A DNA stretch of 43,053 nt from an uncultured archaeon (GTDB taxonomy: Archaea > Halobacteriota > Methanosarcinia > Methanosarcinales > Methanoperedenaceae), in the NCBI GenBank assembly GCA_902386135.1, contig CABMIB010000049.1, positions 1 through 43,053 of the forward strand, read 5' to 3'. The translations under genes were made by a program, and so were the position numbers. The notes beneath the pieces were generated by a model. The model did no database searches. It saw only the letters and a list, made by a program, of their open reading frames with translations, and was not told the DNA's origin. Within the stretch, counting starts at the first letter, position 1. The number at the start of each line of letters is the position of its first letter. Positions 1 through 43,053 of the stretch are shown here, piece by piece.

Positions 1-84
1 AAGATGAAGTTCTTGGATCTACACTACCGCAATCCTTGGAAGACCTCAAGAGACAGACTACAAAATATTACCGAACAAAGAGAT

Positions 85-168
85 TCAAACTTGATTTGTA
101 TAAATATTTATGTCACTGAGGATAGAAAAAGACTTGTCGAACTGCTCTTTTATTATAAGTTCGTACAT
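85..168 (-). pseudogene. possible remnant of a RelE/ParE-type toxin
   Basis: A 27-codon reading frame starts 9 bases after the stop of the upstream antitoxin-like gene. It begins MYELIIKEQFDKSFSIL, which resembles the first beta strand and helix of RelE/ParE-type toxins, then ends early at a TGA (85-87). The three frames between here and position 1 hold no convincing continuation, so this could be a frameshifted or decayed toxin. The order antitoxin then toxin fits the upstream neighbour. The similarity is short and the call is tentative; it could also be chance. Confidence 0.3.
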
Positions 169-177
169 TTATGTATT

Positions 178-363
178 TTATTTAAGCTCTGGATGCCTTT
201 TTAAAAACTCTTCTTCGGTTATACTGGGACCCATCCGCGCTTTTTTTAGCCTTTCAAGCTCCTCTGTTGTCAGGCTCTCTGAATCTATTATGCTGTTCAG
301 AAGGCTTGCTTTTCGCAATAATTCATCGTATTCACTTTGAGGTATGCAGACGGTTGAGCTCAT
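178..363 (-). CDS. small antitoxin-like protein
   Basis: A 61-residue soluble, charged, helical protein starting MSSTVCIPQSEYDELLRKA. This layout (short beta strand, then a helical acidic/basic stretch ending in an EEEFLKRHPEL motif) is common in archaeal antitoxin-like proteins encoded beside RelE-type toxins. A TATA-like box lies about 29 bases upstream of the ATG, so the message is probably leaderless. A truncated toxin-like frame follows directly. No enzyme motif is present. The family assignment is by general appearance only. Confidence 0.5.
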   Translation of the reverse strand: MSSTVCIPQSEYDELLRKASLLNSIIDSESLTTEELERLKKARMGPSITEEEFLKRHPELK

Positions 364-386
364 AATATTGTTTATACTAACTCTAT

Positions 387-396
387 CAAATATAAA
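387..396 (-). promoter_or_regulatory. TATA box for the antitoxin-like gene
   Basis: On the minus strand this reads TTTATATTTG in an A/T-rich setting. Its centre is about 29 bases upstream of the ATG at 363, the spacing expected for an archaeal leaderless promoter. Confidence 0.4.
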
Positions 397-559
397 ATTT
401 TTCTTCCACTGGCGGCATACTGTAGAAAATCTCCAAATCCCATTCCCATCCTCTCCGCCAACCCCACCATCATCCTATCATCCGATGCCCGGCGCGGGTC
501 TAGGAATCATGAAAATGTCCCACAAAAGCATTATGCTTTAAGATGCAATTCTTAGTTCT

Positions 560-1243
560 GTGAAAATCGCCGTTACCAAGCTTAAAGAGAAGTCCGAAGG
601 GATCCATGAACTATTCCGGAAATATGGCCATGAGGCGCTCGTAATCTCCACGATCACCGCATCCGACCCCACAGACCCGGCGCCCCTTTCCCGCCTGGCA
701 GGGATGGCGTCGAAAGGCGAGATTGATATACTTATTTTTACAAGCGCGCTCGGTGTTGATAAGCTCTTTGAGAGAGGAAAACCGGCAAAGACCGTAAGAA
801 TAGTGAGCGTGGGCCCGAAAACAGCAAAGAGAGTGGAAGAACATGGCATGTTCAGCGAGGTAATAGCGCAGTTCTCATCAGAGCACTTTGCCGGGTATCT
901 TGGCGATATCGGCGGGAAAACAATAGGAATTGCACGCGCCGAGGTACCGAACCCGGAACTGTTAGAGTCCCTTGCGTCAGGAGCCGCTACGATAGTGGAG
1001 GCAGCGGCGTACAGACTTGAGCCCGCAGGCATTAGCGTTGCCGATGCCTTAAAAGAGGCGGATGCCGTGATTTTCACCAGCGCAAAGTCCTTCGAATCGT
1101 CAGGTTTTAATCATGTACATGCAAAAAAGCTCCACGTCGTCGCTATCGGTCAAAAAACTGCCAATGCGATGCGAAAACATGGCGTAGTCCCGGACATTAT
1201 CGGGAACGGTACACTGGAAAGTTGTCTGTCTCTCTTATCTTGA
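560..1243 (+). CDS. hemD: uroporphyrinogen-III synthase (HemD)
   Basis: The 227-residue product has the two-lobed alpha/beta layout of HemD, which cyclises hydroxymethylbilane to uroporphyrinogen III. That is the branch point to F430, cobamides, sirohaem and haem. Visible family features are the start MKIAVTKL, the IDILIFTSALGVDKLF stretch in the first lobe, a VGPKTA motif, and in the second lobe DAVIFTSAKSFES and VVAIGQKTANAMRKHG. The length is slightly under the usual 240-260. The start is GTG, since an ATG at 543 is followed by an in-frame stop. No other hem gene is adjacent. Confidence 0.85.
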   Translation: MKIAVTKLKEKSEGIHELFRKYGHEALVISTITASDPTDPAPLSRLAGMASKGEIDILIFTSALGVDKLFERGKPAKTVRIVSVGPKTAKRVEEHGMFSEVIAQFSSEHFAGYLGDIGGKTIGIARAEVPNPELLESLASGAATIVEAAAYRLEPAGISVADALKEADAVIFTSAKSFESSGFNHVHAKKLHVVAIGQKTANAMRKHGVVPDIIGNGTLESCLSLLS

Positions 1244-1379
1244 ATTAGCCTGGCATTTACTTATATAGAGATATTTTTTCAGCAGAACAGAGACTTACCG
1301 TCTGATGAAACAAGTCCTAAAGGCAGATTGCCAATAATTAACTATTAATCATAAATTATTATTAATCATTAGCGATTAA

Positions 1380-1387
1380 TTATATAA
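1380..1387 (+). promoter_or_regulatory. TATA box and ATTAAT repeats upstream of the CBS gene
   Basis: TTATATAA lies about 40 bases upstream of the GTG at 1425. Just upstream are repeats of ATTAATCAT at 1344-1352 and 1361-1369 and a variant at 1375-1383. Such spaced repeats near a TATA box could be a regulator site, but no regulator is identified. Confidence 0.4.
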
Positions 1388-1424
1388 CTGTGTACTCCTT
1401 TACTAATAGTTGGAGAGATATACT

Positions 1425-1829
1425 GTGAAACTGGAAAAAAAGTTATTAAGAGATGTAATGACCAGAGGCGTAGTAACTGTTCCAATGGGCTCTACAATCA
1501 AACAGATTGCAATCCTGCTGAGTAAGCATAGCCTTTCAGAAGCGGTTGTCATCGGGCATGATGGTAGCGCAGTAGGTGTAATCTCTAACATGGATATACT
1601 TACGGTGATAGGGAAAGAGAACTGGGAGAACATGGCGGCAGAGTCTATTATGACCCCTTATATTGAAACGGCAAAGCCGACATCTACACTGGCAGAGGCC
1701 GCAAGGATAATGGGAGATAAGCATATACACAGACTGCTTATTTTCTCGGAGCAGGGCGTCGGAGCATCGAATAGACCTATTGGCATAGTCAGCGCAAGTG
1801 ATATTGTAAGAGAAGTGGCAAGAAAATAG
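1425..1829 (+). CDS. CBS-domain pair protein
   Basis: A soluble protein made only of two CBS domains (a Bateman module). These usually bind adenine nucleotides or S-adenosylmethionine derivatives and act as energy sensors. The first domain carries DVMTRGVVTVP and the second SIMTPYIETAKP; each ends with the typical GVISNMDIL or GIVSASDIV stretch. GTG at 1425 is preferred because GGAGA lies 8 bases upstream; a TTG at 1410 would place that ribosome site inside the gene. The target is unknown. It precedes the PHA operon but has its own promoter. Confidence 0.85.
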   Translation: MKLEKKLLRDVMTRGVVTVPMGSTIKQIAILLSKHSLSEAVVIGHDGSAVGVISNMDILTVIGKENWENMAAESIMTPYIETAKPTSTLAEAARIMGDKHIHRLLIFSEQGVGASNRPIGIVSASDIVREVARK

Positions 1830-1955
1830 TTTCATTGATCACCTGGTATTTCAAGCCGGTACAACTCATTTGTACCATCTTTTTTAATTTGTCCTTTCTG
1901 AGAAAAAAGAGTTGGCTCTCTGGCAGCTACTAACAATTATATTACAAGCAAAAAT

Positions 1956-1963
1956 TTTATATA
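1956..1963 (+). promoter_or_regulatory. TATA box of the PHA operon
   Basis: TTTATATA lies in an A-rich context 48 bases upstream of the first operon ATG (2011). A transcription start about 25 bases downstream would leave a short leader containing GGGG shortly before the ATG. No comparable site is seen between the later genes, so this is the likely promoter for 2011-7622. Confidence 0.55.
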
Positions 1964-2010
1964 CCGGAATGGTCTATTATCATGATTATTATTAGAATGG
2001 GGTATCCATT

Positions 2011-3093
2011 ATGGTCAAAAAAACTGAAGAAAGAAGAGATGCGCATCAAAAAACGGATGTATACAGTGTATGGACCGAGAACTACACCGGCTTTTTGAAA
2101 ATGTGGGGCGATTCACATTTGAGGCTGTATAAGCCATGGGTCGAATCCATGGGAGAGATGTCTGAAAAGGCAGCTCTTATATCACAGGATGCTATGCCAG
2201 AAAAATACAAGGAATTCTACAGTGAATGGGTAAAAACTTACCAGCACACGTTTGGCAAGCTATATCCACTTCCTACACAGAGCACAGGCAAGGAAATGCT
2301 TGAAAAGCTCCTGGACAGTGCAGAGGAATCCAACCGGCTGTACAAGTCCTGGATAGCCGAGTTAGAGGAGAACTCAAAGAAAACACATGAGCTTATAAAG
2401 GGCGAGCCTGACCCTGCGAAGTATAAAGAATGCTACGATATATGGATGAAGTCGTACGAGAAGATGCTGGATGATATGCTTGCGCTGCCAGCTATGGAAC
2501 GCACAAGAGAGATATTCGGTGAATATACCGGCATTCCAGATGTATTCTCGGAAACACATAAGCAGATGTCCAAACTATGGAAAGATTCGTACGCCAGGAT
2601 GTACAAGCCGTGGATAGAATCCATGGTCAAGCTTTCTGATAAAGCCGCTGAAATTTCAAAAGGCAAAGCAAGCCCCGAAGATTACAGGGAATTTTATAAC
2701 ATGTGGATGGATACGTACCAGGAGAACTTCGGCAAGGTTTTAGACGGCAGTTCCGCCAAGACCTCAAAAGAAATGTATGAGGACTTCCTGCAAAATGCCG
2801 ATACTTATGTGAACATGTATAAATCATGGGTTGCAGCGATTGAAAAAATGTCAGAAAAGAGCAAGGAACTGAGCCTCACAACCAGCCCGGAGTCGTATAA
2901 AGAATTCTGCGATCTCTGGATAAAGATGTATGAAAAGGCTTTTGATTCCTTCTTTGACGACATGCCGATGATCGGCCCGATGAAGGAGACAATGGAACCT
3001 GTAAAAATTGCAGCTAAAGCATATACTGATGCATATATCAAGATGGCAAAAGCGTGTGCGAAATCGAATTTCAATGCTGCAAGCCGGACTTAA
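2011..3093 (+). CDS. PhaE-like protein built from four tandem repeats
   Basis: A 360-residue acidic, all-helical protein with no enzyme motif. It consists of four copies of a roughly 75-residue unit whose landmarks are YK(P/S)W, then an E-x-S-x-K helix, then PE-x-YKEFY-x-x-W and a Y-x-x-x-F/L helix. The YK-W landmarks sit at residues 40, 111, 198 and 270. Units 1 and 3 share YKPW-ESM and units 2 and 4 share YKSW, so a two-unit block of about 158 residues was duplicated. The same unit appears once in the next gene, phaE. It lacks PhaE's C-terminal NLPTKTDIDEI-type motif. It may be a second synthase subunit or a granule-associated phasin-like protein. First gene of the PHA operon. Confidence 0.7.
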   Translation: MVKKTEERRDAHQKTDVYSVWTENYTGFLKMWGDSHLRLYKPWVESMGEMSEKAALISQDAMPEKYKEFYSEWVKTYQHTFGKLYPLPTQSTGKEMLEKLLDSAEESNRLYKSWIAELEENSKKTHELIKGEPDPAKYKECYDIWMKSYEKMLDDMLALPAMERTREIFGEYTGIPDVFSETHKQMSKLWKDSYARMYKPWIESMVKLSDKAAEISKGKASPEDYREFYNMWMDTYQENFGKVLDGSSAKTSKEMYEDFLQNADTYVNMYKSWVAAIEKMSEKSKELSLTTSPESYKEFCDLWIKMYEKAFDSFFDDMPMIGPMKETMEPVKIAAKAYTDAYIKMAKACAKSNFNAASRT

Positions 3094-3095
3094 TT

Positions 3096-3656
3096 ATGGA
3101 CAGCTCTGGTTCTGAGCCGGCACACGAATTTTTTGAAGCCTGGTTAAACACCTACGAGGCGACCTTAGGCAGGCTGGTAGAGATGCCTGCCATTGGACCT
3201 TCACGCGAGAAATATGATAAGATGATGACCGGCTTCTCAAATTTTGCTAATTTCTATATAGGCTGGATGGATCTCAATTCCGATTTCCAGAAGGTATTCA
3301 TGGAATCCATGAAAAAGATGCATGAGAAGATCGAGACCGAAATGCAGGGTGAAATAAGCCCAGATAAATACAAGCAATTGTATAATATTTGGATCGATAC
3401 CTACAGCTCTACCTTCAAGGAATTCATGAGTTCAGGTCACTTTTCTTCGGAGATGGGAAAATTCATGTCGTATTTCCTGGAATTCCAGAAATACAACCGG
3501 GAAATGCTTGAGGAAAACTACCTGAAGCAGATGAACCTTCCCACAAAGACCGACATCGATGAAATAAATAAAGAATTATTCGCGCTTCGGAAAAAAACAA
3601 AGGAATTAGCCAGCCAGATTGATAAATTGTCCGGGAAGGGACATTCCACTCTTTAA
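3096..3656 (+). CDS. phaE: class III PHA synthase subunit PhaE
   Basis: The non-catalytic partner of PhaC in class III PHA synthases, needed for full activity and granule formation. The 186-residue product carries the C-terminal motif NLPTKTDIDEINKELFALRK, which matches the conserved end of the PhaE family (usual form N-x-PS-x-x-DV), followed by a coiled-coil-like tail. Residues 60-110 repeat the helical unit of the preceding gene. The protein is shorter than bacterial PhaE (about 350 residues), as if the rest had moved into the upstream gene. ATG 3096 lies 2 bases after the upstream stop; an ATG at 3054 would give a 42-base overlap and is less likely. phaC follows after 21 bases. Confidence 0.8.
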   Translation: MDSSGSEPAHEFFEAWLNTYEATLGRLVEMPAIGPSREKYDKMMTGFSNFANFYIGWMDLNSDFQKVFMESMKKMHEKIETEMQGEISPDKYKQLYNIWIDTYSSTFKEFMSSGHFSSEMGKFMSYFLEFQKYNREMLEENYLKQMNLPTKTDIDEINKELFALRKKTKELASQIDKLSGKGHSTL

Positions 3657-3677
3657 AATTTGCTTTGAGGGGATATT

Positions 3678-4832
3678 ATGAATGGACTTTGTATAATGCA
3701 AAACGATATTAACAAATTTGTAAAGGGAACAGAAATATTTCTTGACCATCCTGACTTTTCGGTCGGGACAACACCATCCGAGGTTGTCTACAGGGAAGAT
3801 CGGATGAGGCTTCTACATTACATCCCTGCAGTTCAAAAACCATATCCGGTTCCGGTGCTCGTAACGTACGCGCTTGTGAACCGCTACTATATTCTTGACC
3901 TGCAGCCGGATAAAAGCGTCATAAAAAAGCTGCTTGAACTGGGTTTTGATGTTTACATCATAGACTGGGGATATCCCGCGGGTATGGACAGGTATCTCAC
4001 GCTTGATGACTATGTGAACGGCTATATGAACAACTCCGTAGATAAAATCAGGGAAATATCAGGGATGGATAAAATTACCCTGCTGGGTGTATGCCAGGGA
4101 GGGACTTTTTCTGTGATGTACGCTTCGCTGCATCCCGAAAAAGTGAAAAACCTGGTCACTTTAGTAACGCCTGTTAATTTCGAAACTGATAAATGCCTTC
4201 TCAACATCTGGGCAAAAAATATGGATGTGGATAAGATAGTGGATTATTATGGGATGGTTCCCGGGGATTTTCTGAACTCCGGCTTCCTGCTTCTTGATCC
4301 GGTTAAGCTCATGATCGCAAAGTATGTGGGCATGTTTGACCAGCTTGATTGCAATTCCAATGATGGGAACAGCTCGCTTCATAATAAGGAAGTACTTGAG
4401 AACTTCCTGAGAATGGAGAAATGGATATTTGACAGTCCTGACCAGGCAGGCGAGACCTTCAGGCAGTACATAAAAGACTGCTATCAGAAGAACCTTCTTA
4501 TCAAAAATGAGATGGTTATAGGCGGAAAGCGGATAAATCTGAAGAATATCACCATGCCTCTGCTTAATGTCTTAGCAGAATATGACCACCTGGTCCACAA
4601 CGATGCAAGTAAACCGTTGATAGATGCAGTATCGAGCACGGATAAAGAGATGATGGTTTTCCCGACCGGGCATATCGGCATCTTTGTGGGCGGGAAGTCG
4701 CAGAGAGAGGTCTGCCCCAGGATCGCGGAATGGCTGAAGCCCAGGTCTTATACGAATGGTGACAATGGCGCTAATGAAAAGAAAAGTAAACGCAAAAGAA
4801 ATAATCGGAAATCAAAGCAGAGTGTAACATGA
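3678..4832 (+). CDS. phaC: class III polyhydroxyalkanoate synthase PhaC
   Basis: Polymerises (R)-3-hydroxyacyl-CoA into PHA at the granule surface. The alpha/beta hydrolase fold has the lipase-like box GVCQGG with nucleophile Cys139, Asp303 in AEYDHLV and His332 in GHIGIFVGG, almost the same numbering as the class III enzyme of Allochromatium. The 384-residue length is slightly over the usual 355-365. The extra length is a very basic tail from about residue 358 (KKSKRKRNNRKSK) absent from typical synthases. ATG 3678 has a strong GAGGGG site 7 bases upstream. It ends in an ATGA overlap with the next gene, showing translational coupling. Confidence 0.93.
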   Translation: MNGLCIMQNDINKFVKGTEIFLDHPDFSVGTTPSEVVYREDRMRLLHYIPAVQKPYPVPVLVTYALVNRYYILDLQPDKSVIKKLLELGFDVYIIDWGYPAGMDRYLTLDDYVNGYMNNSVDKIREISGMDKITLLGVCQGGTFSVMYASLHPEKVKNLVTLVTPVNFETDKCLLNIWAKNMDVDKIVDYYGMVPGDFLNSGFLLLDPVKLMIAKYVGMFDQLDCNSNDGNSSLHNKEVLENFLRMEKWIFDSPDQAGETFRQYIKDCYQKNLLIKNEMVIGGKRINLKNITMPLLNVLAEYDHLVHNDASKPLIDAVSSTDKEMMVFPTGHIGIFVGGKSQREVCPRIAEWLKPRSYTNGDNGANEKKSKRKRNNRKSKQSVT

Positions 4833-5569
4833 GACTTGAGAACAAGGTTGTAATTATAACCGGAGCAGCAAGCGGTATTGGTAAACAGACCGCCCTGCTA
4901 TTTGCACAGGAAGGGGCTAAAGTCGTTGTGGCGGATCTTAACGAAAAAGGGGGTAACGAAATAGTTGAAGAGATCGGGAAAGCCGGAGGAGATGCGTTCT
5001 TCTCTAAACTGGACGTATCCAACAGGGAACAATCAAAACAGGTTGTCCGGGAGGCGCTGGAACGATTCGGTAAGATCGACGTGCTGATAAACAATGCAGG
5101 CATAAACCAGGATGCTCTCGTATCGAAGATGACTGAAGAGCAGTGGGATAAGGTCATTACTATCGATCTTAAAGGACCTTTTAACTGCATACAGGCAGTG
5201 GTCGATGCAATGACAGAACACGGGACAGGCGAGATAATCAATGTATCATCCATTGTAGGCTTATACGGCAATATCGGCCAGACCAACTACGCGGCAGCCA
5301 AGGCCGGATTGATCGGTATGACAAAGACCCTGGCAAAGGAACTGGGGAAAAAAGGGATACGTGTAAACGCCGTAGCCCCCGGGTTCATTGCAACCCCAAT
5401 GACAGCAGGGGTTCCTGAAAAAATCCTTGAGATGATGAAAGAGAAAACACCCCTGAAAAGGCTCGGACAGCCAGATGACATTGCATACGCGCTCTTATAC
5501 CTTGCTTCGGATGAGGCGAACTTTGTGAATGGCGCGGTGCTCAGCGTGGATGGCGGGCTGCTGATATAA
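4829..5569 (+). CDS. phaB: acetoacetyl-CoA reductase-type SDR (PhaB/FabG family)
   Basis: A classical short-chain dehydrogenase of 246 residues, the usual FabG/PhaB length. It shows TGAASGIG (residues 11-18), NNAG, and the Ser-Tyr-Lys triad in VSSIVG and NYAAAKAG. In the operon it would reduce acetoacetyl-CoA to (R)-3-hydroxybutyryl-CoA. After the second beta strand it has VVADLNEKG, with Asp36 where NADPH enzymes have a neutral or basic residue, so NADH is the more likely cofactor (inference from the general SDR rule). It overlaps phaC by 4 bases. Confidence 0.88.
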   Translation: MRLENKVVIITGAASGIGKQTALLFAQEGAKVVVADLNEKGGNEIVEEIGKAGGDAFFSKLDVSNREQSKQVVREALERFGKIDVLINNAGINQDALVSKMTEEQWDKVITIDLKGPFNCIQAVVDAMTEHGTGEIINVSSIVGLYGNIGQTNYAAAKAGLIGMTKTLAKELGKKGIRVNAVAPGFIATPMTAGVPEKILEMMKEKTPLKRLGQPDDIAYALLYLASDEANFVNGAVLSVDGGLLI

Positions 5570-5581
5570 GAGGTGAGAATG

Positions 5582-6760
5582 ATGAGAAACGTAGTTATCG
5601 CATCCGCCTGCCGTACGGCGGTCGGAAAATTCGGGGGCAGCCTTAAGGATCTCAGCCCGGGGCAGCTTGGCTCGGTCGTGCTGAAAGATGCTCTGAAGCG
5701 GGCGGGCGTAAAATCAAGTGAAATCGATGAAGTAATCATGGGAAATGTCCTCTCGGCAGGTCACGGGCAGAATGTTGCGAGGCAGGCTGCAATAGCTGCC
5801 GGCATCCCTGTTGAGGTCTCGTCCTATTGCGTTAATAAAGTATGCGGTTCAGGATTAAAGTCAATTATCCTGGGTGCCCAGGCTATCATGCTGGGCGATG
5901 CGGATGTTGTTCTTGCTGGCGGCATGGAATCCATGTCCCAGGCGCCTTATGTCCTGAAGAAAGCCCGCTGGGGAGCCAGGATGGGCAACGACGAACTTGT
6001 AGACCTGATGATACATGACGGGCTCTGGGATATTTTCAATAATTATCATATGGGGATCACGGCTGAGAACGTAGCGCAAAAATTCGGCATCAGCAGGGAA
6101 GAGCAGGATGAGTTCTCAGCGAAAAGCCAGAACAAGGCAGAAGCTGCGATCAAAGCCGGGAAGTTCAAGGAAGAGATAGTCCCCGTCGCAATCCCGCAGT
6201 CAAAAGGAGAGCCTGTGCTCTTTGATATAGATGAGTTCCCGAGGTTCGGGACAACAAAAGATGCGCTGGCCAGGCTGAAACCCGCCTTTAAAAAAGACGG
6301 CACCGTGACCGCGGGCAATGCCTCAGGCGTCAACGATGGAGCAGCGTGCGTTCTTTTGATGTCAGAAGAAAAATCCAGAGAGAAAGGTATTGAACCTCTT
6401 GCGACCATCAAAAGCTACGGGATGGCGGGTGTACCCCCGGAAATAATGGGGACAGGACCGATCAGCGCAAGTAAAAAAGCCCTGCAGCGGGCGGGTTTAA
6501 GTACGAAGGACCTTGACCTGGTAGAGGCGAATGAGGCCTTTGCGGCACAGAGCATCGCGGTCAACCGGGAACTTGGTCTGGCTCCTGATGTTGTTAATGT
6601 TAACGGCGGCGCAATAGCCCTGGGGCATCCCATAGGAGCAAGCGGCGCGAGGATACTGGTCACTCTTCTCTATGAGTTGAAGAGAAGGAATGGTACACAC
6701 GGCCTGGCAACCCTCTGTATCGGAGGCGGTCAGGGCGTGGCGCTGGTGGTAAAGAGATGA
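5582..6760 (+). CDS. phaA: acetyl-CoA acetyltransferase (beta-ketothiolase PhaA)
   Basis: Condenses two acetyl-CoA to acetoacetyl-CoA, the first step of PHA synthesis. All thiolase landmarks are present: the nucleophile Cys88 in VCGSGLKS, the NEAFA loop, [11 protein letters not shown] with the catalytic His, and CIGGGQG with the second Cys near the C-terminus. The length of 392 is normal for bacterial-type biosynthetic thiolases. It is unlike the archaeal thiolases that work with an HMG-CoA synthase and a DUF35 protein, and no DUF35 gene is nearby, which suggests a bacterial origin. ATG 5582 is chosen because AGAGGTGA ends 5 bases upstream. Confidence 0.93.
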
Positions 6761-6764
6761 TACG

Positions 6765-7622
6765 ATGGGCTGCAAAAGAAAGGGCAAACTGGAAGGCAAA
6801 GTGGCATTGGTCACAGGAGGCTCAAGGGGAATAGGACGGGCTATCTCCCTGCGCCTGGCTAAGGAAGGGGCTGATGTCGTTATTAATTACCAGACAACAA
6901 AAGAGCACGCTGAGAAGGTCTCAAAGCTGATTGACCAGATAGGCGCGGCTGTTGAGCTTGAGAGATTAACCGAAAAGATAGACAGGATGGAGAATAAGGA
7001 ACTGGCAAAGGAGATATCACGGTTGATAGAGAACATCAGGAAGCACTCCTACATATACAAGGCAAACGTCTGTAAGATGGATGAAGTGTACAGTATGCGG
7101 GATGAGGTGGTAAGGCAATTTGGCAGGATAGATATACTTGTCAATAATGCCGGTATAGTAAGAGACAAGTCTTTTGTCAAAATGACCTCTGACATGTGGA
7201 CGGATGTCCTGTCAGTTAACCTTGACGGAGCCTTCTATTGCACCAAAGCGTTCGTGGAAGGGATGCTGGAGAGGAAGTACGGCAGGATCATAAACATTTC
7301 ATCGGTTATCGGGAGGATGGGCAATTTCGGGCAGGCGAACTACACAGCATCCAAAGCCGGGATGATAGGTCTCACAAAAGCACTGGCGAAGGAATTTGCA
7401 GGGAAAGGTATCACAGTAAATGCAGTAGCGCCCGGATTTGTAGATACGGATATGGTGAAATCTGTCCCTGATGAAGCGATGAAAAGTATTCTCTCTAAAA
7501 TACCTCTGGGAAGGCTGGGAAAAGCCTCAGAAGTCGCAGGGGCTGTGGCTTACCTTGCATCTGAAGACGGGGATTACATAACAGGTCAGATCATAGATAT
7601 CAACGGCGGGCTTTACATTTAA
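6765..7622 (+). CDS. second acetoacetyl-CoA reductase-type SDR with helical insertion
   Basis: An SDR of the FabG/PhaB family with TGGSRGIG (residues 17-24), NNAG, ISSVIG and the NYTASKAG active-site motif. The Arg in TGGSRGIG and the neutral INYQ after the second strand favour NADPH, in contrast to the NADH-like pattern of the first reductase in the operon. The protein is about 40 residues too long. The extra sequence is a charged helical segment at about residues 61-94 (LERLTEKIDRMENKEL and following), placed between the alphaC region and the strand leading to NVCKMDEV. It begins 4 bases after phaA and ends the operon. Confidence 0.85.
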   Translation: MGCKRKGKLEGKVALVTGGSRGIGRAISLRLAKEGADVVINYQTTKEHAEKVSKLIDQIGAAVELERLTEKIDRMENKELAKEISRLIENIRKHSYIYKANVCKMDEVYSMRDEVVRQFGRIDILVNNAGIVRDKSFVKMTSDMWTDVLSVNLDGAFYCTKAFVEGMLERKYGRIINISSVIGRMGNFGQANYTASKAGMIGLTKALAKEFAGKGITVNAVAPGFVDTDMVKSVPDEAMKSILSKIPLGRLGKASEVAGAVAYLASEDGDYITGQIIDINGGLYI

Positions 7623-7655
7623 AATGTATTTTAGCCCTTAACAAATCTCATATAA

Positions 7656-8801
7656 TCAGAGCCGCTTAAGCATTATAGACATTATCCCCGGCCTGGCATC
7701 CCTCACGGGTCCCGGTTGGAAGCCGAACATTCCCATATCAGAGCCTCCCAAGAACTCCTTCTCCCACCGCTCGGTTATTTCCTCGAATATCCTTTTATAG
7801 GCGATACAGTGGGGATCAACCCCCTTTATTTCACCTTCGGTAGGCGCTATGGCATTGTAGGGGCATCCGCCGCGGCAGAATTTGATGTATTTGCATTCCC
7901 CGCATTCCTTATCCACATATTCTTTATACCGGAACATAAGCTTCCATGCATCGGATTGAGCAAGATCTTCTTGGCTGGGATGGTCGCGAACATTGCCCAT
8001 AACGTATTCCGGCATGCCTATAAAGCGATAGCAGGGGTATATGCTCCCATCGGGTCCCACGGCAAAGGTATGCCCCATGCAATCCACGAAGGTGCAGACA
8101 GTGCCCCGGTTGGTGAACACGCATTTGCACAGGTGGTCTATGTTCATGATCTCGATCTTACCCATGTTCTCCAGATATTTGTCAAGGAGATAAACTAACA
8201 ATTCCCCATACTCTTTCGGATCAAGTGCCCATTTATCAGGGTTTTCGGAACGTATTGATGGCAATGCAGGATGTAATTTAAGAGTAAAACCATTGTCCAG
8301 GAAAAAATTGAAGATTTCCTCCCTGAACTTTACAGAATAGGAGGTAAAGGTGCAGATGAAGCTCACCTTGAGACCGGCTGCCCTGGCAATCTCATAGCCC
8401 TTCATGGTCTTCTTGTAGTATCCTTTTCCTCTCTGCAGGTCATTAAGCTCCTCGGGACCATCCAGACTGGAACCCAGGGGAATATTATATTTCGCCAGGA
8501 TCTGGGCCAGTTCCGGGGTCATTTTCCAGAGATTGGTCTGCATGGCGAAAGCCGGTTTCAGGTTACTTAAACCATCAGCCAGTAGCGGTAGGGCTTTCCG
8601 GTAAAAATCCGCACCCGCAAGGAGTGGCTCCCCGCCGTGGAAAGTAAAGGTGACCGGTTCATTCCGGAAATTCTTGAGCCATTTAACCACTTCTTCGATG
8701 GTTTCAATGCTCATTACCGGAGACCCGCTCTCGGAACTCCAGCAATAACTGCATTTAGAAGGACAGCGTAAAGTAGGTATCAGCATCACGTGAAAAGGCA
8801 T
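7656..8801 (-). CDS. radical SAM/SPASM enzyme, putative peptide-modifying (Mhun_1560-type)
   Basis: The start PTLRCPSKCSYCW holds the CxxxCxxC motif that binds the radical-SAM [4Fe-4S] cluster (Cys13, 17, 20), followed by FTFHGGEPL. The C-terminal SPASM region has many Cys (CTFVDC, YPCYR, CGECKYIKFCRGGCPYN), expected to carry auxiliary clusters. The N-terminus resembles the archaeal Mhun_1560 family of predicted peptide-modifying enzymes as I recall it; this is not verified. The substrate is unknown, and no clear precursor peptide is encoded directly upstream. Converges with the PHA operon 33 bases away. Confidence 0.8.
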   Translation of the reverse strand: MPFHVMLIPTLRCPSKCSYCWSSESGSPVMSIETIEEVVKWLKNFRNEPVTFTFHGGEPLLAGADFYRKALPLLADGLSNLKPAFAMQTNLWKMTPELAQILAKYNIPLGSSLDGPEELNDLQRGKGYYKKTMKGYEIARAAGLKVSFICTFTSYSVKFREEIFNFFLDNGFTLKLHPALPSIRSENPDKWALDPKEYGELLVYLLDKYLENMGKIEIMNIDHLCKCVFTNRGTVCTFVDCMGHTFAVGPDGSIYPCYRFIGMPEYVMGNVRDHPSQEDLAQSDAWKLMFRYKEYVDKECGECKYIKFCRGGCPYNAIAPTEGEIKGVDPHCIAYKRIFEEITERWEKEFLGGSDMGMFGFQPGPVRDARPGIMSIMLKRL

Positions 8802-8942
8802 AAAACACCTTCATTTGAACTTCTTCAAACTACCAAACTATTAATAGTTTTCCTGTACCTGCAGCAAGGTCTCTAATTCATGTCCGGTGCGTGGGCTGGG
8901 GCAAAGTTTGGGAAAAACCATTTAAGTATCAAAAGATTAGAA

Positions 8943-9004
8943 GCCCTTGCAGTAGAAAAATAGTTTGGGTGGTGGGTGGTGGGGTGGTATCTTACTGCAA
9001 AGGC
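8943..9004. other. hairpin with G-rich loop upstream of the radical SAM gene
   Basis: The arms GCCCTTGCAGTA (8943-8954) and TACTGCAAAGGC (8993-9004) pair at 11 of 12 positions. The + strand loop of 38 bases contains a run of GGG and GG tracts (8967-8988) that could form a two-layer G-quadruplex. It lies between two genes read away from it on the minus strand (9079-9315 ends before it, 8801 starts after it), so it could be a terminator, leader structure or small RNA. There is no T-tract like that of a bacterial terminator. Confidence 0.55.
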
Positions 9005-9078
9005 TTAGCTCCCGTTTAAGATTAATAATATAAAGACTTTTTGATTGATTAGCAGGTAGTTCTTAATTATCCTTTATT

Positions 9079-9315
9079 TTACCGGAGTTCGCTGTTAAAC
9101 TGATTTAAGTCAGATTCTATGTTCTTTGAAATAAAATATAAAGCAGTGCATCCACCGTTATCTCTTGTGACGATCCCGTTTTTGACTAAAACCCCAAGAT
9201 GATGCCTGACAGTTTTATAATCCATGTTCAGGGCTTTAATCGGTGATGGGAAATCGATGATGATGTGGTGTTGTGCTGATGTGGATGGATAGGTTCTAAA
9301 CAAAACATTTATCAA
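9079..9315 (-). pseudogene. ArsR-like winged-helix regulator, damaged N-terminal half
   Basis: The C-terminal half reads ALNMDYKTVRHHLGVLVKNG and continues to the IVTRDNGG beta wing, typical of small archaeal winged-helix regulators. The first 28 residues (TYPSTSAQHHIIIDF and flanks) do not look like the expected helices. In another frame the same DNA reads HPHQ, as expected just before the recognition region, so an internal insertion or frameshift is likely. It is divergent from the VOC gene at 9353, a position typical for a local repressor. It may still be functional if the start is unusual. Confidence 0.5.
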
Positions 9316-9352
9316 TAAGGCTTTATAATCTTTTCATGAGGAGTGATTTTCA

Positions 9353-9730
9353 ATGGACAAAGTAGTACATTTTGAAATTCCTGCAGACGACCTTGAAAGG
9401 GCCAAGAAATTCTACGAAAGCATTTTTGGTTGGAAGATGGACACCATGGAGGGCATGGAATACATTCTTATCGGGACTACGCCTGTGGATGAAAACGGTA
9501 TGCCCAAAGAGCCAGGTGCAATAAATGGCGGTATGATGAAGCGTCAGCGTCCTCTCACTTCTCCTATCATTACAATTAATGTTGAGAATATCGATGATGC
9601 CTTGAAAAACGTGAAGAAAATGGGTGGTGAAGTAGTTAGAGGAAAAATGCCAGTTGCAGATATGGGCTATGCAGCATATTTCAAAGATACTGAAGGTAAT
9701 ATAATAGGTCTCTGGCAGAAAATTGAATAA
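9353..9730 (+). CDS. VOC-superfamily (glyoxalase/bleomycin-resistance) protein
   Basis: A 125-residue protein with the paired beta-alpha-beta-beta-beta layout of the vicinal oxygen chelate fold: VVHFEIPADDLERAKKFYESIFGW in the first half (shown here in parts: FEIPADDLERAKKFYE, FGWKMD) and ITINVENIDDALKNV with DTEGNIIGLWQ in the second. The FGW and DxEGNxIGLWQ motifs are typical of this subfamily, often annotated as glyoxalase-like. The reaction is unknown. GGAG lies 7-10 bases before the ATG. The SRPBCC gene follows 11 bases later and probably shares its transcript. Confidence 0.85.
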   Translation: MDKVVHFEIPADDLERAKKFYESIFGWKMDTMEGMEYILIGTTPVDENGMPKEPGAINGGMMKRQRPLTSPIITINVENIDDALKNVKKMGGEVVRGKMPVADMGYAAYFKDTEGNIIGLWQKIE

Positions 9731-9741
9731 GTGGAGGCAAG

Positions 9742-10128
9742 TTGAAAACAATTCAACAGTCAGTGACCTTAAAAGTCAGCCCTCATGAAGTCTATGAGGC
9801 GTTAATGGATTCACGAAAACATTCCAAATTCACTGGTGAAGAAGCAAGCATAAGTCGTGAGGTCGGTGGTAAGTTCAGTGCATATGGAGAATACATCACA
9901 GGTGTAAACCTTGAACTTGTCCCCGATAAAAAAATCGTCCAGTCATGGCGTGGGAAAGATTGGCCTGAGGGTCATTATTCTAAAGCTACTTTTTATCTGG
10001 AAAAAATAAAAGATGGGACTCGTCTCACGTTTACCCAGACAGGAGTTCCTGATGAGCAATACGATGAAATAAGTAAAGGATGGCACGATTACTATTGGAC
10101 GCCCATGAAAAAGATGCTGGAAAAATAA
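9742..10128 (+). CDS. SRPBCC (AHSA1-like) domain protein
   Basis: A 128-residue START/AHSA1-like protein with a helix-grip fold that binds hydrophobic ligands. Landmarks are VTLKVSPHEVYEALMDSRKHS at the start (positions 7-27 in overlapping parts), FSAYGEYITGVNLEL, IVQSWRGKDWPEGH and the C-terminal WHDYYWTPMKKMLEK. It starts with TTG at 9742, with GTGGAGG just upstream. The ligand is unknown. Pairing with the VOC gene suggests a small stress or detoxification unit. Confidence 0.85.
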   Translation: MKTIQQSVTLKVSPHEVYEALMDSRKHSKFTGEEASISREVGGKFSAYGEYITGVNLELVPDKKIVQSWRGKDWPEGHYSKATFYLEKIKDGTRLTFTQTGVPDEQYDEISKGWHDYYWTPMKKMLEK

Positions 10129-10177
10129 AAAAGCTTAACCTCTCACTATAACTTTAAAAAGTACCGTATATTTATTG

Positions 10178-10414
10178 TCACCTTCCTCCACCACAACTAC
10201 CGCAATCTCCTCCACAGCCGCCAAGTATATCATCATCTTCACTATCAAATATATCATCTTCTTCACTATCTTCTTGGTTTTTCAGTCTGCTGAGTTTTCT
10301 TTTCTTATCAGTGATTATGGCGTCAATGTTGTTCCATTCTAAACTACCTGGTCTGCAATGTTCCTTTACTTTTTCAATTTCTATGATTTCCTCTTCAAGT
10401 TCTCTTATTGACAT
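10178..10414 (-). CDS. small protein: coiled coil, acidic linker, Cys/Gly-rich tail
   Basis: The 78-residue product has a charged coiled coil (ELEEEIIEIEKVKEH), a basic helix, a very acidic linker (EDSEEDDIFDSEDDD) and a C-terminal tail LGGCGGDCGSCGGGR with three cysteines among glycines. The tail could bind a metal or be modified. The coil-linker-tail plan also resembles leader/core precursors of modified peptides, which is speculative. A radical SAM enzyme is encoded 1.4 kb downstream on the same strand. I do not recognise the family. Confidence 0.6.
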   Translation of the reverse strand: MSIRELEEEIIEIEKVKEHCRPGSLEWNNIDAIITDKKRKLSRLKNQEDSEEDDIFDSEDDDILGGCGGDCGSCGGGR

Positions 10415-10927
10415 TATTTATTCTCCATTCTGTAATTGCTTCTCGACAATAGCATTAGTTTTAGGTGTAATTATTTTATCGATTACACAGGGCATTGCGG
10501 AGAGAGATGATAACTATTTGGCAAGAGCGAGGCGAAGGTATTCGTTTCTGTGTATCACAGCGGACGCTGGAGAGTATGACGCCGATGAACGCAGGTAACA
10601 GCTAATATGTGAGAATTTATCGCATATTCATTCTGTTTAATTCAATTAAATCGCATAATAAGATATATGGTTGCGATAAATCTAATATGCGATTAAATAG
10701 CATGTTTTAGGTGAAAGATGAGAACAATTCTTCAAATATTGGTATATTTGGAGAATATCTCTGAACCGACTTAATTAAACACCGCAAAGTTCGCAAAGAG
10801 CGCAAAGTTCGCAAAGAAAAATGCAGCGATACTTTGCGAACTTTGCGGTGAGTTCCCTGTATGCTACAACAAATCAAGGGCATTAAAGCTAAATCCTGGA
10901 GCTAATTACTATCAGCTCTCCCCTGAC
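10415..10927. other. 513-base noncoding stretch with several inverted repeats
   Basis: No convincing gene. It holds alternately oriented copies of a TCGCAT/ATGCGA motif (around 10619-10625, 10651-10656, 10675-10680 and 10687-10693), a hairpin at 10727-10756 (ATTCTTCAAATAT pairing with ATATTTGGAGAAT at 12 of 13 positions around a 4-base loop), and a 142-base dispersed hairpin element at 10771-10912. Confidence 0.6.
10771..10912 (+). repeat. dispersed CGCAAAG hairpin element, copy 1
   Basis: A long palindrome (10780-10850) starts CACCGCAAAG, contains four spaced CGCAAAG units in the left arm and ends CTTTGCGGTG. A right-hand arm of about 60 bases follows, with GAGTTC, TATGCT, TTAAAGCTAAA and a TAATTACTAT end. 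The same arm accompanies two other copies in the window (37531-37678 and 42717-42857), so the mobile or functional unit is larger than the hairpin. It lies just 3' of the marker 8 gene. Confidence 0.75.
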
Positions 10928-11797
10928 TCAAATCAGCGGTCTTGGCTGCTTCTCATCAGGCTGCACGGGCAGCTTCATTGTATTGATAAGGATCGGGTCT
11001 GTTACCTCTTTCGCGCGCTCAAGCAGCATTTCCTTCCCGCACTGCGTGATTGCGAATATGGGAATAGCAGTACCGAACTGCGCTATCGTTTTGCCAGCGA
11101 TGCAGCCGCGTATCCATTTGGAGGTGCATCCCGTGGTCATATCCACAAGGTTAAGGAATTCCTTTGCCTCGTCCTCAGGCATGCCAGTGGTATGTACGCC
11201 AAAGCCGACGACCTGTACTTTATATTTTTTCTCAAGAGCGCGGATGGCGCGCATATCTTTAGCGTTAGTGACCGAGACGCCTATTTTCTTAAAGCCACGC
11301 TCGATAGCTCTTTCCACGCCCGCGACCTGGTCAAGAGCCGCGGTCTCAGGGTCAAGAACTATTCCTCCGACTTCCCGTATCCGTTCGATGAGCTTCGGTA
11401 TCGGAGATGTCTCAACAAGCCCCGAGATACGTGAACCCATGCCCTGCGCCAGCTTCGGGTTACTCGTAATAACCGTCCCTGCCCCATCGCATGCTGTAAC
11501 GCAGGTATCAAGCAGTCCCCGCCTCAAGCCCGTCATGAAGGTCTCGCTTGCTCCAAAACCCACGAATATCTCCATCTCGATAGCCCGGTCACCGGTGAAC
11601 AATCCGAAATCCTTCATACGGAATTCGATATTCTCCTTTGCGGTTTTTGATGTGAATCTCTTTATCCCGCGGACCTTATCGAATATGGGGCAGTATTCCG
11701 TCTGCGGTTCCCCGGCTTCGACAACTTTCCCGTTCTCTACGACTACACGCGTTTTTCCGAGAGCTTCCATTACATGCCTGTCTTTTTGTTTTGCCAT
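10928..11797 (-). CDS. methanogenesis marker protein 8 (DUF2099)
   Basis: A 289-residue protein matching the methanogenesis marker 8 family, found in archaea with methyl-coenzyme M reductase; its exact role is not known. Recognisable stretches are the start region HVMEALGKTRVVVENGKVVE, ITSNPKLAQGMGSRISGLVE, and the C-terminal GCTSKWIRGCIAGKT and FAITQCGKEMLLERAKE with conserved Cys. ATG 11797 is preferred to GTG 11806. coaD is encoded upstream on the same strand with an 80-base gap. It supports an MCR-containing host. Confidence 0.9.
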   Translation of the reverse strand: MAKQKDRHVMEALGKTRVVVENGKVVEAGEPQTEYCPIFDKVRGIKRFTSKTAKENIEFRMKDFGLFTGDRAIEMEIFVGFGASETFMTGLRRGLLDTCVTACDGAGTVITSNPKLAQGMGSRISGLVETSPIPKLIERIREVGGIVLDPETAALDQVAGVERAIERGFKKIGVSVTNAKDMRAIRALEKKYKVQVVGFGVHTTGMPEDEAKEFLNLVDMTTGCTSKWIRGCIAGKTIAQFGTAIPIFAITQCGKEMLLERAKEVTDPILINTMKLPVQPDEKQPRPLI

Positions 11798-11877
11798 GGA
11801 TACCACATTGGTTCAGTGTATATTAATCGTTAAGATATCGACAAATTTTGGTAAGTTGAGGCAAAATATGCCGCAAT

Positions 11878-12348
11878 TCAGCGTCTTCCTGCTCTCTTCT
11901 TCAATACCTTTCCGTGCTCGTCTATTTCCCCTCTGCTGATGCGGCTGCTGGATATGGGCAAACCGTCCTCTGCAAGAACATAATCTACAAGCACGATATC
12001 TATTGGCTGTAAGCCTTTTTCCCGGCGTATCTCATTTATCTTTAATGCGGTCGGGTGCGTTTCCGGGGAGACAACAATGTAGTCAAAATTGTCACGCAAT
12101 GTAGGACCATACGGGTCGTCCAGCTTGATTATTTCAGGCTTTATTCCTTGTGCAGTTATGAATTCCATGACCGCATCATATCGCGTACTGTAATCATCCA
12201 CTTTATGGGATTTGTTTTTAGCCATCCTGTCTGATGTCAGCCCAATAAATAACCCACCACTGTTGCTTAATTCACAGGCTTTCTTTAATAATGCCCTGTG
12301 ACCGTCATGTAACGGGTCAAATGTCCCTCCAACTACTACGCGCACCAT
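11878..12348 (-). CDS. coaD: phosphopantetheine adenylyltransferase, archaeal type (CoaD)
   Basis: Transfers AMP from ATP to 4'-phosphopantetheine, the penultimate step of coenzyme A synthesis. The nucleotidyltransferase motifs are GGTFDPLHDGH near the N-terminus and ISSSRISRGEID near the C-terminus. The length of 156 fits the archaeal/eukaryotic-type enzyme. The start at 12348 (MVRVVVGG) is chosen because the motif then lies at the usual distance from the N-terminus; an upstream start at 12375 would add an unconserved MSLPFNSKG. Confidence 0.88.
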   Translation of the reverse strand: MVRVVVGGTFDPLHDGHRALLKKACELSNSGGLFIGLTSDRMAKNKSHKVDDYSTRYDAVMEFITAQGIKPEIIKLDDPYGPTLRDNFDYIVVSPETHPTALKINEIRREKGLQPIDIVLVDYVLAEDGLPISSSRISRGEIDEHGKVLKKRAGRR

Positions 12349-12500
12349 ACCCTTAGAATTGAAAGGCAAAGACAATAAGAGTATCTTTTAATATCTCTTG
12401 TGCGGTTTTAGAGGACAATAACAGACCTTTAAGAAAGGCTTACCAGATGAAGAGGTATGCGAAGCATACAACTATATCAAGTAAAGCAGGACATCGGTTT

Positions 12501-14009
12501 ATGACAGAAGAGACAATACACTGGGCAGATGCTATTGCGGAAAAAGTGCTTGAACGTGGAAAAAAACATACAGTAGCCTCCGGAATAACGCCGTCCGGAG
12601 CTATCCACATAGGCAATATGAGAGAGGTGGTCACGGCGGATACAGTTTACAAGGCGCTCAGGGATAAAGGCGCAGATGCGCGTCTTATCTACATAGCGGA
12701 CACCTACGACCCCCTCCGCAAAGTATATCCTTTCCTTCCGAAGAGCTATGAGGATCATATCGGGAAGCCCCTTTCTGAAATCCCGTGCCCCTGTGGCGCT
12801 CATAAGAGTTATGCCGAGCATTTCCTGCTTCCGTTCATCGATGCACTGCATGCGCTCAGCATCAAGCCTGATGTTTACAGGGCGGATGAACTCTATAAGG
12901 AGGGGAAATATGTTGATGCAATTAAAAAAGCGCTTATCAACAGGGATGCCATAGCCCGCATACTTACCGAAGTCTCAGGCAGGGAATTAGAACCCGAGTG
13001 GAGTCCCTTCAATCCCATATGTAACGAATGCGGACGATTGAGCACGACAAAAGTTACGGGATTCGATGTTGAAAAAGGAACTGTGGATTATGTGTGCAAA
13101 TGCGGCTCTGAAGGCACGGTGTCCATGAAAGGTGGAGGTAAACTCACATGGCGCGTGGACTGGCCTGCGCGGTGGCCCATATTCGGGACAACTGTTGAGC
13201 CGTTCGGCAAAGACCATGCCACTGCAGGCGGCTCATATGATACGGGAAAACGGATAAGCTGCGAGATATACGATTACGAGCCCCCGTATCCTATAGTGTA
13301 TGAATGGATCATGTTGAAAGGCAAAGGAGCAATGCACTCATCCACAGGTCTTGCGATATCTATCAACGATATGCTTGAGATAGTGCCGCCTGAGGTACTG
13401 CGCTACCTGATAATCAGGCAGAGGCCTGATAAGCATATTGAATTTGACCCGGGGCTTGCGCTGCTTAACCTGGTCGATGAGTATGACCAGGTAGAAGGCG
13501 ATAAGAGGGCGTACCAGCTTTCCCGGACCGAAGGCACAAAACCCACTGATATCCCGTTCAGGCATATGGTGACAGCCGTGCAAATCGCTGATGAACAGGG
13601 CTTCGATTATCTGCTTACTGTCCTTAAGCGCAGCGGATACGATACCTCGGATACAGAGGCTATCAGGCAGAGGGCAACCAATGCCAAGAACTGGCTTGAT
13701 AAGTATGCGCCGCCTATGGTAAAATTCAAGGTGCAAGAGACGTTCCCCCCTCAAGCCAGGAGCTTAACGAAAGAGCAGAAGCGCGCGCTTGAGATACTTG
13801 CTGATGAGCTTGAGCGCGGTATGAGCGGTCAGGAGATACATGAAAATTTGTACAAGGTTGCGCAGGATGTCGGGATCGACGGGAAGAAGGTGTTTGAGGC
13901 TGTATATCTGGCACTGCTGGGGCTGAAATCAGGACCGCGCGCCGGGCATTTCCTGGCGTCGCTGGACCGGGATTTTGTGGTGAAGAGGTTTAAAGAGGCG
14001 AGTAAGTAA
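12501..14009 (+). CDS. lysS: lysyl-tRNA synthetase, class I
   Basis: Charges tRNA-Lys. This is the class I form of archaea and a few bacteria, unrelated to the class II enzyme. Motifs are HIGN (residues 36-39) in the Rossmann fold, a four-Cys zinc site (CNECGR and CKCGSE), [15 protein letters not shown], and [11 protein letters not shown] as the KMSKS equivalent, where Met-His-Ser-Ser replaces the common MSSS. The length is 502 with the start at 12501 ([15 protein letters not shown]), which matches family N-termini; an in-frame ATG at 12447 would add 18 unconserved residues. Confidence 0.93.
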
Positions 14010-14060
14010 GAGGAAAGAGGATTGTTGATCTGTAATAGTGATTTGTAATACCGGGCTAAT

Positions 14061-14984
14061 ATGACCTTGCTCGTAATTGCAATTGGCGGCAACGCAATTT
14101 TGAATCCTACAAGAGGCAGCCCTGTTGAGCAGCAGCGAATGATAGATGAAACCTGCCGTGAGATCGCGCAGATAATCCAGAAAGGGTTTGATGTCGTCCT
14201 GACCCACGGAAACGGTCCACAGATAGGAAACATCCTTGCGATGCAGGAAGAATGCGGCTCTGTGCAGGCGCAGCCACTGGATGTCTGCGGAGCGCAAACG
14301 CAGGGGATGCTGGGTTATCTGCTCCAGCAGTCGCTCGATAACAGACTCAGGGAAAGCGGGATAAAAAAGCAGGTCGTCACGGTGCTGACTCAGGTAATCA
14401 TCGATGGATCGTGTTCCTCTTTTGAGAACCCTACAAAGCCCATAGGTCTTTATTATCCTGAATCTAAAGCGCGCAGGCTGATGGAGCGGGGGATGAGAAT
14501 GATAAAGGATAAAAAAGGCTACCGCAGGGTTGTGCCCTCACCCGTACCTGAAAAAATCGTTGAAGAGGATATCATCAAAAATCTCATTCGGGAAGGCGCC
14601 ATCGTAATCGCAGCAGGAGGCGGCGGGATTCCGGTTATACAGAGGAACGGTTTGCTTGTAGGTATTGAGGCTGTAGTAGATAAAGACCTGACAGGCAGTT
14701 TAATGGCATCGGCTTTAGGGGCTGAAACTTTTCTTATCCTTACAGATGTCGAAAAGGCAGCGCTGAATTACGGAAAAGATAACCAGGTAGATCTTGATGA
14801 AATAACTGTCTCCGAAGCGGAACGATATGTAAAAGAGGGACATTTCGGAAAAGGCAGTATGGAGCCAAAGGTGCTCTCGGCGATAAAATTCATAAAATCA
14901 GGCGGAAAAACCGCGATCATCTCAAGCCTCGAAAAGGCTGTGCCTGCGCTTGAAGGCGGAACAGGCACTAGAATAGTTTCGTGA
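14061..14984 (+). CDS. arcC: carbamate kinase
   Basis: Interconverts carbamoyl phosphate plus ADP with carbamate plus ATP. The amino-acid-kinase fold is complete: the start LVIAIGGNAIL, LTHGNGPQIGN, the QGMLGYLLQQ helix, PIGLYY, VIAAGGGGIPV, VDKDLTGSLMA, and the end FIKSGGKTAIIS with EGGTGTRI. The length of 307 is normal. No arginine deiminase or ornithine transcarbamoylase gene is adjacent, so the direction (ATP formation or carbamoyl-phosphate supply) cannot be told from context. Confidence 0.93.
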   Translation: MTLLVIAIGGNAILNPTRGSPVEQQRMIDETCREIAQIIQKGFDVVLTHGNGPQIGNILAMQEECGSVQAQPLDVCGAQTQGMLGYLLQQSLDNRLRESGIKKQVVTVLTQVIIDGSCSSFENPTKPIGLYYPESKARRLMERGMRMIKDKKGYRRVVPSPVPEKIVEEDIIKNLIREGAIVIAAGGGGIPVIQRNGLLVGIEAVVDKDLTGSLMASALGAETFLILTDVEKAALNYGKDNQVDLDEITVSEAERYVKEGHFGKGSMEPKVLSAIKFIKSGGKTAIISSLEKAVPALEGGTGTRIVS

Positions 14985-14989
14985 AGTTT

Positions 14990-15196
14990 TTACTTCTTTC
15001 TGGATGAGACGACTTTGTTAAGGTCGGCTACCAGAGCATCTACATTGATCCCGTGCGCCGTCGCGCCTTCTTCGATATTCTCAAAAGCTGATACGTGGCA
15101 TCCGACACAGTGCAGCCCATGTCTCATGAATACCATCATGGTCTCAGGATACTGGGTGACTACTTCCTCTATTGTCATGTCTTTTGTTATGGTCAT
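14990..15196 (-). CDS. DUF1858 / hybrid-cluster-associated disulfide protein
   Basis: A 68-residue protein with MTIEEVVTQYPETMMVFMRHGLHC (shown by its parts: TIEEVV, YPETM, F-x-x-HGLHC) and the CVGC pair. This matches the short DUF1858 family, proposed to have a redox-active disulfide and often encoded near hybrid cluster proteins or other Fe-S enzymes. No hybrid cluster gene is in the window. Convergent with arcC, 5 bases apart. Confidence 0.85.
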   Translation of the reverse strand: MTITKDMTIEEVVTQYPETMMVFMRHGLHCVGCHVSAFENIEEGATAHGINVDALVADLNKVVSSRKK

Positions 15197-15289
15197 AATA
15201 CCTCCAATTGTTCGTATATCTACGAATAGTAATAAAGCTTTCTAAAATCCTGACGTATAACTGTTTTTCCTGCATTTAAAATATTCCTC

Positions 15290-15793
15290 TCAGTGGTGTG
15301 TCCCTTCCACTACCTTCACACCTTTTTTGAGGATCATCTGTTTGATCTCATCAATATGCGGGCATTTAGGATAGCCCGTGTCCATCAGCATGCACGAGCT
15401 GAGGTGGATTACATCAATACCATGTTTTTGAAGGCTGTCCACGAGCCTGAATACCCTCCTGCCCGGGCATCCTCCGCAGGTGAAAAAACCAATGATCTCA
15501 GTATCCTTGCCGTACTCGCTAAAACGTACCTTCCTTTTATTGAATGCCTTAAAGCATGCAACTCCGGGGCAGGTCTCACTCACAATATCGCATCTAACGA
15601 CCGCTATCTTAGTGGTCTTTTCGTCTTTTTCCATCAGGGCGCCAACGCGCTCTATCGCTTCTTTAACATCTTCAGTAGTAACAAGGCTCTTGCCTTTTTT
15701 CTCTACTGATGTCTCTATACCCATTTTCGCCATTTTGCGAACGCTATCCGGTATTTTTTCAAGTTCCTTTGCTGCGTCAGGTTCCCAGTCCAT
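15290..15793 (-). CDS. PCP_red plus CGGC-domain protein
   Basis: Two domains are visible. Residues 1-50 (WEPDAAKELEKIP, IETSVEKKG, TTEDVKEAIERVG) match the small helical domain first noted in protochlorophyllide reductase subunits. Residues 60-167 match the CGGC domain: VVRCDIVSETCPG, FFTCGGCPGRR, HLSSCML and YPKCPHID, a Cys/His set likely to bind a metal or Fe-S cluster. The exact role is unknown. ATG 15793 is chosen over GTG 15802 because GTGAT then lies upstream. Confidence 0.85.
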   Translation of the reverse strand: MDWEPDAAKELEKIPDSVRKMAKMGIETSVEKKGKSLVTTEDVKEAIERVGALMEKDEKTTKIAVVRCDIVSETCPGVACFKAFNKRKVRFSEYGKDTEIIGFFTCGGCPGRRVFRLVDSLQKHGIDVIHLSSCMLMDTGYPKCPHIDEIKQMILKKGVKVVEGTHH

Positions 15794-15933
15794 TATTATC
15801 ACTTTTATTTTGTAGAAATGGCATAAAGATGTTATACGAATCCGTCAGGTATTCAGGATTTTACTGAGGGTTCACACACTTTTCACAAATTTGTATATAA
15901 GATAGTGTTCTTCTTTACTGATATATATCACTT

Positions 15934-16395
15934 ATGTTCAGGGTACTAAAGGCTTTAGTTACAATCATATTAAAAAATATAACCCTGCAGAGGGGACTGT
16001 ATTCCCTGGCGTTTCTCGCTTTCGGCGTAGGCGACGGGATTACAAGTGCGTATATGATGAGCTCACAGGGTCCGTACAGCGAAGCTAATCCAGTTATAAG
16101 AACATCATTTATGATAGAGGGTTTCGATGGGATGGTCATGTTTAAGCTCTGGATTACTTTTATCATGCTGCTTGCGATCTATGTAAAATCATATAGCAAC
16201 GGGTACTGGACCGTAAACTTCGTTCTTTTTGCAATCATAGCTGGTGGATTGATGGGAATTTATTCCAATATGAGCGTTATTAATGGTGCGGCACCTCCAG
16301 AGCCAGGTGGAATACTTCTGATATACGCTGCTATGGTACTGATATTTATTCAAATCGGGAGTTTTATAGATACTCACATTGCTTGCGAACATTGA
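15934..16395 (+). CDS. archaeal four-helix membrane protein (DUF5658-like)
   Basis: A 153-residue protein with about four membrane segments (residues 20-38, 65-85, 92-110, 125-145). The region GVGDGITSAYMM with EANPVIR follows the D-x-x-T ... E-x-NP pattern of small archaeal DUF5658-like membrane proteins of unknown role. A TATA-like TGTATATAAG lies about 40 bases upstream. No partner gene is apparent; the gene stands alone between two minus-strand genes. Confidence 0.6.
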   Translation: MFRVLKALVTIILKNITLQRGLYSLAFLAFGVGDGITSAYMMSSQGPYSEANPVIRTSFMIEGFDGMVMFKLWITFIMLLAIYVKSYSNGYWTVNFVLFAIIAGGLMGIYSNMSVINGAAPPEPGGILLIYAAMVLIFIQIGSFIDTHIACEH

Positions 16396-16415
16396 TGCTT
16401 TGGGTGTATTATAGA

Positions 16416-16892
16416 CTACTTGAAACCGTAAGTTGTAGCTTTCATATCCGCATCTACAAGATAGTCAAAATCGATTAACTTATCCCATCCTGCTTTTTGG
16501 AAAACCCCGCCGACGCAGACCCCGAGTATCTGCCTATCGGGATGCCCGTCCGTTATCTCATCGATCAATCTTATCAAGCCGTTTACATCCACTTCCATCT
16601 TGGGCATTGCAAGCCCCCCGAGCAGTACAACCGTATCAGAGGCAGGGTCGGCTTTTTTGCCAAGCTGCATCCCGTATTCTGACATTTCGACCTTCGCAGC
16701 CAGCTCCTTTCTTAAGTTTGGTATAAAAACCATTTCCTTCCCTGCATCGCGCAGAACATAGCCCAGAAGCTCAGCGAACGGGTTGCACCAGCCGGGGCAG
16801 CCGATGAAGGTTATCTTTTTCCTGCCGCGCGCAAGCTTGCGAAATGCGGTAAGCAAGCCGCCTATGCCTTCTGATGTTTCTATTGGTCTCAT
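16416..16892 (-). CDS. conserved archaeal protein, probably DUF2124
   Basis: A 158-residue alpha/beta protein without membrane segments. It shows ITFIGCPGWCNPFAELLGYV, LGGLAMPKMEVDV and ILGVCVGGVFQKAGW, a Rossmann-like alternation with Gly-rich turns and conserved Cys (CPGWC). It resembles the DUF2124 family found mainly in methanogens and relatives, of unknown function; I recall this family only generally. It is monocistronic, convergent with the membrane protein at 15934. Confidence 0.6.
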   Translation of the reverse strand: MRPIETSEGIGGLLTAFRKLARGRKKITFIGCPGWCNPFAELLGYVLRDAGKEMVFIPNLRKELAAKVEMSEYGMQLGKKADPASDTVVLLGGLAMPKMEVDVNGLIRLIDEITDGHPDRQILGVCVGGVFQKAGWDKLIDFDYLVDADMKATTYGFK

Positions 16893-17179
16893 GGAATCAC
16901 AGGAGGTATGGATTGGAGGAAGATGGATATAAGGGTTTATTATTTAGATGCCGGTAGAGTTTCATCCTGTCAAATACGTCTTTGTTGGTTTCTTTAACCG
17001 GGATTGCCGTGCCGTAACTTTGATTATGGGTTGCAGATTTGCTACAGGCTATTATATACTACTATAGTAAGCTATAGTTATACGGCGCATTATACTGAAT
17101 TTGAAGAATTGATTTGAATTCCACTGATTTTATTGGGTCAGATAGACTAAATCCCAACTACAATATGGGCGATCGAGAC

Positions 17180-17608
17180 TCAGGATTGATTGCCCTCGTT
17201 AATACGGGAAACAGCCGAATCAAGATTCTTGCGTATCTCCAGCCCGGGTCTGGGACTTTTCGGGATGGAGCCGCTTATCTTCTTAGGAACTGGTATCTCC
17301 TGTTTAACAGGCTTGCGCTCGGCGGGGCGTACATCCAGGCGTGCATTAAGCTCGTCCAGGAGCTTGATAAGCCTTTTGACCATAGCGTCGCCTTTGTTTA
17401 TTTTATACAGCTTGGCATTTCCGACCTGCCGCGTCATTGTGACCATGCCCAGCCTCTCAAGTAGAGGCAGCGCCTTCATGAGAGAGGTATAATGGATGCC
17501 GGCCTTATTCGCTATTTCCGTGAGCGTTAGGTCTGTCTTCTGGTTCTCCCAGAGGACATCTATTATCTTGGCTGTTGCAGAGCCGGTGAAGAGTTTTTCG
17601 AGTGGCAT
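17180..17608 (-). CDS. winged-helix transcription regulator
   Basis: The N-terminal half is a winged helix: a start region FTGSATAKIIDVLWE, then the HTH LTEIANKAGIHYTSLMKAL and a wing MVTMTRQVGNAKLYKINKG. A helix (MVKRLIKLLDEL) and a basic, proline-rich, probably disordered tail (RPAERKPVKQEIPVPKK) follow. Such single-domain archaeal regulators often control themselves or a neighbour. The AT-rich DNA upstream carries a TATA-like box near 17690. The target is unknown. Confidence 0.8.
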   Translation of the reverse strand: MPLEKLFTGSATAKIIDVLWENQKTDLTLTEIANKAGIHYTSLMKALPLLERLGMVTMTRQVGNAKLYKINKGDAMVKRLIKLLDELNARLDVRPAERKPVKQEIPVPKKISGSIPKSPRPGLEIRKNLDSAVSRINEGNQS

Positions 17609-17925
17609 TTTATTTCCTCAATTTAAATTTTGGTTTATCGGTTTGCTGCATTGTACTTTGTTATGCTTGTTAGTACTCTATACTATATAAAATTACTCTT
17701 TAATTGAATTGATATATAGTTTTAAAACTATGAAAAAAAAGACACGGTCGAAAATTATTCTCATAATAAGACCTTTTTGCTGTATAGTCCAAAAATCTTT
17801 AGTTTCATATACTAGCTCTGGAAATAGTTAAGAATTGGATTGATAAGAATTGGAATACATTTGAGCAAAGTTATTAGAGTAATAGGGTAATTATTGGTAT
17901 TATTTGTTAATTAAAAGATTTGGCT
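17609..17925. other. AT-rich intergenic region between divergent genes
   Basis: A 317-base, very AT-rich stretch between the minus-strand regulator and the plus-strand MNT gene. It holds TATA-like sites (ACTATATAAAATT near 17690 and GATATATAG near 17710). No convincing gene or RNA is seen. Confidence 0.5.
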
Positions 17926-18396
17926 ATGAACAACGACATCACATCCCGTCTTATCAACACATACAAAACATACCTTAAAGACAGGCTAACCTCTATAGTT
18001 CTCTTCGGTTCCCGCGCAAGAGGTGATTACACCGATTCAAGCGATTTTGATATCCTGATTATTGCAGAATACCTGCCTGAGCGCCACTTGGCAAGAATGG
18101 GTTATATACGCGCACCACTATTGGACTTTGAAGAAAAAATCCAGATAATAGCCAAGACCCCGCAAGAATTTGACTCATGTTTCCCTCCGCTATATCTTGA
18201 TATATCTATGGATGGACAGATTTTATTTGACAAAGACAGGTTTATGGAAAAACGGTTAAAAAAGATAAGAGAAATCGTAGAAAACTCTACTCTCAACAGG
18301 GTCAAACAGGGGAATGAGTTCCTATGGAGATGGAAATCGCCTAAGAAGCCGGGATGGGAGCTTGGTTGGAGTGGTCTAGTTGAAATCAAAGGATGA
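17926..18396 (+). CDS. MNT-type nucleotidyltransferase (HEPN/MNT pair)
   Basis: A minimal nucleotidyltransferase with the motif FGSRARGDYTDSSDFD (GS at 28-29, Asp40 and Asp42), the G-S ... D-x-D pattern of the polymerase-beta-like fold. In HEPN/MNT toxin-antitoxin pairs this protein is the antitoxin; in studied cases it inactivates the HEPN toxin by AMPylation. The next gene encodes a HEPN-domain protein and overlaps by 17 bases. ATG 17926 is preferred to TTG 17920. Confidence 0.85.
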   Translation: MNNDITSRLINTYKTYLKDRLTSIVLFGSRARGDYTDSSDFDILIIAEYLPERHLARMGYIRAPLLDFEEKIQIIAKTPQEFDSCFPPLYLDISMDGQILFDKDRFMEKRLKKIREIVENSTLNRVKQGNEFLWRWKSPKKPGWELGWSGLVEIKG

Positions 18397-18811
18397 ATCA
18401 AGATACAGGCTAAATCTTGCTGAAGGATTTCTTACCGAAGCAGAGCAGGATTTTGAACTTTCTCGCTGGCGCTCCTGTGTAGATAATTCCCAGCTTGCGG
18501 TCGAGAACACAGGAAAGACCATAGTTGCATGTTTCAGACCAGTTGAAAAAAGCCATAATCCGGCAAAGCAAGTTATGGATCTCTTAAAAACTGAGAAAAT
18601 CGACGAAGAGTTAATTGTCGATATAAAAGATTTAATTCCGCTCTTAGACAAACTCGGATTCGAGGAACATTTAAAAACTGATTATGGAGATGAGGACACT
18701 TATAAATCACCTTGGGACATATTCAAAGAAGATGATGCTACAGAAGCCCTAGAAACTGCGAGGAAATGCGTAAAAACAGCAAAAAGGGTTTACAAATTCT
18801 ACTTTGAATGA
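18380..18811 (+). CDS. HEPN-domain protein, partner of the MNT gene
   Basis: A 143-residue helical protein with the typical HEPN start RYRLNLAEGFLTEAEQDFEL followed by RWRSCVDNSQLAVENTGK. In toxin HEPN proteins an R-x4-6-H motif forms the RNase site. Here the matching stretch R-SCVDNSQ lacks the His, so RNase activity is doubtful and it may belong to a non-catalytic subgroup. The start is TTG 18380, inside the end of the MNT gene, implying translational coupling. Confidence 0.8.
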   Translation: MKSKDESRYRLNLAEGFLTEAEQDFELSRWRSCVDNSQLAVENTGKTIVACFRPVEKSHNPAKQVMDLLKTEKIDEELIVDIKDLIPLLDKLGFEEHLKTDYGDEDTYKSPWDIFKEDDATEALETARKCVKTAKRVYKFYFE

Positions 18812-18847
18812 GACTTATAAATAGGATATCAGATTAATATCATAAAG

Positions 18848-19018
18848 ATGAAAATCGAAGAGCTCAGAAAAAAAGTCAGAGAAACGACTGAGAAAGAGCT
18901 AATACAGGATGCCATCAGAGCAAGGAAATTCTCCGGACTTTCAACCCTTGTTCAAGGATTAGACCTCATTGATTTTGCATTGCAACTGAAGAAAACACAA
19001 AGTGAAAGAAAACAATAA
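18848..19018 (+). CDS. 56-residue helical protein downstream of HEPN/MNT
   Basis: ATG 18848 opens a 56-residue frame starting MKIEELRKKVRETTEKELI and containing a second helix STLVQGLDLIDFALQLKK. It is charged, soluble and entirely helical. It sits 36 bases after the HEPN gene and 8 bases before the next gene, so it may belong to the HEPN/MNT unit. An AT-rich GATATCAGATTAATATC lies just upstream. I do not recognise a family. Confidence 0.55.
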   Translation: MKIEELRKKVRETTEKELIQDAIRARKFSGLSTLVQGLDLIDFALQLKKTQSERKQ

Positions 19019-19026
19019 GAGTAGCT

Positions 19027-19962
19027 ATGGCGGCTAACACCACTCCACTCACCATCGGTCACCTCTCCACCGTTTATCATACCTCCTTCATTTTAATGGG
19101 CACGGACTGGCCAGATAAAGCAGGCATCCATGCGGACTGGAAGCTCTTTGCATCCGGTCCCGATATCGTAAAAGCTTTCGCGAACAAGGAAATCGACATC
19201 GGATATATCGGTCTTCCCCCTGCCATCATCGGCATCGACCGCGGGGTTCCAATTATATGCGTAGCAGGCGGGCACGTTGAAGGGACTGTGCTGATAGCCC
19301 GGAAAGAGTACAGGACGCTTGATGAACTGGGTGACATTAAAGCCGTGCTGGCCCAGTTCGAGGGAAATGTTATCGGCTCACCGCCCAGAGGCTCTATCCA
19401 CGATGTTATTATCAATGACGTCCTGGAGAAAGCAGGGCTTAACATCAAAGTTAAGAACTTCGCATGGACAGACTTTGTTCTTGAGGCGCTGGTGGACGGC
19501 GAGATTAGCGCTGCAGTAGGGACGCCATCCCTTGCTGTGGCTTCGGCGCGCGCATGCGGAGCGAAAATAATTGTTCCCCCATCAAAACTTTGGCAGAATA
19601 ACCCGAGCTACGGTATAGTAATCAGGAAGGAATTGATGAGGTATCCCGATATGATATCAGGCTTCCTGGAAATACACGAGAAAGCCAGCAATTTTATCCG
19701 GACAAGACCTGCTGACGCAGCAGGGATAGTCTCGAAGCTGACAGGGATCGTAGATGAAGATTTCGTCCTGGATGCCTACAGAGTCTCACCAAAATACTGC
19801 GCCGCCCTGTCCTCCGGGTTCGTTGGCTCTACGATGGCTTTCGTGCCTGTGCTTCACAGGTTAAAGTATATCTCATGGAGCTTATCCGAAGATAAGATAT
19901 TCGAGCGCCGTTTTATTGATGAAGTCCATAAAGAACCGCCGCATTACGATATATCACTTTAG
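19027..19962 (+). CDS. periplasmic-binding-fold protein (NMT1/SsuA-like), no signal peptide
   Basis: The 311-residue product has the two-lobed fold of nitrate/sulfonate/thiamine-precursor binding proteins: LTIGHLSTVYHTSFILM at the start, VKAFANKEIDIGYIGLPPAI, IGSPPRGSIHDVI, the VLEALVDGEISAAVGTPSLA stretch, and YGIVIRKELM. It lacks a signal peptide or lipobox, and no ABC permease or ATPase gene is adjacent. It may thus be a cytoplasmic binding protein or enzyme of this fold rather than a transporter part. The ligand is unknown. Confidence 0.7.
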   Translation: MAANTTPLTIGHLSTVYHTSFILMGTDWPDKAGIHADWKLFASGPDIVKAFANKEIDIGYIGLPPAIIGIDRGVPIICVAGGHVEGTVLIARKEYRTLDELGDIKAVLAQFEGNVIGSPPRGSIHDVIINDVLEKAGLNIKVKNFAWTDFVLEALVDGEISAAVGTPSLAVASARACGAKIIVPPSKLWQNNPSYGIVIRKELMRYPDMISGFLEIHEKASNFIRTRPADAAGIVSKLTGIVDEDFVLDAYRVSPKYCAALSSGFVGSTMAFVPVLHRLKYISWSLSEDKIFERRFIDEVHKEPPHYDISL

Positions 19963-20196
19963 GGCATCACTGTTTTTCTTTTCAATATTCTGCCGCAGAA
20001 GCCTGACAGCGGCAGCCAAGGCTTCTCTTTCAAGCGGTGTGATATCTTTCTTCTCCCCAAGATTTCTTAAAAGCACCACAGTCGACCTGTAATCCATTCC
20101 ATCGGCTTCCCTGATCAATAATGGCCTGTGTTCCTGCATATCCTGCGCATATTTGCAATCCTTCATGGGTTCTGCTCTTTCGATTACCAGTTCCAT
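19954..20196 (-). CDS. small conserved-looking archaeal protein
   Basis: An 80-residue soluble protein starting MELVIERAEPMKDCKYA, with a mid-region DGMDYRSTVVLLRNLGEK and a C-terminal helix TPLEREALAAAVRLLRQ. Codon use is like the neighbours. It overlaps the end of the binding-protein gene by 9 bases in convergent orientation. The family is not recognised. Confidence 0.6.
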   Translation of the reverse strand: MELVIERAEPMKDCKYAQDMQEHRPLLIREADGMDYRSTVVLLRNLGEKKDITPLEREALAAAVRLLRQNIEKKNSDALK

Positions 20197-20352
20197 ATAT
20201 TCAGCTCCTTTTGCTCAACAATGAAATTCCGGGATATATGTTCCATGTAAGCGGGGTGAAACTAATCAGACCGGAGTTCAGGACTGGAGTTCCACAGATG
20301 TTTAGAAAGCATTATTATTACATCAACGTTTTAAGGGGGAAGAGGAATCCTA

Positions 20353-21111
20353 TTGAAAGCAACTGCATTTGCTGTAGAAAATATCCCTTTAATCAAGCCT
20401 GGTAATGATATCGGACGCCTTATAGTCGAAAAAACAGAGCTTGAAGAGCATGATATCATTGTCGTTTCTTCGACCATCGTATCAAAATCAGATAACAGGA
20501 TCCTTCCTCTCGATAACGTAAAAGTAACCCCGAAGGCGAAGGCAATTTCAAAGAAAAACGGTAACGACCCCAGGTTCGTGCAGGCTGTGCTGAACGAGAG
20601 CAGCGAAGTGTTCATAGAATCGCCTTTCCTTCTTGTTCTAACAAAGAGCGGAAGCATCTGCGTTAATGCAGGCATAGACCACTCCAATGTCCAGGGCTCT
20701 GAGAACATCCTTTTACTCCCCGAAGACCCGGATAGGAGCGCAAAAAAAATAAAGGAGACAATATTTGAACTGACCGGAAAAAAAGTAAGCGTTATCATTA
20801 CCGACACTAACGGCAGGGCTTTCAGGATGGGGCAGACCGGAGCTGCCATCGGCATTGCAGGGATAATGCCCACAAGGGACTGGCGAGGCACAAAAGACCT
20901 TTTCGGAAGAGTCCTTGAGGTAAAAAACGAAGCTATCATAGACGAGTTCGCAGGATTTGCGAATATCCTGATGGGTGAGGGGAATGGTGGAACACCTATT
21001 GTAATTATCAGGGGTTTGAATTTTTATCGGGAATCGTGTAGCATAAAGGAGCTGTACAGACCTGAAACAGAAGATATGATACGCCGGGCGCTCATATCTC
21101 GGTCAGTTTGA
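20353..21111 (+). CDS. cofE: coenzyme F420-0:L-glutamate ligase (CofE)
   Basis: Adds glutamates to F420-0 with GTP, completing coenzyme F420, the deazaflavin hydride carrier of methane metabolism. Family landmarks are DIIVVSSTIVSKSDNR near the N-terminus, the CVNAGIDHSNVQG loop, SVIITDTNGRAFRMGQTGAAIG, and the end region ADFAG-like DEFAGFANILMGEG with TPIVIIRG. The 252-residue length is standard. The start is TTG with a GGGGGAAGAGG stretch upstream. Its last 20 bases overlap the convergent HD gene. Confidence 0.93.
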   Translation: MKATAFAVENIPLIKPGNDIGRLIVEKTELEEHDIIVVSSTIVSKSDNRILPLDNVKVTPKAKAISKKNGNDPRFVQAVLNESSEVFIESPFLLVLTKSGSICVNAGIDHSNVQGSENILLLPEDPDRSAKKIKETIFELTGKKVSVIITDTNGRAFRMGQTGAAIGIAGIMPTRDWRGTKDLFGRVLEVKNEAIIDEFAGFANILMGEGNGGTPIVIIRGLNFYRESCSIKELYRPETEDMIRRALISRSV

Positions 21112-22279
21112 ACTGCTTTACATCTTTTTTCACTTCAAAGAATTCCCGCGCAGCTTTGCTTACCTTTTCCCTGTATTCGGCAGGCGTGAAAACCCCGAGG
21201 CGCCAGTTATCAAGCTGTGCTTTCCCCAGTGCCGCTACAAGGCTTGAGGCTTTATCTATCGGTATCATTTTACCGTTTATCATGACCCCTGCCTTCATTT
21301 CAATGATATGCGGTTTTTCCGGGATATCAACAATCACGTATTCCGGTTCCACACCTGCGTTTTCGGCTATTTCATTCTCAACCCTTTTGATCTTTTTCCT
21401 GTGTTTTAACACATCCGTCCCAAATGACTCAAAACCTGCATAGAGCGCCCTTTTGAACAACCGCCTTTCATCAAGCCGTTTCGCAATATCAGCCGGAAAC
21501 CCCTTTGAGTTCCGTAACTCCATCAAAAAAGTTACATCATCCATTCTCAGGAGCAGTCCGGGTTTTAGCCCTTCATTCTCTATCATATACCCGGCTGCAT
21601 GTGTACACATCGATTCCGCAATCCTGCTGACATGGTGGAAGTAAACAGTGGGATGCATCAGGAACCGTGAGACGAGCAGCGACTCTGCAGCCTGTAATCC
21701 CCCGATGCCCAGGACAAGTTTGTTCTCATTGAACTTCAACTCGCGGATCAACCTTACGTGGTCTATAAGACCGAAAGCCACGCCTGTATAATGGGCATCA
21801 CGTACGAGATAATCCATCCTGTCCACGTCTATTTCGCTGTTAATTATCTGGCCCGGGTAGGTCTCACCCTTTATATGCTTTGCAATCATTGATGGCGATA
21901 ATGAATGCTCCCTGAGCACATCGGCGATAGCTCCCTTTTTTAATAGCTCCTCTACTTCATCATGACTTTTTTTTGTATATCGCTCAATCAGGTTCTCAGT
22001 TGCATGTGAGAATGGCCCGTGCCCGATATCATGGAGCAGCGCAGCAGCCTGCAGTTCCTTTTGCTGGTGCTCGTCCACCTGCTTTGTTAAAGATCCTGCA
22101 AGATGATAGACGCCCAGAGAATGCTCAAAGCGCGTATGGTTCGCCCCCGGATAAACAAGGTTGGAGAAACCCAGTTGCCGTATCCTTCGAAGCCTCTGGA
22201 CCGAAGGGGTATCTATCAGGGAGAGCGCCAGCTCATCAAGCTCGATGTAATCATGTATCGGATCCCGGATGACTTTCAT
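21092..22279 (-). CDS. HD-superfamily phosphohydrolase (dGTPase-like, COG1078)
   Basis: A 395-residue HD-domain enzyme related to SAMHD1 and dNTP triphosphohydrolases. It opens with VIRDPIHDYIEL, RLRRIRQLG, HTRFEHSLGVYHLAG, and the metal site ALLHDIGHGPFSHATE, then DVDRMDYLVRDAHYTG. These are the H...HD...D ligands of the family. It probably hydrolyses (d)NTPs, but the substrate is not predictable. Convergent overlap of 20 bases with cofE. Confidence 0.88.
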   Translation of the reverse strand: MKVIRDPIHDYIELDELALSLIDTPSVQRLRRIRQLGFSNLVYPGANHTRFEHSLGVYHLAGSLTKQVDEHQQKELQAAALLHDIGHGPFSHATENLIERYTKKSHDEVEELLKKGAIADVLREHSLSPSMIAKHIKGETYPGQIINSEIDVDRMDYLVRDAHYTGVAFGLIDHVRLIRELKFNENKLVLGIGGLQAAESLLVSRFLMHPTVYFHHVSRIAESMCTHAAGYMIENEGLKPGLLLRMDDVTFLMELRNSKGFPADIAKRLDERRLFKRALYAGFESFGTDVLKHRKKIKRVENEIAENAGVEPEYVIVDIPEKPHIIEMKAGVMINGKMIPIDKASSLVAALGKAQLDNWRLGVFTPAEYREKVSKAAREFFEVKKDVKQFKLTEI

Positions 22280-22333
22280 GAATATTTCTCTTTATAAGCA
22301 AATATATTATAAAGAACTATTCTATTAGAACTG

Positions 22334-22777
22334 ATGGACATTAAAATCAGAAAGGCGACTTCATCGGATGTAAAGAACATAAAGAAAATTCTTTCTTTTT
22401 ATTGCCTGGATACCGGAAATGTAGATAAAAACCTTCCCGAATTTATAGTAGCTGTCAGGGATGAAAAGATCGTCGGCTGTGCCTGCCTGGATATAAGTGA
22501 TGTTGTGGAGCTGCGGTCAATTGCGATATTACCGAATTATCGCAATAAGGGCATCGGCTCAAAACTGGTTGATACCATATTAACTCGCGCTGCTGAACTG
22601 ACCGGAACGGTCTATCTTCGCACGACATCGCCTGCTTTTTTTGAGAAAAAAGGGTTCCGGAAACTTAAGGATGATGAGAAAAAAGCTATCTGGAAGGATT
22701 GCGGTGAGTGCGACAGATTCGATATATGTAAACAAACATTAATGAGACTTGATATAAAGTCCGAAGAAAAATCATAG
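22334..22777 (+). CDS. GNAT N-acetyltransferase with C-terminal Cys motif
   Basis: The GNAT fold is clear: start IKIRKATSSDVKNIKKIL, VVELRSIAILPNYRNKGIG (acetyl-CoA loop with the R-x-x-G-x-G pattern as RNKGIG), and the FFEKKGFRKL motif near the end. A short tail holds CGECDRFDICKQ, a possible metal site also seen in some archaeal ArgA-like GNATs. The substrate is unknown; N-acetylglutamate synthesis is one possibility but no arg gene is adjacent. Confidence 0.82.
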   Translation: MDIKIRKATSSDVKNIKKILSFYCLDTGNVDKNLPEFIVAVRDEKIVGCACLDISDVVELRSIAILPNYRNKGIGSKLVDTILTRAAELTGTVYLRTTSPAFFEKKGFRKLKDDEKKAIWKDCGECDRFDICKQTLMRLDIKSEEKS

Positions 22778-22944
22778 TGGGCAGGTTGGATAGGATAGGA
22801 GGGATAAAAAAGTTTTACAAGCCCACTATTAATTCGTATATGTGCGAACAAAATACTTAAAGCTTACGGATTTGTATTTTATTCAGGCAAAGAATTATTA
22901 TGTATGAAATAAGATTGATGTTAATGAATAAAGGGCGTGAGTGA

Positions 22945-23322
22945 TTGTTCAGAAGATTTTTGGAATCTTATGTCGATGTTTGTAATAATGTCGTAACGAA
23001 TGCAGCGAACGCTGTTCTGATGTTCGAAGCCGGCGAGCAGGCTGCAATGGACCTTAAAACCTCAAAAATTGAGGATATACAGAAGGAATTCGAGAAAGAT
23101 GGGGTAAAAGTGACTTTCGAGATATCTGAAAAAAAAGTCCTGTTCAGAGTCACAGGGCTGCCGTTAAAAGGGAAAAAATGTACGTACTGTGATATATTAA
23201 GAGGGTTTTTCGGAGGGATTGCCAGAAAACATATTGATAACAGGTTCTATTCTAAAAAAGGTACGGAATGCGTTCTGGAAGGTGCTGAGGAATGCACTTT
23301 CGTTGCGGAGCTGATAGAATGA
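22945..23322 (+). CDS. small V4R-like domain protein
   Basis: A 125-residue protein that resembles the V4R domain of hydrocarbon- or tetrapyrrole-binding proteins: a helical half (VVTNAANAVLMFEAGEQAAM), then CTYCDILRGFFGGIARKH and the end GTECVLEGAEECTFVAEL, with paired Cys typical of the V4R C-terminus. TTG 22945 follows GGGCGTGAG. The ligand is unknown. It stands upstream of the 202-residue protein in the same direction, probably cotranscribed. Confidence 0.65.
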   Translation: MFRRFLESYVDVCNNVVTNAANAVLMFEAGEQAAMDLKTSKIEDIQKEFEKDGVKVTFEISEKKVLFRVTGLPLKGKKCTYCDILRGFFGGIARKHIDNRFYSKKGTECVLEGAEECTFVAELIE

Positions 23323-23402
23323 GTCCGGGCATGAAAAACAGAAATCCGGGGCATTAAAATCCTCCAACTGGTGAGCGATTATCTTCCCATTAAAGGTGTG
23401 AA

Positions 23403-24011
23403 ATGCCAAAAAATCTGACTGTGACCCTAAGTGACATGGAATATGAGATCCTTAAAAAGATAAATGTCGTTGAGGGCGAGGATGGCGAAAAATTAAGGAA
23501 TCTTCTCAGGCTCTATATATCCACCATCCCGGGATTAAAATCATCTGAGTATGCTCTGAAAAGGGTAGAAAATAAAGAGGAGATCGATAGCCTCCTGAGG
23601 GACGTCTGGGCTGCGTACGAACTTATAGATAATCCGACTGAAACCTGGAAAGATGATAAAATCGATAAACTGATAAGCGATCTTGTTGAAATCAACGTTC
23701 TTGTAAAAACAGGAGAGAAACAGTTCATTCCCACCTCCAAATTCAGGAACCTTTTTAAAATGCTGCTTCATGATATCGCAACCGAATCAAAGGAGATGAA
23801 TGAGTACAGCGCAGCGTGCATCGCAACTATCCAGTTGCTGGTAGAGTTCAGCGGCGGTACTCTCGGGAATGAGACGATAAGGGACGGGACTATTCTGCTT
23901 AACGAAGGATGGCTGTTCGCTTATGCCACAGCAATGAAGAAAGCCAGGGAATTCATGAGAACAAAAAAGTTGTTCCCGGAAACCGAGGAAGCTGCCGCTG
24001 AGCCCTCATAG
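23403..24011 (+). CDS. protein with ribbon-helix-helix-like N-terminus
   Basis: Residues 1-40 (KNLTVTLSDMEYEILKKI, then EKLRNLLRLYIS) resemble a ribbon-helix-helix DNA-binding domain. The rest, to residue 202, is mostly helical with TSKFRNLFKMLLHDIATE and a C-terminal FAYATAMKKAREFMR helix, and it ends acidic. It could be a sensor-regulator acting with the V4R-like protein encoded before it, an inference from position. It overlaps the convergent radical SAM gene by 6 bases. Confidence 0.5.
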   Translation: MPKNLTVTLSDMEYEILKKINVVEGEDGEKLRNLLRLYISTIPGLKSSEYALKRVENKEEIDSLLRDVWAAYELIDNPTETWKDDKIDKLISDLVEINVLVKTGEKQFIPTSKFRNLFKMLLHDIATESKEMNEYSAACIATIQLLVEFSGGTLGNETIRDGTILLNEGWLFAYATAMKKAREFMRTKKLFPETEEAAAEPS

Positions 24012-25196
24012 AAATGCCAGAACACCATTGGCATGGCATAACAGGGGATCGGGAGCCAGTATCCCTTTATATTGTTTTGCCCTGAAGCGGCATCCTCCTC
24101 TGCAATCTTTGATAACTTTGCAATCATGGCAATCCAGTTCATCAAGCTTCCAGAGATAATTTTTACAGAGCTTAGCCCAAGCTGCCTTGAGGTCATTTAC
24201 ATCCCCAACCGGTTCATCATCAAAAAATCCGCACTTACTTACTGCGCCATTGGGCGATACCGCGCACAGATGCGAACCGCAAGTGTAATCGCCGGTGCTT
24301 TCATGCGCCCCTGCGCCGAAGCCATAATTTAGCAGTGAGGCTGCATCTTCCGGAGGAAGCATATAGTCCTTATTGACTTTCAGGTTCCCAGCCGCACATG
24401 GCACATCCACGCTCCATGAAAGCACTTCCAGTTCAGAGAAAAGCTTTTTCATATCCCCGAACTCACCGGCATTATATCTGTGCACCATTGTGGCAATAGA
24501 GACTGGAATACCGGAAGCCTGGAGAGCAGAGATCCCCCGCATAACCTTGTCATACGAACCTTTCCCGCGTAAAAGGTCATGCGACTTTATGCCGTCGATA
24601 CTGACCTGGACTTCATCAACGTACTCAGATAGTTCCTCCGCCTCTTTTTTCCGTACCAGCGTCCCGTTAGACAAAACCACTACCCGAATCTCATAGGAAG
24701 GCAGGATCTCCATCAGTTCCCGGAATTTTGAATGAAGAAGAGGCTCACCTCCCGAAATCATAAGCTTCAAACCGCCCATTTCCTCGAATTGTGAAACTGC
24801 ATTTTTGAATAACCTTAATCCGATCTCTTTATTTCCTGATTCTCCAAGATAGCAGTGTTTGCATTTAAGATTACATTTGTTGGTTATATTCAGTAAGAGA
24901 TAGCGAAGCGATGGAACAGGTGAATGCGGTGCTTTGATTTTTCTTGGAGCTGCTTTTTCCTGCCGCCGGATTATACCTTCGTTCAGCATGTATTCGATGG
25001 ATTCACGGCTGTCTTCACCAGCGTTCTGAACCAGCATGGAAAAAGGAGTCGCTCCATTACATTTCTTTAAGAACCCGAATGCCTCGTCGTCCAGTTCATA
25101 TAACTGGTCATCGGATATGTTATAGACATACGGTTTCTCAAGCTTACGGAGCACAAATTCAGGCGAAAGTACAGGAAAAAACTCAGCTGAAGACAT
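24006..25196 (-). CDS. PqqD-like/radical SAM/SPASM peptide-modifying-type enzyme
   Basis: Three parts are visible. Residues 15-78 (VLRKLEKPYVYNISDDQLYE, then DDEAFGFLKKCNG and ESIEYMLNEGII) look like a PqqD-like RiPP recognition element. The radical SAM core follows with CNLKCKHCYLG (Cys108, 112, 115) and MISGGEPLL. The C-terminal SPASM part has CGSHLCAV, SKCGFF, CHDCKVIKDCRGGC and a last Cys before the end. Such enzymes usually modify a small peptide. A 52-residue Cys-containing peptide gene directly upstream overlaps its start by 14 bases and is the obvious candidate. Confidence 0.85.
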   Translation of the reverse strand: MSSAEFFPVLSPEFVLRKLEKPYVYNISDDQLYELDDEAFGFLKKCNGATPFSMLVQNAGEDSRESIEYMLNEGIIRRQEKAAPRKIKAPHSPVPSLRYLLLNITNKCNLKCKHCYLGESGNKEIGLRLFKNAVSQFEEMGGLKLMISGGEPLLHSKFRELMEILPSYEIRVVVLSNGTLVRKKEAEELSEYVDEVQVSIDGIKSHDLLRGKGSYDKVMRGISALQASGIPVSIATMVHRYNAGEFGDMKKLFSELEVLSWSVDVPCAAGNLKVNKDYMLPPEDAASLLNYGFGAGAHESTGDYTCGSHLCAVSPNGAVSKCGFFDDEPVGDVNDLKAAWAKLCKNYLWKLDELDCHDCKVIKDCRGGCRFRAKQYKGILAPDPLLCHANGVLAFL

Positions 25197-25341
25197 CTTT
25201 TATCTCTTCCGGCGTAATAACGCCTCTCTGGAGCATGCTTTTTAAGACCTTGAACGCAGCGCACTCAAGTTCTATATCGTCTTCCTTGAAGAACTCGCAA
25301 TGTGTGCAGATAAGGGCTATGTATGGATCTTCTTTTGTCAC
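25183..25341 (-). CDS. 52-residue cysteine-containing peptide, candidate radical SAM substrate
   Basis: GTG 25341 opens a 52-residue frame: an N-terminal TKEDPYIALICTHCEFFKED with Cys12 and Cys15, a third Cys27 in IELECAAFKVL, then a helical C-terminus LQRGVITPEEIKDVF. It overlaps the start of the radical SAM gene by 14 bases in another frame, so the two are translationally coupled. A TATA box lies about 30 bases upstream. It could be a modified-peptide precursor or a small Fe-S/zinc-binding partner. Family not recognised. Confidence 0.65.
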   Translation of the reverse strand: MTKEDPYIALICTHCEFFKEDDIELECAAFKVLKSMLQRGVITPEEIKDVFS

Positions 25342-25370
25342 AGTACCACTTATTAAACATGCCTCTGTTC

Positions 25371-25378
25371 TTTTATAA
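25371..25378 (-). promoter_or_regulatory. TATA box for the peptide/radical SAM pair
   Basis: On the minus strand this reads TTATAAAA after a purine-rich AGAAAGC. It is about 30 bases from GTG 25341, which suggests a separate transcript from the flavoprotein gene upstream, with a leader of only a few bases. Confidence 0.5.
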
Positions 25379-25396
25379 GCTTTCTGGGGATTAATT

Positions 25397-26788
25397 TTAT
25401 TCAGCGCAACAGCTCATCCTGCTGACATCTCGTCTAAAAGACTGTGCAGCCAGCTTAACTGCTTCTGTCATTGTAGGGAAAACATGCACCGTGTCTATAA
25501 TATCATCGATAGTCATACCAAATTTTACAGCAAGAACCCCTTCATGGATCATATCAGCAGCCAGTGAAGCTAATATATGTACACCGAGTATATGTTCAGT
25601 CTCTGCATCGATCACCATTTTTACAAGCCCACGCGTATCTTTTGCCAGCACAGCTTTTGGAACAAGTTCCATAGGGATGGAACTGCATCTGCAATTAATG
25701 CCTTTTTCTTCAGCTTTTTTCTCTGTCAGTCCGACACTGGCTACCTGAGGCATTGTGAATATTGCATGAGGTACGGATGAAAAGTCTATCTTTTTCCCTC
25801 TACCTGTTAAGGCGTTTTCAGCAGCAATCGAACCTTCCTTGCCTGCTACGGTCTCAAGCATGGGTTCGCCGAGAACATCGCCTGCCGCCCAAATATTTAG
25901 TGCAGTAGTCCTCATCTCTTCATCCACAATCACTGTGCCATTCTTATCAACCCGCACACCTGCTTTTTCCAGACCCAGATCTCTGGTATTGGGCTTCCTG
26001 CCTGTTGCCATCAGCAGTTTTTCGACAACGAATTCTTTCGTTTCATCTCCAATAAGCGCGGTGACTATAATATCACCCCTTTCTTTCCGAACACTTTTCA
26101 CACCTGCATCTGTCTGAATATCTATGCCTTCTTCTTCAAGATAGATTTTGAGATAATCTGAGATTATGCTTTCCTCTTCAGGTATTATCCTTTGACTTCT
26201 CTGGAGCACGGTAACTTTTGTTCCGAAATGCGCAAACATCTGGGCAAATTCAAGACCAAGAGCCCTTCCGCCCAGAACAACCATGGATTCAGGGAGTTCG
26301 GATAGCTCCATAGCCTCAACATTAGTAAGATAATCAACCCTGTCGATCCCCTCTATCGGTAAGATACTTGGCGATGACCCGGTAGCTATGATGAACTTAT
26401 CTGACCGTAGAATTCTTCCGTTCACTTTCACTTCATTTTTTGAAACAAAAACAGCCTGCCCTTTTACAAGAGTAATCCCTAACGCATCGATTACATCGAT
26501 ATACCTGCCCTTCCTTAAGCCCTCTACAATCTCTCGTTTCTCATTTATCGTGCTCCCAAAATCAAGGGACGAACTTACATTTAGCCCTGTATGACCATGA
26601 TTCCCGTAGTAATTGATTTCTCCCACCCTGAGTAAATGTTTGCTGGGCACGCAGCCCACATTTACACAGGTGCCGCCGATTGTATACCTCTCGACCATCG
26701 CAACCTTTGCCCTCAATTCCACTGCTTTAATCGCAGCCCCAAATGCGGCAGAGCCGCTGCCAAGTATTATTAAATCATATTTTTCCAT
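25397..26788 (-). CDS. MerA-like mercuric reductase / disulfide oxidoreductase
   Basis: A 463-residue flavoprotein: FAD motif GSGSAAFGAA, redox-active pair in GGTCVNVGCVPSK (Cys41, Cys46), NAD(P)-binding VVLGGRALGLEFAQ, ATGRKPNT, and WAAGDVLG. The C-terminal MSCCAE with vicinal Cys460-461 is the signature of MerA, where it delivers Hg(II) to the active site. An N-terminal HMA domain is absent. The region HVFPTMTEAVKLAAQSF keeps a His-Pro-like pattern of lipoamide dehydrogenases, while LKLAAQ-like spacing follows MerA. Mercuric reductase is likely, another metal or thiol substrate possible. Last gene of the ArsR-AtwA operon. No merT or merB in view. Confidence 0.75.
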   Translation of the reverse strand: MEKYDLIILGSGSAAFGAAIKAVELRAKVAMVERYTIGGTCVNVGCVPSKHLLRVGEINYYGNHGHTGLNVSSSLDFGSTINEKREIVEGLRKGRYIDVIDALGITLVKGQAVFVSKNEVKVNGRILRSDKFIIATGSSPSILPIEGIDRVDYLTNVEAMELSELPESMVVLGGRALGLEFAQMFAHFGTKVTVLQRSQRIIPEEESIISDYLKIYLEEEGIDIQTDAGVKSVRKERGDIIVTALIGDETKEFVVEKLLMATGRKPNTRDLGLEKAGVRVDKNGTVIVDEEMRTTALNIWAAGDVLGEPMLETVAGKEGSIAAENALTGRGKKIDFSSVPHAIFTMPQVASVGLTEKKAEEKGINCRCSSIPMELVPKAVLAKDTRGLVKMVIDAETEHILGVHILASLAADMIHEGVLAVKFGMTIDDIIDTVHVFPTMTEAVKLAAQSFRRDVSRMSCCAE

Positions 26789-26875
26789 GTCAATACCCTG
26801 CTTTTCCTTAATATGTCCATTATAATGAACGCTTGATATATTTTGGGATTTACGGCGATAGCTACTTCTTATTTG

Positions 26876-27160
26876 CTATTTTTCTCTCTTGGGTCTGCAT
26901 ACCATCGCTTTCGGTTTGCATACCATGTGGCAGCTCCCATCTCCCACACAGTTCCCAGCGTTCACAACAACTGAGATTTTTCTGCCATTTAATTCCTGAA
27001 GCTCGTAAACTCCCCGTGAACATACCTTCACACACATCCCGCAACCAGTACATTTTTCTTTATCAACGTACTCGATAAAGGCTGGGGTCCATTTCTCGCC
27101 TGATTTTGTCTCACCCTGATAATATGCAGCATTATCAGTTTCGCAACAACAACCTTTCAT
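26876..27160 (-). CDS. ferredoxin with Cys-rich N-terminus
   Basis: The 94-residue protein has the CTGCGMCVKVC motif and a second set, CVGDGSCHMVCKPKAMVC, giving two clusters of the 2[4Fe-4S] type, although the second motif is spaced irregularly. It starts MKGCCCETDN, an unusual triple Cys. The layout resembles ferredoxins of the nif/FdxN-like group. It lies between the zinc-ribbon gene (5 bases upstream) and the MerA-like flavoprotein, suggesting that it passes electrons within this operon. Confidence 0.85.
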   Translation of the reverse strand: MKGCCCETDNAAYYQGETKSGEKWTPAFIEYVDKEKCTGCGMCVKVCSRGVYELQELNGRKISVVVNAGNCVGDGSCHMVCKPKAMVCRPKREK

Positions 27161-27165
27161 TTCTC

Positions 27166-27324
27166 TTAACTCACTATTTCAACGTTGCTGGATTTGCAGG
27201 CGGGACAGATAACACTATTTCCAAGTCCCTTAAATTTGTTTCCGCAATCCTGGCAAACATATTCTTTCAAATTCATTTCTATGTTTTCTATATTGAATTC
27301 AGGCACATCCGCTACCATGCACAT
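27166..27324 (-). CDS. small zinc-ribbon/rubredoxin-like protein
   Basis: A 52-residue protein whose C-terminal half is YVCQDCGNKFKGLG and ICPACKSSNVE, two Cys-x-x-Cys knuckles that bind zinc or iron. ATG 27324 is chosen because AGGTGA, overlapping the end of the AtwA-like gene, lies 6 bases upstream. A start at 27366 would overlap that gene by 37 bases. It is translationally tied to the ATPase and precedes the ferredoxin. Confidence 0.75.
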   Translation of the reverse strand: MCMVADVPEFNIENIEMNLKEYVCQDCGNKFKGLGNSVICPACKSSNVEIVS

Positions 27325-27329
27325 ATTTT

Positions 27330-29441
27330 TCACCTCAATTTCATGTGTATATCCGTCAGCGTCCATCTTTCATACCACGGCAGTGATTTTAATATTTCGT
27401 CTATGTTTTTTCCAATTTTTGAAGCATAATTGCCTGCTCTATGTATATATTGGTACGACATGCCGAGGAAACCTTTGGATTCATGCTTCTGGGCGTCTTG
27501 TAATGCCTCTTCAAGACCTTTTTCGTATGCAGGCATGAACTTCGAGAGCTCCCCTGAAATATCAATACCAGCACAGGCTGCATATCTCACTGCATTTTCT
27601 ATATAAACGTCCATTCCGTATATTTGCCCATCCAGTGTATATCTTTCCGCTTCTTTAAGCATCTCAGAGATGCCTGTTTCATACGCTGGCTTAAGCTTCT
27701 CAAGCTCACCGCTTATATCCTTATTGAGTTTTGATGCAGTCTCTTTTGCCTTTGAAGCGTAAAAATCGATATCACACAGATTCCCATGCTCTGCGCACTG
27801 CTGCGCTCTTTCAAGATACCTTCCGAGGTCGTTATTTCTATCTTCAGGAGTCTTTTCCCTTTCCGGTTTTTCACTTTTGATATCATCAAGTACCGAACCA
27901 ACATCACCCATTGCTGTGATTTTGCCAAGATTCATGTGCGCAGCCCGGTCGCACACGTTTCTGACGAACTCTATGTCATGGGAAACTATAACGAACGTCG
28001 TCCCTGTTTCTTTTCTTGCTGTTAGAATTGAGTTTGCAACCTCGTTCTTGGTGATCGGGTCCATTGTTCCCGTGGGTTCATCAAAGATAACAACCCTCGG
28101 CTCTCTGATTAGGACCTGTGCCATTGTCACCCTCTGGCGTTCTCCAACGCTAAGTTCGTATGATGTCTTCTCCAGAACCTCACGCGCTGTGTTTTCATCA
28201 AAGCCCACTGCTCTCAACGTGTTTATTGATTTTGTTCTTGCAAGTTCTGGCTCAAGCTTCAGACCTATCGATTCTGTCAGGTTATACAATACATTCCTGT
28301 GAGGGTAAAGGGAATATTCCTGATGCAGGTAGCCAATGTGTGGTTTTGCACGTCCTCTGAAATCCGTTCCCCTCTCGGTCATATCAACCCACATATCCCC
28401 TATTCTCACATCCACTTTTCCGCTGTCTCTTTCCAGAATGCCCGCTATGATTTTGGAAAGTGATGTTTTCCCGGCTCCGCTTATACCTATTATTCCGAAA
28501 ATCTCTCCTTCATGGAACTCGAAGCTCACTCCGTTCACGGCAGGAATCATGCCTTTAGAATAGGAATAGTATTTCTTCTTCACATCTTTAAGAATAATAA
28601 TCGGCTCGCCTGCTTCCGCTTTTTTCTCATTCACCACTCCGGTCATTGCAGAAAACTTTTTAATAATTTCATCTGGTTTTCCTGTCCCGATGATTTCTCC
28701 TTTGTCAAGAAGAATCGCTTTATTTGTAAGATCCAGTAAAACTCCTGGCAGATGTGAAGTGACCAGCATGGTCATACTGTGTTCTTGCTTTGCTTTCAAT
28801 ATGCTCTCATGCACCAGCTTTGCAGTTCTCGGGTCAAGTGTCCCGGTAGGCTCGTCCGCGAGTAAAAGCATCGGGTACTTGGCAAGTTGGCGTGCAAGCA
28901 CTACTCTCTGTTTCTCTCCCCCGCTGAGTTCTTTTCCTGTGTACATCATTCTATGGCTGAGCTTCACTTTTTCAATCAGTTCTGCTGCAACATAGGGGCG
29001 TTTCTCTTTAGGGATGTCGGAATATTCGAAACTGTGCATGATATTTTCCAGAACGGTCTCATCGCTGTATAATCCAAAGGTTCGCTGCATCATAATAGCC
29101 GTTCTCTCCATGATTTTTCTGTGCATGCCCTTTGAGTCAAGATAATTTACCCTCTGAAGTTCGGTCTTTATGTTGCATTTTGAGCACGCGCTACCTGCGT
29201 TGCTTGGAATGTTTACTTTACCGCATCCGGGACAGCAAGATATGTTGAAAATTACCTCACCGGTAACATCCTCAAATTCCTCAAAGCCACGAAGCAAATG
29301 CAAAAGAGTGCTCTTTCCTGCGCCGCTTTTCCCGATTATACCTATGCTGTCGCCTTCATTTATGTCTAGATTTATATTCTTGAGAATAAGCCTGCCCTTG
29401 ACGTTGATATTCAAATCCCGTATTTCGATTAGAGCCACCAT
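27330..29441 (-). CDS. AtwA-like (methyl-CoM reductase component A2) ATPase with C-terminal repeats
   Basis: A twin ABC ATPase without membrane domains. Walker A sites are GKSGAGKST (37-45) and GISGAGKTS (319-327); signatures are LSGGEKQR and LSVGERQR; Walker B sites are LLLADEP and VVIFDEP. A Cys-rich insert in the first domain (CCPGCGKV, CSKC, residues 69-89) is typical of component A2, which provides ATP-driven reductive activation of methyl-CoM reductase. Unlike ordinary AtwA of about 540 residues, this one continues to 703. The extra residues 540-703 hold three helical repeats of about 53 residues (landmarks DISGEL-x-K-x-x-PAYE twice and NIDEILKSLPWYE). It lies in an operon with ArsR, a zinc ribbon, a ferredoxin and a MerA-like flavoprotein, so it is perhaps a paralogue with a new role. 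Confidence 0.85.
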   Translation of the reverse strand: MVALIEIRDLNINVKGRLILKNINLDINEGDSIGIIGKSGAGKSTLLHLLRGFEEFEDVTGEVIFNISCCPGCGKVNIPSNAGSACSKCNIKTELQRVNYLDSKGMHRKIMERTAIMMQRTFGLYSDETVLENIMHSFEYSDIPKEKRPYVAAELIEKVKLSHRMMYTGKELSGGEKQRVVLARQLAKYPMLLLADEPTGTLDPRTAKLVHESILKAKQEHSMTMLVTSHLPGVLLDLTNKAILLDKGEIIGTGKPDEIIKKFSAMTGVVNEKKAEAGEPIIILKDVKKKYYSYSKGMIPAVNGVSFEFHEGEIFGIIGISGAGKTSLSKIIAGILERDSGKVDVRIGDMWVDMTERGTDFRGRAKPHIGYLHQEYSLYPHRNVLYNLTESIGLKLEPELARTKSINTLRAVGFDENTAREVLEKTSYELSVGERQRVTMAQVLIREPRVVIFDEPTGTMDPITKNEVANSILTARKETGTTFVIVSHDIEFVRNVCDRAAHMNLGKITAMGDVGSVLDDIKSEKPEREKTPEDRNNDLGRYLERAQQCAEHGNLCDIDFYASKAKETASKLNKDISGELEKLKPAYETGISEMLKEAERYTLDGQIYGMDVYIENAVRYAACAGIDISGELSKFMPAYEKGLEEALQDAQKHESKGFLGMSYQYIHRAGNYASKIGKNIDEILKSLPWYERWTLTDIHMKLR

Positions 29442-29444
29442 TTT

Positions 29445-29783
29445 TTAACTCCTCTTCTTGTTATTAACAACCTCGCAGGAGAGTATTCCTTCAAGCATTT
29501 CCTTAACATGCCTGTCCGAAAGGTCAAGGATATCCGAAATAGCCTCGTTCTTTATAGAGTAAACCACAAATTTCCCATTTTTCTCGGTGTTAACAAGCCC
29601 GCAATTCCGGAGACATGCCATGTGGTGCGAGACAAGACTCTGGTCTTTTCCTGTTACCTCACAGATATCACTCACGCACATGCTGCCGTTCTCTTTAAGG
29701 GCAAAGAGTATGGACAGCCTGGTCTCATCGCTTAACGCGCTGAAGAAATACTTTTTTGCAGTAGTCAAATCTCCATTTAACAT
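29445..29783 (-). CDS. ArsR-family metal-sensing repressor
   Basis: A winged-helix repressor of 112 residues: FFSALSDETRLSILFALKE, the HTH with MCVSDICEVTGKDQSLVSHH, and the wing VNTEKNGKFVVYSI. Cys36 and Cys41 flank the position of the ArsR/CadC metal motif, and Cys57, 61 and 103 add possible ligands. It is the first gene of the operon with the AtwA-like ATPase, 3 bases apart. An 18-base palindrome covers its start codon and is the likely operator. The metal is unknown (As, Cd/Pb, Hg or a thiol-redox signal). Confidence 0.85.
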   Translation of the reverse strand: MLNGDLTTAKKYFFSALSDETRLSILFALKENGSMCVSDICEVTGKDQSLVSHHMACLRNCGLVNTEKNGKFVVYSIKNEAISDILDLSDRHVKEMLEGILSCEVVNNKKRS

Positions 29784-29796
29784 ATGTACATATGTT
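29779..29796. promoter_or_regulatory. perfect 18-base palindrome at the ArsR start codon
   Basis: AACATATGTACATATGTT is its own reverse complement and includes the ATG of the arsR-like gene. A TATA-like TATTAATA lies about 30 bases before that ATG on the minus strand, so the transcript is probably leaderless and the palindrome sits at its start. Binding of the ArsR protein here would block transcription of its own operon. Confidence 0.65.
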
Positions 29797-29884
29797 CATA
29801 CGTTATGTTATTAATAGTTTGTGCTAAATCAAGTGTTAAGGCTATATATTAGAAGAATAGACAGAATAAAAAACGAGGTACATT

Positions 29885-30100
29885 ATGGAAAAGGTAATCC
29901 TTGATATCGCAGGAATGCGCTGCGGAGCCTGTGCTGCGGGCATAGAACTCATGCTTGGGAAAAAGAAAGGGATTAAAAATGCGAAAGTCTCATTGGACGA
30001 AAGGACAGCAACTATGGAATATGACCCTGCAATGACGACCGCTTCTGACATCGCAAAAGCTGTAAATGATTTCGGTTATATCGCAACGTTAAGACGTTAG
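29885..30100 (+). CDS. HMA-domain metallochaperone (CopZ/MerP-like)
   Basis: A single heavy-metal-associated domain of 71 residues with the metal-binding motif GMRCGACAAG (Cys13, Cys16) and the end FGYIATL. It may carry Cu(I) or Hg(II). No secretion signal is present, so it is cytoplasmic, unlike MerP. The position beside a MerA-like operon and arsenic genes suggests metal handling. Convergent with the CMD gene 3 bases away. Confidence 0.88.
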   Translation: MEKVILDIAGMRCGACAAGIELMLGKKKGIKNAKVSLDERTATMEYDPAMTTASDIAKAVNDFGYIATLRR

Positions 30101-30103
30101 TGA

Positions 30104-30409
30104 TCAGTCCTTTTCCACTCTCTTTTCTCCCATAATCCGCTCGTACACATCGCTCCAGGACAACTGGGAACCGGCAGCCACGAACATAGCACATGCTACT
30201 GCCTCTGCTATTTGCTCATCTGTCGCTCCGTGCTTCCTTGCGCGCTCCGCATGGATTTCAGTGCAGCGTTCGCATCTCATAAGCACCGAGGCTGCTATGG
30301 ATATGAGTTCTTTTGTGCGTGCATCGAGCGCGCCTTCTTTGTAGACAGAATTTCTCATCTCTGCGAAGGCTTTTGCAACCTCCGGCGTTTTTTCACTAAA
30401 CCATGACAA
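30104..30409 (-). CDS. carboxymuconolactone decarboxylase/AhpD-like protein
   Basis: A 101-residue helical protein with RTKELISIAASVLMRC and the redox site CERCTEIH (CxxC plus His), as in AhpD-like peroxidase partners. It starts 2 bases after the acr3 stop and so is cotranscribed with it. CMD-family genes are often found in arsenic operons, where a thiol-reductive role is presumed but not proved. Confidence 0.88.
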   Translation of the reverse strand: MSWFSEKTPEVAKAFAEMRNSVYKEGALDARTKELISIAASVLMRCERCTEIHAERARKHGATDEQIAEAVACAMFVAAGSQLSWSDVYERIMGEKRVEKD

Positions 30410-30411
30410 TT

Positions 30412-31548
30412 TTATTCCTCCTGTTTCCCTGGATTTGTTGTAGACACAATGCTTTTCCCTCGTACCGGCAAACCGTTCTTATCAAACCATATCGTTCCCG
30501 CCCTTCTTGCAACATGGACAAGCCCCAGCATTACAGGCACCTCGATGAGAGGGCCAACTACAGCGGCAAACGCCTGACCTGAGCCGATACCGAAAACCGC
30601 GACAGCAACAGCAATTGCCAGTTCAAAGTTATTGCTCGCTGCCGTGAATGCAAGTGTAGTGGACTGCTCGTAAGAAAAACCAAGCCTGTATGACATAACG
30701 AACGACAAGGCGAACATTATAATGAAATAAGCTAGCAGCGGGATTGCTATCCTAAGAACGTCCATGGGAAGAGCTACGATGTTCTCTCCCTTCAGCGAGA
30801 ACATGACGATAATAGTGAAGAGCAGGCCAACAAGCGCTGTGGGACCGAGCTTTTTCATAAATACGTTATCATACCATTCCTTCCCTCTTTTGTTCAGCAG
30901 CACGTACCTTGTGACCATGCCGCCGATAAAGGGGATTCCAAGGTAAATGAAAACCGCTTTTGCGACCTGCCAAATAGAAATATCAACAACCGCGCCTGCT
31001 CCGGTTCCGCCTATCCATGTCGATATTACGGTTATGAACGCATACGCCAGGACAGAATAAAGAGCCACCTGGAAAATGGAATTCATCGCAACAAGAACAG
31101 CGCACAGGTCATTATCCCCTCCAGCCATCTGGTTCCAGACAAGTACCATGGCAATGCAGCGCGCAAGACCGATCAGGATCAGACCTATGCGGTACTCGGG
31201 TAGGTCAGGAAGGAAAAACCATGCGAGGGCGAACATGAGAACAGGACCTATCAGCCAGTTCTGGATGATGGATGCGCCAAGGGCTTTTCCCTGTTTCTTC
31301 ATTTTAGAGAGTTCCTCATACTTTACGCCTGCAAGCGGCGGATACATCATCCAGATAAGACCGATAGCAATAGGGAGAGAGACCTGTTCTATGCGGACAG
31401 CGTCAAGGATGCCGGCTATCTGCGGATACGCAGCGCCAAGGATAATACCGCCCGCCATCGCCAGGAGAATCCACAAGGTCAGGAACCTGCTCAGAATGCC
31501 AAGACTGCCTTTACCTGTTCCGCCGAAGTGCCCTGATATTTCCTCCAA
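30412..31548 (-). CDS. acr3: arsenite efflux transporter Acr3
   Basis: A 378-residue membrane protein of about ten helices. It exports As(III). Family landmarks are [20 protein letters not shown], the [19 protein letters not shown] region with the conserved Cys, [17 protein letters not shown], and the [17 protein letters not shown] end. A short soluble N-terminus precedes the first helix. Upstream lies a palindrome (31630-31649) identical in plan to one at the arsR promoter, indicating shared control. It heads an operon with the CMD gene. Confidence 0.93.
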
Positions 31549-31629
31549 ACGATCACCTGTCTAACTGAATGTACTTTTATATAATTTTATTCTGTGTTAA
31601 TTCCGGTTTGCTATAAACGTTATACTTGA

Positions 31630-31649
31630 ATATCAAGAAAGTTTGATAT
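31630..31649. promoter_or_regulatory. ArsR-type operator upstream of acr3
   Basis: ATATCAA, 6 bases, TTGATAT. The same arms and spacing occur at 32024-32043. On the minus strand it precedes a TATA-like AAGTATAACG (about 31617-31626) that could drive acr3. Confidence 0.75.
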
Positions 31650-31679
31650 GATGCTCCTACAAACCTTTTTTGCCGTGTA

Positions 31680-31976
31680 TCATACCTGCTCTTTAATCAA
31701 TGCTTTCTGAGCCGACATAGCAAGTATGGAATTGACGAGCATCTTCCCCTCCTCTATATCGCTCACTTCCCTGATAGTAACTTTTCCGCTTGCGAAAAAA
31801 TTGACCTCGCGCCTCCCCAGGCGCACCATTACAACACCCAGGCTCTCGGAATATCGTGCACCCAGCGTTTCCGCAAGTTCCTTAAGAGGCGGCGGGCTGT
31901 TCAGGTGGGCGATTATGCGGAGCTTCCAGGGGTCAGAGAGGCAGGGGAGCACCTGCTCGATTCTTTCAACGTACAT
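31680..31976 (-). CDS. small protein of the arsenic cluster, non-HTH
   Basis: A 98-residue protein starting MYVERIEQVLPCLSDPWKL. The body (KLRIIAHLNSPPPLKELAE, YSESLGVVMVRLGRREVNFF, SGKVTIREVSDIEEGKMLV) looks like a single alpha/beta domain, possibly TBP-like, rather than a winged helix. Cys12 is its only cysteine. ATG 31976 is chosen because a start at 32051 would run through the operator at 32024-32043. Divergent from arsR and probably under the same operator. Confidence 0.6.
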   Translation of the reverse strand: MYVERIEQVLPCLSDPWKLRIIAHLNSPPPLKELAETLGARYSESLGVVMVRLGRREVNFFASGKVTIREVSDIEEGKMLVNSILAMSAQKALIKEQV

Positions 31977-32023
31977 TCTAACACTGATAAAATGCAACTG
32001 GATGAAATAAGCATACAATCTGA

Positions 32024-32043
32024 ATATCAAGAAAAATTGATAT
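32024..32043. promoter_or_regulatory. ArsR-type operator between divergent ars genes
   Basis: ATATCAA, 6 bases, TTGATAT, matching the site upstream of acr3 at all arm positions. It lies between the gene starting at 31976 (minus) and arsR starting at 32067 (plus), so one repressor could control both. Confidence 0.75.
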
Positions 32044-32066
32044 GATTTCAAGCCGTACGGTGTTCC

Positions 32067-32423
32067 ATGAAATGCTGTCCCAAAGATAAGGATATTAACA
32101 GGGAATGGATAACCAGTCTTGAGAGAGAGTCAAGCAACATACAAAAAGATAGGGTAATTGAGATATGTAATTTCTGTAAGGTTTTCAGTAACCCTTTACG
32201 GGTGAATATCGCTCTATTACTGAGCAAAAGAGATCTCTGCGTATGTGAGATTGTTTCGATATTGGGGGAGAAACAGAACTTAGTATCCCATCACCTTTCT
32301 ATAATGAAGCGATACGGTGTTATCGGTTCGTATAACCAGTCGAAATACAAATATTATAAGGTTGAGAGGACAGTGGTTGACTTTTTAGAAACTTTTAAGG
32401 GAAACTTTAACAAATACCAGTGA
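32067..32423 (+). CDS. arsR: arsenic-responsive repressor ArsR
   Basis: A 118-residue winged-helix repressor. The third helix begins DLCVCEIVSILGEKQNLVSHH, carrying the classical As(III)-sensing pair (Cys58, Cys60; compare ELCVCDL). Extra pairs are Cys3-Cys4 and Cys34-x-x-Cys37. It dissociates from DNA on binding arsenite. Its likely operators are the two ATATCAA-TTGATAT palindromes, one 23 bases upstream of its own start and one upstream of acr3. Confidence 0.9.
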   Translation: MKCCPKDKDINREWITSLERESSNIQKDRVIEICNFCKVFSNPLRVNIALLLSKRDLCVCEIVSILGEKQNLVSHHLSIMKRYGVIGSYNQSKYKYYKVERTVVDFLETFKGNFNKYQ

Positions 32424-32439
32424 ACCAGAAGATTTAGCA

Positions 32440-33069
32440 TTAATTTTTAGCTGTCATGAACTTTTCCAGATATCTCTCGCACACAGCAAGCTCCGCCTGC
32501 GTATTAACATTCAGCGCCAGTATCTCATCATCCAGGATAAGATTATAATCCTCCTGCTCTTCCCGTATCCTGTCCGCATCAAGGATATTTATCCCGCACG
32601 GGACAATGAAACCGCCGTTCTTGTGAAACACAGTATCCGGGCGGATGCCAAGCCCGGTGAATACCTCAAGCTTCATGTGGACAGAAAGGGCAGGCTTGTT
32701 AACATCGCCGTATTTTTCTATTACCCTGTCTAACAGTTGCGGAGTAATAAGCGGCAGGTCAGCCATCGTTATGAGCACACATCCTTTGATTCCCGCCTCC
32801 TCGACCGCCGAAGCCATATCATTTACAAATCCCTCTCCTTTTGTCTGGATAACACCGACGCTTTTATGCACCCTCACATATTCCGAAAGCCACTGGTTTG
32901 TCTTTTTAACCCGGGGCGAGGTTGCAACAATGATGCGGTCTATATTCTTCGAACCAAGAAGAGCGGAAAGCACATAAGATATCATCGGCTTCCCGCAAAG
33001 CTCTGTGAGAGGCTTCTCTTCTGCCCCCAGGCGCCTTCCCATCCCGCCTGCCATCACTACGGCATCCAT
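32440..33069 (-). CDS. cobY: GTP:adenosylcobinamide-phosphate guanylyltransferase (CobY)
   Basis: Activates adenosylcobinamide phosphate with GTP; CobY is the archaeal replacement for bacterial CobU. It is a nucleotidyltransferase with VVMAGGMGRRLGAEEKPLTE at the N-terminus, the LITMADLPLIT metal-binding region, and NVNTQAELAVCERYL at the end. The 209-residue length fits. Its start overlaps cobS by 13 bases. Last gene of the cobamide operon. Confidence 0.9.
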   Translation of the reverse strand: MDAVVMAGGMGRRLGAEEKPLTELCGKPMISYVLSALLGSKNIDRIIVATSPRVKKTNQWLSEYVRVHKSVGVIQTKGEGFVNDMASAVEEAGIKGCVLITMADLPLITPQLLDRVIEKYGDVNKPALSVHMKLEVFTGLGIRPDTVFHKNGGFIVPCGINILDADRIREEQEDYNLILDDEILALNVNTQAELAVCERYLEKFMTAKN

Positions 33070-33824
33070 ACGAACCCTCCAATGAAGAGCAATGCGGCCA
33101 GGCGCCCTATCTCGTTAGAGGCGCCCACGACGTCCCCGCTCACGCCGCCGAAATGGCGGTTCGCTGTATTAAGGACAAGGAGACCTGCTAACTGCGAAAT
33201 TATTAATGCCTCAATTCCAGGGACGCCCAGGAAAAGATAACAGACTAATCCTGAAAAAATCATCCCGATCATAAAATCTGATTTTCTGGTATTATCAACA
33301 GTCATAGCCCCGAAGCCCTGATGAAGCCTTCTGCCGAAAGCAGCTACAGTGACCATAGCCTGTTTTGCGCAGGTTTCCGCAACGATCAGCGCCAGAGGAA
33401 GAATATAAGGAAGGGAAGGCCTGTTTTCAGCTATAGAAAAAAGTGATGAGAATAGACCGATGAGGGCTACAATACAAAATAATATCCCACCTGTCCCGAC
33501 CGCAGTATCGCGCATGGCTGCGATCTTTTTTTCTTTCGTACCATGCGCCGCCACGCCGTCGCCGAAATCAGCAAGACCATCGACATGGTTGAACCCTGTG
33601 AGGTAATAAATCGCTATAATGATAACAACAGATACAATAAGCGGGGGAAACAGCATCGAAAATCCGTAAGCTACAGCAGCAAGAATTATACCAAGCACCG
33701 CGCCGATGACCGGGAAAAGATAGATGTGTTTCATCAGCCTTTCGATACCTTCAATGGTTATACCTACAGGTATGGTCGTTAGAAAACCAAAACCCGAGCG
33801 CAAGGCTGATAGAAATTCACTCAT
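33057..33824 (-). CDS. cobS: adenosylcobinamide-GDP ribazoletransferase (cobalamin synthase, CobS)
   Basis: Joins GDP-cobinamide with the alpha-ribazole phosphate lower ligand. It is an integral membrane enzyme with about six helices. Signature motifs are FNHVDGLADFGDGVAAHG in the first half and ANRHFGGVSGDVVGASNEIG near the end, with Asp residues for Mg2+. The start overlaps cobZ by 4 bases (ATGA). Confidence 0.93.
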   Translation of the reverse strand: MSEFLSALRSGFGFLTTIPVGITIEGIERLMKHIYLFPVIGAVLGIILAAVAYGFSMLFPPLIVSVVIIIAIYYLTGFNHVDGLADFGDGVAAHGTKEKKIAAMRDTAVGTGGILFCIVALIGLFSSLFSIAENRPSLPYILPLALIVAETCAKQAMVTVAAFGRRLHQGFGAMTVDNTRKSDFMIGMIFSGLVCYLFLGVPGIEALIISQLAGLLVLNTANRHFGGVSGDVVGASNEIGRLAALLFIGGFVWMP

Positions 33825-34417
33825 CCCGCAATCCCGCTTTTACTTTTTCTTGGAAAGATCTTTTTTTCCTTTGCCTCTGCTGCTTTTCCGCCATCATTTT
33901 TTCCTCTTGAGTACATGTTGGCTGATACCCCGCCTATAAGCCCTGCTATCACATCATCCATGAAAGGCCCGAGTTCTGATAGTATCCCCGGTTTTAATTT
34001 GTCAAATCTCACGTACTCAAAGATACCCTTGTCGCCGCTGATATATTTCGCTATGCTCATGCCAAGAACTTCGTCCACAATAAGATATGTCAGGTCTTTT
34101 TCGAAGGTCTCTTTGCTCATTCCCGGAAGCTCACCCTTTACTCCTTCTTTTTCAAGGAGGATTCCTGCATATAGTAATATGCACAGGTTGGGGTCGGAGA
34201 GAGCGAGTTTCAGTTCTCTTTCAAATACCTGCTGTGCTATATCTTTGTTCTCTACACCGGGATGGGGAACGTAGAGTTCCAGGGCTGCAGAAACGAGCAG
34301 TTCCCTGGAGATGCCTGTTTCTTCAAGGACTGACATTATGCTTCTGGTATCCTTATCATTGACTTCTTTCGGCTGGTTCTTTTTCTTTTTTTCTTTTTTT
34401 ATGGATGATAATTTCAT
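33821..34417 (-). CDS. cobZ: alpha-ribazole phosphatase, archaeal type (CobZ)
   Basis: Removes the phosphate at the end of lower-ligand assembly. CobZ was characterised in Methanosarcina mazei and replaces bacterial CobC. It belongs to the PgpA-like fold: TGISRELLVSAALELYVPHP, LTYLIVDEVLGMSIAKYISG and GPFMDDVIAGLIGGVSANM are recognisable. The 198-residue protein has a long Lys-rich N-terminus and a basic tail. Position between cbiB and cobS supports the call. Confidence 0.85.
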   Translation of the reverse strand: MKLSSIKKEKKKKNQPKEVNDKDTRSIMSVLEETGISRELLVSAALELYVPHPGVENKDIAQQVFERELKLALSDPNLCILLYAGILLEKEGVKGELPGMSKETFEKDLTYLIVDEVLGMSIAKYISGDKGIFEYVRFDKLKPGILSELGPFMDDVIAGLIGGVSANMYSRGKNDGGKAAEAKEKKIFPRKSKSGIAG

Positions 34418-34428
34418 TTTTTCCTCCT

Positions 34429-35343
34429 TTAAAATCGCACTAAAGGTACCTTCCCTATCAAAAAGATTCCTGCAATCACAAGAAACGACGAGAACCCCAC
34501 GAGCTTGACAGCTTTATTGATATGAAAAGGCTGCGGGTTATCATATTCTGTCCCCAGCACATGATATCCTACCTTCTCAAGCCGGACCTCGAGCGCGCCC
34601 GCCACCGCAGCCATCGACCACCCGGAATTTGGTGAGGCTGTCTTATCATGGTCATGGATGCAGGTTTTGATCGCTTCCAGAGGCTTACCTGAGAAAACCG
34701 AAGCTATGGAAATAAACACCGGCGACAGCCGCGCAGGCACCCAGTTAGCCAGGTCATCGAGCCGCGCAGAGGCATAGCCGATGTCAATGAACGGTTCTTT
34801 TTTGTAACCGACCATGGAATCAAGCGTATTTATCATGCGGAAAGCCAGCGCGCCCGGAAGACCGAACAGGAGAAAATAAAAAAGCGGCGACAGAATGCCG
34901 TCCACAAAGCTCTCAGCCACAGATTCTATGACCGCTGAAGCAGACTGGTACTCATTTAGCTTTGAGGTATCCCTTCCCACAAAGGTTTTCAGGTCGCTTC
35001 TAACCTTCTCAATCCTTCCCCTGTCAAGATCTTTTTTTATCCCGAGAGCCGAGACAAGAAGCATACGAATGGAAAAAGTCGATTTTAAGAAAAAGGCTGC
35101 AATGACCAAACCCAAAAGACCTTCTCCCAGTGATATTACTAACAATCCTGCCAGCACCGCCGCTCCCACACAAAAAATTACCATGAACAGCCCGTATAAC
35201 CTCCTATGATGACGGGGCGCGCGGCGCTCGAACAAACCTATCAGTTTGCCCATCCAGACCACAGGATGAATAAATACAGGCGGTTCCCCGAACAGGATAT
35301 CAAACAGCACTGCAAGAATCAGCACCCGGAGCCAGAAATCCAT
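34429..35343 (-). CDS. cbiB: adenosylcobinamide-phosphate synthase (CbiB)
   Basis: Attaches the aminopropanol-phosphate linker made by CobD to adenosylcobyric acid. The membrane protein opens with LAVLFDILFGEPPVFIHPVV and WMGKLIGLFER, has NTLDSMVGYKKEPF in the middle (D-S-M-V-G-Y-K), and ends with the SPNSGWSMAAVAGALEVRLE region, all typical. ATG 35343 is chosen: it is 5 bases after the cobD stop; a start at 35379 would overlap cobD. Confidence 0.92.
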   Translation of the reverse strand: MDFWLRVLILAVLFDILFGEPPVFIHPVVWMGKLIGLFERRAPRHHRRLYGLFMVIFCVGAAVLAGLLVISLGEGLLGLVIAAFFLKSTFSIRMLLVSALGIKKDLDRGRIEKVRSDLKTFVGRDTSKLNEYQSASAVIESVAESFVDGILSPLFYFLLFGLPGALAFRMINTLDSMVGYKKEPFIDIGYASARLDDLANWVPARLSPVFISIASVFSGKPLEAIKTCIHDHDKTASPNSGWSMAAVAGALEVRLEKVGYHVLGTEYDNPQPFHINKAVKLVGFSSFLVIAGIFLIGKVPLVRF

Positions 35344-35348
35344 AATTA

Positions 35349-36776
35349 TCACAGAGCAGGCTCCATTACTAACTCCCACACTTCCCTGACTTTTTTGCCT
35401 TTCATCAGCGCCTTCAGTACTTTATCCGCTATCTCTCCTTCATGTATCAGCCTGCACCTGGCACAGCTCCACACGGTCCCGCCTGTGGGTCTCTGGACGA
35501 ATTCCCCGCCTGTTCTTTTATCCCCGCACGGGTAGAACGGGCAGAAACAGAATGTGCAGTCCTGCCCTTTAAAATGGCACGGATAGTATTCGCAATCTAT
35601 CCTGCTTCTGGCAGCGACCCCCCTTTCTAAAGCTTTTCCTATCTCTTTTTCCGCAAGTTCGCTGCCCCATTCCGATATTACGGCGGAGATAGCCTTTATC
35701 AGCCTTTGGTTCTCGCTCCTTTTCCTTACTGCTACCCTGATGTGGTTCTCAAGACCAAAAGAAGCACAGTCGCGGATAATAATACCGTGCCTTAAAATTC
35801 GTTCTTCCAGCTCTGCGGAGTTAATCGCGAAATCCCCGATATCAACAAGGATGAAGTTTGCGTCACCCGGATATGGCTTAAAACCCCGTATGGCGCCAAG
35901 CCGGGATGCCAGCCATTGCCGCTCTTTTTTGATCAATTCAAGCGACCTGTCTAAATAATTTTTATTATTTTTAAGAAGATGTTCCCCGACAGCAAGCGCA
36001 TAGGAGTTGAGGTTCCAGGGAAGGCGGATCTTGTTCAGGAGACCTGCGAGATCACGAGAGACTACAGCAAAGCCGATTCTCAGCCCGGGGACTGCATATG
36101 TCTTGGTAAGCGAACGGAGCACAATTACAAAATCATTCGATGCTGCGTATCCGGCAATACTTTGCTCCGGGTCTGATAGCTCGATGAATGCTTCATCCAC
36201 GAACAGGAAGACCTCTGAGCCGGCGCATTTTTCAGCTAATTGCAGGACTTCTTCCCGTTTTATGAGTTTACCAGTCGGATTGTTCGGGTTGCACAGAAAC
36301 ACTGCCTTGCAGTTATCAGGCTCAAGCTCAGTTATGCTGCCGTAATCCACGTGTTCGATATCTGCTCCGAATAACCTGCACTGGAATTCATACTCACTGA
36401 ATGTCGGGAATGGTATGATGACCTTATCCCCGGGCTCGATAACAGCTTCTGCAAAGAGCCTGATCAACTCCGATGAGCCGTTCCCGGGTACTATATTCCC
36501 GGGCGCGACGTTAAGATACTCTGCCGCCGCTTTTTTAAAACCCGGATACCTGTTGTCGGGATAGCTATTTATGGATACACAGGAGTTTGCGAGGACTCTT
36601 TTTAAGTTTGGAGGTCCAAGAGGGTTCAGGTTAACACTGAAGTCTATCAGTTCATCGGGCTTTTTCCCGGATTCCTCTGCGCTTTCCGCAACCCTGGCGC
36701 CGTGTGTACAGGGGGTAAGTTCAAACACGGTTTTCCTGATTCTGTCTTTTAGAGGCACATGCTCTCTTTTGTTCAA
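35349..36776 (-). CDS. cobD: L-threonine-O-3-phosphate decarboxylase with C-terminal Cys-rich domain (CobD)
   Basis: PLP enzyme that makes (R)-1-aminopropan-2-ol phosphate for the cobamide linker. The aminotransferase part shows DFSVNLNPLGPP, PGNGSSELIRLF, CNPNNPTGKLI, FVDEAFIE, and the PLP lysine in RSLTKTYAVPGLRIG. After about residue 385 comes a Cys-rich domain (CEYYPCHFKGQDCTFCFCPF, CGDKR, SCARCRLIHEG) that probably holds a metal cluster. In Methanosarcina mazei a protein of this layout was reported to be also an L-threonine kinase, so this one may be bifunctional. First gene of the cobamide operon. Confidence 0.9.
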   Translation of the reverse strand: MNKREHVPLKDRIRKTVFELTPCTHGARVAESAEESGKKPDELIDFSVNLNPLGPPNLKRVLANSCVSINSYPDNRYPGFKKAAAEYLNVAPGNIVPGNGSSELIRLFAEAVIEPGDKVIIPFPTFSEYEFQCRLFGADIEHVDYGSITELEPDNCKAVFLCNPNNPTGKLIKREEVLQLAEKCAGSEVFLFVDEAFIELSDPEQSIAGYAASNDFVIVLRSLTKTYAVPGLRIGFAVVSRDLAGLLNKIRLPWNLNSYALAVGEHLLKNNKNYLDRSLELIKKERQWLASRLGAIRGFKPYPGDANFILVDIGDFAINSAELEERILRHGIIIRDCASFGLENHIRVAVRKRSENQRLIKAISAVISEWGSELAEKEIGKALERGVAARSRIDCEYYPCHFKGQDCTFCFCPFYPCGDKRTGGEFVQRPTGGTVWSCARCRLIHEGEIADKVLKALMKGKKVREVWELVMEPAL

Positions 36777-36824
36777 AGATATTATTAAGTTGCTGTATGG
36801 TAAATGTAGCGAAAGGAGATATAA

Positions 36825-37451
36825 ATGAGTAAATTCTTTGACTACTTCCAGTTTGCTGCATTGGTTCTCTTCCTTCTCTTATTCTCAGGAAAAGCACTGT
36901 ATCTTCGCTTCGGTAAAGGTATCAATACTGTCACGGTCGTCGCCGGAAAGAGAGGTATACAGCGTGCTATGGAGGTTTCCTTTATTATCGGGCTGATAGT
37001 CTGGATCAATGAAGTTCTCCTGTATTCGCTTCATATCGGGTTTCGGCTTTTTCCCGGACTACTGGATATGCAATTTGTTAATTCAACACCGGTAAAACTT
37101 ATTGGGGTAATGTTGATAGCTTTCGGTTTTGTGATATACATACTGGCTTTAATTGCTTTAGGGGATTCCTGGAGGATGGATATTGATAATAAAGCTCCGG
37201 GGAAGCTTGTAACTGCGCGGATTTTTTCCGTATCCCGGAATCCTATCTATGTTTTCATTGATCTTTATTTCACAGGGACTTTTCTGATAAACGGTACTTT
37301 GATATTCCTTATCTTTGCCATCCTGACTGTCGCAGTTTTGCATTTCCAGATACTTCAGGAAGAGAGATTCCTGGCAAAAACCTACGGGCAGGCGTACAGG
37401 GATTATTGTACGAGGACGGGCAGGTATATTATGTGGAAAGGCAACCTATAG
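36825..37451 (+). CDS. isoprenylcysteine methyltransferase-family membrane protein
   Basis: A 208-residue protein with about five membrane helices. The C-terminal half has the ICMT/phospholipid methyltransferase pattern: SRNPIYVFIDLYFTG, QILQEERFLAKTYGQAYRDY and YCTRTGRYI, forming the SAM-binding helix-turn and E-x-x-L-x-x-x-Y-G-x-x-Y-x-x-Y motif. The substrate (lipid or small hydrophobic molecule) is unknown. An AAAGGAG stretch lies before the ATG. Divergent from the cobamide operon. Confidence 0.82.
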   Translation: MSKFFDYFQFAALVLFLLLFSGKALYLRFGKGINTVTVVAGKRGIQRAMEVSFIIGLIVWINEVLLYSLHIGFRLFPGLLDMQFVNSTPVKLIGVMLIAFGFVIYILALIALGDSWRMDIDNKAPGKLVTARIFSVSRNPIYVFIDLYFTGTFLINGTLIFLIFAILTVAVLHFQILQEERFLAKTYGQAYRDYCTRTGRYIMWKGNL

Positions 37452-37530
37452 TAATTAGTCGTGAATTATAGCCATTACGGCAAGTTCCAATAATCTGGCA
37501 GCCTTCTAAGGTGTTCAATGTATTGATTCG

Positions 37531-37678
37531 GTTAAGCACCGCAAAGGGCGCAAAGAACGCAAAGCTTGGCAGCAAAAATCTTTGCGAACTTTGCGTTCTT
37601 TGCGGTGAGTTCACTATATACACTATATGCTGCTATTGACAATGTATACTTAAGCTAAACTTTGAGGTTAATTACTAT
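37531..37678 (+). repeat. dispersed CGCAAAG hairpin element, copy 2
   Basis: A hairpin from CACCGCAAAG (37537) to CTTTGCGGTG (ends 37607) with internal CGCAAAG units, then a right arm with GAGTTCAC, TATATGCTGCTATTGA, TTAAGCTAAAC and the end GGTTAATTACTAT. The arm matches copies at 10771-10912 and 42717-42857. The last 11 bases overlap the 3' end and stop codon of the ADP-ribosylglycohydrolase gene. Confidence 0.75.
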
Positions 37679-38615
37679 AATTCCGTTTTTCAAAAATCAT
37701 CGCCGCAAGATGCTCAACTAACTCTTTGTTCTCAAGCCCGTTTATCCACCTCTTGGGAAAAGCCTCAACCCCGTGCCGCGCCCCGCACAGCGCGCCTGTG
37801 ATACAGGCGATGGAATCCGTATCCCCGCCGGCATTGACAGCCTCGACTATTGCATCCTCCGGCTCTTCAAAGTGTTTTGAAAAACAATAAAAGGCTGATG
37901 GAACCGTCTCATATACGAGGTACGATGTCCCCAGTTCGGCGAACACTTCATCCGGCTCTGCATCCCTTTTCACGAACGAAAGCTCGATCCTCTTTGCAAG
38001 ACCTTGATCATATTTCGATGCCCTGGCGACCGTCTCTTTTATTATCTCAAAGCAATCCATATCCTCCAGTGCGCACCGTACCCCGATAGCTACAGCCACC
38101 GCGCCCGCGATTGCCGCTTTGCTGTTATGAGTCGGAAGCGATGATAACGCTGCGTTCGATTCGACATCATCCGGCTTCTTATAAAAAAGCCCGATAGGCG
38201 CAACTCTCATTGCAGAGCCGCATGACGGGATGTCGCTTCCTGAATCCTTCCAGCTTACACCCGAGTTCAACCGGGCTATAGCGACTGAGCTTGAAGGTCC
38301 GACCAGCGACCTTCTTATAGGGTCAGCCATGGCATCAGCGCCCCAGCGCGCTATCCTGCCGGCAAAATCCTGAACGTCAAACCCTCCGCATTCTATCAGG
38401 GATTGTGCCAGGACAATCATCTGCTCGGTATCATCTGTATATTGCCCCGCCCTGAGTTTTCCACCCGGGCAACTTTTAGGGGTTTTACCGTAATCCGTCA
38501 CCCTGTCGGGAATCTCTTTCCTGCTGAAACCTTCATTCTGCTTGCCAAGGGCATCTCCGATAGCGGCGCCAAGCATACAGCCTGTGCATTTGTTCCTTGA
38601 TTTTTTTACATACAT
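37668..38615 (-). CDS. ADP-ribosylglycohydrolase (DraG-like)
   Basis: Removes ADP-ribose from modified proteins or related substrates. Visible motifs are GCMLGAAIGDALGKQNEGF, the metal-binding GQYTDDTEQMI, and NAGGDTDSIACITGALCGA with the second Asp cluster, placing it clearly in the family with the two-metal site intact. The length of 315 is usual. No ADP-ribosyltransferase or nitrogenase gene is nearby. Its final codons and stop lie inside the right end of a dispersed hairpin element. Confidence 0.9.
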   Translation of the reverse strand: MYVKKSRNKCTGCMLGAAIGDALGKQNEGFSRKEIPDRVTDYGKTPKSCPGGKLRAGQYTDDTEQMIVLAQSLIECGGFDVQDFAGRIARWGADAMADPIRRSLVGPSSSVAIARLNSGVSWKDSGSDIPSCGSAMRVAPIGLFYKKPDDVESNAALSSLPTHNSKAAIAGAVAVAIGVRCALEDMDCFEIIKETVARASKYDQGLAKRIELSFVKRDAEPDEVFAELGTSYLVYETVPSAFYCFSKHFEEPEDAIVEAVNAGGDTDSIACITGALCGARHGVEAFPKRWINGLENKELVEHLAAMIFEKRNYSN

Positions 38616-38681
38616 AAATTCATAATGAACGGGTAGAGTAAAATAAATTTATGTAATATTCCAGATGCACGTTCCGCAATC

Positions 38682-39170
38682 TTACGGATTCAGCCTCCAT
38701 ATAGAAAAATTGAGAATCGCAGCAAAACTTACCCAGCATATATACGGAAGAAGCAGAAAGCCCGCTGTCCTGGAGACCCTGGAAAAATTCACTATCGTCA
38801 GCACGATTGCTGCCCAGAGTATAATTATCTCCAAAAAGGCGTAAAACGGAGAATGCAGCCCGAAGAACAGGAACGACCACAGCACATTCAATACCAGCTG
38901 TAAGCCGAATATGGACAGGGATATTTTCACTTTTTTATCTTGCAGTCCTTTATTCCAGACCAGATACAGGGATATGCCCATCAGAACAAAAAGAGTGGTC
39001 CAGACCGGGGCAAAAATCCAGTCGGGTGGATTAAATGATGGCTTTGTTAGAGCCGCATACCAGGTCGGGATAGAGGGGCTTGTAAAAATGGAACCAATAA
39101 AACCTGCAAGCAGGCAAATGATTATGCTTGTTACTAATTTCAGGATATTATTAATTTTGCTTTGTTCCAT
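38682..39170 (-). CDS. tspO: TspO/MBR-family membrane protein
   Basis: A 162-residue protein with five membrane helices and the family signatures LAGFIGSIFTSPSIPTWY, LTKPSFNPPDWIFAPVWT, SLYLVWNK, LNVLWSFLFFGLHSP, and WVSFAAILNFSIWRLN. TspO proteins bind tetrapyrroles and lipids and take part in stress responses; the exact role here is unknown. ATG 39170 is chosen because AAGGAGAG lies 6 bases upstream, inside the longer frame beginning at 39203. Confidence 0.92.
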   Translation of the reverse strand: MEQSKINNILKLVTSIIICLLAGFIGSIFTSPSIPTWYAALTKPSFNPPDWIFAPVWTTLFVLMGISLYLVWNKGLQDKKVKISLSIFGLQLVLNVLWSFLFFGLHSPFYAFLEIIILWAAIVLTIVNFSRVSRTAGFLLLPYICWVSFAAILNFSIWRLNP

Positions 39171-39241
39171 CTCATCTCTCCTTAGACTTGATTTATCTTC
39201 CATCTACTATATGCTTAAGTCTGTCCTTGATACTTTACAAA

Positions 39242-39316
39242 ATAGATAAACAGGCACTTATCGTATCCGCAAGGGATATGACACGCGCAGAACGGAAGAA
39301 ATATGAGCAAAAATAA
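39242..39316 (+). pseudogene. remnant of a BrnT-type toxin C-terminus
   Basis: The frame reads IDKQALIVSARDMTRAERKK and ends at TAA 39314-39316, overlapping the next gene's start by 14 bases. The VSARDMT-x-x-ERK-x-Y-E motif is the usual C-terminal end of BrnT toxins, and the short overlap with the antitoxin is typical of brnT-brnA pairs. The N-terminal part of the toxin is missing: upstream DNA shows no BrnT-like sequence and runs into tspO. Hence a 5'-truncated toxin. Confidence 0.5.
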
Positions 39317-39566
39317 AAGTTCCATATCGAAAGCAAAGAGCTATGAAGAAATCGGTGAATTTTGGGACACCCATGACCTCGCCGAGCACTGGGAAGAGAC
39401 AAAACCTGCTAAATTCGAAATTGATATTCAGTCTGAAGTGACCTATTATGCAGTTGAGAAGGAGTTATCAGAAAAGGTCAGGGCTTTTGCTAAACGGCGC
39501 GGTGTTTCGCCGGATACGCTTTTAAATCTATGGTTGCAGGAGAAGTTGCAGGAGCAGAATGCTTGA
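39303..39566 (+). CDS. CopG-type antitoxin, partner of BrnT-like toxins
   Basis: An 87-residue protein with the family segment YEEIGEFWDTHDLAEHWEET and a C-terminal ribbon-helix-helix (TYYAVEKELSEKVRAFAKRR, then VSPDTLLNLWLQEKL). Such antitoxins repress their own operon and neutralise BrnT RNases. Only a C-terminal scrap of the toxin is left upstream, so this looks like an orphan antitoxin. Confidence 0.82.
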   Translation: MSKNKSSISKAKSYEEIGEFWDTHDLAEHWEETKPAKFEIDIQSEVTYYAVEKELSEKVRAFAKRRGVSPDTLLNLWLQEKLQEQNA

Positions 39567-39736
39567 GGGGATTTTCGCATAGCTGTGAGTCTGGCTTAAG
39601 TTTCTGAATTCGGAGTGTCATATCGTCGCTCCTAGTCTCCTTGATTACTGTGCTGGAAGTGCGTGTGCTGGGGTGATGCTAAAAGTTATATAGAAAATGT
39701 GAGATTAGAAGTAAGGTTCTTTTGGTTGAAGAGAAA

Positions 39737-40747
39737 TTACTTTTTATTAAGATATACGCTGTTCATTGAGAGAGCATAGAAATTTACAAACTTTAATGAA
39801 TCATCAACTAAAACATCATATTGCTTTGCTGCTAAGTATAATGCTTTAAGTTTCACAAAATGCTCTTCTTTTATGTCTTTACTCAGAATCAAATCATTTA
39901 TTTGATAGTCAATATCTGCAAAATTTGTTAAAGCATTGGTCAATTCTTTTTTAACAGAAAGTGAGCTAAAATAACTTGACGAAATAATTGTGAATGTAAA
40001 TTGCAAAACAAGGACAATTATTAGGAATGTATAGTCAGAAATTATAGAACGTGTTATAAATAATGATTCTGCTGGCAGAAATAATGCAAGTACAACATAA
40101 ATCATTATAAACACTAACTTTAAACCACCTAATGTAAAATGCCATCTTCTTGGGCTGGCATTTTCTTTTATTGTAGCTAACATCTTAAAAGTTTCATTAA
40201 ATCCACCCTTTTCGGAAAATTTTGTAAGAGCATTTAAGAAGAGTGGAAGAAACGCGCATAATAAAGCTGAGATGAAAGGGATTAATATATAAAGCGGTTG
40301 ATTTACAGTTATTGTTTTATATGAAGCCAATAGAGCAGTTAAGGTAATAATGTAAACCAGACTTATTGCAGTCGCAATAGGAGCTGCCATTTTCAAACCC
40401 CAAGTAAAAACGAGTTTTAATTTATTTTCATCTGTTCTTTGGAAAACTTGGATAACTTCCTCTACATTTTCTGATGTAAAAGTCTTTCTTGTTAAAAATA
40501 ATCCATAGAATGCCCATAAGTACAATAACAGAAAAGAAGCGGGTATCCAATAAATAAGAATTTTTAGTTGAAAGCTTATTCCTAATGCAAGTATAAATGA
40601 GAACAGTGATCCGATTAAAAGATTACTATCAATATTTTGTAATTGCCTCTGCGTATGTTCAGAGCTCTGATTTACCATTTCCCTTAATTCTTTTAATTCT
40701 GCTATTGAATTATCAGACTTCATATCAAAACTCTTCAAGTTGTGCAT
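39737..40747 (-). CDS. membrane protein of unknown function in AT-rich island
   Basis: A 336-residue protein with a soluble N-terminus (SIAELKELREMVNQSSEHT), a hairpin of two helices (residues 45-85: LFSFILALGISF and ILIYWIPASFLLLYLW), two more (about 125-180), two further helices near 205-260, and a soluble C-terminal part ending YALSMNSVYLNKK. It is strikingly AT-rich compared with the flanking genes. No known family is recognised; the layout is like that of accessory-region membrane effectors or transport-associated proteins but no function can be given. Confidence 0.55.
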   Translation of the reverse strand: MHNLKSFDMKSDNSIAELKELREMVNQSSEHTQRQLQNIDSNLLIGSLFSFILALGISFQLKILIYWIPASFLLLYLWAFYGLFLTRKTFTSENVEEVIQVFQRTDENKLKLVFTWGLKMAAPIATAISLVYIITLTALLASYKTITVNQPLYILIPFISALLCAFLPLFLNALTKFSEKGGFNETFKMLATIKENASPRRWHFTLGGLKLVFIMIYVVLALFLPAESLFITRSIISDYTFLIIVLVLQFTFTIISSSYFSSLSVKKELTNALTNFADIDYQINDLILSKDIKEEHFVKLKALYLAAKQYDVLVDDSLKFVNFYALSMNSVYLNKK

Positions 40748-40812
40748 CTACATAATCCGCTTTTGCCATATTCCGATTCGTTATACTCTGTATTCATAGG
40801 ATTTGTACACTA

Positions 40813-41616
40813 TCATAATAAATTCTGAGAAAACATGTGGTAAAATTTACAAAAGTTTATTACACCGCATTTTTTGCACTTTGGATTCTCTTCTAAACAT
40901 ATTCCATCTTCTAATCCAAAGTATTCCTTTTTTCCCATTTGACCATACAATACAAAAATTATATCTATGTATCTTATTGGATTGCTAGTTATCAAAGCAA
41001 AGTTTCTACCAACATCAATCGCCTGCTCTGTTTCATTTTTATTATCAATTAACCCAAGCCTTGAAAAAATTCTACAAACTACTCTATCAGGTTTAAGAAC
41101 ATTAAATCCTAATTCTGTTAAAAAATGATAAACTGTTATTTTGCTTATATATCGAAATCTTTTTCTTAAATCTATTTTTATTCTGTAGATAACTTTCACA
41201 TCAGAATGCTCGCCAAAGGCCTCAAGGTATTTAGCAAACGAACCATATTTATTCAGGATATTATAAAATTCTTTAGCATTTTCAATACATGCTTCGATTT
41301 TGGGTTTATTATGAATTGTGTTGGGGTCGTTTAAAATCTGGTCAATTTCTTTTTGCGAATATTCCTTGACTTTTCTGAAGTCGTACAAGTACTTCTTTAT
41401 CGCGGGTAATTTTTGCTCAACAGTGGATGCGTTCATACCAGAATGAAAAACAACGCAAATCATATTCCAAAAAATTTCATCATCCGACATCTTCTTGTAA
41501 CTAATGGTCTTGAAATCCCCAAATCGAGAATCAAATAACTCCTTCGAGAGGTTGCTTTCCTTTCGCAATGTATTTTCTATTTGAATAAATATCTCTCTAT
41601 AATCTTGCTCTATCAT
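40813..41616 (-). CDS. HhH-GPD/TAG-like DNA glycosylase with Cys motif
   Basis: The 267-residue product resembles helix-hairpin-helix DNA glycosylases, especially 3-methyladenine glycosylase I: DDEIFWNMICVVFHSGMNAS, HNKPKIEACIENAKEFYNIL, a helix KITVYHFLTELGFNVLKPD, and RVVCRIFSRLGL. The C-terminal CLEENPKCKKCGVINFCKFY has four Cys in the spacing of Fe-S-containing members (EndoIII/MutY type). Base-excision repair is therefore likely; the lesion is not known. ATG 41616 is chosen because a TATA-like AATATAT lies about 35 bases upstream; the longer start at 41643 is too near it. Very AT-rich. Confidence 0.6.
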   Translation of the reverse strand: MIEQDYREIFIQIENTLRKESNLSKELFDSRFGDFKTISYKKMSDDEIFWNMICVVFHSGMNASTVEQKLPAIKKYLYDFRKVKEYSQKEIDQILNDPNTIHNKPKIEACIENAKEFYNILNKYGSFAKYLEAFGEHSDVKVIYRIKIDLRKRFRYISKITVYHFLTELGFNVLKPDRVVCRIFSRLGLIDNKNETEQAIDVGRNFALITSNPIRYIDIIFVLYGQMGKKEYFGLEDGICLEENPKCKKCGVINFCKFYHMFSQNLL

Positions 41617-41834
41617 ACCTATTACCAACCATAATCTAAACATTTTTCATATATTTAGTATTCTACCATAAAGTCACTTCAAAAATTTAAAAGTATCCTC
41701 TCACTTTATTAAACGTTGAGTTATCAGGGAATGACGCTTCATCTACAAAATTGTAGTGCCACACATCTATGGTGGAAACGTGGGCATGTCAAAATATATT
41801 TATGCCTTGGAAATCCATGAAGTTTTGTTGATTT

Positions 41835-42278
41835 ATGACGAACCAAGAAAAATACAAACAACTTTTAGAAGAACATAGATGGCTAACTAAATCAATTTGG
41901 GATAAAATTAACTCGGCAGTTACAGCGAATGGGATTTTATTTGCAGCCCTCAATTTAATTGAAGTACAAGGTTCAAAAAATAATTTTATCATTCATAAAA
42001 TAGGTTTAAGTGTTGCTGGAGTTCTTATAACGCTCTTTTTTTGGCTTGCTTTAAATTTGGATCTTAAACATAGGCAAAATAATCTGCAAAGCATTTATCA
42101 AATTCAAAAAGTCAGTGATGATTTATCTATAAATTTAATTGATGCTCACTATATTATTCGGCTAGTTAAATTTGAATTTGAATTTGATACTACTAAAACA
42201 GTAAAATTCGCAACAGGAATATTATTAATACTTTGGTTAGTACTTATATTATTTATTTTAATAGAAAACAAAAATTAA
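41835..42278 (+). CDS. small three-helix membrane protein
   Basis: A 147-residue protein: a charged N-terminal helix (NQEKYKQLLEEHRWLTKSIW), two membrane helices (about 25-40 and 52-72: IGLSVAGVLITLFFWLAL), a soluble helical segment with QIQKVSDDLSINLIDAH, and a final membrane helix (FATGILLILWLVLILFIL). The plan resembles small SLATT- or RipA-like membrane proteins found in accessory and defence regions, but no motif proves this. AT-rich like its neighbours. Confidence 0.55.
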   Translation: MTNQEKYKQLLEEHRWLTKSIWDKINSAVTANGILFAALNLIEVQGSKNNFIIHKIGLSVAGVLITLFFWLALNLDLKHRQNNLQSIYQIQKVSDDLSINLIDAHYIIRLVKFEFEFDTTKTVKFATGILLILWLVLILFILIENKN

Positions 42279-42375
42279 AAAATATTTGCAATAAAAAACG
42301 GGAAGTTTTCAAAATACTTTATGCCATTATTAACAACATTATCTAATTCTTCATCACTATTTTTTAAAAACAAAG

Positions 42376-42462
42376 CGACGAGAGGGGGACTTGAACCCCC
42401 GAGTTCCTTGTAGGAACACAGGGTTAGCAACCCTGCGCCATACCGGGCTTGGCTATCTCGTC
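42376..42462 (-). tRNA. tRNA-Ser (GCU anticodon)
   Basis: An 87-base cloverleaf on the minus strand: acceptor GACGAGA with TCTCGTC, anticodon stem CAGGG/CCCTG around TTGCTAA (anticodon GCT, bases 42428-42426), a long variable arm with the stem GTTCC/GGAAC as expected for serine, and T arm GGGGG-TTCAAGT-CCCCC. Discriminator G; CCA is not encoded. It is not interrupted by an intron. Confidence 0.95.
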
Positions 42463-42650
42463 AGCGATTATAGAATTATCGGCATCCAAAAAATAGCTTT
42501 TGGGGTACCTTTCTTATTTCCTGTTTGCTATATAACACTTTTTACTTGCTCTTTCAATAGACGCATGAATCATAGTTATCCCTGAAACTTACATACGTAA
42601 TATAAAAGATCCTGTCAGCTCTATTAAAATGAGCCAGAGCAAGATAATCA

Positions 42651-42718
42651 ACCACAGAGAACATAGAGGGCACAGAGAGTTGTTGTTTTCGCTCTGTGTC
42701 CTCTGTGCGCTCTGTGGT
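42651..42718. repeat. CACAGAG hairpin repeat adjoining element copy 3
   Basis: A 68-base palindrome beginning ACCACAGAG, with internal ATAGAGG and CACAGAG units, and ending CTCTGTGGT. It belongs to a different sequence family from the CGCAAAG hairpins but has the same plan of a repeated heptamer in each arm. It directly touches the right end of copy 3 (42717). The rest of 42463-42650 shows no gene, only AT-rich sequence with a TATA-like GTTATATAG on the minus strand that could drive the tRNA. Confidence 0.7.
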
Positions 42719-42857
42719 AATTAACCACAAATTTTAGCTTTAGTTTACGTGATCAGTTGCAGCATATTGTGAACTCACCGCAAAGAACGCAAAGTTCGCA
42801 AAGAATTTTACTGCTACGCTTTGCGCCCTTTGCGAACTTTGCGGTGTTTGATTAAAA
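42717..42857 (-). repeat. dispersed CGCAAAG hairpin element, copy 3
   Basis: In inverted orientation to copies 1 and 2. Read on the minus strand it starts TTAATCAAACACCGCAAAG, forms a hairpin ending CTTTGCGGTG, and continues GAGTTCAC, ATATGCTGCAACTGATCA, TAAAGCTAAA, GGTTAATTAC, matching the right arms of the other copies. Confidence 0.75.
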
Positions 42858-42894
42858 ATCCGCGCCCATCTGGCTTATCTGCAGTTCGTCATGC

Positions 42895-43053
42895 AAAATC
42901 AAAGTAGCGGGCACGCCTTGGGTCGTAGCTTCTTCCATTGCCCAGTGGTTCGCAAATTCGCCTCCGCCCCGCGCCCCCGTGAGCGATAGTTGTTCACAGG
43001 CGGTGTGCTCCCTTCCGGGCCTGGACCTTTGTCTGCGATTAAGATACAAAAAC
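42895..43053 (-). ncRNA. SRP (7S) RNA, 3' part
   Basis: The minus strand reads GGTCCAGGCCCGGAAGGGAG near 43020, the universal SRP helix 8 with its GGAA tetraloop and A-rich symmetrical loop, where SRP54 and SRP19 assemble. It is followed by a long GC-rich strand (GCTCACGGGGGCGCGGGGCG and on) expected for the 3' side of helix 5. The 5' half lies beyond the window. The 3' end is estimated near a GATTTTG at about 42895-42903. The protein-like frame across it is spurious. Confidence 0.82.

Follow-up and report, generated by a model that had tools for sequence, protein, structure and literature searches.

The 43,053-nt stretch of archaeal DNA analysed here (hereafter the window) contains a short open reading frame that runs into the start of a radical SAM gene, which raises two questions: whether the frame encodes a real protein and whether this protein is what the enzyme modifies. 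On the minus strand, the frame extends from a GTG at 25341 to a stop at 25183 (25183-25341) and translates into a protein of 52 amino acids (MTKEDPYIALICTHCEFFKEDDIELECAAFKVLKSMLQRGVITPEEIKDVFS) with cysteines at positions 12, 15 and 27. The ATG of the enzyme gene (24006-25196, minus strand, 396 amino acids) lies at 25196, inside the end of the small frame, and the two genes share 14 nt (25183-25196, minus strand). An earlier reading of the letters alone (the sequence-only reading) had pointed to this frame and its overlap, both of which are present, and had described the peptide as ending in TPEEI; the TPEEI stretch is there, but it is followed by KDVFS.

The 52-codon frame is a genuine gene under purifying selection. 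Across 136 pairs of relatives it shows a median dN of 0.13, a median dS of 1.3 and an omega of 0.10, third codon positions hold 60% of the differences, and both alternative frames contain stops. Conservation of the frame had been named beforehand by the sequence-only reading as the point on which its proposal could fail, and the dN/dS of 0.10 upholds it. The small frame was found at the same place in every Methanoperedens locus first retrieved among relatives of the enzyme, and in each of the 44 archaeal loci analysed it directly precedes the enzyme gene in the same orientation. The 14-nt overlap is identical in 20 of 25 Methanoperedenaceae loci. Start codons vary among relatives, with TTG in two of them and ATG with a longer N-terminus in a third.

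A TATA-like box (TTATAAAA, 25371-25378, minus strand) is located approximately 33 nt upstream of the GTG, as the sequence-only reading had reported. Among relatives, a similar box was found between -50 and -20 in 9 of 25 loci, as compared to 2.5 expected from shuffled sequences, so the element is only partly conserved and not fixed, and a role as a real promoter element is plausible. An apparent operon lies further upstream near an ACR3 transporter (25397-29783 and 30412-31548, both on the minus strand) and encodes an ArsR-type regulator, a 66-aa zinc-ribbon protein, a ferredoxin, a MerA-type flavoprotein and an ATPase similar to the methyl-CoM reductase component A2 (AtwA). The latter has 703 amino acids against 530 in the model and carries a long C-terminal extension. 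In other Methanoperedens the pair follows unrelated genes, and this mercury/arsenic-type operon was for that reason not counted as belonging to the system; a MerA gene is found upstream only in the window and in Candidatus Methanoperedens isolate Mnv1, and the operon precedes the pair only in the window (MerA alone does so at locus L009). On the other side, a 202-aa protein with no assigned family (23403-24011, plus strand) is encoded convergently, and its stop overlaps that of the enzyme by 6 nt. A convergent homologue adjoins the enzyme gene in four relatives, and in the same four the 202-aa gene has a neighbour related to the 125-aa frame at 22945-23322 (plus strand, TTG start), which gave weak NCBIfam matches only.

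The enzyme belongs to the radical SAM proteins with a C-terminal SPASM domain. Its C108xxxC112xxC115 motif (24852-24875, minus strand; PF04055, E = 5.7e-24) is invariant in 106 of 106 sequences, and so are the seven cysteines of the SPASM region, C306...C322...C356xxC359x5C365x3C369x17C387 (24036-24281, minus strand), as expected from the sequence-only reading. Their spacing is that of the published SPASM pattern with two auxiliary cluster sites, and the enzyme has the full set of cluster ligands, although the Pfam SPASM model itself matches only 6 of 81 members. The closest relative, from isolate Mnv1, is 87% identical, which places the window in a Candidatus Methanoperedens genome. The best match among PDB sequences is SkfB (E = 3e-26), another peptide maturase group (CteB, PqqE and SuiB) and cytosylglucuronate decarboxylase being the other nearest solved sequences. 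No equivalog cut-off of NCBIfam was reached, all of the matches shown being far below. The window encodes a second radical SAM/SPASM enzyme (7656-8801, minus strand, 381 amino acids), whose radical SAM domain begins at residue 8 and which is thus without an N-terminal recognition domain.

In the first enzyme, residues of approximately 15-78 (24963-25154, minus strand) had been described as a PqqD-like domain. A PqqD reference alignment was built from PF05402 matches in related genomes, and hhalign comparison of the enzyme N-terminus with it gave 81% when 26 diverse sequences were used and 45% for the complete set of 81; none of six slices taken from elsewhere in the enzyme and none of 40 column shuffles exceeded 1%. 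The alignment between the full enzyme profile and CteB takes in the N-terminal part of the latter as well. Direct searches gave no match in this region, neither with PF05402 (0 of 81 members) nor with the N-terminal profile against recognition domains among PDB sequences. With a mean pLDDT of 57, and of only 31-37 in the N-terminus, the AlphaFold2 prediction for the enzyme is too poor to judge the N-terminal fold, and Foldseek with this low-confidence model found mainly radical SAM cores. On the strength of the profile comparison, we consider with moderate confidence that the N-terminus is PqqD/RRE-like. Other proteins with a PqqD-like stretch, of approximately 720-750 amino acids, are encoded in Methanoperedens genomes (G000, contig C104, 10569-10763, and eight further loci); the G000 protein, a 735-aa frame, also matches Radical_SAM, and these proteins look like a separate maturase family.

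The distribution of both proteins was analyzed using an enzyme profile built from eight sequences and a profile of the small protein. Within the Methanoperedenaceae, 28 of 34 genomes match the enzyme profile at E<=1e-25 (the majority with E<1e-190), a few through fragments or a paralog only, and nearly all enzyme-bearing genomes have the small partner at the enzyme. In a sample of 393 genomes from the phylum Halobacteriota, with an enzyme cut-off of E<1e-40, the enzyme is present in 25. Most of these belong to a single family, that of Geoglobus ahangari, and the pair extends to Archaeoglobi-type archaea. The small protein occurs in 24 of these 25 genomes and in none of the 368 without the enzyme. 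Among 246 genomes of the phylum Nitrospirota, the enzyme was found in 81, the small protein in 78 and the two together in 75, that is, 75 of 81 enzyme genomes against 3 of 165 without it; genome incompleteness may account for the six enzyme genomes and three small-protein genomes that have no partner. Fisher tests gave 2e-37 for the archaeal and 8e-52 for the Nitrospirota sample, values that ignore shared ancestry and are descriptive only. Two of 299 sampled Bacillota genomes have the enzyme, both with an overlapping small gene upstream, and 301 Chloroflexota genomes contained no ortholog, a result of little weight as there was no positive control in that phylum. Both genes are real, under purifying selection, and physically and phylogenetically coupled, and the coupling holds even where they are unlinked. 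The two proteins very likely belong together, and the proposed two-gene system is borne out by the near perfect co-occurrence that the suggested profile search revealed.

The small protein exists in two forms. The single-domain form is found in archaea, in the two Bacillota and in one genome of the Nitrospirota phylum, and follows the pattern C-x2-C-[DEQ]-F-[YF]...L-E-C-x-[AG] with a helical segment behind it. In the window, the C12-x2-C15-x11-C27 motif reads CTHCEFFKEDDIELEC (25261-25308, minus strand), and C12, C15, F17, L25, E26 and C27 are invariant across the 22 aligned single-domain members. A Glu or Asp after the second cysteine is common, but Gln or Ala replaces it in some sequences, and the C-x3-[DE] thioether motif known from PapB was therefore not adopted. 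A structural model (pLDDT 78.5) predicts three helices (residues 6-14, 23-39 and 44-51) and found no match with Foldseek. As the sequence-only reading had suspected, the family is a new one to the libraries searched: Pfam, NCBIfam and PDB gave no family match, including none to known Fe-S or zinc small-protein families or, in NCBIfam, to the six-Cys-in-45 precursors of SCIFF, and the 52-mer returned a sub-threshold SHOCT hit only.

Most Nitrospirota have a two-unit form of approximately 100-140 amino acids with seven cysteines, in which a three-Cys unit is followed by a four-Cys unit (C-x2-C-x-F...DCDF...PCGG). Comparison of the single domain with the second unit gave an hhalign probability of 97%, and Pfam and NCBIfam searches with 18 two-domain proteins gave nothing consistent and nothing curated. 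The two-unit gene is adjacent and divergent to the enzyme gene at four loci and unlinked from it in many other Nitrospirota genomes, where its neighbours include genes that we named by eye as CutA-like, endonuclease III-like, arsenite-methyltransferase-like and SCO-like. These recurring genes differ by lineage, and a function was not assigned from them. At nine loci, the unlinked gene directly follows the CutA-like gene (again named by eye). At two others (L153, 6039-6785, and L159, 8848-9882, both on the plus strand), the two-domain protein is extended C-terminally by a His/Cys motif (HTHACYLVYG...GHEEI), which is possibly cupin-like. The enzyme tree splits into archaeal and bacterial sides (support 0.98), and the single-domain overlapping arrangement is present on both, which makes it likely to be the older state.

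We infer, with a probability of roughly 0.6, that the small protein is the substrate of the enzyme, which would bind it and modify it at or near its cysteines. In the SPASM peptide maturases SkfB, CteB and PqqE, the substrate is docked by a recognition domain and the 5'-deoxyadenosyl radical arises at the radical SAM cluster, and the role of the SPASM clusters is to bind a substrate thiolate or to accept the electron. By analogy, the PqqD/RRE-like domain would bind the small protein, probably through its helical C-terminal half or as a folded whole, since the shortest members have almost no N-terminal leader. The 5'-deoxyadenosyl radical generated at the radical SAM cluster would then abstract hydrogen from a residue that belongs to the C-x2-C-x11-C motif or lies close to it, and the pair of SPASM clusters may hold the substrate cysteine and take up the electron. 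The outcome would most plausibly be a thioether or some other alteration centred on Cys. The modified Cys protein would be stable and would stay inside the cell rather than being secreted as an antibiotic, and its role in anaerobes would be a conserved one, perhaps tied to redox or metal chemistry. Two observations speak against the small protein as substrate: apart from one Phe, the single- and two-domain versions share no conserved non-Cys acceptor residue, and small-molecule enzymes (cytosylglucuronate decarboxylase, viperin) are also among the top matches to solved sequences and structures.

The cysteines of the small protein could be read differently, since a CxxC with a distal Cys would fit a metal or Fe-S site just as well. 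The small protein might then be a metal- or Fe-S-binding partner (an electron or cluster donor, or a regulatory subunit) of an enzyme acting on a different protein or on a small molecule. The four cysteines of the C-terminal repeat in the bacterial version (3+4 Cys in two repeats) are consistent with such a partner, and so is a stable conserved protein lacking a leader/core division and encoded, in many Nitrospirota, far from the enzyme and often beside CutA-like genes. However, the archaeal form has three invariant cysteines only, a PqqD/RRE-like domain typically binds a peptide substrate, and radical SAM enzymes normally draw their electrons from general ferredoxins or flavodoxins, so that we regard a partner role as unlikely, if still a serious competitor to the small protein being the substrate.

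The classic RiPP arrangement that the sequence-only reading saw in the pair fared worse. Here, modification of a leader/core precursor would be followed by cleavage and by export of a peptide with a signalling or antimicrobial function, as might be expected from a small frame overlapping a fused PqqD/radical SAM/SPASM gene, and SCIFF demonstrates that broadly conserved Cys-rich RiPPs exist (PMC8326336). The N-terminal leader and C-terminal core of RRE-type RiPPs are, however, not what the small protein displays, although recognition from the C-terminal side is conceivable. As few as seven residues precede the first Cys in the shortest members (MELVSIVC in one, MKLVYEIC in another), and conservation spans the whole domain and not one end, being strongest from the first Cys into the C-terminal helical segment. 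In many genomes, the gene for the seven-Cys two-domain form lies apart from that of the enzyme, and among the loci examined neither a peptidase nor an exporter is a recurrent neighbour of the pair. From the short N-terminus, the whole-domain conservation and the unlinked seven-Cys form, the small protein is more readily seen as a substrate of protein size, or as a partner that binds metal, than as a cleavable leader/core precursor, and we consider cleavage and export of a RiPP very improbable.

Methanosarcinaceae make heme by the Ahb route. Production of a small-molecule cofactor, as by AhbD/NirJ-type SPASM enzymes, with the small protein as carrier or regulator, would suit the sub-threshold AhbC, AhbD and NirJ matches and the distribution in anaerobic archaea and Nitrospirota, but it is a very improbable reading, as these models score 84-100 bits against cut-offs of 500-650 and the enzyme stays far under every NCBIfam cut-off, no cofactor-pathway genes neighbour the pair, and the enzyme is absent from same-order genomes of a family that is probably Methanosarcinaceae.

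With the small protein as substrate, the pair could tentatively be viewed as a previously undescribed and ancient means of protein maturation, distinct from RiPPs, in anaerobic archaea and bacteria, which introduces a Cys crosslink or another site-specific change into a dedicated small housekeeping protein and possibly gives rise to an unusual three-cysteine metal, cluster or redox centre. A two-gene unit shared by methane-oxidising archaea, Nitrospirota and Bacillota, and retained even where its genes are unlinked, points to a real uncharacterised function in anaerobes, and the protein family and structure libraries searched do not contain its small protein. The carriers include the isolates Geoglobus ahangari (PMC4600277) and Thermodesulfovibrio yellowstonii (PMC4319510), in which the proposed modification can be searched for by proteomics without reconstitution.

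Neither an account of this pair nor a named family for it came up in the literature searches, and several known systems resemble it in part. Quinohemoprotein amine dehydrogenase maturation is similar in concept, likened here by description: the radical SAM/SPASM enzyme QhpD forms thioethers in QhpC, a small protein subunit and not a cleaved peptide (PMC8326336), but no amine dehydrogenase genes were seen near our pair. PqqE-PqqD-PqqA and mycofactocin likewise combine a PqqD-like recognition domain with a radical SAM/SPASM enzyme; in the present pair, by contrast, the PqqD part is fused, no further cofactor genes accompany it, and no precursor model is matched. The sactipeptide maturases AlbA and SkfB (of SkfA-SkfB) share the radical SAM/SPASM core, and SkfB has the closest PDB sequence, whereas our pair is without export or immunity genes and its partner is a conserved Cys protein instead of a toxin precursor. 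The SCIFF/ranthipeptide system CteA-CteB (Haft and Basu 2011, reviewed in PMC8326336) also places a small Cys-rich protein of approximately 45-55 residues beside an enzyme with a recognition domain, a radical SAM domain and a two-cluster SPASM domain, is broadly conserved in anaerobes outside any large gene cluster, and contributes CteB as a strong PDB sequence match. Unlike SCIFF, the protein described here has three cysteines and not six, is too short at its N-terminus to accommodate a leader, also exists in two-domain form and is found in archaea and Nitrospirota. It matches no NCBIfam model, and the enzyme is below every NCBIfam cut-off. Judged by these profile comparisons, the pair appears to work like the SCIFF/ranthipeptide system but is not a member of it, since its small protein is unrelated and its enzyme reaches none of the family thresholds.
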